Shown here: positions 1 to 64,000 of the stretch, one piece after another
How the letters are laid out: each line of letters starts with the position of its first letter
Position numbering within the stretch: the first letter of the stretch is position 1
The notes under the pieces: model-generated
Told to the model about the DNA's origin: nothing
What the model saw: the letters and a program-made list of their open reading frames with translations, nothing else
Database searches by the model: none
Translations under genes and position numbers: made by a program
Assembly (NCBI GenBank): GCA_902567945.1
Contig: CACFOC010000002.1
Location: forward strand, 1-64,000
Length of the DNA stretch: 64,000 nt
DNA from: an uncultured Pelagibacteraceae bacterium
GTDB lineage: Bacteria; Pseudomonadota; Alphaproteobacteria; Pelagibacterales; Pelagibacteraceae
Reading direction: 5' to 3'

Positions 1-529
1 TAATTAAATCAATTCCCTGCCAGAATAAATAGATTTGGAAGCCTGCAACAAAAATAAATGAAATCCATTCGATACCATTCATTCCTAAAAGAATTGCGCT
101 ACCGCCATCTGATCCTGATAAACCTTTAAGTAAAAGTGCTACGGCTGTTGATGCAAAATATGTTTGTGCACCATACCAGAACATAGCAACAATACCTCTA
201 ACCATTGCCGGAAAATTCGCGCCAATGACTCCCATACTTGCTCGAGCAAATACCGGGTACGGAATTCCATGTTTAACACTTGGAGCTCCTGAAAGGTTTA
301 CTAACCACATTATAAAAAATCCTGCGAGAAGTATCGCTAAGAATACAGCCCAACCATTTAGACCGTAAGTTAAGAACAAAGATGCTGCCAAAGTATAACC
401 AAACAAACTTTGAACATCATTTGCCCAAACGTTAAAGATTTCAAACCATCCCCAATTTTTTTTCTTTTTATCTGTTGGGGCTAAATCTTTATTGTATAAG
501 CGTCTATCTCTGCTTCTAATTGTACTCAT
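1..529 (-). CDS. NCS1-family nucleobase/hydantoin:cation symporter, 3' part truncated by window edge
   Basis: Own minus-strand translation MSTIRSRDRRLYNKDLAPTDKKKKNWGWFEIFNVWANDVQSLFGYTLAASLFLTYGLNGW...SGAPSVKHGIPYPVFARASMGVIGANFPAMVRGIVAMFWYGAQTYFAS; NCS1-type motifs. Not in ORF track because it runs off the edge. Confidence 0.85.
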   Translation of the reverse strand, partial: MSTIRSRDRRLYNKDLAPTDKKKKNWGWFEIFNVWANDVQSLFGYTLAASLFLTYGLNGWAVFLAILLAGFFIMWLVNLSGAPSVKHGIPYPVFARASMGVIGANFPAMVRGIVAMFWYGAQTYFASTAVALLLKGLSGSDGGSAILLGMNGIEWISFIFVAGFQIYLFWQGIDLI

Positions 530-649
530 AATCTCCCTCGTTAATTATTAATTTTAAGTTTGGGAATACTACCCATTTTTTAATTATGATAAAAGTTAAA
601 ATACTAGTATTTTTATCTTGAATCAGTGGCTATTATAAATACTTTTAGG

Positions 650-1984
650 CTATTGTCCGTAAATTAGTGTCGGTAGCCATAAAACAAGATTTGGAAAAAC
701 AATAATTAGGATTAATCCTATAATTTGTAAAACCATGAACTGCATCATACCAATATAAATATCTTTTAAATCCCATTCAGGAACTACACCCTTTAAAAAA
801 TATGCAGAAAGTGCGACTGGAGGTGATAACCAGGCGGTTTGAAGATTGACTGCAACTAGAATTGCAAACCAAGTTAAATTAAATCCTAAACTTTCAATTA
901 AAGGAAGAATAATTGGAATAATAATTAATACTATTGGCACCCACTCCAAAGGCCAACCTAATAAAAAAATCATAGCCATTACAATAAATAAAATAAAATA
1001 TTTATTTACCTCTAACCCTAATAAAAAGTCAGTTAAAACCATTGGAGTTCCTAATCTTGAGAATACAGATCCAAAAAAGTTTGAAGCAGCAACTAGTACC
1101 ATGATTAAAGCTGTAATTTCTAAAGTTTTAACTAGTGCTTCTTGTAATTTATTAAATGTTAATTTTTTATAAGCTAATGCTAATAGCATTGCTCCCATAG
1201 CTCCACATCCTGCAGCTTCTGTTGGGGTCGCAAAACCAAATAATATACTTCCTAGTGCTGCAAACACTAAAGCTGCTGGCGGAACTAAACCTAAAAGAAA
1301 TTCAGTCCATACCTGCTTCATGCTTGTTGCTCTCATTTCTTCTGGTAAAACTGGACCTAATTTCGGATTTTGCCAACAACGGATCGTTGTGTATCCAGCA
1401 TACAGTAAAGCTAATAATATTCCTGGAATTATTGCAGCAGCAAATAAGTCAGTAACGGGAATTTCCATAATTGGTCCCATAACAACCAACATAATGCTTG
1501 GAGGTATTAAAATTCCCAAGGTACCTCCTGCAGTAATTGTTCCAGCTGCAAGACGGACATCATACCCGGATCGATTCATTGATTTGGCTGCCATTATTCC
1601 CAATATAGTTACAGAAGCACCAACTATACCTGTGGCAGCAGCAAAGATTACAGAAACAAAAAGTACAGCATAATATAATGATCCTCTAACTCTAGCTAAC
1701 ATAAGTTGTACGGATGAAAATAACCTTTCCATCAAACCTGCTTGCTCCATCATAATTCCCATAAACACAAAGAGTGGTACGGCGGCAAGGGCCTGTTCGG
1801 TCATCACCATGGAAAACTGCAAAGTCATTAGGTAGAAAACCAAAGGACCAAAACCTAAATAACCAAAAACAAATCCTAAAAATATTAAGGTAAATGAAAT
1901 AGGAAAACCCACAAAGATTGCAAATAACATTACAGCAACCAATATAAAACCTAATGTAGATGGACTAATTATTTCTGCTATCAT
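650..1984 (-). CDS. dctM: TRAP transporter large permease (DctM family)
   Basis: 444 aa, 12-TM type, FVFMGIMMEQAG / GTLGILIPPS motifs; adjacent to small permease and binding protein. Confidence 0.92.
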   Translation of the reverse strand: MIAEIISPSTLGFILVAVMLFAIFVGFPISFTLIFLGFVFGYLGFGPLVFYLMTLQFSMVMTEQALAAVPLFVFMGIMMEQAGLMERLFSSVQLMLARVRGSLYYAVLFVSVIFAAATGIVGASVTILGIMAAKSMNRSGYDVRLAAGTITAGGTLGILIPPSIMLVVMGPIMEIPVTDLFAAAIIPGILLALLYAGYTTIRCWQNPKLGPVLPEEMRATSMKQVWTEFLLGLVPPAALVFAALGSILFGFATPTEAAGCGAMGAMLLALAYKKLTFNKLQEALVKTLEITALIMVLVAASNFFGSVFSRLGTPMVLTDFLLGLEVNKYFILFIVMAMIFLLGWPLEWVPIVLIIIPIILPLIESLGFNLTWFAILVAVNLQTAWLSPPVALSAYFLKGVVPEWDLKDIYIGMMQFMVLQIIGLILIIVFPNLVLWLPTLIYGQ

Positions 1985-2592
1985 TTTTTATCAGGCCACC
2001 TACCCCTTGTAGCTGCATAATAACTTTTTAAAACTTCTGAAATTCCTTGAATAAGTAAAAATAATATACCAAACCATAAACAAGCTTTAATGGGCCACAT
2101 ATAAGGCATCCAAGCTGTATCCATTCCTCGTTCATTTCTCATAATTGATTCCTGAACAAATCCAGTTGTCATGTAAAAAAAGAATAAGAGACCTGGAAAA
2201 TAAAATAAAATATATAGTGTTGTATCTACTATACCTTGAGTTTTAACTTTAAAATTTCTGTATAAAAAATCTGCTCTTATATGAACTCCTTTTGATAAAG
2301 CGTATCCAGCGCCCAACATAAATAGTGCACCATATAAAAATCTACTCATATCATAAGCCCACATAGTTGGTGCTGTAAAAAGTTTTCTGGCTAAAACTTC
2401 ATAAACCATAGCGAGTATTAACGGTACTGTTATCCAACAAACAATGTTGCCGGTCCATTTACTAAACAAATCTATTTTTGTTATAAGTGATGCCATCCAT
2501 TTTGGCATGTCATCTGGCATTTTTATTGGTCCAGATCTTCTTTCTGCAATCATTTCATCTGATGTATCTATTTTTGTAGTTTCGTCACTCAT
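1981..2592 (-). CDS. dctQ: TRAP transporter small permease (DctQ family)
   Basis: 203 aa membrane protein overlapping dctM by 4 nt, between DctP and DctM homologues. Confidence 0.88.
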   Translation of the reverse strand: MSDETTKIDTSDEMIAERRSGPIKMPDDMPKWMASLITKIDLFSKWTGNIVCWITVPLILAMVYEVLARKLFTAPTMWAYDMSRFLYGALFMLGAGYALSKGVHIRADFLYRNFKVKTQGIVDTTLYILFYFPGLLFFFYMTTGFVQESIMRNERGMDTAWMPYMWPIKACLWFGILFLLIQGISEVLKSYYAATRGRWPDKK

Positions 2593-2603
2593 ATATATCC
2601 CTT

Positions 2604-2636
2604 AAAAAAATAAAGCGGACTATAAAGTCCGCTTTA
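2604..2636 (-). terminator. Intrinsic terminator/attenuator between dctP and dctQ
   Basis: taaagcggac-tataaa-gtccgcttta inverted repeat (2611-2636); on the minus strand the hairpin is followed directly by ATTTTTTT. Confidence 0.8.
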
Positions 2637-2666
2637 TTCTAAATATTTTTATAGTCTTTAAAACTA

Positions 2667-3761
2667 CTATTTTAATGTCGCTGCGTGAGCCATTCCTAGC
2701 TTAGCATTTGACATTTGAGCACCACTCCAGAATGGAACAGCAATATCAGCAAAGTCTTTTTGAGACTGCCATACTTTAGCAAAGAATTTATTCTTTGCGG
2801 CATTCGTCTCTAAACTTTTCTTAGCTGCAGCCATATATGCTGGGAAGTAGTCTGCAGGAGTATCATGTAAAATCACCCCATGTTTACCAGTAAGTTCTGC
2901 AAGAGCTTTACCGTTTTCGTATATTCTGTAGCTCATTGATTTACTCAAAGATGCATTAGAAGCAACTTCAAAAGCTTTCTTTTGAAGTGGTGTTAAGCTT
3001 TTATATACATCACCGTTTATGTAAACGTCAGCATTTACCACAACTTGGTGTAAACCTTGTAAGTAGTAATGTTTAAGAACTTTTTGGAAACCAAATGTCA
3101 TGTCTGGTTTTGGACAACACCATTCAGCTGCATCAATAGTACCTGCTTCAAGAGCCGGAAGAATATCTCCTCCACCCATTGCAACAGAAGCTACACCAAT
3201 ATCTTTATAAGTTTGTCCTGGAATTCCCGGAGGAGTTCTGAACTTATATTTTCTAAAGTCATCCATGCTATTAATTGGCTCTTTGAACCAACCAAGAGCT
3301 TCTGGACCAACTGGTTGAAGCATAAACCCTTTAATATTTCTTTTCATTTCTTTCCAAAGTTGGTCGTAAAGTTCTTTACCACCACCGTACTGGAACCATG
3401 ACAAGAAAGCGATATTATCAATTCCTACACCTGCTCCTGCTACTGGAGATCCAAACAACATAGCTGCTGGGTGTTCACCTGACCAATAATGTGTCCAAGC
3501 AAAACCACAATCGATCAGCCCTTTATCAACTGCATCTAATGTTTCTTTTACTCCAACTACAGTACCCGCAGGAAGAATTTCAAATTTAATTTCGCCATTT
3601 GTAAGAGCGGTAATGTCATTACCCCAATCTTTTAACATTTTAACTTCATCAGCTTTTGCGCTGATAACAGTTTGGCATTTTAATGTTTTTGCAGCATTCG
3701 CCGATACCGTAAAACCGATAAACAACGCTACTCCTAAAAACAAAGATATGATTTTTTTCAT
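2667..3761 (-). CDS. dctP: TRAP transporter substrate-binding protein (DctP family)
   Basis: 364 aa with signal peptide MKKIISLFLGVALFIGFTVSANA; DctP-like core. Confidence 0.9.
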   Translation of the reverse strand: MKKIISLFLGVALFIGFTVSANAAKTLKCQTVISAKADEVKMLKDWGNDITALTNGEIKFEILPAGTVVGVKETLDAVDKGLIDCGFAWTHYWSGEHPAAMLFGSPVAGAGVGIDNIAFLSWFQYGGGKELYDQLWKEMKRNIKGFMLQPVGPEALGWFKEPINSMDDFRKYKFRTPPGIPGQTYKDIGVASVAMGGGDILPALEAGTIDAAEWCCPKPDMTFGFQKVLKHYYLQGLHQVVVNADVYINGDVYKSLTPLQKKAFEVASNASLSKSMSYRIYENGKALAELTGKHGVILHDTPADYFPAYMAAAKKSLETNAAKNKFFAKVWQSQKDFADIAVPFWSGAQMSNAKLGMAHAATLK

Positions 3762-3879
3762 ATTCCCTCTTAATTATTAATTAATAAAAAATGAATTGGA
3801 CTATAATGATTGAGATTTATCAAGTCAAAATATGTTAAAAAAATAAATTAACAAAAAAATAAAAATATATTTGCAACCT

Positions 3880-5487
3880 ATGATGGAAGAGTTTGATTAC
3901 ATAATTGTTGGGGCAGGATCAGCGGGGTGTGTTTTAGCAAATCGATTGTCATCGCTTGAATCAAATAAGATTCTTCTTCTTGAAGCAGGAGGAAAAGATA
4001 CATATCCATGGATTCACATTCCTGTTGGTTACTATAAAACTATGCATAATCCAAAAACTGACTGGTGTTTTAAAACTGAGCCAGATGAAACTTTGAATAA
4101 CCGCTCAATTAATTATCCAAGAGGAAAAACTTTAGGGGGAAGTTCTTCAATTAATGGTCTTTTATACATTAGAGGACAAGAACAAGATTATAATATGTGG
4201 AGACAGCTTGGAAATGTAGGGTGGAGTTGGAAAGATGTTCTTCCTTATTTCTTAAAATCCGAAAATCAAGAAAGAGGTAAAAGTGAATTTCATGGAGTTG
4301 GAGGTCCCATTTCTGTCGAAGATCAAAGGATTCAATTAGACATATTAGATATTTTTATGAACGCAGCTGAAGAAGTTGGTATACCAAAAGTCACTGATTT
4401 TAATAGAGGTGATAATTTTGGATGTGGTTATTTTCAAGTAACTGAAAAAAAAGGACTTAGATGTAGTGCGGCTGTAGGATACTTAAATCCAATTAAAAAA
4501 CGAAAAAATTTAAAAATCATAACAAAAGCTCACGTAAAAAATATAAATTTTGATAAAAAAAAAGCTGTTGGAATTTCTTACTGGAAAAATAATCAATTAA
4601 TACAAGCAAAAGCAAAGAATGAAGTTATTTTATCAGCTGGATCTATCGGTTCTCCTCATATTTTGCAAGTTTCTGGTATAGGAGATCCCTTAAAAATTAA
4701 AAATCTTGGTATTGAAATCTTACATAATTCTCCTGGCGTAGGTAAAAATCTTCAAGATCATCTAATGATGAGACCTGTTTATAAAGTAAAAAATATAAAA
4801 TCACTAAATAAAAAAATTAATAGCTTGTTGGGAAAAGTTTTGATTGGTATGGAATATGTTTTTTTAAGAAAAGGGCCTATGACTATGGGAGCAAGCCAAC
4901 TTTGTGGTTTTGCTAAAAGCGATCCTTCTAGAGATACTCCTAATCTACAATTTCATATTCAGCCTATTAGTACTGATAAATTAGGTGGATCAAACTTACA
5001 TGATTTTCATGCTTTTACTCCAACTGTAGCAAACATTAGACCTACAAGCAGAGGAGAAGTATATATAGTTAGCGCCGACAGTAGAAATGATCCAAAAATT
5101 AAAATGAATTATCTTTCTACACCAGAAGACAGAAAGGTTACTGCAATTGGATTAAAATTGATAAGAAAAATAGTTCTTGAAACAGAAGCTTTTGCTAAAT
5201 ATGAACCCGAAGAATTTAGACCTGGGATAAATATTAAAGATGATGAAGAGTTAGTAAAAGCAGCAAGTAATTATGCTCAAACAATTTTTCATCCAGTCGG
5301 AACATGTAAAATGGGAAATGATCAAAATTCAGTTGTTAATGATAGATTGATTGCACACGGACTCAAAAATCTAAGAATAGTTGATGCATCTATTATGCCA
5401 AATATTACATCAGGAAATACCAATGCCCCTACTATAATGATTGCTGAAAAAGCTGCTGATATGATAATAGAAGATGGCAAATTATGA
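3880..5487 (+). CDS. GMC-family FAD oxidoreductase (choline dehydrogenase-like)
   Basis: FDYIIVGAGSAGCVLANRLS; PRGKTLGGSSSINGLLYIRG; C-terminal HPVGTCKMG; start placed at the ATG at 3880 rather than upstream TTG. Confidence 0.9.
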   Translation: MMEEFDYIIVGAGSAGCVLANRLSSLESNKILLLEAGGKDTYPWIHIPVGYYKTMHNPKTDWCFKTEPDETLNNRSINYPRGKTLGGSSSINGLLYIRGQEQDYNMWRQLGNVGWSWKDVLPYFLKSENQERGKSEFHGVGGPISVEDQRIQLDILDIFMNAAEEVGIPKVTDFNRGDNFGCGYFQVTEKKGLRCSAAVGYLNPIKKRKNLKIITKAHVKNINFDKKKAVGISYWKNNQLIQAKAKNEVILSAGSIGSPHILQVSGIGDPLKIKNLGIEILHNSPGVGKNLQDHLMMRPVYKVKNIKSLNKKINSLLGKVLIGMEYVFLRKGPMTMGASQLCGFAKSDPSRDTPNLQFHIQPISTDKLGGSNLHDFHAFTPTVANIRPTSRGEVYIVSADSRNDPKIKMNYLSTPEDRKVTAIGLKLIRKIVLETEAFAKYEPEEFRPGINIKDDEELVKAASNYAQTIFHPVGTCKMGNDQNSVVNDRLIAHGLKNLRIVDASIMPNITSGNTNAPTIMIAEKAADMIIEDGKL

Positions 5488-6059
5488 CGGAACAAATAAT
5501 CATTTTCTTTCAAATTGTATTTATTGACTTAGTTTTGGCAGGCGATAACGCAATTATTATTGGAATGGTTGCCTCTCAATTTAAAGATGAAGTAAGAAAA
5601 AAAATTATATTTTGGGGTATTGGTGCAGCAATTGTTTTAAGAATAATATTTACTTTAATTACTGCTTATCTGCTACAAATTAACGGTCTTAAAACTATTG
5701 GCGGGTTACTTCTCCTTTATATTGCTTATAAACTTTATAAAGATGTAATCAAAAATGAAATTGCATCTGATAAAAAAATTAAAAAAAGTAATTCAACTTA
5801 TTTTAAAGCTATAATGACTGTTATAATTGCTGACGTAAGCATGAGTCTTGATAATGTTTTAGGAGTAGCTGGTGCAGCAAGGGATCATTACGCTTTACTA
5901 GTTTTTGGTCTAGTTTTATCAATTATACTTATGGCTACAGTCGCAACTATCATATCCAAATGGATCAAGAAGTATAAATGGATAGGATGGTTGGGTTTAT
6001 TAGCAATACTGGTAGTCGCCATAGAATTAATTTATAGTGACTTAAAAATATTTATATAA
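5484..6059 (+). CDS. TerC/YjbE-family integral membrane protein
   Basis: IDLVLAGDNAIIIGMVA ... DVSMSLDNVLGVAGAA duplicated TerC-type motifs. Confidence 0.88.
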   Translation: MTEQIIIFFQIVFIDLVLAGDNAIIIGMVASQFKDEVRKKIIFWGIGAAIVLRIIFTLITAYLLQINGLKTIGGLLLLYIAYKLYKDVIKNEIASDKKIKKSNSTYFKAIMTVIIADVSMSLDNVLGVAGAARDHYALLVFGLVLSIILMATVATIISKWIKKYKWIGWLGLLAILVVAIELIYSDLKIFI

Positions 6060-6063
6060 AGCT

Positions 6064-6831
6064 ATGTACCTAAAAAAAATCAATCTAAAAAACAAAACTG
6101 CTTTAGTTACAGGTGCTGGAAAAGGCATTGGAAGAGCCTGTGCAATTGCTTTTGCCGAAGCTGGAGCAGATCTTATTATTATTAGTAGAACTCAAAAAGA
6201 CTTGGATAATGTTTCTAAGATAATAAAGAAGTTAAAATCTAAATGTATATCTTATGTGTGTGATGTTACCAACTACAACCAAATAAAAAATATTATAAGT
6301 AAACAAAAAAAAATTGATATTCTGGTTAATAATGCTGGAACCAATATTCCAGAACATTTTACTAAAGTACAAAAAAAAAACATGGAGTACCTTGTAAAAC
6401 TTAATACAATATCTACTTTTCATTTAGCTCAATTATGTGCACTTAAAATGTTGGAGACTAAAAATAGAAAAAAAATTGGAGGGTCAATAATTAATATGTC
6501 TTCTCAAATGGCTCATGTTGGAGGTCCAATTAGAAGTGTATATAATATGACTAAAGCTGGTTTAGAAGGATTAACAAAAGGAATGGCTATCGATTTGGCT
6601 AAAAATAACATTAGAGTTAATACAGTATGCCCAACATTTGTTATTACACCAATGACAAAAAAATTTTTAAAAAATAAAAAATTTAAAAATGATACTCTTA
6701 AAAAAATTCCTATGGGAAAATTTGCTGAACTAAGTGACGTTGCTACAGCTGTTGCTTTTTTAGCTTCAGATTCATCAAAAATGATTACAGGAACTTCAAT
6801 TTTAGTTGATGGTGGTTGGACTGCAATATAA
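6064..6831 (+). CDS. SDR-family NAD(P) oxidoreductase
   Basis: TALVTGAGKGIGRACA, NNAG, YNMTKAG, DGGW SDR motifs. Confidence 0.9.
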   Translation: MYLKKINLKNKTALVTGAGKGIGRACAIAFAEAGADLIIISRTQKDLDNVSKIIKKLKSKCISYVCDVTNYNQIKNIISKQKKIDILVNNAGTNIPEHFTKVQKKNMEYLVKLNTISTFHLAQLCALKMLETKNRKKIGGSIINMSSQMAHVGGPIRSVYNMTKAGLEGLTKGMAIDLAKNNIRVNTVCPTFVITPMTKKFLKNKKFKNDTLKKIPMGKFAELSDVATAVAFLASDSSKMITGTSILVDGGWTAI

Positions 6832-6845
6832 AGGAGGAAATATTA

Positions 6846-7217
6846 ATGAGTAATTTTGAAAATGTTAAAAAATTTATGGAAGCATTTGGCCAGAGAGTAG
6901 AAACTAAACCGCAATTTCCAAATGAAAAAACCACACAATTGAGATTAGATCTTATTAAAGAAGAGTTAAATGAACTAAATCAAGCTATTGAATCAAAAGA
7001 TTTAAATGAAGTTGCTGATGCTCTAACTGATATTCTTTATGTAACCTACGGAGCTGGTTGTGCTTTTGGAATTGACTTAGATAAATGTTTTAAAGAAGTA
7101 CAAAGAGCAAATATGAGTAAGTTGGGTGAAGATGGAAAACCTATTTTTAATGATAAAGGTAAAGTAATGAAAGGTCCAAATTATTCTGCGCCTAATCTAA
7201 AGCAATTTATCGAATAA
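6846..7217 (+). CDS. MazG-like nucleotide pyrophosphohydrolase/phosphoribosyl-ATP pyrophosphohydrolase-superfamily protein
   Basis: LRLDLIKEELNELNQAIESKDLNEVADALTDILYVTYGAG: EExxE...ExxD motif; GGAGG RBS before ATG 6846. Confidence 0.8.
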   Translation: MSNFENVKKFMEAFGQRVETKPQFPNEKTTQLRLDLIKEELNELNQAIESKDLNEVADALTDILYVTYGAGCAFGIDLDKCFKEVQRANMSKLGEDGKPIFNDKGKVMKGPNYSAPNLKQFIE

Positions 7218-8162
7218 TTAATTTAGCGATTTAGGTAATTTAAAAATTACATTTTCTTTGGTAAGAACAATTTCCTCTATAGAAACTTTACAGTGTTTTT
7301 TTATTTCTGATATAAGATCTTGTACTAATTGTTCAGGAGCTGAAGCTCCAGATGTTATTCCTATTTTCTCACATTTAATTATTGATTCAATTGGTAATTT
7401 TTCATTAAAAGAAATTAATTTAGAATTAATACAGCCAGATTTTTTTGCTACTTCTACTAATCTAAGAGAGTTTGAAGAGTTTTTACTCCCTACAACAAAA
7501 AACATATCACAAGAAGGTGCAATTTTTTTTACTGCTTCCTGTCTATTTGTTGTTGCATAACAGATATCTTCTTTAATAGGCGATTTTATATTTGGAAACT
7601 TAGATTTTAAAACTTCAATTATTTCTTTTGTATCATCAACTGATAGTGTGGTTTGAGTAACGTAAGCGACTGGGTTTTTTAGATCTTTAGTATTTATATT
7701 TGTCGCGTCTTTCACTGTTTCAATAAGTTTTATTGAATTTTTAGGAAGTTGACCCATAGTACCTAAAACTTCGGGATGATCTTTATGCCCAATAAGTATA
7801 ATTTCATATCCTTTTTTATAAAGAAACTCAGCTTCTCTATGAACTTTTGTTACTAGAGGACATGTAGCGTCTATATAAAACATATTGTTATTTAATGCCT
7901 CTTTTGGAACTGATTTTGGTACACCATGAGCGGAAAAAATAACTGGTCTTGATCGATCTTTTATTTCATCTAATTCTTCAACAAATATTGCTCCTAATTT
8001 CTTTAAATTTTCAACAACTTGGGTATTGTGAACAATTTCATGTCTAACATAAACTGGGGAACCAAACCTTTTTATAGCTTTCTTTACTATTTCTATAGCT
8101 CTGTCAACACCAGCACAGAAACCTCTTGGGGATGAAAGTAATATTTTTAATTCTTTAGACAC
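7218..8162 (-). CDS. ispH: 4-hydroxy-3-methylbut-2-enyl diphosphate reductase
   Basis: SPRGFCAGVDRAIEIV; HEIVHN; DATCPLVTKVH; GITSGASAPEQLV. Confidence 0.96.
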   Translation of the reverse strand: MSKELKILLSSPRGFCAGVDRAIEIVKKAIKRFGSPVYVRHEIVHNTQVVENLKKLGAIFVEELDEIKDRSRPVIFSAHGVPKSVPKEALNNNMFYIDATCPLVTKVHREAEFLYKKGYEIILIGHKDHPEVLGTMGQLPKNSIKLIETVKDATNINTKDLKNPVAYVTQTTLSVDDTKEIIEVLKSKFPNIKSPIKEDICYATTNRQEAVKKIAPSCDMFFVVGSKNSSNSLRLVEVAKKSGCINSKLISFNEKLPIESIIKCEKIGITSGASAPEQLVQDLISEIKKHCKVSIEEIVLTKENVIFKLPKSLN

Positions 8163-8171
8163 ACATTAAAA

Positions 8172-9950
8172 TTAATTAATTTTTTGAGGACGCATATCTT
8201 TCAAATTGATTCCAGCAATTTTAACAGGTTTTTTCATCGCATCTCTCCTAAAAGGTTCACCAAGTTCCTGGTTAAGGATTACTTCTATAAAAGTTGTGAT
8301 TCCATTTTTTTGCTCTTCACATGATTTCTTTAAAGCAAGCGTTAACTCATCTTGTGTTTTAACTTGAACTCCTTTCAAACCACAACCTTCTGCAACTTTT
8401 GCAAAACTTAAATCAGGATCTAGCTCTGTACCAATAAAATTATCGTCAAACCATAGTATAGAATTTCTTTTTTCTGCTCCCCATTGATAATTTCTAAATA
8501 TTATCATCGTAACTGATGGCCATTCTTTACGATTACATGAACTCATTTCACTCATACTGATTCCAAAAGCCCCATCACCAGCAAAACCGACAACAGGGGT
8601 GTCTGGGCACCCAATTTTTGCACCAAGGATTGCTGGAAATCCATAACCACATGGCCCAAAAAGACCTGGAGCTAAATATTTTCTTCCTTTTTCAAAAGTT
8701 GGATATGCATTTCCAATAGCACAATTATTTCCAATATCACTTGAAATGATTGCATTTGATGGTAGTCCAGCTTGTATTGCTCTCCATGCCATACGTGGTG
8801 ACATTCTATCCTTGTCTCTTTTTCTAGCATCTTTATTCCATGTTGTCCCCGGATCATCCTCTTCATGATCTAAACTTGTAAGAGTTTGAAGCCATGCTGA
8901 TTTTGTTTGGTGAATTAATGCTTTACGTTTTTCTCTATCTGTATCTCCTGCATTTTTTGATAATTTCTCTAACAGTTGTTGTGCTACTAACTTTGCGTCA
9001 CCACAAATTCCAACTGTAACTTTTTTAGTCAACCCAATTCTATCTGAATTCATATCGACTTGAATAATGCTTGCTTTTTTTGGCCAGTAATCAATTCCAT
9101 AACCCGGTAAAGTTGAAAAAGGATTTAATCTTGTTCCTAAAGCTAAAACTACGTCTGCCTTTGAGATTAACTGCATGGCAGCTTTCGAACCATTATATCC
9201 CAAAGGTCCTACAGCTAGAGGATGACTTCCAGGAAAACTATCATTATGTTGATACCCAGAACAAACTGGTGAATCTAAACGTTCTGCCAATTTTTTACAA
9301 TCTTCTATAGCGTTACCAATAACTACGCCAGCTCCTGATAATATAACTGGAAATTTTGCACTTGATAGTAACTTAGCTGCGTGATTAATCGCACTTACAC
9401 CGCCTGCTTGTCTTTCTAATCTAACAATTGGAGGTAGATCAATATCAATTACCTGTGTCCAATAATCTCTTGGAATATTAATTTGTGCTGGAGCAGATCC
9501 TCTTATTGCTTTTTCTATTACGCGATTTAAAACTTCTGCCATACGTGATGGGTCACGTACTTCCTCTTGATAGCAAACCATATCTTTAAAAAGATTCATT
9601 TGTTCAACTTCTTGAAAACCACCTTGGCCCATTGTTTTGTTTGCCGCTTGTGGTGTTACTAAAAGCATAGGAGTATGGTTCCAATAAGCTGTTTTAATTG
9701 GTGTTACTAAACCTGTAATTCCTGGCCCATTTTGTGCAATGCACATTGCAATTTTACCTGTAGCACGAGTGTAACCGTCAGCTATTAAACCTCCATTTGA
9801 TTCATGCGCAACATCCCAAAAAGTTATACCAGCCTTGGGAAAAAGATCTGAGATAGGCATAAAAGCAGAACCTATAATTCCAAAAGAATGTTCTATTCCG
9901 TGCATTTGAAGAACTTTTACAAAAGCTTCTTCTGTTGTCATTTTAGTCAT
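8172..9950 (-). CDS. xsc: Sulfoacetaldehyde acetyltransferase (TPP enzyme)
   Basis: MTKMTTEEAFVKVLQMHGIEHSFGIIGSAFMPISDLFPKAGITFWDVAHESNGGLIADGYTRATG; Xsc-type core; start at 9950, the longer ORF upstream extension is not supported. Confidence 0.92.
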   Translation of the reverse strand: MTKMTTEEAFVKVLQMHGIEHSFGIIGSAFMPISDLFPKAGITFWDVAHESNGGLIADGYTRATGKIAMCIAQNGPGITGLVTPIKTAYWNHTPMLLVTPQAANKTMGQGGFQEVEQMNLFKDMVCYQEEVRDPSRMAEVLNRVIEKAIRGSAPAQINIPRDYWTQVIDIDLPPIVRLERQAGGVSAINHAAKLLSSAKFPVILSGAGVVIGNAIEDCKKLAERLDSPVCSGYQHNDSFPGSHPLAVGPLGYNGSKAAMQLISKADVVLALGTRLNPFSTLPGYGIDYWPKKASIIQVDMNSDRIGLTKKVTVGICGDAKLVAQQLLEKLSKNAGDTDREKRKALIHQTKSAWLQTLTSLDHEEDDPGTTWNKDARKRDKDRMSPRMAWRAIQAGLPSNAIISSDIGNNCAIGNAYPTFEKGRKYLAPGLFGPCGYGFPAILGAKIGCPDTPVVGFAGDGAFGISMSEMSSCNRKEWPSVTMIIFRNYQWGAEKRNSILWFDDNFIGTELDPDLSFAKVAEGCGLKGVQVKTQDELTLALKKSCEEQKNGITTFIEVILNQELGEPFRRDAMKKPVKIAGINLKDMRPQKIN

Positions 9951-10010
9951 GATAAAATCCCTAAAAAATACTTTAAATATATCAATTTTAAGGCTATATC
10001 CAGTAGGAAA

Positions 10011-10298
10011 ATGTCTCAAACAGATTTGATAATTCACAACGAAAAAGACAATGTAGCTGTTGTCGTTATTGAGAAAACATCCAAAAATCAGGAATGTACA
10101 GGATGGATTATGGAAAACGACAAAACAATTAACATAAAATCTATTAATGAAATTCCTCTTGGTCACAAAATTGCTCTTCAAGATCTTAAAGAAGGAGACA
10201 CAATTTTAAAATATGGACACGATATAGGAAAAGTTGTTAAATCAATAAAAAAAGGTGCACATGTTCATGTTCACAATGTAAAAACTAAGAAGTGGTAA
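10011..10298 (+). CDS. suyA: UxaA N-terminal (SAF-domain) family small subunit, SuyA-like sulfolactate sulfo-lyase small subunit
   Basis: [25 protein letters not shown]..., [23 protein letters not shown]; directly followed by UxaA C-terminal protein and divergent from xsc. Confidence 0.65.
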
Positions 10299-10302
10299 TA
10301 TT

Positions 10303-11469
10303 ATGGAAATTCCAAAAAGTTTTTTAGGTTATAAAAGAGAAAACGGAAGAGCGGGAACAAGAAACCATGTGATTATACTTCCGGTAGATGATATTTCAAA
10401 TGCATGCGCCGAAGCGGTAGCAAATAATATTAAAGGTACAATAGCCTTGCCACACTCTTATGGAAGACTTCAATTTGGAGCAGATTTAGAATTACATTTT
10501 AGAACAATGATTGGAACTGGAAGTAACCCAAATGTAGCAGCAGTAATAGTTATAGGGATAGAACCCAAATGGACAAAACGAATTGTAGATGGAATAGCAA
10601 AAACAGGAAAGCCGGTTGAAGGTTTTCACATCGAGCGGACTGGAGATATTGGTACTGTGATGAAAGCATCAAAAAAAGCACAAGAGTTTGTAATGTGGGC
10701 TTCTGAAAAACAAAGAGAAGAATGTCCTTTAAGTGATTTATGGATATCAGTTAAATGCGGAGAATCTGATACGACGTCAGGTCTTGCTTCAAATCCAACA
10801 GTTGGGAACCTTATGGATAAATTAGAACCGCTTGGAGTTCATTTATGCTTTGGAGAAACTTCAGAACTAACAGGAGCTGAAACTGTTTGTGCTAAGAGAG
10901 GAGCTACACCTGAGGCCTCAAAAAAATTTATGAAAACTTGGAGTGCTTATAATAATTTTATTCTTAAAGAAGCTACTGACGATCTCTCAGAAAGCCAACC
11001 GACTGCCGGAAATATTGCTGGCGGTTTAACAACTATTGAAGAAAAAGCTTTTGGTAACTTTCAAAAAATTGGCTCTTGTAAATTTATTGATGTGTTGGAA
11101 CCTGCGGAAACACCAACCAAAGGTAAAGGTTTATATTTTATGGATACTTCTTCTGCAGCAGCTGAGTGTGTAACTCTTCAAGCAGCAGGGGGTTTTAATA
11201 TTCATTTATTTCCAACGGGGCAAGGTAATATAGTAGGTAATCCAATTGAACCAGTTATAAAATTAACAGCTAACCCATTGACAGTAAAATCTATGGGAGA
11301 ACATATAGACTGTGATGTATCAAAAATTCTTTCTAGAGAAATGAATCTATCTGAAGCTGGTGATGAATTAATAAAAATAACTATCAAAGTAGCCAATGGC
11401 AGGTTAACTTGTGCAGAGGCTTTGGGTCATAAAGAGTTTGTAATGACTAAACTCTACAGAAGTGCTTAA
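10303..11469 (+). CDS. suyB: UxaA C-terminal family large subunit, SuyB-like sulfolactate sulfo-lyase large subunit
   Basis: [69 protein letters not shown]; gene pairing and xsc neighbourhood. Confidence 0.65.
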
Positions 11470-11861
11470 TGTCAAATTCAGCAGAACGATGTCTTTTTTG
11501 CAATAAAGCAAAACAAAAGATTATTGATTCAAATAAATTAATTTTTGTAGTTAGAGACAGTTACCCAGTTACAAAATACCATACTTTAATTATTCCTCAC
11601 AGGCATGTTTCTGATTTTTTTGATCTTAGCCATGATGAACTTTCTGATTTAAATAAAATATTAAAAAAACAAAGACAATCATTATTAAATATAGATAAAG
11701 AAATTACTGGATTTAATGTTGGTGTTAACGCAGGTCCTGACGCTGGACAATCAATTATGCATTGTCATATCCATTTAATTCCAAGAAGAAAAGGTGATAC
11801 AAAAAATCCTAGAGGAGGAGTTAGAGGAGTGATACCATCGAAACAAAAATACAACAAATGA
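11469..11861 (+). CDS. HIT-family protein (histidine triad hydrolase)
   Basis: CLFCNKAKQKIIDSN...; QSIMHCHIHLIPRRKGD histidine triad. Confidence 0.92.
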   Translation: MSNSAERCLFCNKAKQKIIDSNKLIFVVRDSYPVTKYHTLIIPHRHVSDFFDLSHDELSDLNKILKKQRQSLLNIDKEITGFNVGVNAGPDAGQSIMHCHIHLIPRRKGDTKNPRGGVRGVIPSKQKYNK

Positions 11862-12775
11862 ATACAGATTATTTTTCAAAAGTAAGAATATTAGATGGCG
11901 GCATGGGTCAACAAATGCTTGCAAAGGGCTTACAAGCTAGGGGAAGTTTATGGTCTGCTACTGCATTAATAGAAAAAAAATATCACCAACTAGTTATTGA
12001 TACACATTTAGATTTTATTAAATCTGGAGCTGAAGTAATTGTTACAACTAATTTTTCTGCCAGAAGAACTAGAATGATTCAAAATAAAGTTGAGAAGTAT
12101 TTCAATTATGCTAATGAAATGGCTGGAGAACTTGCCCTAAGAGCTAAGGAGATTTCTAAAAAAAATGTTTTAATTGGAGGAAGTTTGCCAGCTCAAAATG
12201 ATACATATGTTCTAGATCCAAGAGATAAAAAGATAATAGAAAAAGGGTTTTTCGATCAAGCTATCTTGCTTAAACCTTTTGTTGATTTTTTTTATTTAGA
12301 CGTTATGTCTGGCAGCAAGGAATGTGATATAGCATTAAATGTTACAAAAAAATTAAATTTACCTGTTTTAGTTGGGTTACATATTAAGAAGAATGGAAAA
12401 CTTCCTTCTGGGGAAAGTATAGTTGAAGTATTTAAAAAGTGTAAAGGAGAAAATTGGTTAGGACTTGTAGCTGCATGTGTGTCTCCCGAAATTATAGAAA
12501 AGGCAGTTGAAGAAATTAAACAACTAAAAATACCTTTTGGCTTTAAAGTAAATCTTTGGAAAACAGAAGAACCTATACCTGTACATAAATTTGCTTCTCC
12601 TATAGATAAAATTGGAACTAATCCTGTTGAAAGTATGGGCACAAGAAACGAATATACTGACGTAAGGTTTTTAGAATTCTCAAAAAATATGATGGATCAT
12701 GGAGCAACAATTCTAGGAGGTTGTTGTGAAACAAAACCATCTCATATAAAAAAAATTTCTATACTTAAAAATTAA
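11858..12775 (+). CDS. Homocysteine S-methyltransferase family protein
   Basis: ILDGGMGQQMLAKG; AEVIVTTNF; ILGGCCETKPSHI (zinc-binding GGCC). Confidence 0.88.
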   Translation: MNTDYFSKVRILDGGMGQQMLAKGLQARGSLWSATALIEKKYHQLVIDTHLDFIKSGAEVIVTTNFSARRTRMIQNKVEKYFNYANEMAGELALRAKEISKKNVLIGGSLPAQNDTYVLDPRDKKIIEKGFFDQAILLKPFVDFFYLDVMSGSKECDIALNVTKKLNLPVLVGLHIKKNGKLPSGESIVEVFKKCKGENWLGLVAACVSPEIIEKAVEEIKQLKIPFGFKVNLWKTEEPIPVHKFASPIDKIGTNPVESMGTRNEYTDVRFLEFSKNMMDHGATILGGCCETKPSHIKKISILKN

Positions 12776-12803
12776 TTAATAAAGGTTTTTTTTATTTGAA
12801 ATT

Positions 12804-13901
12804 TTATATTGCTTTTGGTGGTGGTGGTGCTTTTGGTGCATTAATTCGTTTACTTATTTGTCTTCTGACATAAGAAACAAAAATACCAGCTGAAAGAGCT
12901 ATAAAAATCGAAGAAACTCCATAAACGATGGGGTATTGATTAGAGAGATTATAGATTGTAATACCATAGTCACTGATTTCTGCAATTTTATCTGTTGGTA
13001 CTTTTAAACTGACTTCACCATTTTTAAAAAAAGTTTCATATGCCATTAAAATTCCCACTGAAAGCATAAGTAAAGCAAGTAAAGCCTTTAGTTGTGAACC
13101 ATCAAGTCGCTGTCCAATTTTTTGACCTGAATGGACACCAATTATAGATCCGGTGATCAGTATTAAAACGAGCAATAAATCAATTGTGTGATAAGTAAAA
13201 GCATGCGAAATGGTAACAAATCCTGTTATAAATATTGTAACAAATAAAGATGTTCCTGGAACAAGTTTAGTTGGCATGCCAATTAAATAAATCATGGCTG
13301 GTACCATTAAAAAAGCTCCTCCTACACCCATAATTGCAGAAATAAATCCCACTATAACACCCAACAAAAGAGGAACTAAGGCACTTTCATAAACTTTGGA
13401 TGTTTTAAATCTCATTCTAAAAGGAAGTCCATGTATCCAGTAGTGAGTATGTAATTTTTTCTTAACTGCTATTTTTTTTTTAAACATGTTAATTTCAACT
13501 AAACCATCTCTAAGCATAAAACTTCCAATGATAGCAAGCACATACATATAAGCTAAAGCAATTACAATATCTATTTTGCCGATACCTTTAAAATAACTAA
13601 AAGTTAAAATTCCAATGAAAGTTCCCAAAAGTCCACCAATAACAATTAGCCAACCTATTTTAACATCAAGAGTTTTTTTAAACCAATGAGTTAAAGCTCC
13701 TGAAGATGATGAAGCTAAAATATTATTTGCTTCATTTGCTACTGCATAAATTGGAGGTATGCCCATAAAAATTAGTAGTGGAGTCATAAGAAAACCTCCT
13801 CCTACACCAAACATCCCTGAGAGAAAGCCGATAACAAAACTTACAAAAAGTATTAATATTACATTTATTTGAACTTCGGCTATGGGTAAGAAAACTTCCA
13901 T
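12804..13901 (-). CDS. TauE/SafE-family sulfite/anion exporter
   Basis: 365 aa membrane protein; FGVGGGFLMTPLLIFMGIPP and IMGVGGAFLMVPAMIYLIGMP duplicated TauE motifs. Confidence 0.85.
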   Translation of the reverse strand: MEVFLPIAEVQINVILILFVSFVIGFLSGMFGVGGGFLMTPLLIFMGIPPIYAVANEANNILASSSSGALTHWFKKTLDVKIGWLIVIGGLLGTFIGILTFSYFKGIGKIDIVIALAYMYVLAIIGSFMLRDGLVEINMFKKKIAVKKKLHTHYWIHGLPFRMRFKTSKVYESALVPLLLGVIVGFISAIMGVGGAFLMVPAMIYLIGMPTKLVPGTSLFVTIFITGFVTISHAFTYHTIDLLLVLILITGSIIGVHSGQKIGQRLDGSQLKALLALLMLSVGILMAYETFFKNGEVSLKVPTDKIAEISDYGITIYNLSNQYPIVYGVSSIFIALSAGIFVSYVRRQISKRINAPKAPPPPKAI

Positions 13902-13957
13902 AAAATATTTATTTAATAAATATTCTTGAAATATAAAAATGTCAATAAATAGATAAC

Positions 13958-14308
13958 CTAATAAATGGTTGCACCAAAGACCTTGACCTCGCCATCTTCG
14001 ACTCCAAGCACTAATCTACCTAGAAAATCACCATTAACAGAATTACTTGTCTGTTTATAAAGAACTGTAATGTGAGAATTTCTTCTTAAACAGCCTAGAA
14101 CTTCTTTTTTGTCTGATAAACTAGTTAATAACTTGTTATTTGCCCACTGTTTTCCTAACTCTACTTCATTAGCGCCAAATAGCATTTGAGAAGAGAAATC
14201 TCTTGTAAAACCTCCATAATCTTTTTGGTTAGAAGTTTTTATTAAATTATCCCAAATTGGATTAGCAATTTCTATAATTTCTTCGTCAGTTTTCTTGAGA
14301 AGATCCAT
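13958..14308 (-). CDS. Conserved-looking small protein of unknown function in the apr gene block
   Basis: 116 aa ORF, same strand and 17 nt downstream of aprA; no motif recognised. Confidence 0.7.
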   Translation of the reverse strand: MDLLKKTDEEIIEIANPIWDNLIKTSNQKDYGGFTRDFSSQMLFGANEVELGKQWANNKLLTSLSDKKEVLGCLRRNSHITVLYKQTSNSVNGDFLGRLVLGVEDGEVKVFGATIY

Positions 14309-14325
14309 TTGTTTTATCTAATGTT

Positions 14326-16185
14326 TTAAGAAGCTTTTTTTTTCTCTTCATCGCCAATGATATGATAAACAGGCATCTTTTCCATAGTAAACTTGCCAGT
14401 TTTAGGATCACGGCGTGAAACGGTTAAACAGTGCCAATTTTTATCATCTAATTTCATATGGTCACCTCGATAATAATATCCAGGCCAACGCGTTTCTTCA
14501 CGAAACAAAGTATGCTCTGTAACGCACTGTGAAGTTATTGCTCGGTGTTTTAATTCCCAGGCACGCATAAGCTGATGATAATCTTCGGCACCAATATGTT
14601 CTAAGTCTTCTTGAAACCACTGTAACAATTCCAAACCTTTTTTAAGCAAATTTCCATTCGTCATATAATTAACTGAGATACCTCCAACATACTCATCCAT
14701 AATTTTTTGAAGACGTTGAAGACCTTGAATTGGAGAAAAATAACTTGGTGAAACTGTACCTCCAGTAATCTCATTTCTGCCAACAGTATAATTTTCTAAT
14801 GGTTTATATATAATTTTTTTAAAATCTTCACATTGTTTTTCGCTAACCTTAATATTTTTTGCTTTTTGATCTTCTATATATTTAACAGCAGCTTTTGCAG
14901 CTAAACGACCTTCTGTGAAAGAACCTGATGAAAATTTGTGAGCGCTTCCTCCAACTGTATCCCCTGCCCCAAAAAGGCCTTGGACAGTCATCATCCTATT
15001 ATATCCCCAAAAATATTCTGGTGGAGATATATCTTCTGGGCCGCTTACCCAGGCTCCTGAACAAGTTGCGTGAGAACCCATAACATATGGTTCTGAAGTT
15101 GTTAGTTCGGGATTTGTATATTTAGGATCTATATTTTGAGATGCCCAAACAACTGCTTGCCCTACTGTCATACCAAGGAAATTTTCCCAACCAACTGTTT
15201 CTAAATGCGGGTCTTGAAAAGCTTCTTTAGTCACCATTTGAATTGGTCCACCACCAGCCATAACCTCTTGGACAAAGGCATGATTACGTAAACATGTTGG
15301 TGTTGGATGATGATCAATATATTCTCCAACTAATTTTTTTGTTTGATCGTACCATTTTTTTTCATAGTTTTCGCCATTAGCATTTTGTGTGTAAGTTTTT
15401 AAATGTAAAAAATAAGCTCCGACTGGCCCGTATCCATCTTTAAATCTACATAAAACAATTCGGTTTTCCATTTGAGTCATTTTAGCTCCAGCCGCGATTG
15501 GTAACGCATAAGCTGAACCGTTGCTCCAAGGAGCATACCAAGTTCTTCCCATACCTTCACCAACTGCCCTAGGTTTAAAAATATGTGACGCTCCACCTGC
15601 TGCAACAATTACAGTTTTAGCACGAAACACATAATAGTCCCCTGTGCGCATATTAAAACCTACTGCACCACCAACTCTATTTTCATCATTTTCATCCATA
15701 AGTAAGTGGGTGATCATTATTCGATTATAAATTTTATCTGCAGATTTTTTAGCTGCTTCAGCTACTATTGGTTTGTAACTTTCGCCATGAATCATTATTT
15801 GCCATTTACCTTCTCTTTGATAGCGTCCAGTTTTTGGATTCTTCATCATGGGTAAACCCCATTCATCAAACATGTGAACTGTTGAATCTACATGGCGAGC
15901 CATATCGTAACCAAGATCTTCTCTTACTAATCCCATTAAATCGTTACGTGCGTAACGCACATGATCTTCGGGTTGATTTTCATTCCACTGCATTCCCATA
16001 TAGCAGTTAATTGCATAAAGCCCTTGCGCAACCGCGCCGCTTCTATCGATGTTTGCTTTTTCAACACAAATAATTTTTAAATCTCTTCCCCAGTGTCTTG
16101 CTTCAAATGCAGCACCAGTGCCAGCCATTCCTCCACCAACAACAAGTATGTCACATTCTTCGTGATAAGTTTTATGTTTCGCCAT
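14326..16185 (-). CDS. aprA: Adenylylsulfate reductase subunit alpha
   Basis: ECDILVVGGGMAGTGAAFEARHWGRDLKIICVEKANIDRSGAVAQGLYAINCYMGMQWNENQPEDHVRYARNDLMGL; AprA-type FAD domain. Confidence 0.95.
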   Translation of the reverse strand: MAKHKTYHEECDILVVGGGMAGTGAAFEARHWGRDLKIICVEKANIDRSGAVAQGLYAINCYMGMQWNENQPEDHVRYARNDLMGLVREDLGYDMARHVDSTVHMFDEWGLPMMKNPKTGRYQREGKWQIMIHGESYKPIVAEAAKKSADKIYNRIMITHLLMDENDENRVGGAVGFNMRTGDYYVFRAKTVIVAAGGASHIFKPRAVGEGMGRTWYAPWSNGSAYALPIAAGAKMTQMENRIVLCRFKDGYGPVGAYFLHLKTYTQNANGENYEKKWYDQTKKLVGEYIDHHPTPTCLRNHAFVQEVMAGGGPIQMVTKEAFQDPHLETVGWENFLGMTVGQAVVWASQNIDPKYTNPELTTSEPYVMGSHATCSGAWVSGPEDISPPEYFWGYNRMMTVQGLFGAGDTVGGSAHKFSSGSFTEGRLAAKAAVKYIEDQKAKNIKVSEKQCEDFKKIIYKPLENYTVGRNEITGGTVSPSYFSPIQGLQRLQKIMDEYVGGISVNYMTNGNLLKKGLELLQWFQEDLEHIGAEDYHQLMRAWELKHRAITSQCVTEHTLFREETRWPGYYYRGDHMKLDDKNWHCLTVSRRDPKTGKFTMEKMPVYHIIGDEEKKKAS

Positions 16186-16655
16186 TAATAATAAACTCCT
16201 TTTTTAAATGAATTTTTATCAATTGTTGGTAATTCTTTTTTAGTATTTAAACCCTCAGGTTCAGAATAAAGTGTTTGAGACTTAATTTCTCCTTGATTTG
16301 GTTTGTCGACTTCAGCAAGTTTTGGAATAAATTTACCCCATGGCTTTGTTGTTATTGGAGAGACAAAATCTTTTTCTGTCCCATTTCTGAATTTTATTTT
16401 CCAAGAAATTGTTCCCTTTTCTTCTTCTCGACGAACTCTGACGCTATGCCCCATAGGAGCAAAATCCGCATACCCACGGACATCAATTGCATGATTTGGA
16501 CATGCCTTTACGCATGAATAACATTCCCAACAAAAATTAGGCTCTATATTTTTTGCACGTCTAATAGTTTCATCGATATGCATAATATCAGATGGACAGA
16601 TATCAACGCAGTGTCCACAACCATCACAACGTGTCATATATACAAAAGTTGACAT
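16185..16655 (-). CDS. aprB: Adenylylsulfate reductase subunit beta (2x4Fe-4S)
   Basis: CDGCGHCVDICPSDIMHI ... CWECYSCVKACPNHAIDVRGYADFAPMG. Confidence 0.95.
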   Translation of the reverse strand: MSTFVYMTRCDGCGHCVDICPSDIMHIDETIRRAKNIEPNFCWECYSCVKACPNHAIDVRGYADFAPMGHSVRVRREEEKGTISWKIKFRNGTEKDFVSPITTKPWGKFIPKLAEVDKPNQGEIKSQTLYSEPEGLNTKKELPTIDKNSFKKGVYY

Positions 16656-16694
16656 AATTATTTCTGTTCCTTCTTTACATAATTTATATACATA

Positions 16695-17537
16695 TTAATA
16701 GTGTTTTGGTGTCTCACGACTGATGCCTAGACCAAATTGTTTAGAAGCCTTTGCTGGTGGTGGTAAATTATCTCTTGAACCATCAGCTTCTGCTAAATTT
16801 TTTTGAAGTGCTGCCCCTGGTTTATAAAACATATGTGCAAACTTAGACCAATACACCCCACCAAATAAAACAAGATTAGATATAATAAATAAAATTAAAA
16901 ATACTTTATCGTCCCATCTGTCATTTAAGTTTAACGATTGTAAAAATGACCAGACTATACCAAAAAAAGAAGATGCTAGGAGTGCTAGTACAAATAAATC
17001 TGCTTTAATAATTCTATACCAAGGCTGAGCTTCTGAATAAACATCTACTCTTAAAAAAAACCAAAACCAAGAGCCGCCAAGAATAGTCATTATGGCACCA
17101 ACATGCCAGATGATTGGCCATACTGAAGGAGTATTTGAAGTTGGTGAAGCATAACAAAAAATCATTACAACTGAACCAGTCCAAAATAAAACAGTTCCAT
17201 ACATACCAAGAAGATGGGCTGCTCTCCTTTTCCCAGCACCCAGCTCTGATGTAGTTGCTATGTCACTCGCTATTGTTTTTAAAATTACTGAAGTTTTTTC
17301 ACCTGTAGTAAGTATTTTTTTTGCTGATTTTTTAGCTTTCTTCGCGTTTTCAAAAAAATATTTTACATTTTTTTTATGAATTATATCTACAAAAGTTCCT
17401 AAAACTACTAACAATCCCATAACAACGACAAAACTTTGCATTGCAATAACTGGTATAGTTTCTGAAAGTATTGAAAATGGATTAATGGTAATCAAAATAA
17501 CTCCCTTGTCATTCAAAAAATTTAATAGATGGCTCAA
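16695..17537 (-). CDS. aprM: AprM-like membrane anchor protein of the APS reductase locus
   Basis: 280 aa multi-TM protein directly upstream of aprBA; annotated TTG start overlaps a terminator hairpin, so the true start is probably further downstream. Confidence 0.7.
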   Translation of the reverse strand: MSHLLNFLNDKGVILITINPFSILSETIPVIAMQSFVVVMGLLVVLGTFVDIIHKKNVKYFFENAKKAKKSAKKILTTGEKTSVILKTIASDIATTSELGAGKRRAAHLLGMYGTVLFWTGSVVMIFCYASPTSNTPSVWPIIWHVGAIMTILGGSWFWFFLRVDVYSEAQPWYRIIKADLFVLALLASSFFGIVWSFLQSLNLNDRWDDKVFLILFIISNLVLFGGVYWSKFAHMFYKPGAALQKNLAEADGSRDNLPPPAKASKQFGLGISRETPKHY

Positions 17538-17557
17538 TTTAGAACCATCTATTATTA
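17517..17557 (-). terminator. Intrinsic terminator after the CADD-like gene
   Basis: Minus strand TAATAATAGATGG-ttctaaattgag-CCATCTATTA-AATTTTTT. Confidence 0.65.
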
Positions 17558-17583
17558 TTTAATATTATAAAATCCTTGTTTGA

Positions 17584-18255
17584 TTAAGCAGCCACCTGCA
17601 TTGGAATATTATGTTTAACTGCCATACCAGTTAAAAAATTCCAAAGATATTTAGCTGTCATTAAAGCTGACTTTTCTGCTTTAACTTGCTCAACTTCATT
17701 TAAACCATCAAGCAATTTTTCACAAGCTACTCTGTGGTATTCATCAGCAGCCTTGTGAACTTCGAAAAATTCCAATCCTTCTTTTGATGAAACTCCATAG
17801 TGGTTTTTTAAACCTCTAATTTTTGTTACTGCTATTTCTGGTATTTGTCTTTCATAAGTGTAAAGAGAAGCAAGACCTTCAGCATAGCTTGCTCTACTAT
17901 GCTTAAAAAAATTATCAATCATATCATCAGTAAACTTTTCCTTTGTAACTGAATCTATCTTTAATTTTTCTGCCCCCACAGCTGATGCAAAATTTTTCCA
18001 AAGTTTTGGGTGATCTGCATCTTGTTTTTCCTCATCTTGAAGATTTTCAAGCAAAATTTTTCTTTTTTCTATATCTTCGCATAAAGAATGCGTAGCGCTG
18101 ATATAACGAGGAAATGCTTTTACATGCTGATAGTATTGTTCTGCATAATCCTTAATTATCTCCCTTGTCAGCTTTCCTTCGTTCCAAGCTTTATAAAAAG
18201 GATGTTTAAGTAAGTGGTATTTATCTAGTTTTTCTTTTAATTGATTTGAAAACAT
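17584..18255 (-). CDS. CADD/PqqC-TenA superfamily haem-oxygenase-like dimetal protein, candidate 4-aminobenzoate synthase
   Basis: LLKHPFYKAWNEGKLTREIIKDYAEQYYQHVKAFPRYISATHSLCEDIEKRKILLENLQDEE closely resembles the chlamydial CADD (CT610) sequence as recalled. Confidence 0.8.
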   Translation of the reverse strand: MFSNQLKEKLDKYHLLKHPFYKAWNEGKLTREIIKDYAEQYYQHVKAFPRYISATHSLCEDIEKRKILLENLQDEEKQDADHPKLWKNFASAVGAEKLKIDSVTKEKFTDDMIDNFFKHSRASYAEGLASLYTYERQIPEIAVTKIRGLKNHYGVSSKEGLEFFEVHKAADEYHRVACEKLLDGLNEVEQVKAEKSALMTAKYLWNFLTGMAVKHNIPMQVAA

Positions 18256-18347
18256 AATTATCTCCTTGTTTAATAATTAAGATCATTATCTTTTTCGTAT
18301 ATTTAATCAAGAAGGATTAAACGCCACATTAAAAAATTTTATCAACT

Positions 18348-19577
18348 TTAAGTTGTAGCTAGCCTTGGTAATGGCTTCTCATCTATAGGTAGATGTATTA
18401 CAGCAGCGAAAAAGGAAAGTCCTACAGATAGATACCAAGCATAATCATAGGAGCCATATTGATCATAAAAATATCCACCTAGGTACGCTCCTAAAAATGA
18501 TCCTATTTGGTGACTAAAAAATACTATGCCGTAAAGAGTTGCTAAATATTTTGTTCCAAAAACTTGTGAAATAATCCCATTTGTTGGTGGAATAGTTGCC
18601 AGCCAAAGAAATCCATAAAGCACTCCAAAACCTATTGCTACGTAAGTTGATGTAGGAAGAATTAGAAACAAAATTAGCACAATTCCACGAGCAAAATATA
18701 AAATACTCAATAATATTTTTTTACTATACTTTCCTGATAAATAACCGAATGACAATGTTCCAAAAACATTAAAAAGACCTATTAAAGATAAAATTGCAGC
18801 AGCTGTCCATATTTCAAAGCCACGTTCTTGGATGTACATAGGTATGTGTGCTGAAACTAAAGTTATATTAAAACCACATACAAAAAAACCAAGTATTAAA
18901 AGTATAAAACCTTTATGATTAAATGCCTCTTTTAGTGCTTCTGGAAGTGTTTGATTATCTACTTTAATACCGTCGTTTATATTTTTTTCTTTCTTAACTT
19001 CACGCAGAAAGATTGCGGCGATCATTCCGAATAAAACAAAGTACAAATATGTGTTTAGTGTTTTTTCCCAGCCAAACGTAGATAAAGCATATTTTGTGTA
19101 TATAGGAGAGAAAAAATAACCAATTGAAGCCATAGAGACTACAATTCCTATAGCCATTCCTCTAGTTTTGTTTGGAAAATGTTTTCCAACAGCACCGATC
19201 TGAACACTTATTGCTGTGCCGCCTAAACCAATTCCAATTAATAAACCAAGGTTAATTTGAAAAAATATTCCTGTATTTGGTCCTGAATAAAGTAAATAAA
19301 TTCCTAATGCTACAAAACAGGCTGCTAATATTGTAACTTTTCCACTTCCAATTTTATCTGCCAATGCACCAAAAATTGGTGCAAACATTCCCCACATTAG
19401 CATTTGCAATCCTATTGCCAAACCAAACTCTGTAATTGTGCACTGTAAATCTTTTACAAAAAAATCCGTAAACAACCCAAAGACCATACGGAGTCCCATG
19501 AATATCGCAACTATAAAACAAGCAGAAATAAGTGTAATGAAAGCTACATTACTTGGAAAGAATTTTTCTTTTGTCAT
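18348..19577 (-). CDS. MFS transporter
   Basis: 409 aa, 12 TM; GMFAPIFGALADKIGSGKV motif A. Confidence 0.88.
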   Translation of the reverse strand: MTKEKFFPSNVAFITLISACFIVAIFMGLRMVFGLFTDFFVKDLQCTITEFGLAIGLQMLMWGMFAPIFGALADKIGSGKVTILAACFVALGIYLLYSGPNTGIFFQINLGLLIGIGLGGTAISVQIGAVGKHFPNKTRGMAIGIVVSMASIGYFFSPIYTKYALSTFGWEKTLNTYLYFVLFGMIAAIFLREVKKEKNINDGIKVDNQTLPEALKEAFNHKGFILLILGFFVCGFNITLVSAHIPMYIQERGFEIWTAAAILSLIGLFNVFGTLSFGYLSGKYSKKILLSILYFARGIVLILFLILPTSTYVAIGFGVLYGFLWLATIPPTNGIISQVFGTKYLATLYGIVFFSHQIGSFLGAYLGGYFYDQYGSYDYAWYLSVGLSFFAAVIHLPIDEKPLPRLATT

Positions 19578-20752
19578 TTAATAAATTTTAAAGATCTTCT
19601 TAAATCATTGATTAAATCTTTTGGATCTTCAAGACCAATGTGTAAACGAACTAAATGTTCATTTTTTTCTAATTTAAAATAACGTCTTATACCTAATTCA
19701 ACTGGATCAGTATAAACAGCAAGGCTTTCAAAACCTCCCCAGCTATATCCAATCCCAAAAAGTTCTAATGAATTTACAAATTTGTAAACTGATTTCTTGT
19801 TTTTGCTTTTTATTATTATACTCAATAAACCTGATGCTCCAGAATAATACTTTTTTAATAATTTAAATTCTCTTGACGAAGGTTTGTAAGGATATAATAT
19901 TTTAGATATCTTTCTTTGAGTTTTTAAAAAAGAGATAATTTTTTTTGCATTTTCTTGATGTTTCTCTAATCTTATATCTAAAGTTCTTAAACCTCTGATA
20001 ATTAAATATGCATCATCAGACGATAGTCTATAACCCGAAACATGATTATACCACCATACTTTTTTATAAACATTTTTATTAACTGCTACCGTGCCTGCCA
20101 TTACATCAGAGTGACCAGAGTAATATTTTGTTGCTGAAGTAATTGATATATCAAAACCTAGTTTTAATGGTTTAAAAAAGTATGCTGTTGCCCAAGTATT
20201 ATCAATTGCTGTAAATATATTTTTGCTTTTTGCAAGAGAAACTATTTTTCCAAGCTCGTTCATTTCAAAAGTGTTGCTCCCAGGATTTTCAACATAAATA
20301 AGCTTAGTTTTTTTTGTAATTTTATTTTTTAAATCGTTAAAGTTATTTGGATTATACCAGATAGCTTTTATCTTAAATTCTTTTAGTAAATCATCTGTAA
20401 GTTTTTGTGTTGGTCGGTACACACCATCTGAAATTACTATCTCGTCCCCTGGTCTACATATACTCATTATTGATAATGCAACTGCAGCAAAACCTGTTGG
20501 TGTTAAAAAAACTTGATAAGCTTCTTCCAACCCTCTAAGCATTTTTTGCAATTGAACTGACGTTTGTGTACCTTGTCTTCCATAGTCCCAGTGTTCTACA
20601 TCTTTTCCCTTAGCTATATCTTTTTGATGTTTTCTTAACTCTTCCATTGTTTTAAACAGAATTGTAGATGCACGAACTACTGGAGGGTTAACAGATCTAG
20701 AAGTGTAATCTTTTGCAGCAGTTTTTAAATATGTTTTTATTGATTTTTCCAT
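19574..20752 (-). CDS. metC: Cystathionine beta-lyase / trans-sulfuration PLP enzyme
   Basis: RSVNPPVVRASTILFKTMEEL; HWDYGRQGTQTSVQLQ; SATKYYSGHSDVMAGTV (PLP lysine); start MEKSIKTYLK at 20752. Confidence 0.88.
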   Translation of the reverse strand: MEKSIKTYLKTAAKDYTSRSVNPPVVRASTILFKTMEELRKHQKDIAKGKDVEHWDYGRQGTQTSVQLQKMLRGLEEAYQVFLTPTGFAAVALSIMSICRPGDEIVISDGVYRPTQKLTDDLLKEFKIKAIWYNPNNFNDLKNKITKKTKLIYVENPGSNTFEMNELGKIVSLAKSKNIFTAIDNTWATAYFFKPLKLGFDISITSATKYYSGHSDVMAGTVAVNKNVYKKVWWYNHVSGYRLSSDDAYLIIRGLRTLDIRLEKHQENAKKIISFLKTQRKISKILYPYKPSSREFKLLKKYYSGASGLLSIIIKSKNKKSVYKFVNSLELFGIGYSWGGFESLAVYTDPVELGIRRYFKLEKNEHLVRLHIGLEDPKDLINDLRRSLKFIK

Positions 20753-20834
20753 AAAATATTTGATAACAAAATAAGACAATGCTATATCCTCCAAATAAGG
20801 TCAATTATATAATTAATATGGAGGAAAATTAAAC

Positions 20835-20918
20835 ATGGGCTATCCCAAAAAGCACAGAGGAAGAAGAAAAATGGGCTCAAAAAAAAGAAGAGCTCGTAAA
20901 AGAAACAAAAGAAAATAG
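20835..20918 (+). CDS. 27-aa highly basic mini-protein MGYPKKHRGRRKMGSKKRRARKRNKRK
   Basis: Own translation; preceded by TGGAGGA RBS-like sequence at about 20819; 16 of 27 residues are K/R; not in the supplied ORF track. Confidence 0.65.
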   Translation: MGYPKKHRGRRKMGSKKRRARKRNKRK

Positions 20919-20927
20919 TTTTTTATA

Positions 20928-21650
20928 GTGGAAGAAATCATCAGAATTAGAAAAGCAAGTATTTGGATATTTATTGTACCAATAGCTGTACTAAACCTAT
21001 GCTTAGTATTGTCAATAAATTATCATATATTTGATTTTACTGAACCAAATTTTTGGTCAATATTCAGAGTTGATCAAGTAAGTCGATCAGCATTTACTAT
21101 ACCCTATTTTGACGGAAGTATGTCTATCAGTAGAACAGCGAGAGGCTATCCTAATTATCTTCTATTTAAACCAGGAATGATAATAACAGCGATATTTTTA
21201 ACACAATACTGGATAGCATATAATAAATTATTTAAAAAAATAGATGAAAGTAAAAAAAATAAATATTTTTTATTTTTCGGAATAGGTTCAGCCTTATTTT
21301 TAGCATTGCACTCTATTTTTTTAGGATATGAATTAGATTTTGAATTATATAAATTTTTCAGAAGATTTATGCTATTAGGCTTTATAATATTCGAAATAGT
21401 AGCTCAAGCCATTTTGGTGATAAATTTAATCAGAATAAAGGAAAAAATAAACCAATTTATAAATAAAGGAATTCTTCGTATAAAAATTATTTTAGTATCT
21501 CTGTTAATTATTGTAGCTTTATGTTCCATTCCTATTCTAAGCTCTTTAAACCATGTTCATTTTAAACACGCCCTGGAATGGAATTACTTCATTGCAATAG
21601 TCACTTTTTATCTACTAACTTTTATGTTTTGGAAAAAAAAGAAAACCTGA
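20928..21650 (+). CDS. Multi-TM membrane protein of unknown function
   Basis: 240 aa ORF from GTG; several hydrophobic segments; 3' end overlaps the U-tract of an opposing terminator. Confidence 0.65.
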   Translation: MEEIIRIRKASIWIFIVPIAVLNLCLVLSINYHIFDFTEPNFWSIFRVDQVSRSAFTIPYFDGSMSISRTARGYPNYLLFKPGMIITAIFLTQYWIAYNKLFKKIDESKKNKYFLFFGIGSALFLALHSIFLGYELDFELYKFFRRFMLLGFIIFEIVAQAILVINLIRIKEKINQFINKGILRIKIILVSLLIIVALCSIPILSSLNHVHFKHALEWNYFIAIVTFYLLTFMFWKKKKT

Positions 21651-21676
21651 GTTCACACACCCGAAGGTGTATGAAC
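21632..21676 (-). terminator. Intrinsic terminator of the ncRNA candidate
   Basis: 11-bp stem, C(UUCG)G tetraloop, U-rich tract on the minus strand. Confidence 0.8.
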
Positions 21677-21840
21677 AAAAGTTTTGGTTCGTCGTTGTAG
21701 GCGCTACCGCCGAACCCGCCACTCCACTATGTTGAGCGCTACTCTGCGGAGTTTTCTGCCCGATAAGCTTGAACCTCTCGGTCTTTCCTTATCTGGCCAG
21801 TTAAGAGTTGCCTCTTAAGTCATTATCATTTAACCATTTT
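21632..21840 (-). ncRNA. Structured non-coding RNA candidate of unknown family, ending in a UUCG-loop intrinsic terminator
   Basis: GC-rich relative to flanks, no ORF; minus-strand hairpins TTAAGAG-GCAA-CTCTTAA, GATAAG..GACC-GAGA-GGTT..CTTATC, ACTCC..GGAGT, GGTTCGGCGgtagCGCC..CGAACC, then GTTCATACACC-TTCG-GGTGTGTGAAC followed by tcaggTTTTCTTTTTTTT. Confidence 0.7.
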
Positions 21841-21899
21841 TTTAAAAAAAATTAAATCACTATTTAGTTGTTTTTTTGTATTTAAATTTAATATGTTAA

Positions 21900-23048
21900 T
21901 TACGTGGATAAGTATTTTTTCTCCGTTTTATCTATCCAGCCACCACCAAGTACTTTGTCACCTAAATTATTTTTTTCATAAAAAACACACGCTTGTCCTG
22001 GTGATACTCCTTGTTCAGTTTCAGATAAATTAACTACTGCTTTATTATTTTGTAAATTGATTTTAGATTCAATTAATTTTCCTGTTGATCTTACTTTTAT
22101 AAATAAATTTTTATTAAAAAATTTTAAATCACATAGAAAATTAATATTTTTTACATAAATCTTATTAATTCCTAAAAAAGATTTGTTCCCGACAATAACT
22201 TCATTATTTTCGGCATTTATATCTAATACATACAATGGTTCTTTGTGGGCTATTTTAATTCCTTTTCTTTGCCCAATTGTAAAATTAATAATACCATCAT
22301 GATTTCCAATTATTTGGCCACTTACATCTAATATGTTTCCATTTTTAAAACTTTTAGGGTTATATTTTTTAATTACAGATGCATAATCTCCGTTAGGAAC
22401 AAAACATATATCTTGGCTGTCTGGCTTGTCAGCTACATTTAAATTAAGTTCTAAAGCAATTTTTCTCGTATCCTCCTTTTTTATTTTACCTAGAGGAAAT
22501 CTTAAGAAATTTAACTGTTCCTGAGTTGTACTAAAAAGAAAATAGCTTTGATCTCTGGTTAGATCTGTAGCCCTATACATTTCAGCATTACCATTTTGCT
22601 GAATTCTATTTACATAGTGACCTGTAACCAAAGCATCTGCTTTTATTTCCTTAGCGTATTCATATAAATCTCTAAATTTTACTGTTTGATTGCATTGTAC
22701 GCACGGAATAGGTGTTTCTCCAGCTATATAACTATTAACAAATGTATCGATAACATCTTTTTTAAATTTTTTTTGATAATATAAAATCTTATGTTCTATA
22801 TTTAGTTTTTGTGCTACCCTTTTTGCATCTAAAATATCTTGTCCAGCACAACATTGTTTATTTTTTTTTGATGTTTTTATTGTGTCATAAAGTTTTAATG
22901 TAATACCGATTACGTCATAACCTTCTTTTTTCATTAACCCAGCTACTGTTGATGAATCTACACCTCCTGACATAGCTACAACTATTTTGGTATCTTTAGG
23001 AGATTTTAAAAAACCAAGTGAATTAGTTTTTTTTCTTATAGTATTCAT
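21900..23048 (-). CDS. mnmA: tRNA-specific 2-thiouridylase
   Basis: [55 protein letters not shown]. Confidence 0.95.
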
Positions 23049-23109
23049 AAATTTAGAATGTTATTTATTAATATGTATGTTTTAATGTATAAGAGATAAT
23101 ATTTCCATA

Positions 23110-23286
23110 ATGTTTTTAAATTATAAACCTGGAGATTATGTAATAAACGCTAGTGAAAAAGCTTGGGGTATAGGGCAGATTCAATCCATAATTAAAAATA
23201 AGGTAACAGTTAATTTTGAAAATGCAGGAAAGAAAGTTATAAATAGCAGAGAAATTGTTTTAGAAAAGATTAAAAAAATTGAATAA
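23110..23286 (+). CDS. DUF3553-like 58-aa protein
   Basis: MFLNYKPGDYVINASEKAWGIGQIQSIIKNKVTVNFENAGKKVINSREIVLEKIKKIE; overlaps next CDS start. Confidence 0.75.
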   Translation: MFLNYKPGDYVINASEKAWGIGQIQSIIKNKVTVNFENAGKKVINSREIVLEKIKKIE

Positions 23287-24055
23287 TTTAAATTTAAAAA
23301 ATATAGCTGAAAATCTCTTGGAGACATTTTTAGAAGCAGGAAGAGTGGCTAAAGATATTAGTCAAAAAGGGGTAAAAATTACGATTAAAGCAGACAAAAC
23401 TCCTGTTACTGATGGTGATTTGGCAGTGGATAAAATTCTAAGGGATAAAATTTCAAAATTAACTCCTCAAATACCTATAATATCTGAAGAAGCTACTGAT
23501 TTAGAAAAAAAAAATAAAAATAAAACTTTTTGGCTAATTGACCCTATAGATGGAACAAGACAATATATAAAAAAAGAAAGTGAATATACCTTAAATGCTG
23601 CTTTAATAATTAATCTTAAGCCTGAGCTTGGTATTGTCTACGCTCCTTACCACGATAGATTATTTTTTTCATACGGAAAAGGATTTTCTTTTGAAATTAA
23701 GCAAGGTAAGAAGATGATTTTAAACTGCGAAAAAAAAAATCCTAATGAAATTATAGGTTTAACAAATTCTGACATTACGCCTAGCGAAGTACTAGAAATT
23801 TATAAAAAATACAATGTTACAAAATCAGTAAAAATGTCTAGTTCATTAAAATTTTGTGTTATAGCAGCAGGTGAAGCTGATATTTATGCTGCTAAAGCAA
23901 GAGCGTTTGAGTGGGATATTGCTGCAGGCCATGCTGTTTTAGAAGGCGCTAATGGTTCTGTTAAAACATATGACTTGAAAGAAGTTTTATATGGTAAAAA
24001 AAATTTTAAAAATTTGCCTATAATAGCTAAAGGAAAAATAAAAGACTTAAAATAA
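23279..24055 (+). CDS. cysQ: 3'(2'),5'-bisphosphate nucleotidase / inositol monophosphatase family
   Basis: PVTDGDLAVDKILRDKI; FWLIDPIDGTRQYIK; EWDIAAGHAVLEGANG. Confidence 0.9.
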   Translation: MNNLNLKNIAENLLETFLEAGRVAKDISQKGVKITIKADKTPVTDGDLAVDKILRDKISKLTPQIPIISEEATDLEKKNKNKTFWLIDPIDGTRQYIKKESEYTLNAALIINLKPELGIVYAPYHDRLFFSYGKGFSFEIKQGKKMILNCEKKNPNEIIGLTNSDITPSEVLEIYKKYNVTKSVKMSSSLKFCVIAAGEADIYAAKARAFEWDIAAGHAVLEGANGSVKTYDLKEVLYGKKNFKNLPIIAKGKIKDLK

Positions 24056-24077
24056 TTACAACTCAAAGTTGTATATT

Positions 24078-24105
24078 ACAAAGTTAATTCTTACTTTGTT
24101 TTTTA
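24078..24105 (+). terminator. Intrinsic terminator after cysQ
   Basis: ACAAAGT-taattctt-ACTTTGT followed by TTTTT. Confidence 0.65.
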
Positions 24106-24146
24106 ATTAAAACATATAGTATGTAATAAAAACTCGAGGGGATTCG

Positions 24147-24425
24147 ATGATAAGAAAATTACTGCTATTAGTAATTATAGGTATTGCTATACAAGGTTGC
24201 GTGGTAGCGCCTATCGCGCTGCTTGGACCAGCCGCATCAGGATTTTCAACAGCTTCATTAGTTCAAACCGGCATAACGACAGGCCTTAATTATAACGTCA
24301 AGAAAAAAACTGGCAAAACTATTACTGAACATGTTCTAGACACTGTAACTAGCGAAACATTAAAACAAACATATTTGCCAAAAAGTTCAAGTAAAGAAAA
24401 AAACATAATAATTAAATCTAAATAA
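24147..24425 (+). CDS. Small putative lipoprotein
   Basis: MIRKLLLLVIIGIAIQGCVV lipobox-like; 92 aa. Confidence 0.6.
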   Translation: MIRKLLLLVIIGIAIQGCVVAPIALLGPAASGFSTASLVQTGITTGLNYNVKKKTGKTITEHVLDTVTSETLKQTYLPKSSSKEKNIIIKSK

Positions 24426-24456
24426 AACCCATACAGTTATTTTATGATCAAAGAAA

Positions 24457-24591
24457 ATGCTTAAAACTGTAGTTATTATTGTTGTATCTGTTTCAGTATT
24501 TGGTGTCCTGTTTTTTTTATATGTAAAAAGATCTTTAAAAAAACAGCTAGATTTCTATTTGTCAAAAAGTAAAAAAAAGAAATTTGATTAA
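24457..24591 (+). CDS. Single-TM 44-aa small protein
   Basis: MLKTVVIIVVSVSVFGVLFFLYVKRSLKKQLDFYLSKSKKKKFD; TM then basic tail; not in supplied ORF track. Confidence 0.45.
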   Translation: MLKTVVIIVVSVSVFGVLFFLYVKRSLKKQLDFYLSKSKKKKFD

Positions 24592-25148
24592 AGCATCTTA
24601 CAAAATTTTTTAAACTCAATTTTACTAAGTTCTAAAACTTTTTTCGATATTTCATAACTAAATCCGGATCTTGCAAGAATTGAGATATCTTTTTTATAGA
24701 ATAAAGGTCTATTATTTTCTTCTCTGATTGGACCTATTCTTCTTTTCTTACAAATTTTGATAGCAGAAAAGAAGTCAGAATCTGGGTCGTTAGATATTAT
24801 TTTAGAAATACTATCGTTAATATATTTTTCGTCAATTCCTTTTTTAATTAAACCATATCTAATTTTATTCAATGAATAACCTTTTCTCAAAAAAAATTTT
24901 GATTTAAAATCAGAATAATGTTTATCACTTATGAATTTACTTTCCATAAGTTCATTAATAACAACATCGATTAAATTAAAAATTTCTTTTTTATTTGATA
25001 TATTGTATTTTTTTTTAACAAGTTTTTTAAATAAAAAAATTCTTAATTGCTGCTTCGATGGATTATATTTTTCAAGATATGCGTGTGCAAAATTTCTAAT
25101 ATCATCAATTGTAGCCTTTAAGTCTTTCTTATTTTTAATAGGATTCAT
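24588..25148 (-). CDS. recX: RecX-family regulatory protein
   Basis: RIFLFKKLVKKK..., LMESKFISDKHYSDFKSKFFLRKGYSLNKIRYGLIKKGID: RecX-type helical repeats. Confidence 0.75.
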   Translation of the reverse strand: MNPIKNKKDLKATIDDIRNFAHAYLEKYNPSKQQLRIFLFKKLVKKKYNISNKKEIFNLIDVVINELMESKFISDKHYSDFKSKFFLRKGYSLNKIRYGLIKKGIDEKYINDSISKIISNDPDSDFFSAIKICKKRRIGPIREENNRPLFYKKDISILARSGFSYEISKKVLELSKIEFKKFCKML

Positions 25149-25183
25149 AGATTTTATATATTATATTACAAAATTAAATTTTT

Positions 25184-25657
25184 ATGCTAATTCAATTTAA
25201 AGATTATTTAACTTTTGAAAATATATATTTGTGGGTGAACTTAGGTGTTTTACCCTTCTGGCTTTTGCTAATTTTGCTACCAAAATCTAATTTTACTCAA
25301 GTATTGGTAAATTCTATAATAGCGCCTCTTATACTTGGTTCTGTTTACGTTTATGTTGTATATCAATCAATTTTATTGGATGAAAATATATTCGATATTC
25401 TTCTATTATATCTCAGTTTGGATAATCTTTATACAGTATTTGCTACAGAGTCCTTTTTATTAATATTTTGGATACATTTTTTATTTTTAAATCTCTTTTT
25501 GGGAAATTGGATTGTACGAGATGCTATAAAATTTAATATTCCTCAAGGCTTAATTGTATTTCACTTAATTTTAATTTATTTTTCTGGGCCGTTTGGTATT
25601 TTCTTGTATTGGTTAATAAGAGTTTTTTATTCAAAAAAATTAAAATTTCATGACTAA
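25184..25657 (+). CDS. ABA4-like (DUF4281) membrane protein
   Basis: WVNLGVLPFWLLLILLP ... GNWIVRDAIKFNIPQGLIVFHLILIYFSGPFGIFLYWLIR. Confidence 0.75.
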   Translation: MLIQFKDYLTFENIYLWVNLGVLPFWLLLILLPKSNFTQVLVNSIIAPLILGSVYVYVVYQSILLDENIFDILLLYLSLDNLYTVFATESFLLIFWIHFLFLNLFLGNWIVRDAIKFNIPQGLIVFHLILIYFSGPFGIFLYWLIRVFYSKKLKFHD

Positions 25658-26237
25658 GGTATTTGAATTCTTCTTCGATTTTGCAAGTCCTTACACATTT
25701 ATAGCTCACAAAAAAATTATACAATTTGAAAAGGAAAAAACTATAAATGTAAAATATAAACCAGTTTTATTAGGTGGTCTTTTAAAATTAGCTGGAATTA
25801 AAGCAAATGCTGACATTCCAATTAAAGCCAAGTATATGATTCGCGACTGTAAAATTTCAGCTGAAAAAAATAATATAGTTTTTAAATTTAATAATTATTT
25901 TCCAATATTAACATTAAATTTAATGAGATGTGTTATAGTTGCTGAGCGCAAAGGCTTTGATCGAAATTTTATAAATAAAGTTTTTGAAGCTATTTGGATT
26001 GATGGCTTAAATTTAAATGATAGTTCTATTTTAGAAAAATTACTAAAAAATTTAGAAATAAACCCTAAAGTCTTTTTAACTGATGCTAGTGACCAAAAAA
26101 TTAAAGATGATTTAAAAAAAAGAACAGAAGAAGCTTTTAGTAAAGGAGTTTTTGGTACTCCCTCATTTATTGTTAATAATAAATTATTTTGGGGTCAAGA
26201 TCGCTTAGAATTTGCTATAAGTGAAGCAAATAAATAA
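25650..26237 (+). CDS. 2-hydroxychromene-2-carboxylate isomerase family (DsbA-like) protein
   Basis: FFFDFASPYTFIAHKKI; GVFGTPSFIVNNKLFWGQDRLEF. Confidence 0.88.
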   Translation: MTKVFEFFFDFASPYTFIAHKKIIQFEKEKTINVKYKPVLLGGLLKLAGIKANADIPIKAKYMIRDCKISAEKNNIVFKFNNYFPILTLNLMRCVIVAERKGFDRNFINKVFEAIWIDGLNLNDSSILEKLLKNLEINPKVFLTDASDQKIKDDLKKRTEEAFSKGVFGTPSFIVNNKLFWGQDRLEFAISEANK

Positions 26238-26275
26238 ATTTATGCTGTTTAATAATTTTATTTTTTAGGAATCTT

Positions 26276-27307
26276 ATGAAAAAACAAAAAAATGCCATAA
26301 AAATAAACTTTTTTAAAAAAATTTTTATTAAAATTTGTAGGTTGTTAGGTTATGAAATAATTGATCAAAATAATTTATATATTCCAACGTCAAATAAATT
26401 TTTTAATGAAGAGTTAAGTGTAGCTGGAAAAAAGTCTATAAATTTACCATTAGGTGAGGTTAAAATAACTAAAAAGATTAAAAATCTAGATATTATAGTT
26501 AAAACTTGCACGACTGTTAATTTAGTTAGTCAAACTAAAAAAAGAATTTTTGAAAAAGAAAAATCAGAATACACTTTTAGATGTATTAATTCACTTATCA
26601 AAAGTGTTACTTTTGCAAAAAATAAAATGCCTAATATTGACTTTAGAGTTTTTGTTGTTGATTATAATTCCACAAACTCAGATCTTGAAAAAATAAAAAG
26701 TAAACTAGATAAATCTTCCATTAAAAACAAGATGCTTAATATAAATGTAAAAAATTATGAACATAATATTGCTAACTTAAATGAAAAAAATGAAAAAGTT
26801 ACAGATAATATGAAAGCTACTATGTGTAGTATTCATAGCACATTTTTGCTTGCAAAAGAGCAGTGTAATGATTTAATTTATTTTGTTGAAGATGATTATA
26901 TTCATAATGAAATAGCAATCTCTGAAATGATATTTACATATGAAAGAATCTCTTCACAAATGAATAAGGAACTAGTTATTTGTCCATCAGATTATCCTTT
27001 TTTGTATAATAAAATAGATAGTACGTACATATATTTAGGAAATAAAAGGCACTGGAGAAGTACTGAAGAAACTTTGCTTACTTTTATGGTTAATAAAAGT
27101 TTTATAACAAAGTATTGGGCGTCATTAGACGGTATGTGTAAATTTGAAAACTCTCCCTTTGAAAAACCACTGCATAAAATTTATGAAAATGAATTATGTT
27201 TGTCCCCGATGCCTTCTTTGGCATTACACTGCACTAATGTTAATTCAGTCTTTGGGTTATCACCTGGTATTGATTGGAAAAAAATTTGGGACGAAAATGC
27301 TGATTAA
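26276..27307 (+). CDS. Putative glycosyltransferase-like protein
   Basis: 343 aa; FRVFVVDYNSTNSDLEK ... DLIYFVEDDYIHNEIAISEMI (EDD-type motif), GT-A-like reading only. Confidence 0.45.
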   Translation: MKKQKNAIKINFFKKIFIKICRLLGYEIIDQNNLYIPTSNKFFNEELSVAGKKSINLPLGEVKITKKIKNLDIIVKTCTTVNLVSQTKKRIFEKEKSEYTFRCINSLIKSVTFAKNKMPNIDFRVFVVDYNSTNSDLEKIKSKLDKSSIKNKMLNINVKNYEHNIANLNEKNEKVTDNMKATMCSIHSTFLLAKEQCNDLIYFVEDDYIHNEIAISEMIFTYERISSQMNKELVICPSDYPFLYNKIDSTYIYLGNKRHWRSTEETLLTFMVNKSFITKYWASLDGMCKFENSPFEKPLHKIYENELCLSPMPSLALHCTNVNSVFGLSPGIDWKKIWDENAD

Positions 27308-27317
27308 ATCTGCTTAG

Positions 27318-27356
27318 AAAAACAGCCTCTGCTAAATTTATACAAAGGCTGTTTTT
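27318..27356. terminator. Bidirectional intrinsic terminator between convergent genes
   Basis: AAAAACAGCCT...AGGCTGTTTTT, 11-bp perfect inverted repeat. Confidence 0.85.
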
Positions 27357-27360
27357 AAGC

Positions 27361-27636
27361 TTATTTATTAAACATTTCTTTAAGTGCTTTTGCTGGCAAG
27401 AACTTGACTTTTTGTGATGCTGCAATCTGTATCTGTTCTCCAGTTCTTGGGTTTCGACCTACTCGAGCCTTTCTTTTAGCCACTTTGTACGTCCCAAAAC
27501 CAGCAATTTTGACTTGCTCATCACTTTTTAAGCAACCCAAAATAATCTCGGTAATTCCGTCAAATGTACGTTCAGCATCTGCTTTACTGAGATTCATGCT
27601 TGAAGATATTTTGCCTATTAGTTGTTTTTTGTTCAT
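27361..27636 (-). CDS. HU-family DNA-binding protein
   Basis: MNKKQLIGKISSSMNLSKADAERTFDGI...KIAGFGTYKVAKRKARVGRNPRTGEQIQIAASQKVKF. Confidence 0.96.
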   Translation of the reverse strand: MNKKQLIGKISSSMNLSKADAERTFDGITEIILGCLKSDEQVKIAGFGTYKVAKRKARVGRNPRTGEQIQIAASQKVKFLPAKALKEMFNK

Positions 27637-27800
27637 TTTAGCCTCTTTTTTGTGCTTTTTTTACTTTTCACATAAATATAAGGAAAATCAATGTTTTTTT
27701 TAGTGTGTTTTGAAGATATCAACACAATATATGGTTATATGTCTAAAAATGTTGATTTTAAAGGCTTTTTTCAATTTTAAAGACTGCTTTTTATGTTTTT

Positions 27801-28907
27801 TTAAAAAATTCCTAAACCTTTTAAGTCGTTAAATGTCACAAAAAACATCAAAGAAAACAACAAAAATAAACCGATTCGAAAAAAACCTTCTTGAATTTTT
27901 TGACTTAGAGGACGTCCCAAAATTTTTTCAAAGAAATAAAACATTAAATGACCGCCATCAAGCATAGGTATTGGAAATAAATTTATCAATCCTAAGCTTA
28001 TTGAAATATAAGCCATAACATTTAAAAAAGGGATAATTCCATATTCTGCAACTTTACCTGTAATATTAGCTATCTTTATTGGACCACCTAGCTGTGCGGG
28101 GTCACCAGAACCTGTTAATATTTTACCAAGATAATTCAAAGATGTAATAGTAACAAACCAAACTTCCTTTACTGAATAATATATAGCTTCAGCAGGACCT
28201 AAAGACTTTCTTTCAAATTTATTATTAGTAACTAAAAGTTTTATTCCAATTATTTTTTTTTTTACTGGAGTACCAAAATAATCCACATCATCAATAATAT
28301 TAGGTGTAATTAATAAAGAAAGCTGTTTATCATTTCTTAAAATATCAAATTTAATTATTTCTGAGGTCGAAGTATTAATAAGAGTCGAAACCTCTAAGAT
28401 GCTCTCAACATTTTTATTATCAATTGACAAAATTTTATCATTTTTTTTTAATCCTGAGATAAATGCTGGGCTATCTTTTTGTACTTCGTCAATAATTGCT
28501 GGTGTCATATCCTTGCCATAAAAAAAATTAACCATAGCAAAAATTAATATTGCCAAAACAAAGTTAGCTAACGGCCCTGCTGCAACTATTAATGATCTTT
28601 GATATAAAGGTTTTAAAATGAATAATTTTTTTCTATCCTCTTCTTTATATTTTTCAATTAATTCTTTTTGCTCTGATTGACTAAAAACATTTCGGTCTCC
28701 AAAAAATTTTACATAACCTCCAAGAGGTATCCAGCATATTTTCCATCGAGTGCCAAATTTATCATTCCATCCAAAGATTTCTTTACCGAAACCTATTGAA
28801 AAATCAGTAACACCAACCCCAAATTTTTTAGCAAAGTAATAGTGTCCATATTCATGGATAAATACTACAACGGTAATTAATACTATAAATGGTAATATAT
28901 AATTCAT
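27801..28907 (-). CDS. rseP: RIP metalloprotease RseP (site-2 protease)
   Basis: HEYGHYYFAKKFGV; PDZ; LFPIPMLDGGHL. Confidence 0.95.
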   Translation of the reverse strand: MNYILPFIVLITVVVFIHEYGHYYFAKKFGVGVTDFSIGFGKEIFGWNDKFGTRWKICWIPLGGYVKFFGDRNVFSQSEQKELIEKYKEEDRKKLFILKPLYQRSLIVAAGPLANFVLAILIFAMVNFFYGKDMTPAIIDEVQKDSPAFISGLKKNDKILSIDNKNVESILEVSTLINTSTSEIIKFDILRNDKQLSLLITPNIIDDVDYFGTPVKKKIIGIKLLVTNNKFERKSLGPAEAIYYSVKEVWFVTITSLNYLGKILTGSGDPAQLGGPIKIANITGKVAEYGIIPFLNVMAYISISLGLINLFPIPMLDGGHLMFYFFEKILGRPLSQKIQEGFFRIGLFLLFSLMFFVTFNDLKGLGIF

Positions 28908-29593
28908 TATCCCCAGGGACCTTTTATAATTTTCCTTTTTCTTTTAGTTTTTTTATTAAAAAACAATATCAAAATCATACCAGAAACAAAACCTCCAATG
29001 TGTGCTGCATATGCTACTCCTCCTCCAGTAGAAATAAATTGCAAAATAAACCAAAAACCTAAAACATATAAAGCTCTAATTTTAATTAACTGGCTAAAAA
29101 AACCAAATGGAATTAAAACTAATACTCTTGCATTGGGATGATTAATCAAATAAGCACCCAGCACTCCACCAATCGCGCCACTAGCTCCAACCATAGGAAT
29201 CTGCGACTGAGTGTCTACGAAAACTTGTGTCATTGCCGCACCTACTCCAGCTAAAAGATAAAAAATTAAAAATCTTGATGGTCCTAAGTTATCTTCAATA
29301 TTATCAGCAAAAATCCACATGTAGAGCATGTTTCCTATTAGATGCATAAAACCTCCATGCATAAACATAGATGTAAAAATAGTTAGAAAAGCTGGCACAG
29401 AATAAAGATCCATTGGCAATTGATTATGCCCCATCAGAACCGAAGGGATTAATCCGTATGAATAAAAAAGTTGACCAGTTTTATATGATTGAGAGCTAAG
29501 CTGAATCAAAAAAATCAAAATACATGAACCAATCAAAAAATAAGTTATTACAGGTTTGTTCGATGTAGGATTATCATCTTTTAAAGGAATCAT
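28907..29593 (-). CDS. Rhomboid-family intramembrane serine protease
   Basis: MFMHGGFMHLIGNMLYMWIF; GASGAIGGVLGAY; AHIGGFVSG. Confidence 0.93.
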   Translation of the reverse strand: MIPLKDDNPTSNKPVITYFLIGSCILIFLIQLSSQSYKTGQLFYSYGLIPSVLMGHNQLPMDLYSVPAFLTIFTSMFMHGGFMHLIGNMLYMWIFADNIEDNLGPSRFLIFYLLAGVGAAMTQVFVDTQSQIPMVGASGAIGGVLGAYLINHPNARVLVLIPFGFFSQLIKIRALYVLGFWFILQFISTGGGVAYAAHIGGFVSGMILILFFNKKTKRKRKIIKGPWG

Positions 29594-31028
29594 AAGTTAT
29601 TATAACAATTAATGGCGCAAGTGTTGCTATTAAAAAAGACCAGAATAACAAAGAGCTTGTTACGATATTTGGAAGTAAATCAAAAGGTAATAATGTCCCT
29701 ATTAATATGCTTTTAGAAAAATCAGGACTTGGAAAAATTAATAAACCTAAAAATAAACCCAATAATATTGATGTTATAGCTTTTTTTTCGCTAAATTTTT
29801 TCTGATAAAACCCATAAAAAACTGTAATTACTGCAGCACAACATAAAAGGTCAGCTAATAGAAAAAGATACAAAATACTAAATCCCTTTGAAGCAATTAT
29901 AAAAGAAATAAAAGATAAAATAATTACAAAAATTTTTGATAGTTTTAAATAATTTTTCTGAACTAAATTTGAATAAATTTTTTTCCCATCTACAATAACT
30001 ATACTTGAAATAGCATTTATTAACGTATCAACAGTACTTATGGTTAATGATATGGCTAAAATAATAATTATTATTGACAAGAATTCTGTTTTATCTTTTA
30101 AAAGAATTGAAAAAAAAGCTAAGTCTGGATTTATATTATTATCAATTGAAATTGCAAATATTCCTGCCATTCCCATAAAAAAAACAATTGGAATAATAGT
30201 CCCAAACGAAAATAAGAGACTTCTTTTTAATACTTCATTATTTTTAGCTGCAAAAACTCTTTGCCAATTTCCTTGATGAAAAAGGTTAGTTGCTGCTACT
30301 GCAATAAAAAATGTCAGTCCAGCAGTATAATTGGGGAAATATTTGTAGCTAAGTAAATGACCTGAATTTTTTTGAATAACATCAAAAGTTATTTGATTCG
30401 GATTAATATTAAAGAAAAAATAAACTGAGATTAATAATAAAATCAGCACTATAAAAAATTGTAGATTATCAGTTAATATAGAAGCTCTTAGGCCTCCGTA
30501 TAAAGTATAAACTAGCGTAGTTATGATAACCAGTATGGAGGTAAACCATAATGGAGTACCAGAAATATAGTTTACTAATAGTGAGACCGCAGTAACTTCT
30601 GCACACAAAAAAATAAACATATAAAAAATAGTTAATACTAAAATTAATTTAAATAGTTTTTTACCAAATTTTTTATAAATAAATTCAGTAAGTGTATTTC
30701 CTTTTGGAAAAATTTTTCTTATTTTCTTCCCTAAAAAAATAAAAGCAACCATTGGAAAAGCAGTACCAAGAGAATAACCTATTACGGAACCTATACCTCC
30801 CCAAGTTGCTGCTGAAGCCGGACCAAACAATATCCAAGCACCTAATGCTGATGCAATTAAACTTGTCGTTAAGGATAGAGTTCCTACATTTCTATTAGCT
30901 GTTAGGTAGTTTGATAAACCCTGGTGTCTTTTTGAATATAAAATTCCAATTAAAGCAAATAGCAAACTAATTGAAACAACTAATAATAAAGCAAAATTTT
31001 GATCTAAAAAATATACTTGATTTTTCAT
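29574..31028 (-). CDS. thiV: Sodium:solute symporter family protein, probable thiamin-precursor transporter (ThiV-like)
   Basis: 484 aa SSS-family membrane protein directly downstream of a TPP riboswitch. Confidence 0.75.
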   Translation of the reverse strand: MKNQVYFLDQNFALLLVVSISLLFALIGILYSKRHQGLSNYLTANRNVGTLSLTTSLIASALGAWILFGPASAATWGGIGSVIGYSLGTAFPMVAFIFLGKKIRKIFPKGNTLTEFIYKKFGKKLFKLILVLTIFYMFIFLCAEVTAVSLLVNYISGTPLWFTSILVIITTLVYTLYGGLRASILTDNLQFFIVLILLLISVYFFFNINPNQITFDVIQKNSGHLLSYKYFPNYTAGLTFFIAVAATNLFHQGNWQRVFAAKNNEVLKRSLLFSFGTIIPIVFFMGMAGIFAISIDNNINPDLAFFSILLKDKTEFLSIIIIILAISLTISTVDTLINAISSIVIVDGKKIYSNLVQKNYLKLSKIFVIILSFISFIIASKGFSILYLFLLADLLCCAAVITVFYGFYQKKFSEKKAITSILLGLFLGLLIFPSPDFSKSILIGTLLPFDLLPNIVTSSLLFWSFLIATLAPLIVIITYDSFKR

Positions 31029-31032
31029 AATA

Positions 31033-31108
31033 TTCCCTCACTGAATTACCAGTCAGGTTCTTAGGGTATAATCTCAGTCCGTAAAGACACCCCTTCGAAC
31101 TCAATAAT
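31033..31108 (-). promoter_or_regulatory. TPP riboswitch
   Basis: Minus strand GAAGGGGTGTCTTTACGGACTGAGATTATACCCTAAGAACCTGACTGGTAATTCAGTGAGGGA: CUGAGA, UACCC, ACCUGA and UAAU...AGGGA elements of the THI box. Confidence 0.93.
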
Positions 31109-31124
31109 AATATCAATCTTTTAT

Positions 31125-32183
31125 TTAGAAACAAACCAAATGATCAATATAAATTGGTCTTTTAATTCCAAACTTGTCTTTAATTTTATGTTGGTGTTCG
31201 TGATGAGAATGAACAAATACTGGGATAAGCTGATTGTTCATTGTTTTTAAAGTGTATATAAAATTCGTTCCTCTAAATTTTCTGTCAACCACTTCTAATT
31301 TTAAATTGCTTTGATCGTCGTGCTCTAAATCTTCTGGTTGAATTAAAAGTTTAACCGTTGAACCAATATTTTGTTTTTTAATAAAATTACCCTTTATTGT
31401 TCCCAACTCTGTATTTTCTAAGCTGTCACCGCCCGTAACTTTTGCTTCTATTAAGATCCCTCTATTTAAAAAGTTAACCACCTCTAAAGAATTTGGGTAA
31501 TGGTAAATATTATAGGGAATATCAAACTGCTTAAGTGATTGATCAATAATAATTCCACATTTGTTACCCATATAAAAAGCTTCGTATGAATCATGAGTAA
31601 CAATAATTGTTGAAACATTAACTTCGTTTAAAATCTTTTTTATTTTTAACTGTAATTCTTCTTTTAAACTTTGATCTATATTTGAAAATGGCTCATCTAA
31701 AAGAAGTAAATCAGGTTTAGACATTAAAGAACGTGCTAAAGAAACTCTTTGGGCTTCTCCTGAACTAATTTCATGAGGATATTTTTGCTGAATATCTTCC
31801 AAATGTAGGAGGTTAACAAAATCGTATACTGAATAATTAAATTTTTTATTTTTATTTCTATCTGCTCCAAATTTTATATTATCAATCACATTATAATGGG
31901 GAAACAAACAGTTTTCTTGAAATGAAAGAGCTATATTTCTTTTTTCGGGCTCCATATGAAAATCAGATGATGAAATTGTTTGTCCTTTTAAAACAATTTT
32001 TCCAGTTTCTATTTTTTCCAAACCTGCAATCGTTCTTAATATTGTAGTTTTTCCTATTCCGGACGGTCCTAATAAACAAATTATTTCTCCTTCTTTTTCT
32101 AGATTAAAAGTAACATTATTAACCTTATTTTTTTTGCTTGCTGCAAAAGTTACATCTTGGATTTCCAAAAAATTTTGGCTCAT
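31125..32183 (-). CDS. Fe3+-type ABC transporter ATP-binding protein
   Basis: LLGPSGIGKTTILRTIAGLE; EISSGEAQRVSLARSLMSKPDLLLLDEPFSNID. Confidence 0.92.
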   Translation of the reverse strand: MSQNFLEIQDVTFAASKKNKVNNVTFNLEKEGEIICLLGPSGIGKTTILRTIAGLEKIETGKIVLKGQTISSSDFHMEPEKRNIALSFQENCLFPHYNVIDNIKFGADRNKNKKFNYSVYDFVNLLHLEDIQQKYPHEISSGEAQRVSLARSLMSKPDLLLLDEPFSNIDQSLKEELQLKIKKILNEVNVSTIIVTHDSYEAFYMGNKCGIIIDQSLKQFDIPYNIYHYPNSLEVVNFLNRGILIEAKVTGGDSLENTELGTIKGNFIKKQNIGSTVKLLIQPEDLEHDDQSNLKLEVVDRKFRGTNFIYTLKTMNNQLIPVFVHSHHEHQHKIKDKFGIKRPIYIDHLVCF

Positions 32184-32191
32184 ATGATCTA

Positions 32192-33829
32192 TTAATTATC
32201 AGATAATATATATTTAGAAACAAATAAAATAAACACACTTGCTATTAAAATAAGAAATAGAGATGGTGCTGCTGCAGCTTCGAGAAGGTCTTGTGATGCA
32301 TAAATATACGCCGTTGTAGCAAATGTTTCAAAATTAAATGGTCTAAGTATTAAAGTTATGGGCAATTCTTTTATTATTTCAATTGAGATCAAAATGCTAA
32401 TTAATAAAACGCTATTTTTAAGGTATGGAATATGAACCTTAGTAAAAGTTTTAAATTTTGTATACCCCAAAAGATAAGCGCTTTCATCCATTGACTGATT
32501 AATTTTTAAATATCCTGACTTGATACCATTTGAAGACAAAGCAAAAAATCTAACAAAATAAACTATCACTAAACCAAAAACTGAACCTATAAACATTGTT
32601 TTTAAATTAAAAAATACTAAACCGTCTAAGTAAGAAACTAGCGTAATGAAAGCTACAGCAAGTATAACGCCTGGGACAGCATATCCAGATACAGAAAAAG
32701 TTGTTAATACTTCAAGCAATTTACTTTTAGCTACTCTATTTCCATAGTTTGCAATAAAAGCAAAAACAATCATTAAAATACAAGATAAAAATACTAATAA
32801 AAGAGTATTAAATCCTATATTCCAAAAATTAAGATCTTGTAAATACTTTGGGAATTTAAAAGTCCAATAGATCATTTGAGAAACAGGAAAAAGAAAACTA
32901 AAAAAAAATAAAAAACTACAAAATGCTATTGCATAAAAAGATTTTTTTCCTGAAAGTTTAATTTTTGTTTTATTTACAAGGCCGCCTCTTGATGGTGTGT
33001 GATATCTTGCTCGTTTTCTTGAAAAATTTTCAATAAAAAATAAAAGTAAAATAAACAATAACAGTATAAATGATAGCTGGTTTGCTGATGCCAAATCATC
33101 AAACGCAATCCAAGAATTATATATTGCGGTAGTTAATGTTGATATGCTAAAAAAAGAAACAGTTCCAAAATCAGATAATGTTTCCATTGCGACTAAAGAT
33201 AATCCAACCACTATTGCTGGTCTGGCTGAAGGAAGAATAATTTTTAAAAAAGTTTTTTTTGATGACAGTCCAAGATTTCTACCTACATCAATTAAGTTTT
33301 GTGATTGATAATAAAAAGAGGCTCTAGTCAATACATAGACATAGCCAAATAAAGAGAAAGAAATAGAAATTATTGATCCAAACATTCCATCAAACTTAGG
33401 TATCAAATAATTGTATTCATAAGGTCCAAACAAATAAGTTAGAATTGAAAAAGCAGTACCATAATTCTCGAAAAAAGCAGTAAGAGAATAAGCATAAATA
33501 TAAGCTGGAACAGCAAATGATAATATTAATGCCCACTTAAAAAAATTGACACCTGGAAATTCATAAAAAGAAACGCAGTATGCTGAGCCAACACCAAACA
33601 AAAATGTTAACAATAATACCCCTGTTAAAAGCAAAAAGGAGTTAGATATATATTTTAATAAAAAAGTGTTTTTTAGCAGAGAATAATAATCTGAAGTTGC
33701 TTCAAAAAATCCAAGAAAAATTGTGATTATTGGTAGTGCTACTAATAGTGAAATAGTAAATGAACTTATGTGCCAAAAATTAAATTTTTTAAGTACCATT
33801 CTTTGAGCTTTCAAAAATAGAGTTAACAA
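32192..33829 (-). CDS. Fe3+-type ABC transporter permease (FbpB-like, fused two-domain)
   Basis: 545 aa; two BPD permease modules; LGLSSKKTFLKIILPSARPAIVVG EAA loop. Confidence 0.9.
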   Translation of the reverse strand: MLTLFLKAQRMVLKKFNFWHISSFTISLLVALPIITIFLGFFEATSDYYSLLKNTFLLKYISNSFLLLTGVLLLTFLFGVGSAYCVSFYEFPGVNFFKWALILSFAVPAYIYAYSLTAFFENYGTAFSILTYLFGPYEYNYLIPKFDGMFGSIISISFSLFGYVYVLTRASFYYQSQNLIDVGRNLGLSSKKTFLKIILPSARPAIVVGLSLVAMETLSDFGTVSFFSISTLTTAIYNSWIAFDDLASANQLSFILLLFILLLFFIENFSRKRARYHTPSRGGLVNKTKIKLSGKKSFYAIAFCSFLFFFSFLFPVSQMIYWTFKFPKYLQDLNFWNIGFNTLLLVFLSCILMIVFAFIANYGNRVAKSKLLEVLTTFSVSGYAVPGVILAVAFITLVSYLDGLVFFNLKTMFIGSVFGLVIVYFVRFFALSSNGIKSGYLKINQSMDESAYLLGYTKFKTFTKVHIPYLKNSVLLISILISIEIIKELPITLILRPFNFETFATTAYIYASQDLLEAAAAPSLFLILIASVFILFVSKYILSDN

Positions 33830-33992
33830 TTTCTTTTATTTCTTTTATTTTAATTTCACTTAATTTTCTATTGCTAACTTTTCTATCAATTTTTGAAGCT
33901 TCATTTAAACACGGCGCACATCCATAAGATAATTTATTTAAATCAAATGAGGGTTTGTTTAAATTTAATTTTCTTTTGTTTGTGCGCTTCAT
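33789..33992 (-). CDS. 67-aa protein with CAPC motif in the iron-transport gene block
   Basis: MKRTNKRKLNLNKPSFDLNKLSYGCAPCLNEASKIDRK...; same strand between binding protein and permease; overlaps permease start. Confidence 0.5.
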   Translation of the reverse strand: MKRTNKRKLNLNKPSFDLNKLSYGCAPCLNEASKIDRKVSNRKLSEIKIKEIKEIVNSIFESSKNGT

Positions 33993-34014
33993 GTTTATTA
34001 AGGGTTTGTTATTT

Positions 34015-35028
34015 TTACTCCCAACCTGCTTCGGTCATTACTTTTAAAGCAGCAGCCTGATTTTTCCCATATTTTGATACTTTAGTTTTTAAGTCCTGTT
34101 TAAATCCAAGACCAAACTGACCTATCAATTTGTTAGGTTCAACACCATCGATCATCGGATATTCGAATGTGTTGTTAACAATATGTTGTTGTGCTTCTTT
34201 AGTTAATAAAAACTCCAATAGCTTAATGGCATTAGCTTTGTTAGGTGCATGTTTTAACACTCCTCCTCCGCTAATGTTCATATGAGTTCCTCTTCCATCC
34301 TGGTTAGGAAAGAGAGGTTTAACTTTTTTTGCGGCTGCTTGTTGTTCTGGTCCTTTTTTACCAGATAACATCAAAGCTATATAATAAGTATTAGCAACAG
34401 CATACTCTGCTTCACCCGCAGCAACAGCTAAAATTTGTGCTCTATCATTGCCTTTTGGTTTTCTTGCCATGTTGTCAACCATCCCTTTTGCCCACTGTGC
34501 GGTTTTCTTTTTACCATTGTTTGCAATTAAAGATGCAACAAGAGACTGATTGTATACATTGCTTGATTTTCTGATCACAACTTTTCCTTTATATTTAGGA
34601 TCAGCTAAATCTTCGTAACTTAAATTAGCCGGAGGGTTTGTACGTGAAGGATTGTAATAAATCACACGTGCTCTCTTTGCTATTCCGTACCAATAAGGAG
34701 ATCTGAAATTAGATGGTATTGCTGAATTTAAAGCTTTAGAACTTGATTTTTGAAACATTCCTTTTGCCTGGAAAGCACCTAAACGTCCTGCATCTGCAGT
34801 TATATATAAATCAGCTATACAACTTTCACCTTCTTCAAGTATTCTTTTTTGAAGAGCTTTGTCTTTGCCTGATACTACATTCACTTTTATTCCAGTTTTT
34901 TGAGTAAATTTTTCATACAACTGAACATCTGAATCATAGTGTCTAGCACTAAAAATGTTCACTTCATTGGCATTTGAAACGCCAATTAATGTGAAAAAAA
35001 TTGATAAAATTAAAATAATTTTTTTCAT
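34015..35028 (-). CDS. Fe3+ ABC transporter periplasmic binding protein (FutA/FbpA-like)
   Basis: Signal peptide; VNIFSARHYDSDVQLYEKFTQKTGIKVNVVSGK; AEYAVANTYYIALM; NISGGGVLKHAPN. Confidence 0.93.
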   Translation of the reverse strand: MKKIILILSIFFTLIGVSNANEVNIFSARHYDSDVQLYEKFTQKTGIKVNVVSGKDKALQKRILEEGESCIADLYITADAGRLGAFQAKGMFQKSSSKALNSAIPSNFRSPYWYGIAKRARVIYYNPSRTNPPANLSYEDLADPKYKGKVVIRKSSNVYNQSLVASLIANNGKKKTAQWAKGMVDNMARKPKGNDRAQILAVAAGEAEYAVANTYYIALMLSGKKGPEQQAAAKKVKPLFPNQDGRGTHMNISGGGVLKHAPNKANAIKLLEFLLTKEAQQHIVNNTFEYPMIDGVEPNKLIGQFGLGFKQDLKTKVSKYGKNQAAALKVMTEAGWE

Positions 35029-35069
35029 TTTGTTCCTTTCACTTCAATTAGTTAAAATCGAATACTTAA

Positions 35070-35106
35070 TGATAATAATAATCAATTGCAATGAGAATGA
35101 TTATCA
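35070..35106. promoter_or_regulatory. Tandem Fur-box-like operators
   Basis: tgataataataatca (35070-35084) and tgagaatgattatca (35092-35106): each one mismatch from TGATAATNATTATCA, immediately upstream of the iron-binding protein gene. Confidence 0.75.
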
Positions 35107-35191
35107 ATATCATTATGTCGCACCTATTGCAACTAAAAAGTGTATAGGAGGTTTTATTTTCAATGTATATGATTGGTTGTAAAGGGATTAT

Positions 35192-35509
35192 ATGGCACAA
35201 GAAAAAACATCGATACTTTTATCAGACGTCTCAATTGAAGGGGATTTGATCGAAAAAGATAAAATCATAATAGATGCTAAGATAAATGGAGACATTAAAG
35301 CAGATGAAGTCAATACTCATTCGAACTCAAACATAAAAGGAAACATAAAATCTAAAAATGCTTCGTTGGGTGGAAAACTCAAGGGTAATATAAATGCTGA
35401 TAAAATAAGTATTAAAAAAACTGCTGATATTGATGGCGTTTTAAACCAAAAATCTTTGTCAATTGAAGAAGGTGCAACTCTTAAAATTAAAACACAGACA
35501 CACGATTAA
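35192..35509 (+). CDS. Bactofilin family polymer-forming protein
   Basis: TSILLSDVSIEGDLIEKDKIIIDAKINGDIKADEVNTHSNSNIKGNIKSKNASLGGKLKGNINADK repeat pattern. Confidence 0.88.
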   Translation: MAQEKTSILLSDVSIEGDLIEKDKIIIDAKINGDIKADEVNTHSNSNIKGNIKSKNASLGGKLKGNINADKISIKKTADIDGVLNQKSLSIEEGATLKIKTQTHD

Positions 35510-35512
35510 TTG

Positions 35513-36403
35513 TTAAAACTCCCACTTTTTAATTTTACTATATAGAAAATTTCTAAATGCTATTACTCGAGCCGTATTCTTTAAAGACTGAGGATAAACG
35601 AAATGAGCTTCTGTTTTTGGGCCTTCTACCTTTGGTAAAACTCTAATAATATTTGGTACTGATGCAGTTATATAATCAGGTAACGCTGCCAATCCAACAC
35701 CAGTTTGAACTGCAAGTAATAAGCCATAAACACTATTTACTTTCATAATTGGTTTAATTTTTCTACCGTCTTTTGAAGATAATTTTAGAGCCCAATCAGG
35801 ATTGAAAACCGGGGATGGCGCTCCCCTCCCATAAGAAATAAATCTATGTTTAGATAATTCAGATACATTTTTTGGGTGCCCGTATTGTTCTAAATACTTA
35901 GCAGAACCATAAATATGGTAATTTATATCAATTAATTTTTTTTGTATATGATTCAATTGTTTAGGTCTTCTCATCCAAATACCAATATCTGCTTGCCGTG
36001 TACTTAGGTCAAGCTCCTTGTCATCAAAAATTAATTCAATTTCAATTTCTGGGTTTAATTTCATAAACTCTTGGATTCTTGGTGTTAACCAAGTGGTTCC
36101 AAAACTTACAACTGTAGTTACGGTTAATTTTCCACTAGGTTTGTCTTTTTTATCCATTAATGTTGACTCTACATCTTTAAGTTTAGAAATAACTTCATGA
36201 GCTGTTTTAAATAAATATTCTCCGTTTTCTGTTAAAGATAAACCTCTAGCATGTCTTTCAAATAATTGAGTTTTTAATTCTTGTTCAAGTGATTGAATTT
36301 GACGACTTATCGCAGACTGACTCAGATTCAGAATATAAGTAGCCTTGGTAAAGTTCCCAGCTTCGGCAACAGCATGAAATATCTTTAGTTTATCCCAATC
36401 CAT
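35513..36403 (-). CDS. LysR-family transcriptional regulator
   Basis: MDWDKLKIFHAVAEAGNFTKATYILNLSQSAISRQIQSLEQELKTQLFERHARGLSLTENG. Confidence 0.96.
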   Translation of the reverse strand: MDWDKLKIFHAVAEAGNFTKATYILNLSQSAISRQIQSLEQELKTQLFERHARGLSLTENGEYLFKTAHEVISKLKDVESTLMDKKDKPSGKLTVTTVVSFGTTWLTPRIQEFMKLNPEIEIELIFDDKELDLSTRQADIGIWMRRPKQLNHIQKKLIDINYHIYGSAKYLEQYGHPKNVSELSKHRFISYGRGAPSPVFNPDWALKLSSKDGRKIKPIMKVNSVYGLLLAVQTGVGLAALPDYITASVPNIIRVLPKVEGPKTEAHFVYPQSLKNTARVIAFRNFLYSKIKKWEF

Positions 36404-36404
36404 T

Positions 36405-37406
36405 TTACTTATTTAAATCTATTATAATTCGTCCTGAAGTTTTCCCTTTTAACATTTCAGGAAAGATATTTAGTAACTCTTCTAAACTTACTGTTTTAAT
36501 ATTTTTTTCTAAAAGATTAAAATCAATAAACTTAGAAACTTGAGACCAGATGAATTCTCGTCTTTTTCTACTTATCATAACTGAATCTATTCCCCATAAT
36601 TTTACTCCACGAATTATAAAAGGCATGACTGTTGTATTAAGCTTAATATCTGCAGCATTCCCGCATGCAGCAACGATTCCGCTATGTTTTGTTTGAGAAA
36701 TTGCGTTGGCCAAAATTGTACCTCCTACAGTATCAACAACACCATCCCATAAACCTTTTCCTAAAACTCTTGGTTCCAACTCAAAATCTTTTCTATCAAG
36801 AATGTTGTTTGCCCCAAGTTTTTTTAAATAATCAGACTGATCTGTTTTTCCAGTTACAGCTGACACATTATATCCAAATTTTGAAAGTATCATCACTGCA
36901 ATACTTCCTACTCCTCCGCTTGCCCCTGTTACCAATACATCTTTTACTTTTTCTCCCATCAATAATTCTTCTCTTGCTTTTATTGCAAAAGAACAAAGTA
37001 AAGATGTAAATCCAGCTGTGCCAAGGGTCATTGCGTTTTTATTTGAAATTGAATTAGGTAGCTTTATTAAAAATTCACTTTTTACTTTTGCAAATTGAGC
37101 ATATCCTCCTGGATATAATTCTCCAACTCTACAGCCTGTTACAACGACATTGTCACCCGATTTAAAATTATCATTTTCACTTTCTACAACTTGTCCAGAA
37201 AAATCTATACCAGGGATATGCGGATATTCTTTAACTAACTTTGCGCCATTTTTTAGGATTAATGCATCTTTATAATTAAGACCTGAAAAATCAACTTTTA
37301 CCAATACTTCGCCACTCTTAAAAAAGCTATTGTCTAAAGTTTTTATCTCCCTAGAAAATTTTTCACTTGTTTGGTTTAATACTATCGCTTTGAACTTATT
37401 GCTCAT
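36405..37406 (-). CDS. acuI: AcuI-like acryloyl-CoA reductase / MDR quinone oxidoreductase (YhdH/YhfP family)
   Basis: DFSGLNYKDALILKNGAKLVKEYPHIPGIDFSGQVVES; DVLVTGASGGVGSIAVMILSKFGYNVSAVTGK. Confidence 0.78.
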   Translation of the reverse strand: MSNKFKAIVLNQTSEKFSREIKTLDNSFFKSGEVLVKVDFSGLNYKDALILKNGAKLVKEYPHIPGIDFSGQVVESENDNFKSGDNVVVTGCRVGELYPGGYAQFAKVKSEFLIKLPNSISNKNAMTLGTAGFTSLLCSFAIKAREELLMGEKVKDVLVTGASGGVGSIAVMILSKFGYNVSAVTGKTDQSDYLKKLGANNILDRKDFELEPRVLGKGLWDGVVDTVGGTILANAISQTKHSGIVAACGNAADIKLNTTVMPFIIRGVKLWGIDSVMISRKRREFIWSQVSKFIDFNLLEKNIKTVSLEELLNIFPEMLKGKTSGRIIIDLNK

Positions 37407-37436
37407 TTTAAAAATTAGGACTATTATTAATAAACG

Positions 37437-38054
37437 CTATTCTTTATTAATATATCTCAAGTAACGATTTTGAAAACTTAAATCATCCTTGAAAGCTCCA
37501 AGAAAATAATTAGTCACTGTAGTCGTATCTTCTTTTCTAACGCCTCTATTTGTCATACACTGGTGAGAGGCATCTATGGTAACAGCGACACCTCTTGGTT
37601 GTAAAACGTCCATTATGGTTCTCGCAATTTGCATTGTTAAACGTTCTTGTGTTTGCAATCTTTTTGAGAAAACTTCTACTACTCTCGCTAATTTACTTAA
37701 GCCTACAACCTTATTTGAAGGGATATAAGCAACATGTGCCACGCCAGTAATAGGAGCCATATGATGTTCACAATGACTTTGAATGCTTATATTTTTTTCG
37801 ATAACCATGTCGTCGTAACCTTCCACTTCGGTAAAAGTTTTTGATAAAAATTGGGCTGGATTTTGGGTGTAGCCTCTAAAATATTCTCTGTATGCCTTAA
37901 TAACTCTTTTTGGCGTTGATTTTAAACCTTCTCGTTCTGGATTTTCTCCTATCCATTCAATAATTGTTTTAACTGCCTCTTCTGCTTTTTCATCAGAGAC
38001 TTGTTGTGTCTTTTTTTGCAATTGTTCTGTATCTTTGTCTTTAACTAGTTTCAT
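37437..38054 (-). CDS. folE: GTP cyclohydrolase I
   Basis: NPEREGLKSTPKRVIKAYREYFRGY; SHCEHHMAPITGVAHVAYIPSNKVVGLSKLARVV. Confidence 0.96.
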   Translation of the reverse strand: MKLVKDKDTEQLQKKTQQVSDEKAEEAVKTIIEWIGENPEREGLKSTPKRVIKAYREYFRGYTQNPAQFLSKTFTEVEGYDDMVIEKNISIQSHCEHHMAPITGVAHVAYIPSNKVVGLSKLARVVEVFSKRLQTQERLTMQIARTIMDVLQPRGVAVTIDASHQCMTNRGVRKEDTTTVTNYFLGAFKDDLSFQNRYLRYINKE

Positions 38055-38097
38055 GTTATTAATTTAATTAATTATTAATATCTATATAATATATTTT

Positions 38098-38565
38098 ATG
38101 TTTAAAAAAAGAGATAATATTCAAGAAGTAGAGGAAGGCAAGTATTTATCGCCTAAATTTGATAAAAATGGCCTTATACCAGTTATAACCACTGACTTCA
38201 AAACTGGAGACATTTTGATGCATGGCTATATGAATGCAGAAGCATTGAAAAAAACTATTGAGACAAAAGAAGCTCATTACTGGAGTCGATCAAGAAATAA
38301 AATTTGGCACAAGGGTCAAGTTAGTGGATTTATACAAAAAATTAAAGAAATAAGAATTGATGATGATCAGGATTCTATTTGGTTAACTGTAGATATTAAT
38401 GATGGAGCTAGTTGCCATGTAGGCTATCGATCTTGTTTTTATAGATCAATACCATTAGGTAAAATTGTAAATAGTGAAAAAGTTGAAATGAAGTTTGAAG
38501 AAAAAAATAAAGTTTTCGATCCTAAAAAAGTTTATAAAGATGAACCAAACCCTACTGAACTTTAA
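38098..38565 (+). CDS. hisI: Phosphoribosyl-AMP cyclohydrolase
   Basis: GDILMHGYMNAEALKKTIETKEAHYWSRSRNKIWHKGQVSG; DINDGASCHVGYRSCFYR. Confidence 0.95.
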   Translation: MFKKRDNIQEVEEGKYLSPKFDKNGLIPVITTDFKTGDILMHGYMNAEALKKTIETKEAHYWSRSRNKIWHKGQVSGFIQKIKEIRIDDDQDSIWLTVDINDGASCHVGYRSCFYRSIPLGKIVNSEKVEMKFEEKNKVFDPKKVYKDEPNPTEL

Positions 38566-38942
38566 TGAGTGATAAATTTCAAAAAAATGTACTTGGTGAA
38601 AAACTGGAACCTTGTTCAACCGAACCTCTAACAGGTTGGTTTAGAGATGGTTGTTGCAATACAGATAACAACGATCACGGAATTCATACTGTATGTGCAA
38701 GAGTTACTAAAGATTTTTTAGAATGGGCTAAGATAAATGGAAATGATTTAATCACACCTCATCCAGAATTTGATTTTCCAGGTTTAAAAGAAGGAGATAG
38801 TTGGTGTATCTGCGCTGCTACTTATGCTCAAGCAATAGATGAGGGAAAAGCTTGCAAAATTTTTTTAAAAAAAACTAACAATAGAACCTTAAACTTAATT
38901 CCTCTAGAAAAATTAAAGAAATTTGCAATCGATCTTTCTTAA
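38565..38942 (+). CDS. DUF2237 family protein
   Basis: NVLGEKLEPCSTEPLTGWFRDGCCNT...HTVCARVTKDFLEWAKINGNDLITPHPEFDFPGLKEGDSWCICA. Confidence 0.85.
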   Translation: MSDKFQKNVLGEKLEPCSTEPLTGWFRDGCCNTDNNDHGIHTVCARVTKDFLEWAKINGNDLITPHPEFDFPGLKEGDSWCICAATYAQAIDEGKACKIFLKKTNNRTLNLIPLEKLKKFAIDLS

Positions 38943-38951
38943 TTAAATTAA

Positions 38952-40559
38952 TTACATATTTCCGTATTTTGGTCCACCACCACCTTCTGGTGTTACCCAT
39001 GTAATATTTTGAGATGGTTCTTTAATATCACAAGTTTTACAATGTATGCAGTTTTGTGAGTTAATAACAAACTTTTCATTTTGTACTTCGTACACGCCAA
39101 CGGGACAATATCTTTGAGCGGGCTCATCATATTCTTTTAAAGTGTAGTTAATCGGTAAATTTGAATCTTTTAATTTAAGATGGACTGGTTGATTTTCTGT
39201 ATGATTTGTTCCTGTCAAATAAACTGAGCTAGTTTTATCAAATGTTATTTTTCCATCAGGCTTTGGATATTCTATTTTTTTCATTTCATTGGCTGGTCTT
39301 AACGCTTCATGATCTGCATGATTGTGTTTCAAAGTTAAAGGTAATTTTCCTCTGAATAATATCTGATCTAAACCTGTAAAAATAATACCTAATATTAACC
39401 CCCAACTGAAACTTGGTTTAACATTTCTTGCTGCATGCAATTCTTTATAAACCCAGCTTTTTTTAAATTTTTCTTCGTATATTGATAAATCTTTTTTATT
39501 TTTTATATTTTCAATAATAGTTTCAGCAGCGATAATTCCACTTTTCATTGCCGTATGGGAACCCTTAATTTTTGGCATGTTAAGTGTCCCCGCATCACAT
39601 CCGATTAGTAACCCACCTGGCATATACATTTTAGGTAAACTTTGAAGACCACCTTCAATCAAAGCTCTAGCACCAAATGCTATTCTTTTTCCGCCTTCCA
39701 ACATTTTCTTAATATCTTTGTGTGTTTTAAACCTTTGAAATTCATCAAAGGGTGATAAATATGGGTTTTTATAGTCAAGGCCAATAACATAACCAATATA
39801 AATTTGTTTTTTTTCGGCATGATAAATAAAACTACCGCCGTAAGTTTTGTTATCTAACGGCCAACCAGCTGTGTGCATAACTAAACCTTCTTGATGTTGT
39901 TGATCACTTACCTCCCATATTTCTTTAAAACCAATACCGTATTGTTGCGGATTTTTTTCTGCATCAAGATTATATTTTTTAATTAATTGTTTACCCAAAT
40001 GACCTCTGCAACCTTCAGCAAATACTGTAACTTTTGCATGTAGCTCCATACCTTCTTGGTAGCCTTCTTTTTTATTTCCGTCTTTGTCCAAACCCATGTC
40101 TAAAGTAGCTACTCCTTTAATGGAACCATCATCCTTATAAAGAACTTCGCTAGCTGGAAAGCCTGGAAATATTTCTACACCTAATTTTTCTGCTTGTTCA
40201 GCTAACCAACGACAAAGGTTGGCTAGACTAATAATATAATTTTCATGATTTTTTTGTACTGAAGGCAAAAGCCATGTTGGCCAGCTCAAAGAGCTATTTT
40301 TGCCCAAAAATAAGAATTTTTCTTTAGAAACCTTTGTTTTAATGGGTGCTCCTTGTTCTTTCCATTTTGGTAAAATTTCATCAAGTGCTTTAGTCTCAAA
40401 AACATTTCCACTTAAAATATGGGAGCCAACCTCAGATCCTTTCTCCAATATACAGACGTTTAAATTAGAATCGAGCTGTTTTAATTTTATCGCAGTAGTT
40501 AATCCTGCTGGACCAGCTCCAACAATAACTACATCATATTCCATTGCTTCTCTTGGCAT
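38952..40559 (-). CDS. Electron transfer flavoprotein-ubiquinone oxidoreductase
   Basis: MEYDVVIVGAGPAGLTTAIKLKQ; C-terminal 4Fe-4S CPVGVYEV...NCIHCKTCDIKEPSQNITWVTPEGGGGPKY. Confidence 0.96.
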   Translation of the reverse strand: MPREAMEYDVVIVGAGPAGLTTAIKLKQLDSNLNVCILEKGSEVGSHILSGNVFETKALDEILPKWKEQGAPIKTKVSKEKFLFLGKNSSLSWPTWLLPSVQKNHENYIISLANLCRWLAEQAEKLGVEIFPGFPASEVLYKDDGSIKGVATLDMGLDKDGNKKEGYQEGMELHAKVTVFAEGCRGHLGKQLIKKYNLDAEKNPQQYGIGFKEIWEVSDQQHQEGLVMHTAGWPLDNKTYGGSFIYHAEKKQIYIGYVIGLDYKNPYLSPFDEFQRFKTHKDIKKMLEGGKRIAFGARALIEGGLQSLPKMYMPGGLLIGCDAGTLNMPKIKGSHTAMKSGIIAAETIIENIKNKKDLSIYEEKFKKSWVYKELHAARNVKPSFSWGLILGIIFTGLDQILFRGKLPLTLKHNHADHEALRPANEMKKIEYPKPDGKITFDKTSSVYLTGTNHTENQPVHLKLKDSNLPINYTLKEYDEPAQRYCPVGVYEVQNEKFVINSQNCIHCKTCDIKEPSQNITWVTPEGGGGPKYGNM

Positions 40560-40580
40560 ACGGCGACTATATCAAACTTT

Positions 40581-41534
40581 TTATTTTTGGATAGTATTCA
40601 GTTTATTTAGTTCTTCAAGAAACTGCGGTAAAGCTTCAAACAAATCTGCTTCTAAACCGTAGTCAGCAATACTAAAGATAGGAGCTTCACCGTCTTTATT
40701 TATAGCGACAATAATTTTACTTTCTTTCATTCCAGCTAAATGTTGAATTGCTCCGGAAATACCTACCGCTATATATAAATCGGGCACAACCACTTTACCT
40801 GTTTGTCCAACTTGATGATCGTTGCTTATATAACCGGCATCAACTGCAGCACGTGACGCTCCTACTGCTGCATTTAGTTTATCAGCAATAGCATTTATAA
40901 GTTTAAAATTCTCTCCACTTTGCATGCCTCTTCCGCCAGAAATTACAACTCTTGCAGTTCCGAGTTCTGGTCTTTCTGATTTGGTTTCTTCTCTTTTAAT
41001 AAATTTAGAAATATTTGGAACATCAATAGCTTCAATTTTTTCAATTGAAGAAGAACCACCAGAAGTAGGTGCTGCATCAAATGATGTAGGTCTTATCGTA
41101 ATACATTTTTTTTTATCATTACTTTTAACTGTTGCAAACGCATTGCCTGCATAAATAGGTCTAACAAAAGTATCTTCACTGATGATTTTTACTATGTCGC
41201 TTACTTGAGATGTGTCTAGTAATGCAGCAACTCTTGGCATAAAATTTTTTCCAAAAGTATTTGCTGATGCTATTATATGAGTATATTTTTCTGCCAATTC
41301 TACAACTAATGGGGTTAAATTTTCTGCTAAATAATTTTCATAATTAGCCGAATCGGATTGCAAAACTTTTTTAACTAATGAAACTGCAGCTACTTCTTTA
41401 CAAACATTGTCACATTTACTACCTGCTACCAAAACATGAACATCTGAATTGATTTTAGATGCTGCATTAATCGAATTCAAAGAAAATGTTCTTAGTTTTG
41501 AATTATCGTGCTCTGCTATTACTAAAACTGACAT
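40581..41534 (-). CDS. etfA: Electron transfer flavoprotein subunit alpha
   Basis: ARVVISGGRGMQSGENFKLI; GQTGKVVVPDLYIAVGISGAIQHLAGM. Confidence 0.95.
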   Translation of the reverse strand: MSVLVIAEHDNSKLRTFSLNSINAASKINSDVHVLVAGSKCDNVCKEVAAVSLVKKVLQSDSANYENYLAENLTPLVVELAEKYTHIIASANTFGKNFMPRVAALLDTSQVSDIVKIISEDTFVRPIYAGNAFATVKSNDKKKCITIRPTSFDAAPTSGGSSSIEKIEAIDVPNISKFIKREETKSERPELGTARVVISGGRGMQSGENFKLINAIADKLNAAVGASRAAVDAGYISNDHQVGQTGKVVVPDLYIAVGISGAIQHLAGMKESKIIVAINKDGEAPIFSIADYGLEADLFEALPQFLEELNKLNTIQK

Positions 41535-42283
41535 TAGATTACTTTTGCCTCATTTTTAAGTTTACTAACAAGTTCAGCTACATTAGCTACCTTAACTCCA
41601 CCTTTTCTTTTAGGAGGCTCTTCTACTTTTAACTGTTGAATCCTATTTGAAATATCAACACCTAAATCTTTGGCAATTAATTGTTCGATTGGTTTTTTCT
41701 TTGCTTTCATAATATTAGGTAATGAAGCATAACGAGGCTCATTAAGTCTTAAATCGCAAGTAACAACGGCTGGAAGGTTTATTTCTATTGTTTCTAAACC
41801 TTCATCTACCTCTCTAGTGACTTGAATTGTTTTTTCTTTTACTTCTACTTTTGATGCAAAGGTACCTTGTGCCCACCCTAACATTGATGAAAGCATTTGT
41901 CCTGTTTGGTTGCAGTCATCATCGATGGCTTGTTTACCCATAAAAACAATATCTGGTTTTTCTTTTTCAATAACTTTTTTTAAAATCTTGGCCACCCCTA
42001 AAGGTTCAATATAACTATCTGCTTTAACATGAATTCCTCTATCTGCGCCAACAGCCAAAGCTTTTCTAACAGTTTCTTGCGCTTTTTCTTCTCCTATAGT
42101 AACCGCAATTACTTCTTTTGCTTTGTTTGATTCTTTTAGTTTTACTGCTTCTTCTATAGCATTATCATCTGGTGGATTAGTTGACATTTTAACATTATCA
42201 GTTTGTACACCTTTACCATCCTCTTTAACCCTAATTTGGACGTTATAATCTATGACTCTTTTTACTGCGACTAAAATTTTCAT
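41534..42283 (-). CDS. etfB: Electron transfer flavoprotein subunit beta
   Basis: [45 protein letters not shown]. Confidence 0.95.
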
Positions 42284-44716
42284 TTATGCTTTTAATAATT
42301 TGTTTTCTGGATCATAAGGACTCTCATCCAAAATTGTAGCGTCGTGCATTTTACCTAAAATATCAATTTTTAATTTTTGACCTGTTGTCGCAAGTTCAGG
42401 TTTAACCATCCCTAAAGCGATTGATTTATTTAACCTAAAGCCATAATCACCCCCTGTTGCTCTACCAACAACTTTGTTGTTTTGATAAATAGGGTTGTTT
42501 CCTAGAACATCTGCATCAGTTATATTATGTACTTCAAGTGTAACTAACTTGTTTTGAAAACCTTTTTCTCTCCATTTATTAAGAGCTTCTAGTCCTATAA
42601 AATTTCCTTTATTTGGGTGTACAAATCTGTCTAACCCAGACTCGTAAGGTGAATACTCAATGGATAATTCTGTTCCTACTAATTTATACGATTTTTCAAC
42701 TCTTAAACTGTTCATAGCTCTAATACCAAAGGGTTTTATACCTAGATCTTTTCCTGCTTCCATTAATTTATCAAATATATGATTTTGATATTCCATAGGA
42801 TGATGAAGTTCCCAACCTAACTCTCCTACAAAGTTTACTCTCATTGCATTAACTGGTGCATAACCCACATTAATTTGTTTTGAACTCAGCCATTTAAAAT
42901 TTCCGTTTGAAAAATCATCTTTTGAAACTCGTTGCATTAGTTCTCTTGCTTTAGGTCCAGAAACAACCAATACACCAATACTGTTTGTTAAATTTTCAAA
43001 CTGGACTGATCCATCTTTTGGCATCCATTTAAGTATCCAGTCATGATCTAATCTTTGAAAGGCACCTGCTGATACTAGATAAAAACTGTCTTCGGCTTCT
43101 CTCATAATAGTGAATTCTGAGTGAACACCCCCTTTTGTATTAAGTGCGTGACATAAATTTATTCTACCAATTTTTTTTGGAAGTTTATTTGCAACTAAAT
43201 AATCTAAAAATGTCTCTGCTTTTGGTCCTTTAATTCTGCATTTAGCAAATGCTGTCATATCTAAAAGACCAACATTCTCTTTCACGTTTTTGCATTCTTT
43301 TTCTACAGCTTTAAACCATTTTGATCTTCTGAATGACCAATCATCTTTTTGTTCCATTCCATCTACTGCAAAAAAATTTGCTCTCTCCCAACCAAATTTT
43401 TGACCAAATACGGCGCCAAGATTCTTTAATCTTTCATAACATGGTGCAGTTCTTAAAGGTCTTGCTGCAGATCTTTCTTCGTCAGGGTAGTGAATAATAA
43501 ATACATTTCGATAAGCTTCTTCGTTCTTTTCTTTTAAATATGACTTGGTTGCATAATCACCATATCTTCTTGGTTCAACGCCAAGCATGTCAATTGTTGG
43601 TTCACCATCTATAATCCATTCTGCTAGTTGCCAACCTGCTCCGCCCGCTGCTGTAATACCAAAGCTATGGCCTTCATTAATCCAAAAATTTTTCACTCCC
43701 CATGCAGGACCAACAATTGGATTTCCGTCTGGAGTATAACAGATTGCTCCGTTATAAACTTTTTTTACACCCACTTCTTTAAAGATTGGAACTCTATGGT
43801 AAGCACTTTCAATATGAGGTGTAAGTCTTTCTAAATCTTCTTGAAATAATTCATATTCTGAATCTTTTGATGGACCATCTACATAACAACATGGTGCACC
43901 ATCTTCATATGGTCCTAATATTAATCCACCTGCTTCTTCTCTCATATACCAACGATTGTCACTGTCTCTAAGCACTCCCATTTCTGGAAGACCTTCTTTT
44001 TTTCTTTTTTGTATTTCCGGATGTGGTTCAGTAACTATGTATTGATGTTCAACTGGTATTACTGGAATATCTAAACCAACCATTTTACCTGTTTGTCTAG
44101 CAAAATTTCCTGAACAAGAGACAACATGTTCGCATTCAATTGTTCCTTTATCAGTTTCAACAATCCATCCATTTTTTGTTTGTTTAATTCCTACGACAGT
44201 TGTGCTTCTATAAATTTCTGCTCCTTTGTTTCTAGCCCCTGTAGCTAAAGCTTGAGTTAAATCAGCTGGCTGAATATATCCATCTTCAGGATGTTGAATT
44301 GCTCCAATCAATCCCTCAGTGTTGCACAGTGGCCAAATTTCTTTTACTTGTTCTGGCTTTAAAAATTTTACATTAACACCGATTGTTTGTGCTACTCCTG
44401 CATATTGATGATATTCATCCATTCTATCTTTTGTGCTTGCTAACCTTATATTTGACACAACGCTGAAACCTACATTCTTCCCAGTTTCTTTTTCTAATGT
44501 TTTGTAAAGATTGACTGCATACTTATGAAGTTGGCCCACTGAATAGCTCATATTAAAAAGGGGTAATAAGCCTGCTGCATGCCAAGTCGATCCAGAAGTT
44601 AGTTCTTTTCTTTCAACTAAAACAACATCTGACCATCCTTTTTTTGCTAAATGGTAAAGCATACTTACTCCAACTACTCCACCACCTACTACGACAACTT
44701 TAGCTTTTGATTTCAT
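42284..44716 (-). CDS. FAD-dependent dimethylglycine/sarcosine dehydrogenase-type protein (DAO + GcvT domains)
   Basis: AKVVVVGGGVVGVSMLYHLAKKGWSDVVLVERKELTSGSTWHAAGLLPLF; C-terminal GcvT domain; start at 44716. Confidence 0.9.
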   Translation of the reverse strand: MKSKAKVVVVGGGVVGVSMLYHLAKKGWSDVVLVERKELTSGSTWHAAGLLPLFNMSYSVGQLHKYAVNLYKTLEKETGKNVGFSVVSNIRLASTKDRMDEYHQYAGVAQTIGVNVKFLKPEQVKEIWPLCNTEGLIGAIQHPEDGYIQPADLTQALATGARNKGAEIYRSTTVVGIKQTKNGWIVETDKGTIECEHVVSCSGNFARQTGKMVGLDIPVIPVEHQYIVTEPHPEIQKRKKEGLPEMGVLRDSDNRWYMREEAGGLILGPYEDGAPCCYVDGPSKDSEYELFQEDLERLTPHIESAYHRVPIFKEVGVKKVYNGAICYTPDGNPIVGPAWGVKNFWINEGHSFGITAAGGAGWQLAEWIIDGEPTIDMLGVEPRRYGDYATKSYLKEKNEEAYRNVFIIHYPDEERSAARPLRTAPCYERLKNLGAVFGQKFGWERANFFAVDGMEQKDDWSFRRSKWFKAVEKECKNVKENVGLLDMTAFAKCRIKGPKAETFLDYLVANKLPKKIGRINLCHALNTKGGVHSEFTIMREAEDSFYLVSAGAFQRLDHDWILKWMPKDGSVQFENLTNSIGVLVVSGPKARELMQRVSKDDFSNGNFKWLSSKQINVGYAPVNAMRVNFVGELGWELHHPMEYQNHIFDKLMEAGKDLGIKPFGIRAMNSLRVEKSYKLVGTELSIEYSPYESGLDRFVHPNKGNFIGLEALNKWREKGFQNKLVTLEVHNITDADVLGNNPIYQNNKVVGRATGGDYGFRLNKSIALGMVKPELATTGQKLKIDILGKMHDATILDESPYDPENKLLKA

Positions 44717-44772
44717 AAATAAATAAGGTAAATTTCTAAATATAACCATAAGATAGGTCAAGTTAGATTTAA

Positions 44773-45015
44773 ATGATTAAAAAAATTATACTTTTATTGG
44801 CAATTGTAGGACCTTTTGGTCTCTATTTTTTCTATTCTTGGCTTAAAAAACTTCAAAATAAAAAAATTCCAATAGCAAAATTATCCATAACTAGCTTAAT
44901 TCTACTCGTTATAGCGCTTGGTTTTTTAAGATTTTATGGAGGTTTTGATCCTAATACTAAATATTCACCTGCAAAATATGAAGATGGAGAATTAAAACCA
45001 GCTGAAAATAAATAA
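44773..45015 (+). CDS. Small two-TM hypothetical membrane protein
   Basis: 80 aa, two hydrophobic segments; abuts next CDS. Confidence 0.6.
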   Translation: MIKKIILLLAIVGPFGLYFFYSWLKKLQNKKIPIAKLSITSLILLVIALGFLRFYGGFDPNTKYSPAKYEDGELKPAENK

Positions 45016-45476
45016 TGAAAATATTAATTAAATTATTAGTTATTTTTTTTCTTTTTATAAAAATTTCTTATGCCGATCTTGTTAAACCAAATCCAAATCT
45101 TGGACCTTTTGATGTGCTTATGATTCAATTAAACTCACTAAAAAATAACGATAAACCGTTTAAAGATGCTGGTATTGAACAAACATGGGAATTTGCGCAC
45201 CCTAACAACAAAGTAGTGACAGGTCCTTTAAATAAATTTAAACAAATGATCTATAGTGAAAAATATAAAATATTAATAAGTCATGAAAATAGTGAAATAA
45301 CAATATTAGAAGAGACTAAAGATATGTCTGTATATAAAGTTACCGTCTTAACAAAAAATAAAAAAAAGTACTACTATATATGGCAGGTAGAAAGAGTTTT
45401 AATAGAAGGAGATTTAAAAAATTGTTGGATGACAACGAGAGTATCAAATCCAAAATATGTAGGGGAAATTATATGA
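45015..45476 (+). CDS. DUF4864-like exported protein
   Basis: Signal-like N terminus; FDVLMIQLNSLKNNDKPFKDAGIEQTWEFAHPNNK. Confidence 0.65.
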   Translation: MKILIKLLVIFFLFIKISYADLVKPNPNLGPFDVLMIQLNSLKNNDKPFKDAGIEQTWEFAHPNNKVVTGPLNKFKQMIYSEKYKILISHENSEITILEETKDMSVYKVTVLTKNKKKYYYIWQVERVLIEGDLKNCWMTTRVSNPKYVGEII

Positions 45477-45604
45477 CCGAAGAATTAGATAATATTTGTG
45501 AAGAGTGTAAAAAAGAAGACGAAAGTGTTTCTCAAAATTTAATTAAACATGGATATAAAATTTGTAATTCTTGTTATACTTCAAAAACAATTTTTCCAAT
45601 TTAA
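45473..45604 (+). CDS. 43-aa small protein with two CxxC pairs
   Basis: MTEELDNICEECKKEDESVSQNLIKHGYKICNSCYTSKTIFPI; ATGA overlap with upstream stop; start shorter than the ORF track. Confidence 0.6.
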   Translation: MTEELDNICEECKKEDESVSQNLIKHGYKICNSCYTSKTIFPI

Positions 45605-46122
45605 GCTGGACCAAAAATTCTTAGTAACATTATCAAAACTATGGCTTGTACTAAAAATCCTATAACAACAACTCCGATTGCTCTCCAGGTACTTTCGTAA
45701 TCCAAAGCTTGTCTTACAGCTATAACCATTGCGATAAACATCCAAATCCCAGCTCCAATAAAAGTTATACTCATTATTTCTGGTGTAAAACCAAAAACTC
45801 TGATCAGTCCTGGTGCACTAGAAAAACCTATTGTTCTTAATAGTTCGCCATGATCAGATTTAGTTGTTGGTTCAGGAAAAAGTTTTGCACCAATAAAATA
45901 AATTAAATAAGCCCATATGTACCAACTTACCAGCGAAAGGACTGGAGCCATTAAAAAATTGGAAGCACCTAAAGATAACGCCCCAACTCCAGCGGCCAAA
46001 CTTGATAAAATTACTACTAATGCTGCCTGAAATGTTGCAGATTTATCTGCTTCAACTTCTTCATAGAGACTTACATCCAATTTACATGCTCTTATAATTC
46101 TGTTTACAAATACTGAATTCAT
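45601..46122 (-). CDS. Yip1-family membrane protein
   Basis: 173 aa; SWYIWAYLIYFIGAKLF...LLRTIGFSSAPGLIRVFGF. Confidence 0.78.
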   Translation of the reverse strand: MNSVFVNRIIRACKLDVSLYEEVEADKSATFQAALVVILSSLAAGVGALSLGASNFLMAPVLSLVSWYIWAYLIYFIGAKLFPEPTTKSDHGELLRTIGFSSAPGLIRVFGFTPEIMSITFIGAGIWMFIAMVIAVRQALDYESTWRAIGVVVIGFLVQAIVLIMLLRIFGPA

Positions 46123-46170
46123 TTTTTCTCTATATCATATTATTGCCACGAAGATATACGAAATAAAGAC

Positions 46171-46797
46171 ATGCTAAAAACTTTTATAAATTCTTTCGTA
46201 TTATTTTTTATTACAATAGACACTATAGGAAATTTACCGTTCTTTTTAAGTCTAACTGAGGATGCAAAATTCAAAAAAAGAACTCAAATAGCAATAAAGA
46301 GCACAATAATAGCTTTCTTTATATTAATTGCTTTTGCTTATATCGGTAGATATTTGTTAGAAGCCTTAGGTGTTACCTTAGACTCTTTAAAAATTGCCGG
46401 AGGAATTATTCTGATGTTTATAGCAATTGATATCCTTTTTGAAAAAAGAAAAATTAGGAGAGAAAAAAAAGTAGAGGAAGCGCTAGATGAAAAAAATTAT
46501 GATGAAATTGTAGTTTTCCCAATTGCTATACCTTTTATTGCTGGCCCAGCTACATTAGCTACAATAATTCTTTTAATAGGAAACTACGCAAATTTTCCTG
46601 AATCTCATATAACTGTTGTTTTGGCATTAATTGCAGCTTTAATTGTCAGTTTGTTATTAATGATAGGTGGTAGTTATATTGTAAAGTTTTTACCTAAACA
46701 ATTTTTGCATACTACTGCTAGAGTAATGGCTTTCATACTTGCCGCGCTCGCAACGCAATTTGTTATTGATGGTATCAAAGCTAGCTTTAGTATTTAA
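46171..46797 (+). CDS. MarC-family membrane protein
   Basis: FFITIDTIGNLPFFLSLT; GGIILMFIAIDILF; PIAIPFIAGPATLATIILL. Confidence 0.9.
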   Translation: MLKTFINSFVLFFITIDTIGNLPFFLSLTEDAKFKKRTQIAIKSTIIAFFILIAFAYIGRYLLEALGVTLDSLKIAGGIILMFIAIDILFEKRKIRREKKVEEALDEKNYDEIVVFPIAIPFIAGPATLATIILLIGNYANFPESHITVVLALIAALIVSLLLMIGGSYIVKFLPKQFLHTTARVMAFILAALATQFVIDGIKASFSI

Positions 46798-48222
46798 CTA
46801 TTTATTTAAAGTAGCCAACACCTCAGCTTCACGAGTATTTGCATTGAATGACTGAGTAAAAGGTATAGGTACAACTACCGCATCAACTGGTTTATTGGAG
46901 TATTTTTTTGGTAAATGAACTTTGTATTTTTTACCAAAATTTCCGATTGGAAACCCTTTAGGACTTTTGTGCCCTTCATATGGAACATATCCCATTGCAA
47001 TGTTTTTTTTCTTTTCTGGGTGATACCAAGGAGATGTAATATAACCTATTGGTTTTCCTCCTTTTACATCTGAAATTAGCCAAAAGTCTGGAGCATATTC
47101 TTCTATTGGTTTTCCTCCTAGTTCCATACCTACGAGTTGAAGTTTGTAAGGTTTTTTTCCTTGTTGAATTTCTTCTTTCATTTTTTCTAAAGCTTCTTTT
47201 CCCACATAGTCTGTTTTTTTATTCCATTCACCTTTGCCAGACAAAGAAACTTGATAACCCAAGTTACACTGAAAAGGATTATGTTCATTATCCATATCTT
47301 GACCCCAAGACAAAATTCCTGCTTGGATTCTTCTATGGTGAGCAGGAGCAATAACCATTAGCTTATGTTTCTTTCCAGCTTTAAGAACAGCATTCCACAT
47401 ATCCTCTGCGTATAAAGTGGCATCACGAAGATAAATTTCATATCCAGCTTCACCAGAAAATCCTGATTGAGAAATCACACAGCTTCTACCTCCTACTTTG
47501 GCTTCCGCCAGACCATAAAAAGGCATGTTATCTAAATCAACTTGATCTCCAATTAAATCATTTAATAGTGCTTTTGATTTAGGGCCTTGTATTTGTACTG
47601 GACATGCATCTATTTCATCTATTTCTACATTGAATTTTTTATCAGCATTAACACCTTGTAAGTACATTCCAATATCAGAATCTGACAAACTAAACCAAAA
47701 CTCATCATCAGCCACTCTTAATAAAACTGGATCGTTTAATACGCCACCTTTATTATTACAAAGAATAACGTAACGACCTCTCATTGTTGAAATTTTAGTT
47801 GCATCGCGTGTTATTACATAATCTGTAAATTTTTCTGCGTCTGGTCCTTTCACGCGAATTTGTCTCTCTACAGCTACATTCCACATTGTTACGTGATTTT
47901 TAATTGCTGCATATTCAACCATAGCTCCACCTTTTTCAGGTTTTACATAACCTCGTGGATGATATACACGATTATAAACTGTAGCTCGCCAGCAGCCGGC
48001 TTTCATTGATAAATGCCAGTAGGGAGATTTTCTTACTCTTGTTGAAATTAACAATTCTACTTTTGTTGGTCCGCTTTGTCTTAAGTTGTACGGCACGTGT
48101 CGATCTGACTGATCAACAGATGTAACGTGTCTAACTTTATCGTAATTAACCTTTTCAGGTTTAAATGAAACTGATTTATGTTTTTTAACTTTATTTTTTT
48201 TAGATTTTTTCTTTTTAGGCAT
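46798..48222 (-). CDS. GcvT-family, DmdA-like aminomethyl/methyltransferase with Lys-rich N terminus
   Basis: LISTRVRKSPYWHLSMKAGCWRATVYNRVYHP; MWNVAVERQIRVKG; GVLNDPVLLRVADDEFWFSLSDSDIGMY; overlaps the MetF-like CDS. Confidence 0.8.
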   Translation of the reverse strand: MPKKKKSKKNKVKKHKSVSFKPEKVNYDKVRHVTSVDQSDRHVPYNLRQSGPTKVELLISTRVRKSPYWHLSMKAGCWRATVYNRVYHPRGYVKPEKGGAMVEYAAIKNHVTMWNVAVERQIRVKGPDAEKFTDYVITRDATKISTMRGRYVILCNNKGGVLNDPVLLRVADDEFWFSLSDSDIGMYLQGVNADKKFNVEIDEIDACPVQIQGPKSKALLNDLIGDQVDLDNMPFYGLAEAKVGGRSCVISQSGFSGEAGYEIYLRDATLYAEDMWNAVLKAGKKHKLMVIAPAHHRRIQAGILSWGQDMDNEHNPFQCNLGYQVSLSGKGEWNKKTDYVGKEALEKMKEEIQQGKKPYKLQLVGMELGGKPIEEYAPDFWLISDVKGGKPIGYITSPWYHPEKKKNIAMGYVPYEGHKSPKGFPIGNFGKKYKVHLPKKYSNKPVDAVVVPIPFTQSFNANTREAEVLATLNK

Positions 48223-48949
48223 AATTATTCTCCATCAACCATTTGTTTGTTTCTTTAAGACCACCAAAAGTATAAATATGAAAATTATTTGTTGAGGATT
48301 TAAGTTTTTCAATTATATCACTTGGGTCTTTTGGTTTTAATAAATCTACAGCCTTAGTTACATTAGATTTAAGAAAATTAATTGAATTTTTTGCCCCAAC
48401 AATATTTGCAAACTTTAATAAACTACTTATTTTTAGAGGCCCAGTAATTCCTACATGAACTGGTAAAGTTTGCTTAGAAATATATTTAGCTATTGGATTA
48501 ACATCTAATAACCATTGTGTAACTATATAGTCAGCGTAAGGTTTTTTATCGATCATAGCTTTTTCTAAATCTGGATCGGATATATCAGGGGACCCATCTG
48601 GATGTCCAGCGATTCCTATCTTCCAACCCTCAAATAATCCCGTCTCTAATAATTGTAAAGAACAGTGAAAATCTCCAATGGGTTGCGCGCTCCCCCCTAT
48701 TACTAGAGCTTGTTTTACTCCCCCATCCTTACATCTACTTACATAATCTTTTAATTCAGCTTGATTTTTTAAAGAACGAGCAGGAAAATGAGGTACTGGA
48801 TTAAAGCCAGATTTAACAAGTTCAGTGGCTTTAGTTGCCACCTCTCTGTAATCATTACCCGGAAGCATAGTAATATAAACATCTTTAATTTTAGGTAATT
48901 CTGAAAGATCAGTCTTCATGGTAATTTCTATAGAAAAATTCATAATCAA
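48215..48949 (-). CDS. Methylenetetrahydrofolate reductase-like protein (MetF family)
   Basis: DVYITMLPGNDYREVATKATELVKSGFNPVPHFPARSLKNQAELKDYVSRC...ALVIGGS...GIAGHPDGSPD. Confidence 0.78.
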   Translation of the reverse strand: MIMNFSIEITMKTDLSELPKIKDVYITMLPGNDYREVATKATELVKSGFNPVPHFPARSLKNQAELKDYVSRCKDGGVKQALVIGGSAQPIGDFHCSLQLLETGLFEGWKIGIAGHPDGSPDISDPDLEKAMIDKKPYADYIVTQWLLDVNPIAKYISKQTLPVHVGITGPLKISSLLKFANIVGAKNSINFLKSNVTKAVDLLKPKDPSDIIEKLKSSTNNFHIYTFGGLKETNKWLMENNYA

Positions 48950-49036
48950 CGGGATATACCAGCGGTCCCTGGGGACTGTCCAGTAATTTCATTTGAAATC
49001 TATTGCCTATTTATACGGAAATGCTAGGATTTTTCT

Positions 49037-50233
49037 ATGACTGAGAAGCTTAATGGAAAAAGAAATATCTATGATATCGTAAAAAAAGAAAAATTAGATG
49101 TTGTTAATGAACCAATAGAAAAAGCCCACGGTCTTCCTAACGAATGCTACAATAATATTGAATATAGTAAAATAGAAAGGAAAAAACTCTTCGAAGATAA
49201 ATGGGTTGTAATAGGTGTTGCTAGTTCAATACCCAAGCCTGGAGATGCAAAACCTTTCGATTTACTAGGAATACCTTTAATTTTATTAAGAAATAAAAAA
49301 AATCAAATCAAAGTCTATCATAATGTTTGCAGTCATAGAGGATATAAAATTTTACAAAAAAAATGCTCTATAAAAAACGTAATAAGATGTCCTTACCATT
49401 CCTGGTCTTATAATTTAGATGGCAGACTTGTAACCACTCCTCATTTGGGAGGAATGGATAAGCACGAATCTAAGAATTTTGATAAGTCTTCAAGTAATCT
49501 TAAAGAAGTTCGTTCCTATGTTTGGTTAGATATGATTATCGTAAACATTTCTAATAATGAAGTATCGTTTGATGAATATATTAAACCATTAAAAGATCGA
49601 TGGTCTAAGTTTTGGCCAGAAAAAGATCAAAAACTAATTAAACACTCAAATGACTTTGGTTATTTTAATTTAAAAGCAAAGTGTAATTGGAAATTTGCTA
49701 TTGAAAATTATTGTGAAAGTTATCATTTACCCTGGGTTCATCCAGGTTTAAATAGTTATTCTAAAATTAGTGATCATTATCATATACAAGGTTTGCCAAA
49801 TAGATTCGCTGGGCAAGGCACTATCGTTTACAATCCTAGGCTAAAAGGAAAAAATAAATTTCCATGTTTTCCTAATTGGCCAAAAAGTAAAATAAATATA
49901 GCTGAATATGTTGCTCTTTTTCCTAATGTGATGATGGGCATTCACAAAGATCATTACTACGCATATTGGCTAGAGCCAGTAAATCATGAATTTACTATAG
50001 AACACATGGAAATTTATTATGTAGGTAATGAAGCTGCAAATTCAAAAAAATTTAAAAGCTTGAGAAAACAAAATTTAAAACTCTGGCATAGTGTTCAATT
50101 AGAAGATGTTCATATTATAGAAGGCATGCAAGAGGGAAGAAATTCTCCTTCGTATAATGGTGGAAACTTCTCACCAGTTATGGACAATCCTACTCACCAT
50201 TTTCATAAATGGGTAGCTACAAATTTGGTTTAA
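49037..50233 (+). CDS. Rieske non-haem iron oxygenase alpha subunit (choline monooxygenase/GbcA/CntA-like)
   Basis: CSHRGYKILQKKCSIKNVIRCPYHSWSYNLDGRL Rieske centre; CNWKFAIENYCESYHLPWVHPGL iron-site motif. Confidence 0.9.
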   Translation: MTEKLNGKRNIYDIVKKEKLDVVNEPIEKAHGLPNECYNNIEYSKIERKKLFEDKWVVIGVASSIPKPGDAKPFDLLGIPLILLRNKKNQIKVYHNVCSHRGYKILQKKCSIKNVIRCPYHSWSYNLDGRLVTTPHLGGMDKHESKNFDKSSSNLKEVRSYVWLDMIIVNISNNEVSFDEYIKPLKDRWSKFWPEKDQKLIKHSNDFGYFNLKAKCNWKFAIENYCESYHLPWVHPGLNSYSKISDHYHIQGLPNRFAGQGTIVYNPRLKGKNKFPCFPNWPKSKINIAEYVALFPNVMMGIHKDHYYAYWLEPVNHEFTIEHMEIYYVGNEAANSKKFKSLRKQNLKLWHSVQLEDVHIIEGMQEGRNSPSYNGGNFSPVMDNPTHHFHKWVATNLV

Positions 50234-50234
50234 T

Positions 50235-51470
50235 ATGAGATTTAATAGAAAAATTATCCCAGATACAAAACCTAAACAAACTTTTGTAACAAAAAAAAGA
50301 TTAAGAGAAGATGAAATAGATTTTGCTAAACTTAGATCTTACAGATTAGATCGAGTTAAAAAAGAATTAGAAAAAAATAATCTTGAAGCTTGTATATTAT
50401 TTGACCCTGTTAATGTCAGATACGCACTTGATTCAGTAAATATGAGTATCTATAATATGCATAATTTAACGCGTTATTGTTTTATACCCGTCAACGGCCC
50501 AGTAATTCTTTATGAATATTTTAACTGTGAAAAATTATCTGAACATTTAAATTTAATTAATGAAATTAGACCGGCTATAACTTGGGATTATTTTAGTAAT
50601 GGAGATCAAGCTGGAATCCAATTAGAAAAATGGATTAATGAAGTAAATGATTTATCAAATTCATATTTTAAAACTAAAAAATTGGCAATTGATGTAATTA
50701 ATGGTCCAGCAATAACAGCTCTGAATAAATCTGGTATTGAAGTTGTGGATGCAAAATCAATAGTTGAACAGGCAAGAGTTATTAAATCACCAGAAGAATT
50801 AAAATGTATGAAGGCAGCTATCGATGTTGCAGAAATTGCAGTTAACAAAATGAGAAATGAAGTAAAAGCTGGAATGACTGAAGATGAACTTTGGTCAATC
50901 TTACACAAAACTAATATTGAACATGGTGGAGAATGGGTTGAATGTAGAATTTTATCATCTGGAGAGAGAACAAATCCATGGATGCAGGAAAGTAGCAATA
51001 AAATAATTCAAAGTGGTGAAATGGTATCTTTTGATACTGATATGGTAGGTCCCTATGGATATTGCGCAGATATTTCCAGAACTTTTGTTGAGGGACATAA
51101 ATTTAGTGAGGAACAAAAAAAATTATACTTAATGGCAGCTGACCAAATAAATCACAATTCTAGATTAATTAAATCAGGGTTATCTTTTAAAGAATTCACT
51201 GAAAAATCTTGGAAACTTCCAGAAGAATATTATGGCAATAGATATTCATGTATGGTGCATGGAATTGGCCTTTGTGATGAATGGCCACAGATAAAATATC
51301 CAACTGATGGTGGTCAAAGAGAAGGTTATTTTGAAAAAAATATGACTATTACAGTTGAAACTTATATTGGAAAAGTTGGTGGAAAAGAAGGAGTAAAATT
51401 AGAACAACAATATTTAGTTGGTGAAAATGGACTTGAGTTAATGTCCCACCATCCTTTAGAAGATTTATAA
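50235..51470 (+). CDS. M24-fold protein, DddP-like (DMSP lyase family)
   Basis: FDPVNVRYALDSVNMSIYNMHN; GGEWVECRILSSGERTNPWMQES; VSFDTDMVGPYGYCADISRTF; RYSCMVHGIGLCDEWPQIKYP: matches recalled roseobacter DddP sequence. Confidence 0.78.
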   Translation: MRFNRKIIPDTKPKQTFVTKKRLREDEIDFAKLRSYRLDRVKKELEKNNLEACILFDPVNVRYALDSVNMSIYNMHNLTRYCFIPVNGPVILYEYFNCEKLSEHLNLINEIRPAITWDYFSNGDQAGIQLEKWINEVNDLSNSYFKTKKLAIDVINGPAITALNKSGIEVVDAKSIVEQARVIKSPEELKCMKAAIDVAEIAVNKMRNEVKAGMTEDELWSILHKTNIEHGGEWVECRILSSGERTNPWMQESSNKIIQSGEMVSFDTDMVGPYGYCADISRTFVEGHKFSEEQKKLYLMAADQINHNSRLIKSGLSFKEFTEKSWKLPEEYYGNRYSCMVHGIGLCDEWPQIKYPTDGGQREGYFEKNMTITVETYIGKVGGKEGVKLEQQYLVGENGLELMSHHPLEDL

Positions 51471-51475
51471 TTAAA

Positions 51476-52327
51476 ATGAATAGTAGATTAGAAAACATTG
51501 TCGACCTTAAAAAATATCCAATTCAAGATTTAAATTCTCCATTGATAAAAGAATTAATAAAAAAATGTAAAAGAGATTTGGATCAGTTTAGTTGTGCTAC
51601 TATTCCTAATTTTATTTTACCTAAATCTTTAAAAATAATGAACGTAGAGTTAGAAAAAAAAATTGATGAAGTTTATATGTCAAAACAAAGTATCAACGCA
51701 TATTTATATTCTAAGGATGATCCTTCGTTGCCCAAAGATCATCCTAAAAGAATATTTATGGAACGTTATAATGGATATTTAAATTCAGATATTTTTCCAA
51801 AAGACTCGGAGATGAAATTTCTTTATGAACAAGATGAACTTTTAAATTTTGTGTCTGCATGTCTTGGAATATCACCTATTTATCGCTGGGCAGACCCTTT
51901 GGCTTGCCATGCGTACAATGTTATGAGACCAGAAGGTATTCTTCCTTGGCATTTTGATAGCTGTGAGTTTACTTTAAGTTTCATGATACAAAAACCTGAA
52001 AAGGGTGGAATATTTGAGTATTGCCCGAACATTCGTAAGCCAGGAAATGAAAATTTAGAAGAAGTTAAAAAAGTGCTTGATGGAGATCGTAAAAGAGTTC
52101 GTCAATTAAAATTAGAACCTGGAGATCTCCAAATTTTTAAGGGTCGTTTTACGCTTCATCGTGTTACAAAAATAGAAGGTAATCGTTCAAGGTATCTTTG
52201 TATACCTGCTTACGTACTAGACCCTTGGAGAGTTAACACTCCTGAACATGCTAAGGCTATTTATGGAAAAGTTTTACCAATTCATATAGAAAGAAATAAA
52301 GCTAGATCAGACGGTCTAGCTGATTAA
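51476..52327 (+). CDS. Putative 2-oxoglutarate/Fe(II)-dependent oxygenase-like protein
   Basis: WHFDSCEFTLSFMIQ...GDLQIFKGRFTLHRVTKIEGNRSRYL: HxD...H and R arrangement. Confidence 0.65.
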   Translation: MNSRLENIVDLKKYPIQDLNSPLIKELIKKCKRDLDQFSCATIPNFILPKSLKIMNVELEKKIDEVYMSKQSINAYLYSKDDPSLPKDHPKRIFMERYNGYLNSDIFPKDSEMKFLYEQDELLNFVSACLGISPIYRWADPLACHAYNVMRPEGILPWHFDSCEFTLSFMIQKPEKGGIFEYCPNIRKPGNENLEEVKKVLDGDRKRVRQLKLEPGDLQIFKGRFTLHRVTKIEGNRSRYLCIPAYVLDPWRVNTPEHAKAIYGKVLPIHIERNKARSDGLAD

Positions 52328-52330
52328 TTT

Positions 52331-53062
52331 ATGACAGACAAAGATATTAATATTAGACAAGAACTTGCAGCTTTATATCGTCTACTAGATATGTATGGAA
52401 TGAGTGATTTAGCAAATCAATGTGCAGGAGCACGTTCAGTTGAAAATAAAGATAATTATTTTATTCATCCTTATGGGATGTTTTATAATGAGATAAAGGC
52501 TTCTTCCTTGATAAAAATTGACAAAGACGGGAAGCCAGTTGAACTAAATAGTCCGTGGTTAAATGATGGATGTATTAACCTTGCTAAATGGATTTTTCCT
52601 GCAAGAGAAGACACCAATTATTTTGTACATGGTCATTGCGAAGAAGTTATGGCTGTTGGTGGCACAGAAGAAGGATTACAATATTTTTCACAAGCGGCAG
52701 TATATTTAAATCATCTTATTGGATATGTTGATTATGAATTTGTCGAGGATAACGAATATGGTAAAAAATTTATGTCACTTATAAAAAAGCATGAAATTTT
52801 AATTACACGTAATCATGGTTATTATACTGTTGGAAAAACTGCAGCAGAGGCATTTTTTAAAGCATATTATTTAAAACAAGCTTGTTCAGTTCAAATTAAA
52901 AATTTATCAATGAGATTAACGCCGCGCCCAATAGATAAGCAAAAAGTTGAATACTGCTGGCAAAATATGTCTAAATCCGAAGATTATAATTATGACGGCA
53001 AAACTGAATGGGCCGCTCTATTAAGAAAATTGGATAAAGAGCAACCAGATTATAAATTGTGA
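52331..53062 (+). CDS. Class II aldolase/adducin family protein
   Basis: RQELAALYRLLDMYGMSDLANQCAGARS; NYFVHGHCEEVMAVG; ITRNHGYYTVGKTAAEAF. Confidence 0.9.
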   Translation: MTDKDINIRQELAALYRLLDMYGMSDLANQCAGARSVENKDNYFIHPYGMFYNEIKASSLIKIDKDGKPVELNSPWLNDGCINLAKWIFPAREDTNYFVHGHCEEVMAVGGTEEGLQYFSQAAVYLNHLIGYVDYEFVEDNEYGKKFMSLIKKHEILITRNHGYYTVGKTAAEAFFKAYYLKQACSVQIKNLSMRLTPRPIDKQKVEYCWQNMSKSEDYNYDGKTEWAALLRKLDKEQPDYKL

Positions 53063-53424
53063 AAAAAACTAGCAAAACAGAAATTTTAACCTGTCATTGC
53101 AAAGAAGTGAAAATTGAATTGAAGTTAGATAAGGATCTTGAAGAATTGGTTAGGTGTAATTGTTCTTTATGCATAAAACGCGGTTCAATTATGGCTAAAA
53201 TAAAATTAAATAAGCTAAAAATAATAAAAGGCGTTGAAAAATTGAAGCGTTATAAATTTGGAAAAAATAAAGCTGAACATTTCTTTTGCTCTATATGCGG
53301 AATATATACACATCATAAATCATACACTAATCCTGAAAATTACGAATTCAATGTTGCGTGTTTGGATAATATTGATACTTTTAAATTTAAAGATGTTCCT
53401 GTTTTTGATGGAAAGAAATTATAG
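53059..53424 (+). CDS. GFA-family (glutathione-dependent formaldehyde-activating enzyme-like) protein
   Basis: CHCKEVKIELKL...VRCNCSLCIKRGSIM...FFCSICGIYTHHKS zinc cysteines. Confidence 0.88.
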   Translation: MKKTSKTEILTCHCKEVKIELKLDKDLEELVRCNCSLCIKRGSIMAKIKLNKLKIIKGVEKLKRYKFGKNKAEHFFCSICGIYTHHKSYTNPENYEFNVACLDNIDTFKFKDVPVFDGKKL

Positions 53425-53438
53425 TAAACTTAGTTAGT

Positions 53439-54872
53439 TTAGTTCCAGCCACCAACTGTTTTGACTTCTAAAAATTCTATAAGACCTTCAGTTCCAGCTT
53501 CACGGCCAATTCCTGAATGTTTATATCCGCCAAAAGGAGAAGCAACGGCTATACCAACTCCATTAACGTCTACCATTCCAGATCTAAGTTTTCTTGCCAC
53601 TCTTTGGACTTTTTCTTTATCTTGAGTTTGAATATAATTTGTCAAACCGTAAGGAGTGTCATTTGCTATTGAAATAGCTTCTTCTTCATTTTCAAAAGGA
53701 ATTATAGATAATACTGGTCCGAAAATTTCGGTTCTTGCAATTTCCATTTGATTATTAACATCAGCAAAAACAGTCGGTTTTACATAATAACCTTTTTCTA
53801 AACCTTTAGGTTTACCAGTCCCGCCCGCAACTAATTTTGCTCCTTCGTCTATTCCTTTTTGAATTAAAGTTTGAATTTTATTGAACTGTACTTCGGAAAC
53901 CACAGGCCCAATATGATCTCCGTCTTTTTGTGGAGAATCCACCTTAGTGTTATTTGCTAATTCTTTTACTTTTTCTACAGTTTCTTTGTAAATTGATTTT
54001 TCAACAAGCATTCGTGTAGGAGCATTGCAGGACTGTCCTGAGTTTCTAAAACATCTTAGAACACCTCGTGCTATCGCTTCTGAATCGGCATCTTTAAAAA
54101 TTATGTTTGCGCCTTTTCCACCTAATTCTAAACTAATTCTTTTAAAATCTTTTGCAGCATTTTGAGAAATTAATGCACCAGCTCTGGTTGATCCTGTAAA
54201 AGAAATCATATCAATATCAGGATGACTGGTTAAAGCATCTCCCGTAACAGCTCCGTCTCCATTTACTAAATTAAAAACACCTGGGGGAAATTTGGCCTCA
54301 TCAATCATTTCAGCAAGTAACATTGATGACAAAGGCGCTATCTCTGATGGTTTTAAAACTACTGTACATGCTGATGCTAAAGCAGGAATTACTTTTAAAT
54401 TAACTTGATTGATTGGCCAATTCCAGGGTGTAATCAAAGCACAAACACCTTTTGGCTCATACAATAATTTTTGATTATTTTTTTCTTCACCTAAATCTTT
54501 TTCAAATTTGAAATCTTTTAATATATTTTTAAAGGATTTAATGTGGCTAGCTCCTGTGGCAGCTTGCATTTCTGTTGAAAATTTCATGGGAGCCCCCATC
54601 TCAAGAGTAATCAATTTTGCCATATCAGCCCATCTTTTTTTATAAATAACATATAATTTTTCCAATAATTCTAATCTCTCTTCTTTTTGTGAGAAAGCCC
54701 AAATGCCAAAAGCTTTTTTTGCAGCACTAACTGCATTGTCTATATCTTTTTTTCCTCCAAGAGATATTTCTGCACAAGGTTCTTCATTTGATGGGTCAAT
54801 TACTTTGTAATTTCTAGGCTCTATTGGAGAGACCCATTTTCCATTGATATAAAATTTTTTTTTGTCTAACAT
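53439..54872 (-). CDS. Aldehyde dehydrogenase family protein
   Basis: LITPWNWPINQVNLKVIPAL; ISFTGSTRAGALIS; LELGGKGANIIF; FRNSGQSCNAPTRMLV. Confidence 0.96.
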   Translation of the reverse strand: MLDKKKFYINGKWVSPIEPRNYKVIDPSNEEPCAEISLGGKKDIDNAVSAAKKAFGIWAFSQKEERLELLEKLYVIYKKRWADMAKLITLEMGAPMKFSTEMQAATGASHIKSFKNILKDFKFEKDLGEEKNNQKLLYEPKGVCALITPWNWPINQVNLKVIPALASACTVVLKPSEIAPLSSMLLAEMIDEAKFPPGVFNLVNGDGAVTGDALTSHPDIDMISFTGSTRAGALISQNAAKDFKRISLELGGKGANIIFKDADSEAIARGVLRCFRNSGQSCNAPTRMLVEKSIYKETVEKVKELANNTKVDSPQKDGDHIGPVVSEVQFNKIQTLIQKGIDEGAKLVAGGTGKPKGLEKGYYVKPTVFADVNNQMEIARTEIFGPVLSIIPFENEEEAISIANDTPYGLTNYIQTQDKEKVQRVARKLRSGMVDVNGVGIAVASPFGGYKHSGIGREAGTEGLIEFLEVKTVGGWN

Positions 54873-54906
54873 TCGATCAAAATAACTTATCTTTTTACTA
54901 AAGTAA

Positions 54907-55713
54907 ATGAATTATTTAAATGTACCAAAAAAAAGTTTAGGACAAAATTTTTTAATAGATAAAAATATCATAAACAAAATTATCAAACTCGTTAACATAG
55001 ATAAAAATAATACAATTTTAGAAATAGGAGCTGGTAATGGAAATTTAACGAGCAAAATTATTAATACAAATGTAAAAAAAATAATTGCTGTCGAAAAAGA
55101 TAGAAAATTATCAAGCTTTCTGAAAAACCGTTTTAAAGACACAAAAAATTTAGAGATAATAAATGATGACATCTTTAATTTAATTCAAGTTGAAAATTTC
55201 GGGAGAAATATTATTGTATTTGGTAATCTTCCATATAATGTTTCTACACAAATATTAGCTTCATTTATAACAATTAATAAATGGCCACCCTGGTATACAA
55301 ATTTAATTTTTATGTTTCAAAAAGAAGTGGCTGATAGAATTCTTGCTAAACCGGGTACTAAAAACTTTGGTAGACTGTCAGTGCTTGCTAATTGGAGATT
55401 AGAAGTAAAAAAATGTTTTGATGTCTCAAAAAATTGTTTTTTTCCCAAACCAAAAGTAATTTCTACTGTTTTATCTTTTAAACCAAAAAATAAAGATAAA
55501 TTTAATATAAAAAATCCAAAAAATATTGAAAATGTCACAAGAGTGCTTTTTTCTTCAAGAAGAAAAATGATCAATAAAAATTTTTTAAAATTATTTAGTG
55601 GGAACAAGTCTATAGCAAAAAATTTAAACCTAGATTTAACTCTGAGGCCTGAAAAATTGAGTTATGAAATGTTTTATAGGATAACTAAAGAATATGAGCG
55701 ATTACTGCATTAA
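54907..55713 (+). CDS. rsmA: 16S rRNA (adenine1518-N6/adenine1519-N6)-dimethyltransferase
   Basis: KKSLGQNFLIDKNIINKIIKLV; ILEIGAGNGNLTSKI; VFGNLPYNVSTQIL. Confidence 0.96.
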   Translation: MNYLNVPKKSLGQNFLIDKNIINKIIKLVNIDKNNTILEIGAGNGNLTSKIINTNVKKIIAVEKDRKLSSFLKNRFKDTKNLEIINDDIFNLIQVENFGRNIIVFGNLPYNVSTQILASFITINKWPPWYTNLIFMFQKEVADRILAKPGTKNFGRLSVLANWRLEVKKCFDVSKNCFFPKPKVISTVLSFKPKNKDKFNIKNPKNIENVTRVLFSSRRKMINKNFLKLFSGNKSIAKNLNLDLTLRPEKLSYEMFYRITKEYERLLH

Positions 55714-56334
55714 TTTGTCAATTCTACTTTTTATTTCCTTCATATCTTGAATTTCTTTTTTTCCTTTTTTCTCAGATATTATAATATTTAATATTTTGTT
55801 ATAACATTCTTCTAAATCATCATTGACCACTACATAATTATATTCATTCCAATGTGATAATTCTTGAGTAAATTTATTCATTCTTTCTATAATCATTTTT
55901 TCTTGACCTTCGTGTCTTGTAAGTAATCTTTCTTTTAATACCTTTTTATTAGGTGGTAGTATAAAAAAAGTTACAAGTTTTAAATCTTTTATTTTTTTTA
56001 ATTGCTGTGTACCTTGCCAATCTATATCAAATAATACATCTTTTCCCTGTGACAACAAATCAATGACAGGTTGTTTAAGAGTTCCATAATAATTATTAAA
56101 TATTTTTGCATATTCAAAAAAATTCTTGGATTTTATTAGTAAATTAAATTTAGATTCATCTACAAAATGATAATCTTTTCCATCTATTTCATTTGGTCTT
56201 GATTTTCTTGTGGTGTGAGACACCGAAATAACAAAATTTTTATTATTTGCGCTAAGCTTTTTAGTTAAAGTAGTTTTTCCTACACCTGATGGTGAAGATA
56301 GAATAAACATCATGCCGTTTTCTTTCAAAGACAT
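55702..56334 (-). CDS. gmk: Guanylate kinase
   Basis: MMFILSSPSGVGKTTLTKKL; SVSHTTRKSRPNEIDGKDYHFV. Confidence 0.96.
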   Translation of the reverse strand: MSLKENGMMFILSSPSGVGKTTLTKKLSANNKNFVISVSHTTRKSRPNEIDGKDYHFVDESKFNLLIKSKNFFEYAKIFNNYYGTLKQPVIDLLSQGKDVLFDIDWQGTQQLKKIKDLKLVTFFILPPNKKVLKERLLTRHEGQEKMIIERMNKFTQELSHWNEYNYVVVNDDLEECYNKILNIIISEKKGKKEIQDMKEIKSRIDKLMQ

Positions 56335-56377
56335 ACAAAATTGAAGTGAATGACATTTGTTAGAACGTCAATTTTTT

Positions 56378-56617
56378 TTAGGCTGATTTTCCTTCAATAA
56401 ATTTTATTGCATCTCCAACAGTAAGTATTTTTTCAGCTTCGCTGTCGGAAATCTCAGATCCAAATTCTTCTTCGAAAGCCATTACCAGCTCGACTGTATC
56501 TAAACTATCAGCGCCTAAATCATCAATAAAATTTGCTTCTTCTGTTACTTTTGATTCGTCGACTCCAAGGTGGTCTGCCACCATTTTTTTCACTTTACTT
56601 GAAACTTCTTTTGTCAT
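56378..56617 (-). CDS. acpP: Acyl carrier protein
   Basis: [45 protein letters not shown]. Confidence 0.98.
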
Positions 56618-56671
56618 TTGTAATTCCTTAATTAGATTTATTTTTCTTTAATAAATTATTAATTATCTTTG

Positions 56672-57406
56672 TCAAGACATATACATACCGCCATTAACAT
56701 GCATTGTTTCGCCAGTTATATACGATGCTTGGTCTGAAGAAAGAAAGGCTACACAATTTGACACGTCCTCCCCTGTTCCAAGTTTTCCCATGGGAATTCT
56801 GGAAGTTAGATATAATTTAACTTTTTCAGCAATATTCATAGTCATGTCAGAAATTATAAATCCTGGCGATACGCAATTAATTGTAATATTTTTTTTAGCA
56901 TATTCAATCGCAAGACTTTTGGACATTCCTATGATTCCAGATTTAGAAGCTGAATAATTTGATTGGCCTAAATTACCTGTGTGTCCAACAACTGACGTAA
57001 TATTTACAATTCTTCCAAATTTTGTTTTTAGCATTTTTTTAATAGAATGTTTTGATAATAAAAAAGTAGAAGTTAAATTAATATCTATAACTTTTTTCCA
57101 TTCTTCATCCTTCATTCTTAAAGAGAGATTGTCCTTATTCACGCCAGCATTATTTATTAATATATCTAATCCACCTAATTCTAAAGAAACATTATCTATA
57201 AATTCCTCAATTCTTGAGTGGTCAGATATATCGAATTTTTTAACCTTTATGCTTGGAAATTGTTTTTTGATTGAATCTAGCTTTTCAGTATTGGTTCCTG
57301 ATCCCAGAACTTCCCCACCTAATGAAACAAATTTTTTAACTAATTCTTTTCCTATGCCTCCACTTGCTCCTGTAATTAAAATTTTTTTATTTTTAAAACT
57401 AATCAT
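56672..57406 (-). CDS. fabG: 3-oxoacyl-ACP reductase
   Basis: ILITGASGGIGKELVKKF; NNAGVNKDNLSLRMKDEEW; YSASKSGIIGMSKSLA; HVNGGMYM. Confidence 0.95.
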   Translation of the reverse strand: MISFKNKKILITGASGGIGKELVKKFVSLGGEVLGSGTNTEKLDSIKKQFPSIKVKKFDISDHSRIEEFIDNVSLELGGLDILINNAGVNKDNLSLRMKDEEWKKVIDINLTSTFLLSKHSIKKMLKTKFGRIVNITSVVGHTGNLGQSNYSASKSGIIGMSKSLAIEYAKKNITINCVSPGFIISDMTMNIAEKVKLYLTSRIPMGKLGTGEDVSNCVAFLSSDQASYITGETMHVNGGMYMS

Positions 57407-58325
57407 TTATATTTTTTATATCATCAATTGAGTTAACATTTAACATTTTAACATTTTTATCTATTTTTTTTACTAAACCAGATAGTACTTTACCAGGTCC
57501 AATTTCTAAAAATTTAGAAACACCCTTTTCTATCATAAAATTTACGCTTTCTCTCCATCTAACTCTTGAGGTTATTTGATCAATTAATAGTGGCTTAATT
57601 CTGTTCTGTTCATTTTCTTCTTTTGCAGTAACATTACTAATAATACTGGGATTAGGTTTAGAAAAGTCAGTATTTTCAATTTTATTTTTCATATTTTCTG
57701 CAGCTTTAATCATTAATGAACAATGAAATGGAGCACTTACTGGCAAAAGTATACACTTTTTATTTTTTTTCTTTAAAATATCGCGAAACACTTCTATTGA
57801 TTTTTTTTTTCCACTTACAACTACTTGACCATTACTATTGTCATTAGCAATTTCGCAAGCTTCTTCCTTCGACGAAGTATTAATTTCTTTTTCAATTTCA
57901 TTTATTGTCATTCCAATTATAGCCATCATGGCTCCTTGGTCCGCTGGTACAGCACTTTGCATTGCTTTTCCTCTTTCGTGTAATAAATAAACTGCCCTGT
58001 CTATTTTCAATGATCCTGCGCAAACTAAAGCTGTATACTCACCTAATGAATGACCAGCAAAAAACTTGGATTGATTTAGATTTAAGCCATATTGTTCATT
58101 CAAAACATTAAATATTGAAACACCTACGGTCAAGATTGCAGGCTGCGTATTTTCGGTTAATTTTAATTTTTCCTCAGGTCCATTTAATATTATATCAGAC
58201 AAAGAAAAACCTAAAGTTTCGTCAACTTCTTTAAAAATTTTTTTTACAGAATCAAATTTACTATAAAAATCCGAGCACATTCCTACGCGTTGAGAACCTT
58301 GTCCTGGAAATAATACAGCCAACAT
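57399..58325 (-). CDS. fabD: Malonyl-CoA-ACP transacylase
   Basis: MLAVLFPGQGSQRVGM; FFAGHSLGEYTALVCAGSL; start placed at 58325. Confidence 0.95.
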   Translation of the reverse strand: MLAVLFPGQGSQRVGMCSDFYSKFDSVKKIFKEVDETLGFSLSDIILNGPEEKLKLTENTQPAILTVGVSIFNVLNEQYGLNLNQSKFFAGHSLGEYTALVCAGSLKIDRAVYLLHERGKAMQSAVPADQGAMMAIIGMTINEIEKEINTSSKEEACEIANDNSNGQVVVSGKKKSIEVFRDILKKKNKKCILLPVSAPFHCSLMIKAAENMKNKIENTDFSKPNPSIISNVTAKEENEQNRIKPLLIDQITSRVRWRESVNFMIEKGVSKFLEIGPGKVLSGLVKKIDKNVKMLNVNSIDDIKNIND

Positions 58326-58459
58326 AAGATAATAAATTATAATATAATTGAATTTTAACTGTTGTATATTGAAAATATTAATAGTATAAAACCACGACCT
58401 CTGCCAATAAAAAGGCGGATTATTCAAAATTGTTTTGAATTAACCAAGGAAAAACGTAA

Positions 58460-58807
58460 ATGAATTGTTACGAACACACATTGATATTGAGACAAGATTT
58501 AGCAGAATCTCAAAATAAAAAATTAATAAGTAAATACGAAGATATTATTAAAAATAATTCAGGTAAAATCATTAAAATAGAAGAATGGGGTTTTTTGAAC
58601 CTAGCACGCCCAATTAAAAACAATAAAAAAGGTTTTTATTTACATATAAAATTTGAAGGCATTGGGAAAACCATTGAAGAACTGGAAAGAGCAGAAAATA
58701 TTGATGACAAATTAATTAGGTATTTAACTATTAAAGTTGACAAACATGACACAGAAACAAATTATTTTGCAAAAAAAGAAGTACAAATAAATGAAAAGAA
58801 GAAATAA
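58460..58807 (+). CDS. rpsF: 30S ribosomal protein S6
   Basis: [41 protein letters not shown]; followed by rpsR and rplI. Confidence 0.96.
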
Positions 58808-59072
58808 GAGCAAAGGTAAAGGTGGTGACAGAAGAACAAGTTCGCACTCAAAATTAAGTCTATTCCAAAAACCTGGAATAAAATTTTTCAGACCTTGTCC
58901 TCTTTCGAGCAAAGGTGCTCCGATTATTGATTACAAAAATATTAAAGTTTTGAAAAAATATATTTCAGAAAGTGGAAGAATTTTACCATCAAGAATAACT
59001 TCTGTGTCACAAAAAAAACAGAAAGAACTGGCTAGAGCGGTAAAAAGAGCAAGACTTTTATCACTAATTTAA
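58791..59072 (+). CDS. rpsR: 30S ribosomal protein S18
   Basis: [48 protein letters not shown]. Confidence 0.97.
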
Positions 59073-59081
59073 AATAAAAAA

Positions 59082-59540
59082 ATGGAAGTAGTATTATTAG
59101 AAAATATTAAAAATTTAGGTCAAATAGGCGACATAGTTCGTGTAAAAAGAGGACATGGTAGAAATTTCCTAATAAAATACGGCAAAGCTTTAAAAGCTTC
59201 CAAAGAAAACATTGATTTTGTAAACAAAAAAAAAGATGAACTTAATGTTAAAAATTTGGAATTAAAAAAAGATGCAAAAAAAATAAATGATATTATTAAT
59301 GGTAAAAGTTATAAATTCTCTAAAAGAGCAAAAGAAAATCTAGAACTATATGGGTCTATTAAACCGCTAGAAATATCGAAACGTATCGAAGAAGAAGATA
59401 AAGTAAATATCAAAGCATCACAAATTGATTTTGTTAGTGAAATTAAGAAAATTGGTACCTTTAAAGCTAAAATAAATTTGCACGCTGAAGTTCAAGCCTT
59501 AATTCATATTGAGGTTGTAAAAGAAGAAGAAAAGTCATAA
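59082..59540 (+). CDS. rplI: 50S ribosomal protein L9
   Basis: MEVVLLENIKNLGQIGDIVRVKRGHGRNFLI. Confidence 0.97.
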   Translation: MEVVLLENIKNLGQIGDIVRVKRGHGRNFLIKYGKALKASKENIDFVNKKKDELNVKNLELKKDAKKINDIINGKSYKFSKRAKENLELYGSIKPLEISKRIEEEDKVNIKASQIDFVSEIKKIGTFKAKINLHAEVQALIHIEVVKEEEKS

Positions 59541-59635
59541 AATTTTAGCTTGATTTTTCCACAGAATTTTTATTTCGTGTATAACTTTCAGGTTTTTTTT
59601 ATCCTTTATTTAGTATTAAATATCCAGCAAATAAA

Positions 59636-61063
59636 ATGACTTCACAGCCTTTTAAAATTGTAAATAACTCACCAAAACAATTACCTTGTAACATAGAAGC
59701 AGAACAGGCGGTCATAGGCTCAATATTAGTTTCTAATGAAATATACGATGAGGTAAATGTAATAATTGATTCTGAAAAATTTTTTGATCCAATACATAAA
59801 AAAATTTATGAAATAATTCAAAAACTAATAAATAAGGGCCTTTTAGCAAATCCAATTACTCTTAAAAATTATTTTGAAAATAATGAAGGCTTAAAAGAAT
59901 TGGGTGGTCAAGAATATTTAATAAAAATAACAAAATTCTCTACTTCTGCAAAACAAGCAATAGATTATTCAAATATCATACATGAGATGCATTTGAGAAG
60001 AGAGCTAATTAAAATTTCAGAAAATGTATTAAATGAATCTTCAACTAATGAAATGACTATATCTGGAGAAGAAATTATTCAAAATACTGAAAAGTTCTTA
60101 TTTGATCTAGCTGAGAGAGGTCATTTTAGTCAATCCATAATGAAATTTGATAATGCTTTAAAACTAACAATCGATATGGCAAGAAGTGCCTATCAAAATG
60201 AAGAAGGAATAGTTGGTGTTCCTACAGGATTAACAGATCTTGATTCAAGATTAGGAGGTATGCACAAACAAGATTTAGTTATCATAGCTGGAAGGCCTTC
60301 AATGGGTAAAACTGCACTTGCAACCAATATTGCCTTTCATGCAGCAAAAAATATCGAAAAAAAAGGGAATAAATCAACCGTAGCTTTTTTTTCTCTAGAA
60401 ATGTCATCTGAACAACTTTCCACAAGAATTTTATCTGAACAATCAAGAATAAAATCTAATGACATTAGAAGAGGAAAAGTATCAGAAAAAGAATTTGAAA
60501 AATTTATTGAAACTTCAAAAAATATCGTTGATCTACCTTTATATATTGATGAAACTCCTGCAATTACAATTTCAGCATTGAGCAATAGAGCTAGAAGGAT
60601 TAAAAGACTTTTTGGTCTTGAACTTGTAATTGTTGATTATATTCAATTAATGAGGTCTGCTGGAAAAAAAGAGTATAATAGAGTTCAAGAAATTTCTGAA
60701 ATAACACAAGGATTAAAAGCGCTAGCAAAAGAACTTGATGTTCCTGTTCTGGCATTGTCTCAGCTCTCTCGGGCGGTTGAACAAAGAGATGATAAAAAAC
60801 CGCAATTAGCAGATTTACGTGAGTCTGGATCCATTGAACAAGATGCCGATGTGGTAATGTTTGTTTTTAGAGAAGCTTATTATCAAGAAAGAAAAGAGCC
60901 CAATTTAGGGTCCATAGAGCATGCAGAGTGGCAGCAAAAGATGAATGAAATATCAAATCTAGCAGAAATTATGATCAGCAAACAAAGGCATGGACCAACC
61001 GGAAATGTTAAAGTTGAATTTGAAGCGATGTACACTAAATTCAAAGATATAGAAAACAATTAA
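59636..61063 (+). CDS. dnaB: Replicative DNA helicase
   Basis: LPCNIEAEQAVIGSIL; LVIIAGRPSMGKTALATNIAFHAA; VLALSQLSRAVEQR. Confidence 0.97.
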   Translation: MTSQPFKIVNNSPKQLPCNIEAEQAVIGSILVSNEIYDEVNVIIDSEKFFDPIHKKIYEIIQKLINKGLLANPITLKNYFENNEGLKELGGQEYLIKITKFSTSAKQAIDYSNIIHEMHLRRELIKISENVLNESSTNEMTISGEEIIQNTEKFLFDLAERGHFSQSIMKFDNALKLTIDMARSAYQNEEGIVGVPTGLTDLDSRLGGMHKQDLVIIAGRPSMGKTALATNIAFHAAKNIEKKGNKSTVAFFSLEMSSEQLSTRILSEQSRIKSNDIRRGKVSEKEFEKFIETSKNIVDLPLYIDETPAITISALSNRARRIKRLFGLELVIVDYIQLMRSAGKKEYNRVQEISEITQGLKALAKELDVPVLALSQLSRAVEQRDDKKPQLADLRESGSIEQDADVVMFVFREAYYQERKEPNLGSIEHAEWQQKMNEISNLAEIMISKQRHGPTGNVKVEFEAMYTKFKDIENN

Positions 61064-61076
61064 CTTTAACATTTCA

Positions 61077-63530
61077 ATGTTTGAAAGAATCTATAAAAAT
61101 TCAATAATTGAAAAACCTAAACTCACTCTATTATTTCTCATATTTTTGTTATTAGGTTTTAGCTATTTCGCAAAAAACTTTCAGTTAGATGCTTCTTCTG
61201 ATACTTTACTTCTGGAAAACGATCCAGATCTAAAATATTTAAGAGAAGTAAACAGTAAATTTGGTTCTAAAGATTTCTTAGTTTTAACTTATACCCCTAA
61301 TGATGATCTAATAAATCCTAACTCTATTACAAATCTTACAAATCTAAAAAATGATTTGAATAATTTGCATTGGGTGAACAACGTAATAACTATTTTAGAC
61401 GTTCCGTTGTTAAAAAATAACGATGATCCTTTGTCAGAAAGAATTAAAAACTTTAAAACTTTATCGAGTAAAAATGTAAATATAAAAAGAGGTTTTAATG
61501 AAATTATTAATAGTCCAATTTATAAAGAGTTTGTTATTAGTAATGATGGAAAAACTAGTGGTATATTAGTTTATATCAAGGTTGATGATAAAATTGTTGA
61601 ACTTATTAAAACTAAAAATAAGTATTTAGATAAAATTGACAAAAATAATTTAAATTCTTTAGAAAAAAAGGAATATAAAAAATTTTTAAAAAAATATGAT
61701 AGTTATAGAAAATTATATAATCAAAAAAATCATCAAAATATAAACGAAATTAGAGCTATAATAAAAAAACATAACAATCATGCAAAAATTCATTTAGGCG
61801 GAATCCCAATGATTGCAGATGATATGATGACTTATGTAAAAAATGACATAATAGTTTTTGGTGCTGGAGTATTTGTTTTTATAGTTTGTACACTTTGGTT
61901 TGTTTTTAGAAGTTTTTTGTGGGTATTAATTCCTCTTTTAAGTTGTTTTTTTTCAGTTTCTATCATGGTAGGCCTACTTGGATTATTAGGTTGGAAGGTA
62001 ACGGTGATATCTTCAAATTTCATAGCACTGATGTTAATACTTACAATGGCAATGAATATTCATATGAGTGTTCGTTATTTACAATTTAAAAAAGAAAATC
62101 CAACAGTCACTAACAATGAAGCGACACTTTGGACATCAAAAAAAATGTTTTGGCCAATATTATATACAGTACTTACTACAATTTGTGCTTTTTTATCTCT
62201 TATCTTTAGTGGTATTAAACCAATAATAGATTTTGGTTGGATGATGACCTTGGGGTTGCTAGTTTCTTTAACTATTACTTTTACTTTATTACCAGCAATT
62301 TTAAATGTTTTGATTAAAGAAAATAAAAATTTTAACGATCAAAAAAAATCAAAAATTACTTCTTTCTTAAGCTCAGTAGCTAAAAAAAATACTAAAACAA
62401 TTTTTTTATCATCTTTACTTATAGTTCTTATAAGTATTTTCGGAATTACAAGACTTGAAGTTGAAAACAGTTTTATTAATTATTTTGATAAAAAAACTGA
62501 AATTTATAAAGGAATGAAATTAATAGATGAAAAACTCGGAGGGACAACTCCTCTTGATGTAATATTAAAATTTCCAGATAAACCAGAAGAAGAAAAAACA
62601 GATGATGATTTTGATAGTTGGGATGATGAAGATCAAGATGATTCAAAATATTGGTTTACTAGAAATAAAATAGAAAGAATTACTAAAGTTCATGAGTATT
62701 TAGATAGTTTAGATGCTGTTGGTAAAGTAATTTCTTTTGCATCAATGGTTCAAGTAGCAGAAGATTTAAATGACGGTAAAGAGCTACAAGGATTAGAAAT
62801 GGGTGTTTTATATACTAAAATACCAGATACAATTAAAAAAGAAATAATTGACCCATATATATCTATAAAAAATAACGAGGCAAGAATAAGTTTGAGAATT
62901 CTGGATTCTAAAAAAAATCTAAGAAGAAATGAACTTATTAAAAAAATTAATAATGATTTAGAGAATAAAATAGGTTTAAAATCTACAGATTTTAAGTTAG
63001 CAGGTGTTCTTATTTTATTTAATAATCTTTTACAAAGCCTATTTAAATCACAAATATTAACTTTGGGAGTTGTTATGGTGGGCATAACTTTAATGTTTCT
63101 AATTCTTTTTAGAAATATAACTTTATCTTTAATAGGAGTAGTTCCAAATTTTATGGCTGCTTTTCTAATTCTCGGAATCATAGGTTTATTAAAAATACCT
63201 TTGGATATGATGACAATCACTATAGCTGCCATAACCATTGGTATAGCCGTTGATAACAGCATCCATTACATATACAGATTTAAAGAAGAATTTAAAAAAA
63301 CCAAAAATTATAATAATACTTTAGACACGTGTCACAACACCGTAGGTATTGCTATTTTAAATACCTCAATAACAATAGTCTTTGGTTTCTCAATTTTGGT
63401 GTTGTCTAATTTTATACCTACAATCTATTTTGGTGTATTCACTGGCTTAGCAATGTTATTAGCTATGATTTCTGTTCTAACTCTATTGCCAAAACTAATT
63501 TTGGTAGTAAAACCATTTGGTAATGAATAG
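61077..63530 (+). CDS. MMPL/RND-superfamily exporter
   Basis: 817 aa; two 6-TM blocks, large extracytoplasmic loops; ITIGIAVDNSIHYIYRFKEEF. Confidence 0.88.
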   Translation: MFERIYKNSIIEKPKLTLLFLIFLLLGFSYFAKNFQLDASSDTLLLENDPDLKYLREVNSKFGSKDFLVLTYTPNDDLINPNSITNLTNLKNDLNNLHWVNNVITILDVPLLKNNDDPLSERIKNFKTLSSKNVNIKRGFNEIINSPIYKEFVISNDGKTSGILVYIKVDDKIVELIKTKNKYLDKIDKNNLNSLEKKEYKKFLKKYDSYRKLYNQKNHQNINEIRAIIKKHNNHAKIHLGGIPMIADDMMTYVKNDIIVFGAGVFVFIVCTLWFVFRSFLWVLIPLLSCFFSVSIMVGLLGLLGWKVTVISSNFIALMLILTMAMNIHMSVRYLQFKKENPTVTNNEATLWTSKKMFWPILYTVLTTICAFLSLIFSGIKPIIDFGWMMTLGLLVSLTITFTLLPAILNVLIKENKNFNDQKKSKITSFLSSVAKKNTKTIFLSSLLIVLISIFGITRLEVENSFINYFDKKTEIYKGMKLIDEKLGGTTPLDVILKFPDKPEEEKTDDDFDSWDDEDQDDSKYWFTRNKIERITKVHEYLDSLDAVGKVISFASMVQVAEDLNDGKELQGLEMGVLYTKIPDTIKKEIIDPYISIKNNEARISLRILDSKKNLRRNELIKKINNDLENKIGLKSTDFKLAGVLILFNNLLQSLFKSQILTLGVVMVGITLMFLILFRNITLSLIGVVPNFMAAFLILGIIGLLKIPLDMMTITIAAITIGIAVDNSIHYIYRFKEEFKKTKNYNNTLDTCHNTVGIAILNTSITIVFGFSILVLSNFIPTIYFGVFTGLAMLLAMISVLTLLPKLILVVKPFGNE

Positions 63531-64000
63531 TTTAGTTGAATTCATACAAAATAGTATTTCAGCCTTTGATCTCATAGTTTTATTAATTACTTGTTATTCT
63601 ATGGCACAATGCGCAGCTAAAGGATTTATGAGAAGCCTTTTGTCATTTTCTAAGTGGCTTCTTGCTTTAATAATAACAATAATCTTAGTTCCAAAATTAA
63701 ATCCATGGGTAGAAAATTTAGTAGAATCAAAGTTTATCGCTGATATAGGTTTGGGAATTTTTATATATATAATTTCACTTTTTGTAATAATTAATATAGG
63801 AAAAGCTTTAAACAAAGCTATTACTTTAACTGGGCTTGGAAGTGTTGATAAAACTTTTGGTTTATTTTTTGGTGTTTTTAAAGGATATATAATTTGCGTA
63901 TGTTTTTTTTCATTATTAAATTGGTTTTATCCACATCAAAAATGGCCGATCGAAACTGAAGACACTTATTCTTTCCAAATAATATATAAAGGAAGTGAAT
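63523..64000 (+). CDS. cvpA: CvpA-family membrane protein, truncated at window edge
   Basis: Own translation MNSLVEFIQNSISAFDLIVLLITCYSMAQCAAKGFMRSLLSFSKWLLALI...GLGSVDKTFGLFFGVFKGYIIC. Confidence 0.82.
   Translation, partial: MNSLVEFIQNSISAFDLIVLLITCYSMAQCAAKGFMRSLLSFSKWLLALIITIILVPKLNPWVENLVESKFIADIGLGIFIYIISLFVIINIGKALNKAITLTGLGSVDKTFGLFFGVFKGYIICVCFFSLLNWFYPHQKWPIETEDTYSFQIIYKGSE

Follow-up and report, generated by a model that had tools for sequence, protein, structure and literature searches.

Self-sacrificing synthesis of 4-aminobenzoate (pABA), a building block of folate, has been established biochemically for two proteins, CADD (CT610) of Chlamydia trachomatis and NePabS (NE1434) of Nitrosomonas europaea. 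In these proteins a tyrosine of the enzyme itself, Tyr27 in CADD and Tyr25 in NePabS, is excised from the polypeptide to become pABA, and a lysine, Lys152 and Lys159 respectively, acts as the amine donor (PMC11965152). The dimetal site consists of three histidines and three carboxylates (PMC11965152). These residue roles were derived from mutagenesis and proteomics of both enzymes; Tyr41 is essential in NePabS, where Tyr45 and Trp99 matter as well (PMC11965152). Metal preference is set in NePabS by two residues near the metals: the Tyr/Tyr pair of CADD goes with Mn/Fe and the Phe/Phe pair of NePabS with Fe/Fe, and the NePabS F148Y variant is able to use both (PMC11965152). The NePabS gene is reported to complement Escherichia coli lacking pabABC (PMC11965152). 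Enzymes of the CADD type have been listed for Chlamydia, Wolbachia, Rickettsia, Chloroflexi, Sphingomonas and Nitrosomonas, a list that does not include SAR11 (PMC11965152).

In the present work, we describe a member of this already known family in a stretch of 64,000 nucleotides, called the window hereafter, that forms positions 1 to 64,000 of contig CACFOC010000002.1 (assembly GCA_902567945.1). The source assembly (0.87 Mb, 72% complete) belongs to the SAR11 bacteria (Pelagibacteraceae), which rank among Earth's most numerous cells. We consider it very likely that the gene encodes a self-sacrificing CADD-family pABA synthase, an activity that we infer by homology, and that the organism obtains its newly made pABA for folate from this enzyme alone.

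A CADD family gene in SAR11

The gene occupies positions 17584..18255 on the minus strand and encodes 223 amino acids from an ATG start. A preliminary description had proposed it as a candidate single-gene pABA synthase; the open reading frame is real and the peptide quoted there matches letter for letter. At 297.9 bits, the protein lies above the curated threshold (200 bits) of the NCBIfam CADD model TIGR04305, which carries only the name 'putative folate metabolism protein'. It falls below the equivalog cut-offs of the models for PqqC (TIGR02111, 54.8 bits, cut-off 240), TenA thiaminase II (TIGR04306, 15.7 bits, cut-off 130) and BesC (NF042919, 32.4 bits, cut-off 500), and has superfamily-level Pfam matches to TENA_THI-4 (79 bits) and Haem_oxygenas_2 (64 bits). 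A phmmer search of PDB sequences returned as nearest entries, at 146-148 bits, CADD (1rcw and 8va9, E ~2e-42) and 9pj4 (E 8e-42), with PqqC at 34 bits (E 2e-7). Entry 9pj4 is a 4-aminobenzoate synthase in whose sequence the NePabS peptides and residue numbering were found.

The AlphaFold2 model of the protein, computed from an alignment of 17 SAR11 sequences, has a mean pLDDT of 88.7 and a pTM of 0.87. Foldseek against the PDB gave 1rcw and 8va9 as best structural matches (TM 0.94, rmsd 1.4 Å), followed by PqqC (TM 0.76, rmsd 5.3 Å); the predicted fold is thus that of CADD.

The named relatives of the gene come from Pelagibacteraceae single cells and metagenome bins, such as SCGC AAA288-N07 (86% identity) and HIMB058 (78%). 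In the tree, SAR11 CADDs form a single clade (support 96/97) whose branches track genera. A CADD from another alphaproteobacterial family, f28, encoded by a 1.3-Mb genome (L187) and 58% identical to the window protein, is the sister of the SAR11 clade (97/94) and may reflect a transfer or a donor lineage. At phylum level the family is scarce, with 7 of 398 genomes above the cut-off, two of them Pelagibacteraceae. Apparent second CADDs in G007, G074 and G161, at 23-38 bits on the CADD model, were rejected as distant relatives; the one in G007, a CADD genome (L228, G007:C1:106500-108000), is a heme-oxygenase-like protein of 225 amino acids that reaches 38 bits and matches no NCBIfam family. Placement with PqqC or TenA enzymes, named beforehand as an outcome that would speak against a pABA synthase, was not observed: phylogeny and family models both lead to CADD.

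Catalytic residues and metal site

Residue positions were compared in 101 SAR11 sequences: the window protein, 20 loci found by genome searches and 80 that come from GTDB species, with a few genomes represented twice. None of 13 catalytic and metal positions varies among them. The N-terminal half had been described as aligning nearly gap-free with CADD; the alignment contains a single one-residue gap. The tyrosine of the FYKAW motif, likewise pointed out in the preliminary description, is Y21 (codon 18193..18195, this and all following codons on the minus strand); it aligns with CADD Tyr27 and NePabS Tyr25 and is the predicted sacrificial residue in view of the role established for its counterparts (PMC11965152). 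Within its F-Y-x-x-W context it is also invariant in six outgroup members. The predicted amino-group donor, which the earlier account did not mention, is K145 (17821..17823), equivalent to CADD K152 and NePabS K159 (PMC11965152). Counterparts of the other NePabS residues of known importance are present too: Y37 (18145..18147) for the essential Y41, and the conserved Y41 (18133-18135) and W86 for Y45 and W99 (PMC11965152).

For the dimetal site, glutamates and histidines had been noticed beforehand and are indeed there, although that list was partial. The full set aligned with the CADD ligands, which we take to be E81, H88, E142, H174, D178 and H181, comprises E75 (18031..18033, the equivalent of E81), H82 (18010-18012), E135 (17851-17853), H167 (17755-17757), D171 (17743-17745) and H174 (17734-17736). 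These six ligands, together with Y21, K145, Y37, Y41 and W86, are all found in the window protein and are invariant across the 101 copies. All 23 examined relatives that score under the family cut-off are without both the Tyr27 and the Lys152 equivalents, although alignment columns are less certain for the more distant of them; the five nearest retain the metal ligands. The tyrosine and the lysine, hallmarks of the self-sacrificing reaction, are therefore specific to the family.

The two positions governing metal preference are occupied by F163 (17767..17769; CADD Y170, NePabS F177) and its partner Y134 (17854-17856; CADD Y141, NePabS F148), each in 101 of 101 SAR11 copies. Since this Tyr/Phe combination recalls the NePabS F148Y variant, a tolerant centre is predicted, and the SAR11 metal site is expected to work with Fe/Fe or Mn/Fe.

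By analogy with the characterised enzymes, the reduced dimetal centre (E75, H82, E135, H167, D171 and H174) would activate O2, and a radical would travel to Y21 via the aromatic residues Y134, Y41 and W86. The side chain of Y21 would then be released by a cut between C-alpha and C-beta, leaving a glycine behind. Both carboxylate oxygens of pABA would come from O2 and the amine from the side chain of K145, which would end as aminoadipate. In this scheme the yield could not exceed one pABA per protein chain. Our estimate is that the few hundred to a thousand folates needed per division could be covered by an ordinary protein copy number in a small, slow SAR11 cell. Taken together, the SAR11 gene very probably yields pABA by destroying one of its own tyrosines.

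Folate pathway genes across the family

The preliminary description had suggested a search of the complete genome for pabA, pabB and pabC. No canonical set was found. The window's own genome contains two chorismate-binding fragments, both TrpE and both at contig ends; neither PabB nor folP was found in this 72% complete assembly, and for this reason the argument for pabABC absence is carried by the relatives. In a set of 43 genomes from the order, those with CADD never possess more than one chorismate-binding enzyme, which has the length of TrpE. The genomes of the commonest and best-sampled genus, designated g3, as well as those of the outgroup family f2 encode a second one with an adjacent Aminotran_4 gene. 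TrpE is the sole chorismate-binding enzyme in the essentially complete single-contig CADD genomes G007, G010, G017 and G030, and it occurs in every tested CADD genome that is at least 90% complete. No PabB and no recognisable PabC were found in CADD genomes, which retain TrpE and folP. Where checked, their only Aminotran_4 protein besides IlvE is a D-amino-acid transaminase; in particular, the extra Aminotran_4 of the CADD genera g5, g8 and g10 was rejected as PabC, the three copies checked scoring above the D-amino-acid transaminase cut-off and below that of PabC. The pABA-using enzyme FolP is encoded by 40 of the 43 genomes and is missing from none of the 28 that reach 90% completeness. On the pterin branch, folE (GTP cyclohydrolase I) lies in the window as had been stated, at 37437..38054 on the minus strand (TIGR00063, 213 bits, cut-off 181.6). 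Neither of the two observations that could have spoken against a single-gene pABA synthase, a pab gene set and a PqqC or TenA placement, was made, and the pab search favours that reading.

The distribution of the two routes was followed in 143 genomes of the family, namely 142 at 90% completeness or more and the window's own. CADD exceeds its cut-off in 26 of them and a g3-type PabB is present in 102; 15 have neither and none has both. Under independence an overlap of 18.5 genomes would be expected, corresponding to a nominal P of 3e-18 that cannot be taken at face value in related genomes: since the state is mostly uniform within a genus, the 0/143 overlap represents few independent switches only. 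The complete lack of overlap nevertheless holds. CADD occurs in genera g1, g2, g4, g5, g6, g8 and g10. The best explanation is that most Pelagibacteraceae genera depend on the CADD route and genus g3 on pabB-pabA-pabC instead.

A shared chromosomal slot

In the window, the minus-strand order is a cystathionine-lyase-like gene, an MFS gene, CADD, aprM, aprB and aprA. The first encodes a PLP enzyme of the cystathionine beta-lyase family (19574..20794, minus strand; TIGR01324) and the second an MFS transporter (18348..19577, minus strand; Pfam MFS_1), which constitutes the left flank. The right flank is a membrane protein gene adjoining aprBA (16695..17537, minus strand) with a weak resemblance to QmoC in NCBIfam, for which aprM is used as a convenience name. 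It is followed by aprB and aprA, encoding adenylyl-sulfate reductase (14326..16655, minus strand; TIGR02060 and TIGR02061). This order is kept in g1, g4 and g6, with small additional genes in some genomes. Among 80 named CADD loci, an MFS gene lies upstream on the same strand in 70 and aprM downstream in 54; pab genes were found at none of the 80. An additional gene lies between MFS and CADD at L092 (8471-9247), where it encodes an APS-kinase/AAA-like protein of 258 amino acids, and at several g1 loci (e.g. L104 and L108), where about 900 bp separate MFS and CADD.

The g3 genomes display the order lyase-like gene, MFS, pabB, pabA, pabC, HIT, aprM, aprB and aprA, intact in G005, G020, G153 and G169, and in a genome of g9 (G011) pabBAC likewise abuts aprM. 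The lyase-like gene and the MFS gene on one side and aprM-aprB-aprA on the other thus surround either CADD or pabBAC, and each therefore takes the place of the other in the slot. We regard this exchange as the strongest genomic evidence that CADD and pabBAC meet one and the same requirement.

The CADD gene of g5, g8 and g10 has another location, with rseP and an HU gene ahead of it and serC-serA-serB behind it; folE is about 5.5 kb away, and apr is absent from this neighbourhood. A link between CADD and sulfur metabolism, considered because of the apr and xsc neighbours, is unsupported given these apr-free loci and the pabBAC content of the g3 slot. The window does contain a sulfonate/sulfite cluster at 8172-16655, with genes for sulfoacetaldehyde acetyltransferase (xsc), galactarate-dehydratase-like and homocysteine-methyltransferase-like proteins, a TauE exporter, aprA and aprB. 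An IMES-2 motif, a marine non-coding RNA, is present at 21684-21825 on the minus strand (RF02035, 149 bits, gathering threshold 54.7), at a distance of some 0.9 kb from the lyase-like gene.

Direction of the exchange

The simplest account, which is moderately supported, has CADD as the ancestral route of the family and pabBAC gained at the same spot by g3 and g9. The TrpE tree places g3 with the CADD genera g1 and g6 (96/93), inside a family where CADD is widespread; some branches of this tree are long and its root rests on one f2 TrpE. Could the order have been the reverse, with pabBAC ancestral at the apr locus and replaced by CADD several times in the course of genome reduction? Replacing about 2.5 kb of pabBAC by a single gene of 672 bp would fit streamlining, and the outgroup family f2 does carry a canonical pabB-pabC. 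However, the g3 PabB and its f2 counterpart share only some 32-37% identity, no more than the g3 protein shares with TrpE, and the g3 PabB is for that reason not the inherited copy. Its motif is PIAGT and that of f2 PabB is PIKGT, which is also carried by E. coli PabB. Because of this motif and of scores under the curated PabB cut-offs, the assignment of the g3 protein leans on its pabB-pabA-pabC operon. Outside the family, g3-type PabB is rare, occurring in 3 of 290 genomes of the class, small ones, again as pabB-pabA-pabC. A pabC fragment found in the slot of G002, a genome placed in the window's genus g1, agrees with ancestral pabBAC, but the presence of CADD in seven genera with a genus-congruent tree and the nested position of g3 do not, and we hold the reverse order to be unlikely.

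We lean, on balance, towards a Pelagibacteraceae ancestor relying on a single-turnover, O2-dependent pABA synthase, from which the dominant-genus lineage would have regained a catalytic chorismate route via pabBAC exactly at the CADD site. Were CADD indeed ancestral, a suicide enzyme would be an affordable, long-term and reversible solution for cells that are very small and slow, and its Tyr/Phe site would tolerate both Fe/Fe and Mn/Fe.

Genomes with neither route

Thirteen of the 15 genomes with neither CADD nor PabB belong to g3, the others being G002 and a g5 genome, G016. Six of the g3 genomes contain the apr locus, and their assemblies break at the slot, in or beside pabC (G119, G127, G141 and G157) or in or just before HIT (G164 and G166). 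These breaks explain the missing genes, and auxotrophy was rejected for the six; in six or seven others the apr locus is absent from the assembly. The contig of G002 begins inside its pabC fragment. Seven genomes without detected CADD or PabB have a contig end at the same slot (L213-L216 and L218-L220), suggesting that the region is strain-variable and breaks assemblies. In a complete single-contig g3 genome (L217, G061:C1:446500-453500), pabA and pabC are intact and pabB is frameshifted into two parts (1891-2190 and 2250-3056), by either a sequencing error or decay of the pathway.

The case of G016 differs. In this 96% complete genome, rseP is followed without interruption by an HU-like gene and serC (L236, G016:C17:115000-121000), CADD is missing and PabB was not found. 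As CADD is gone from an intact contig, the lineage may need outside pABA. G016 is a real exception among the family genomes and a candidate natural pABA auxotroph.

This genome bears on whether the protein might be a PqqC-, TenA- or BesC-like oxidase of some other substrate, pABA being imported from seawater. Uptake of free pABA is conceivable in plankton, G016 seems to live without either route, and the TENA_THI-4 and Haem_oxygenas_2 matches attest to a common superfamily. Such a function is nevertheless highly improbable: the PqqC, BesC and TenA scores are far under their cut-offs, the invariant CADD-specific Tyr and Lys are missing in sub-cut-off relatives, and CADD and PabB exclude each other family-wide around one common slot. 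Another folate step, a regulatory or a moonlighting role, with TrpE and TrpG making pABA promiscuously, is hardly credible in spite of the noncommittal name of TIGR04305 and the universal TrpE of the tested CADD genomes at least 90% complete, since g3 has TrpE too and yet keeps a dedicated pabBAC, and since characterised homologues make pABA without another substrate, the N. europaea gene replacing pabABC in E. coli (PMC11965152).

Implications of a CADD route

Should several SAR11 genera indeed make pABA with a protein that acts a single time, the strangest known way of making a vitamin precursor would at the same time be abundant. What streamlined cells pay in protein for their folate would then become a calculable and testable number. 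The exchange in the slot offers a natural experiment in which related cells with the same neighbouring genes rely on one suicide enzyme or on a three-gene catalytic pathway. The lack of pabABC in a SAR11 genome is no evidence of pABA or folate auxotrophy.

Comparison with known systems

In the open literature searched, no report was found that treats CADD or pabB in SAR11 or Pelagibacter. What is new here is the spread of CADD through SAR11 and its in situ exchange with pabBAC, neither of which was found in that literature.

NePabS, which likewise has a free-living host, is 44% identical over a partial sequence, is matched in sequence by PDB 9pj4 and has in common with the SAR11 protein the sacrificial Tyr, the Lys, Tyr41, Tyr45, Trp99 and the metal ligands. 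It differs in having Phe at both metal-preference sites (F148 and F177), where SAR11 has Tyr first and Phe second, in an insertion of about nine residues after the third helix, and in its gene context: the NePabS gene lies beside glyA, and the window gene is flanked by an MFS gene on one side and the apr operon on the other.

CADD of C. trachomatis (CT610; 1rcw and 8va9) is 37% identical, superposes with the TM and rmsd values given above and agrees in the sacrificial Tyr, the Lys and the metal ligands. It has been reported in host-cell death signalling, a role without a place in a free-living planktonic cell. Its two metal-preference sites are both Tyr, with a preference for Mn/Fe (PMC11965152), in contrast to the Tyr/Phe pair of SAR11, and CT610 is clustered with the folABKP genes (PMC1971073), unlike the SAR11 gene.

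PqqC, TenA, BesC and UndA share the heme-oxygenase-like fold and, for several of them, the dimetal ligands. The Tyr27 and Lys152 equivalents are absent in the relatives tested, identity in the fold search is 14-19%, and on the PqqC, TenA and BesC models the window protein scores far below cut-off.

The canonical pabB-pabA-pabC of g3 presumably delivers the same product from the same slot, and alternates with CADD across the family. It nevertheless consists of unrelated proteins and depends on chorismate, with three genes (~2.5 kb) encoding a catalytic pathway in place of a single-turnover enzyme.
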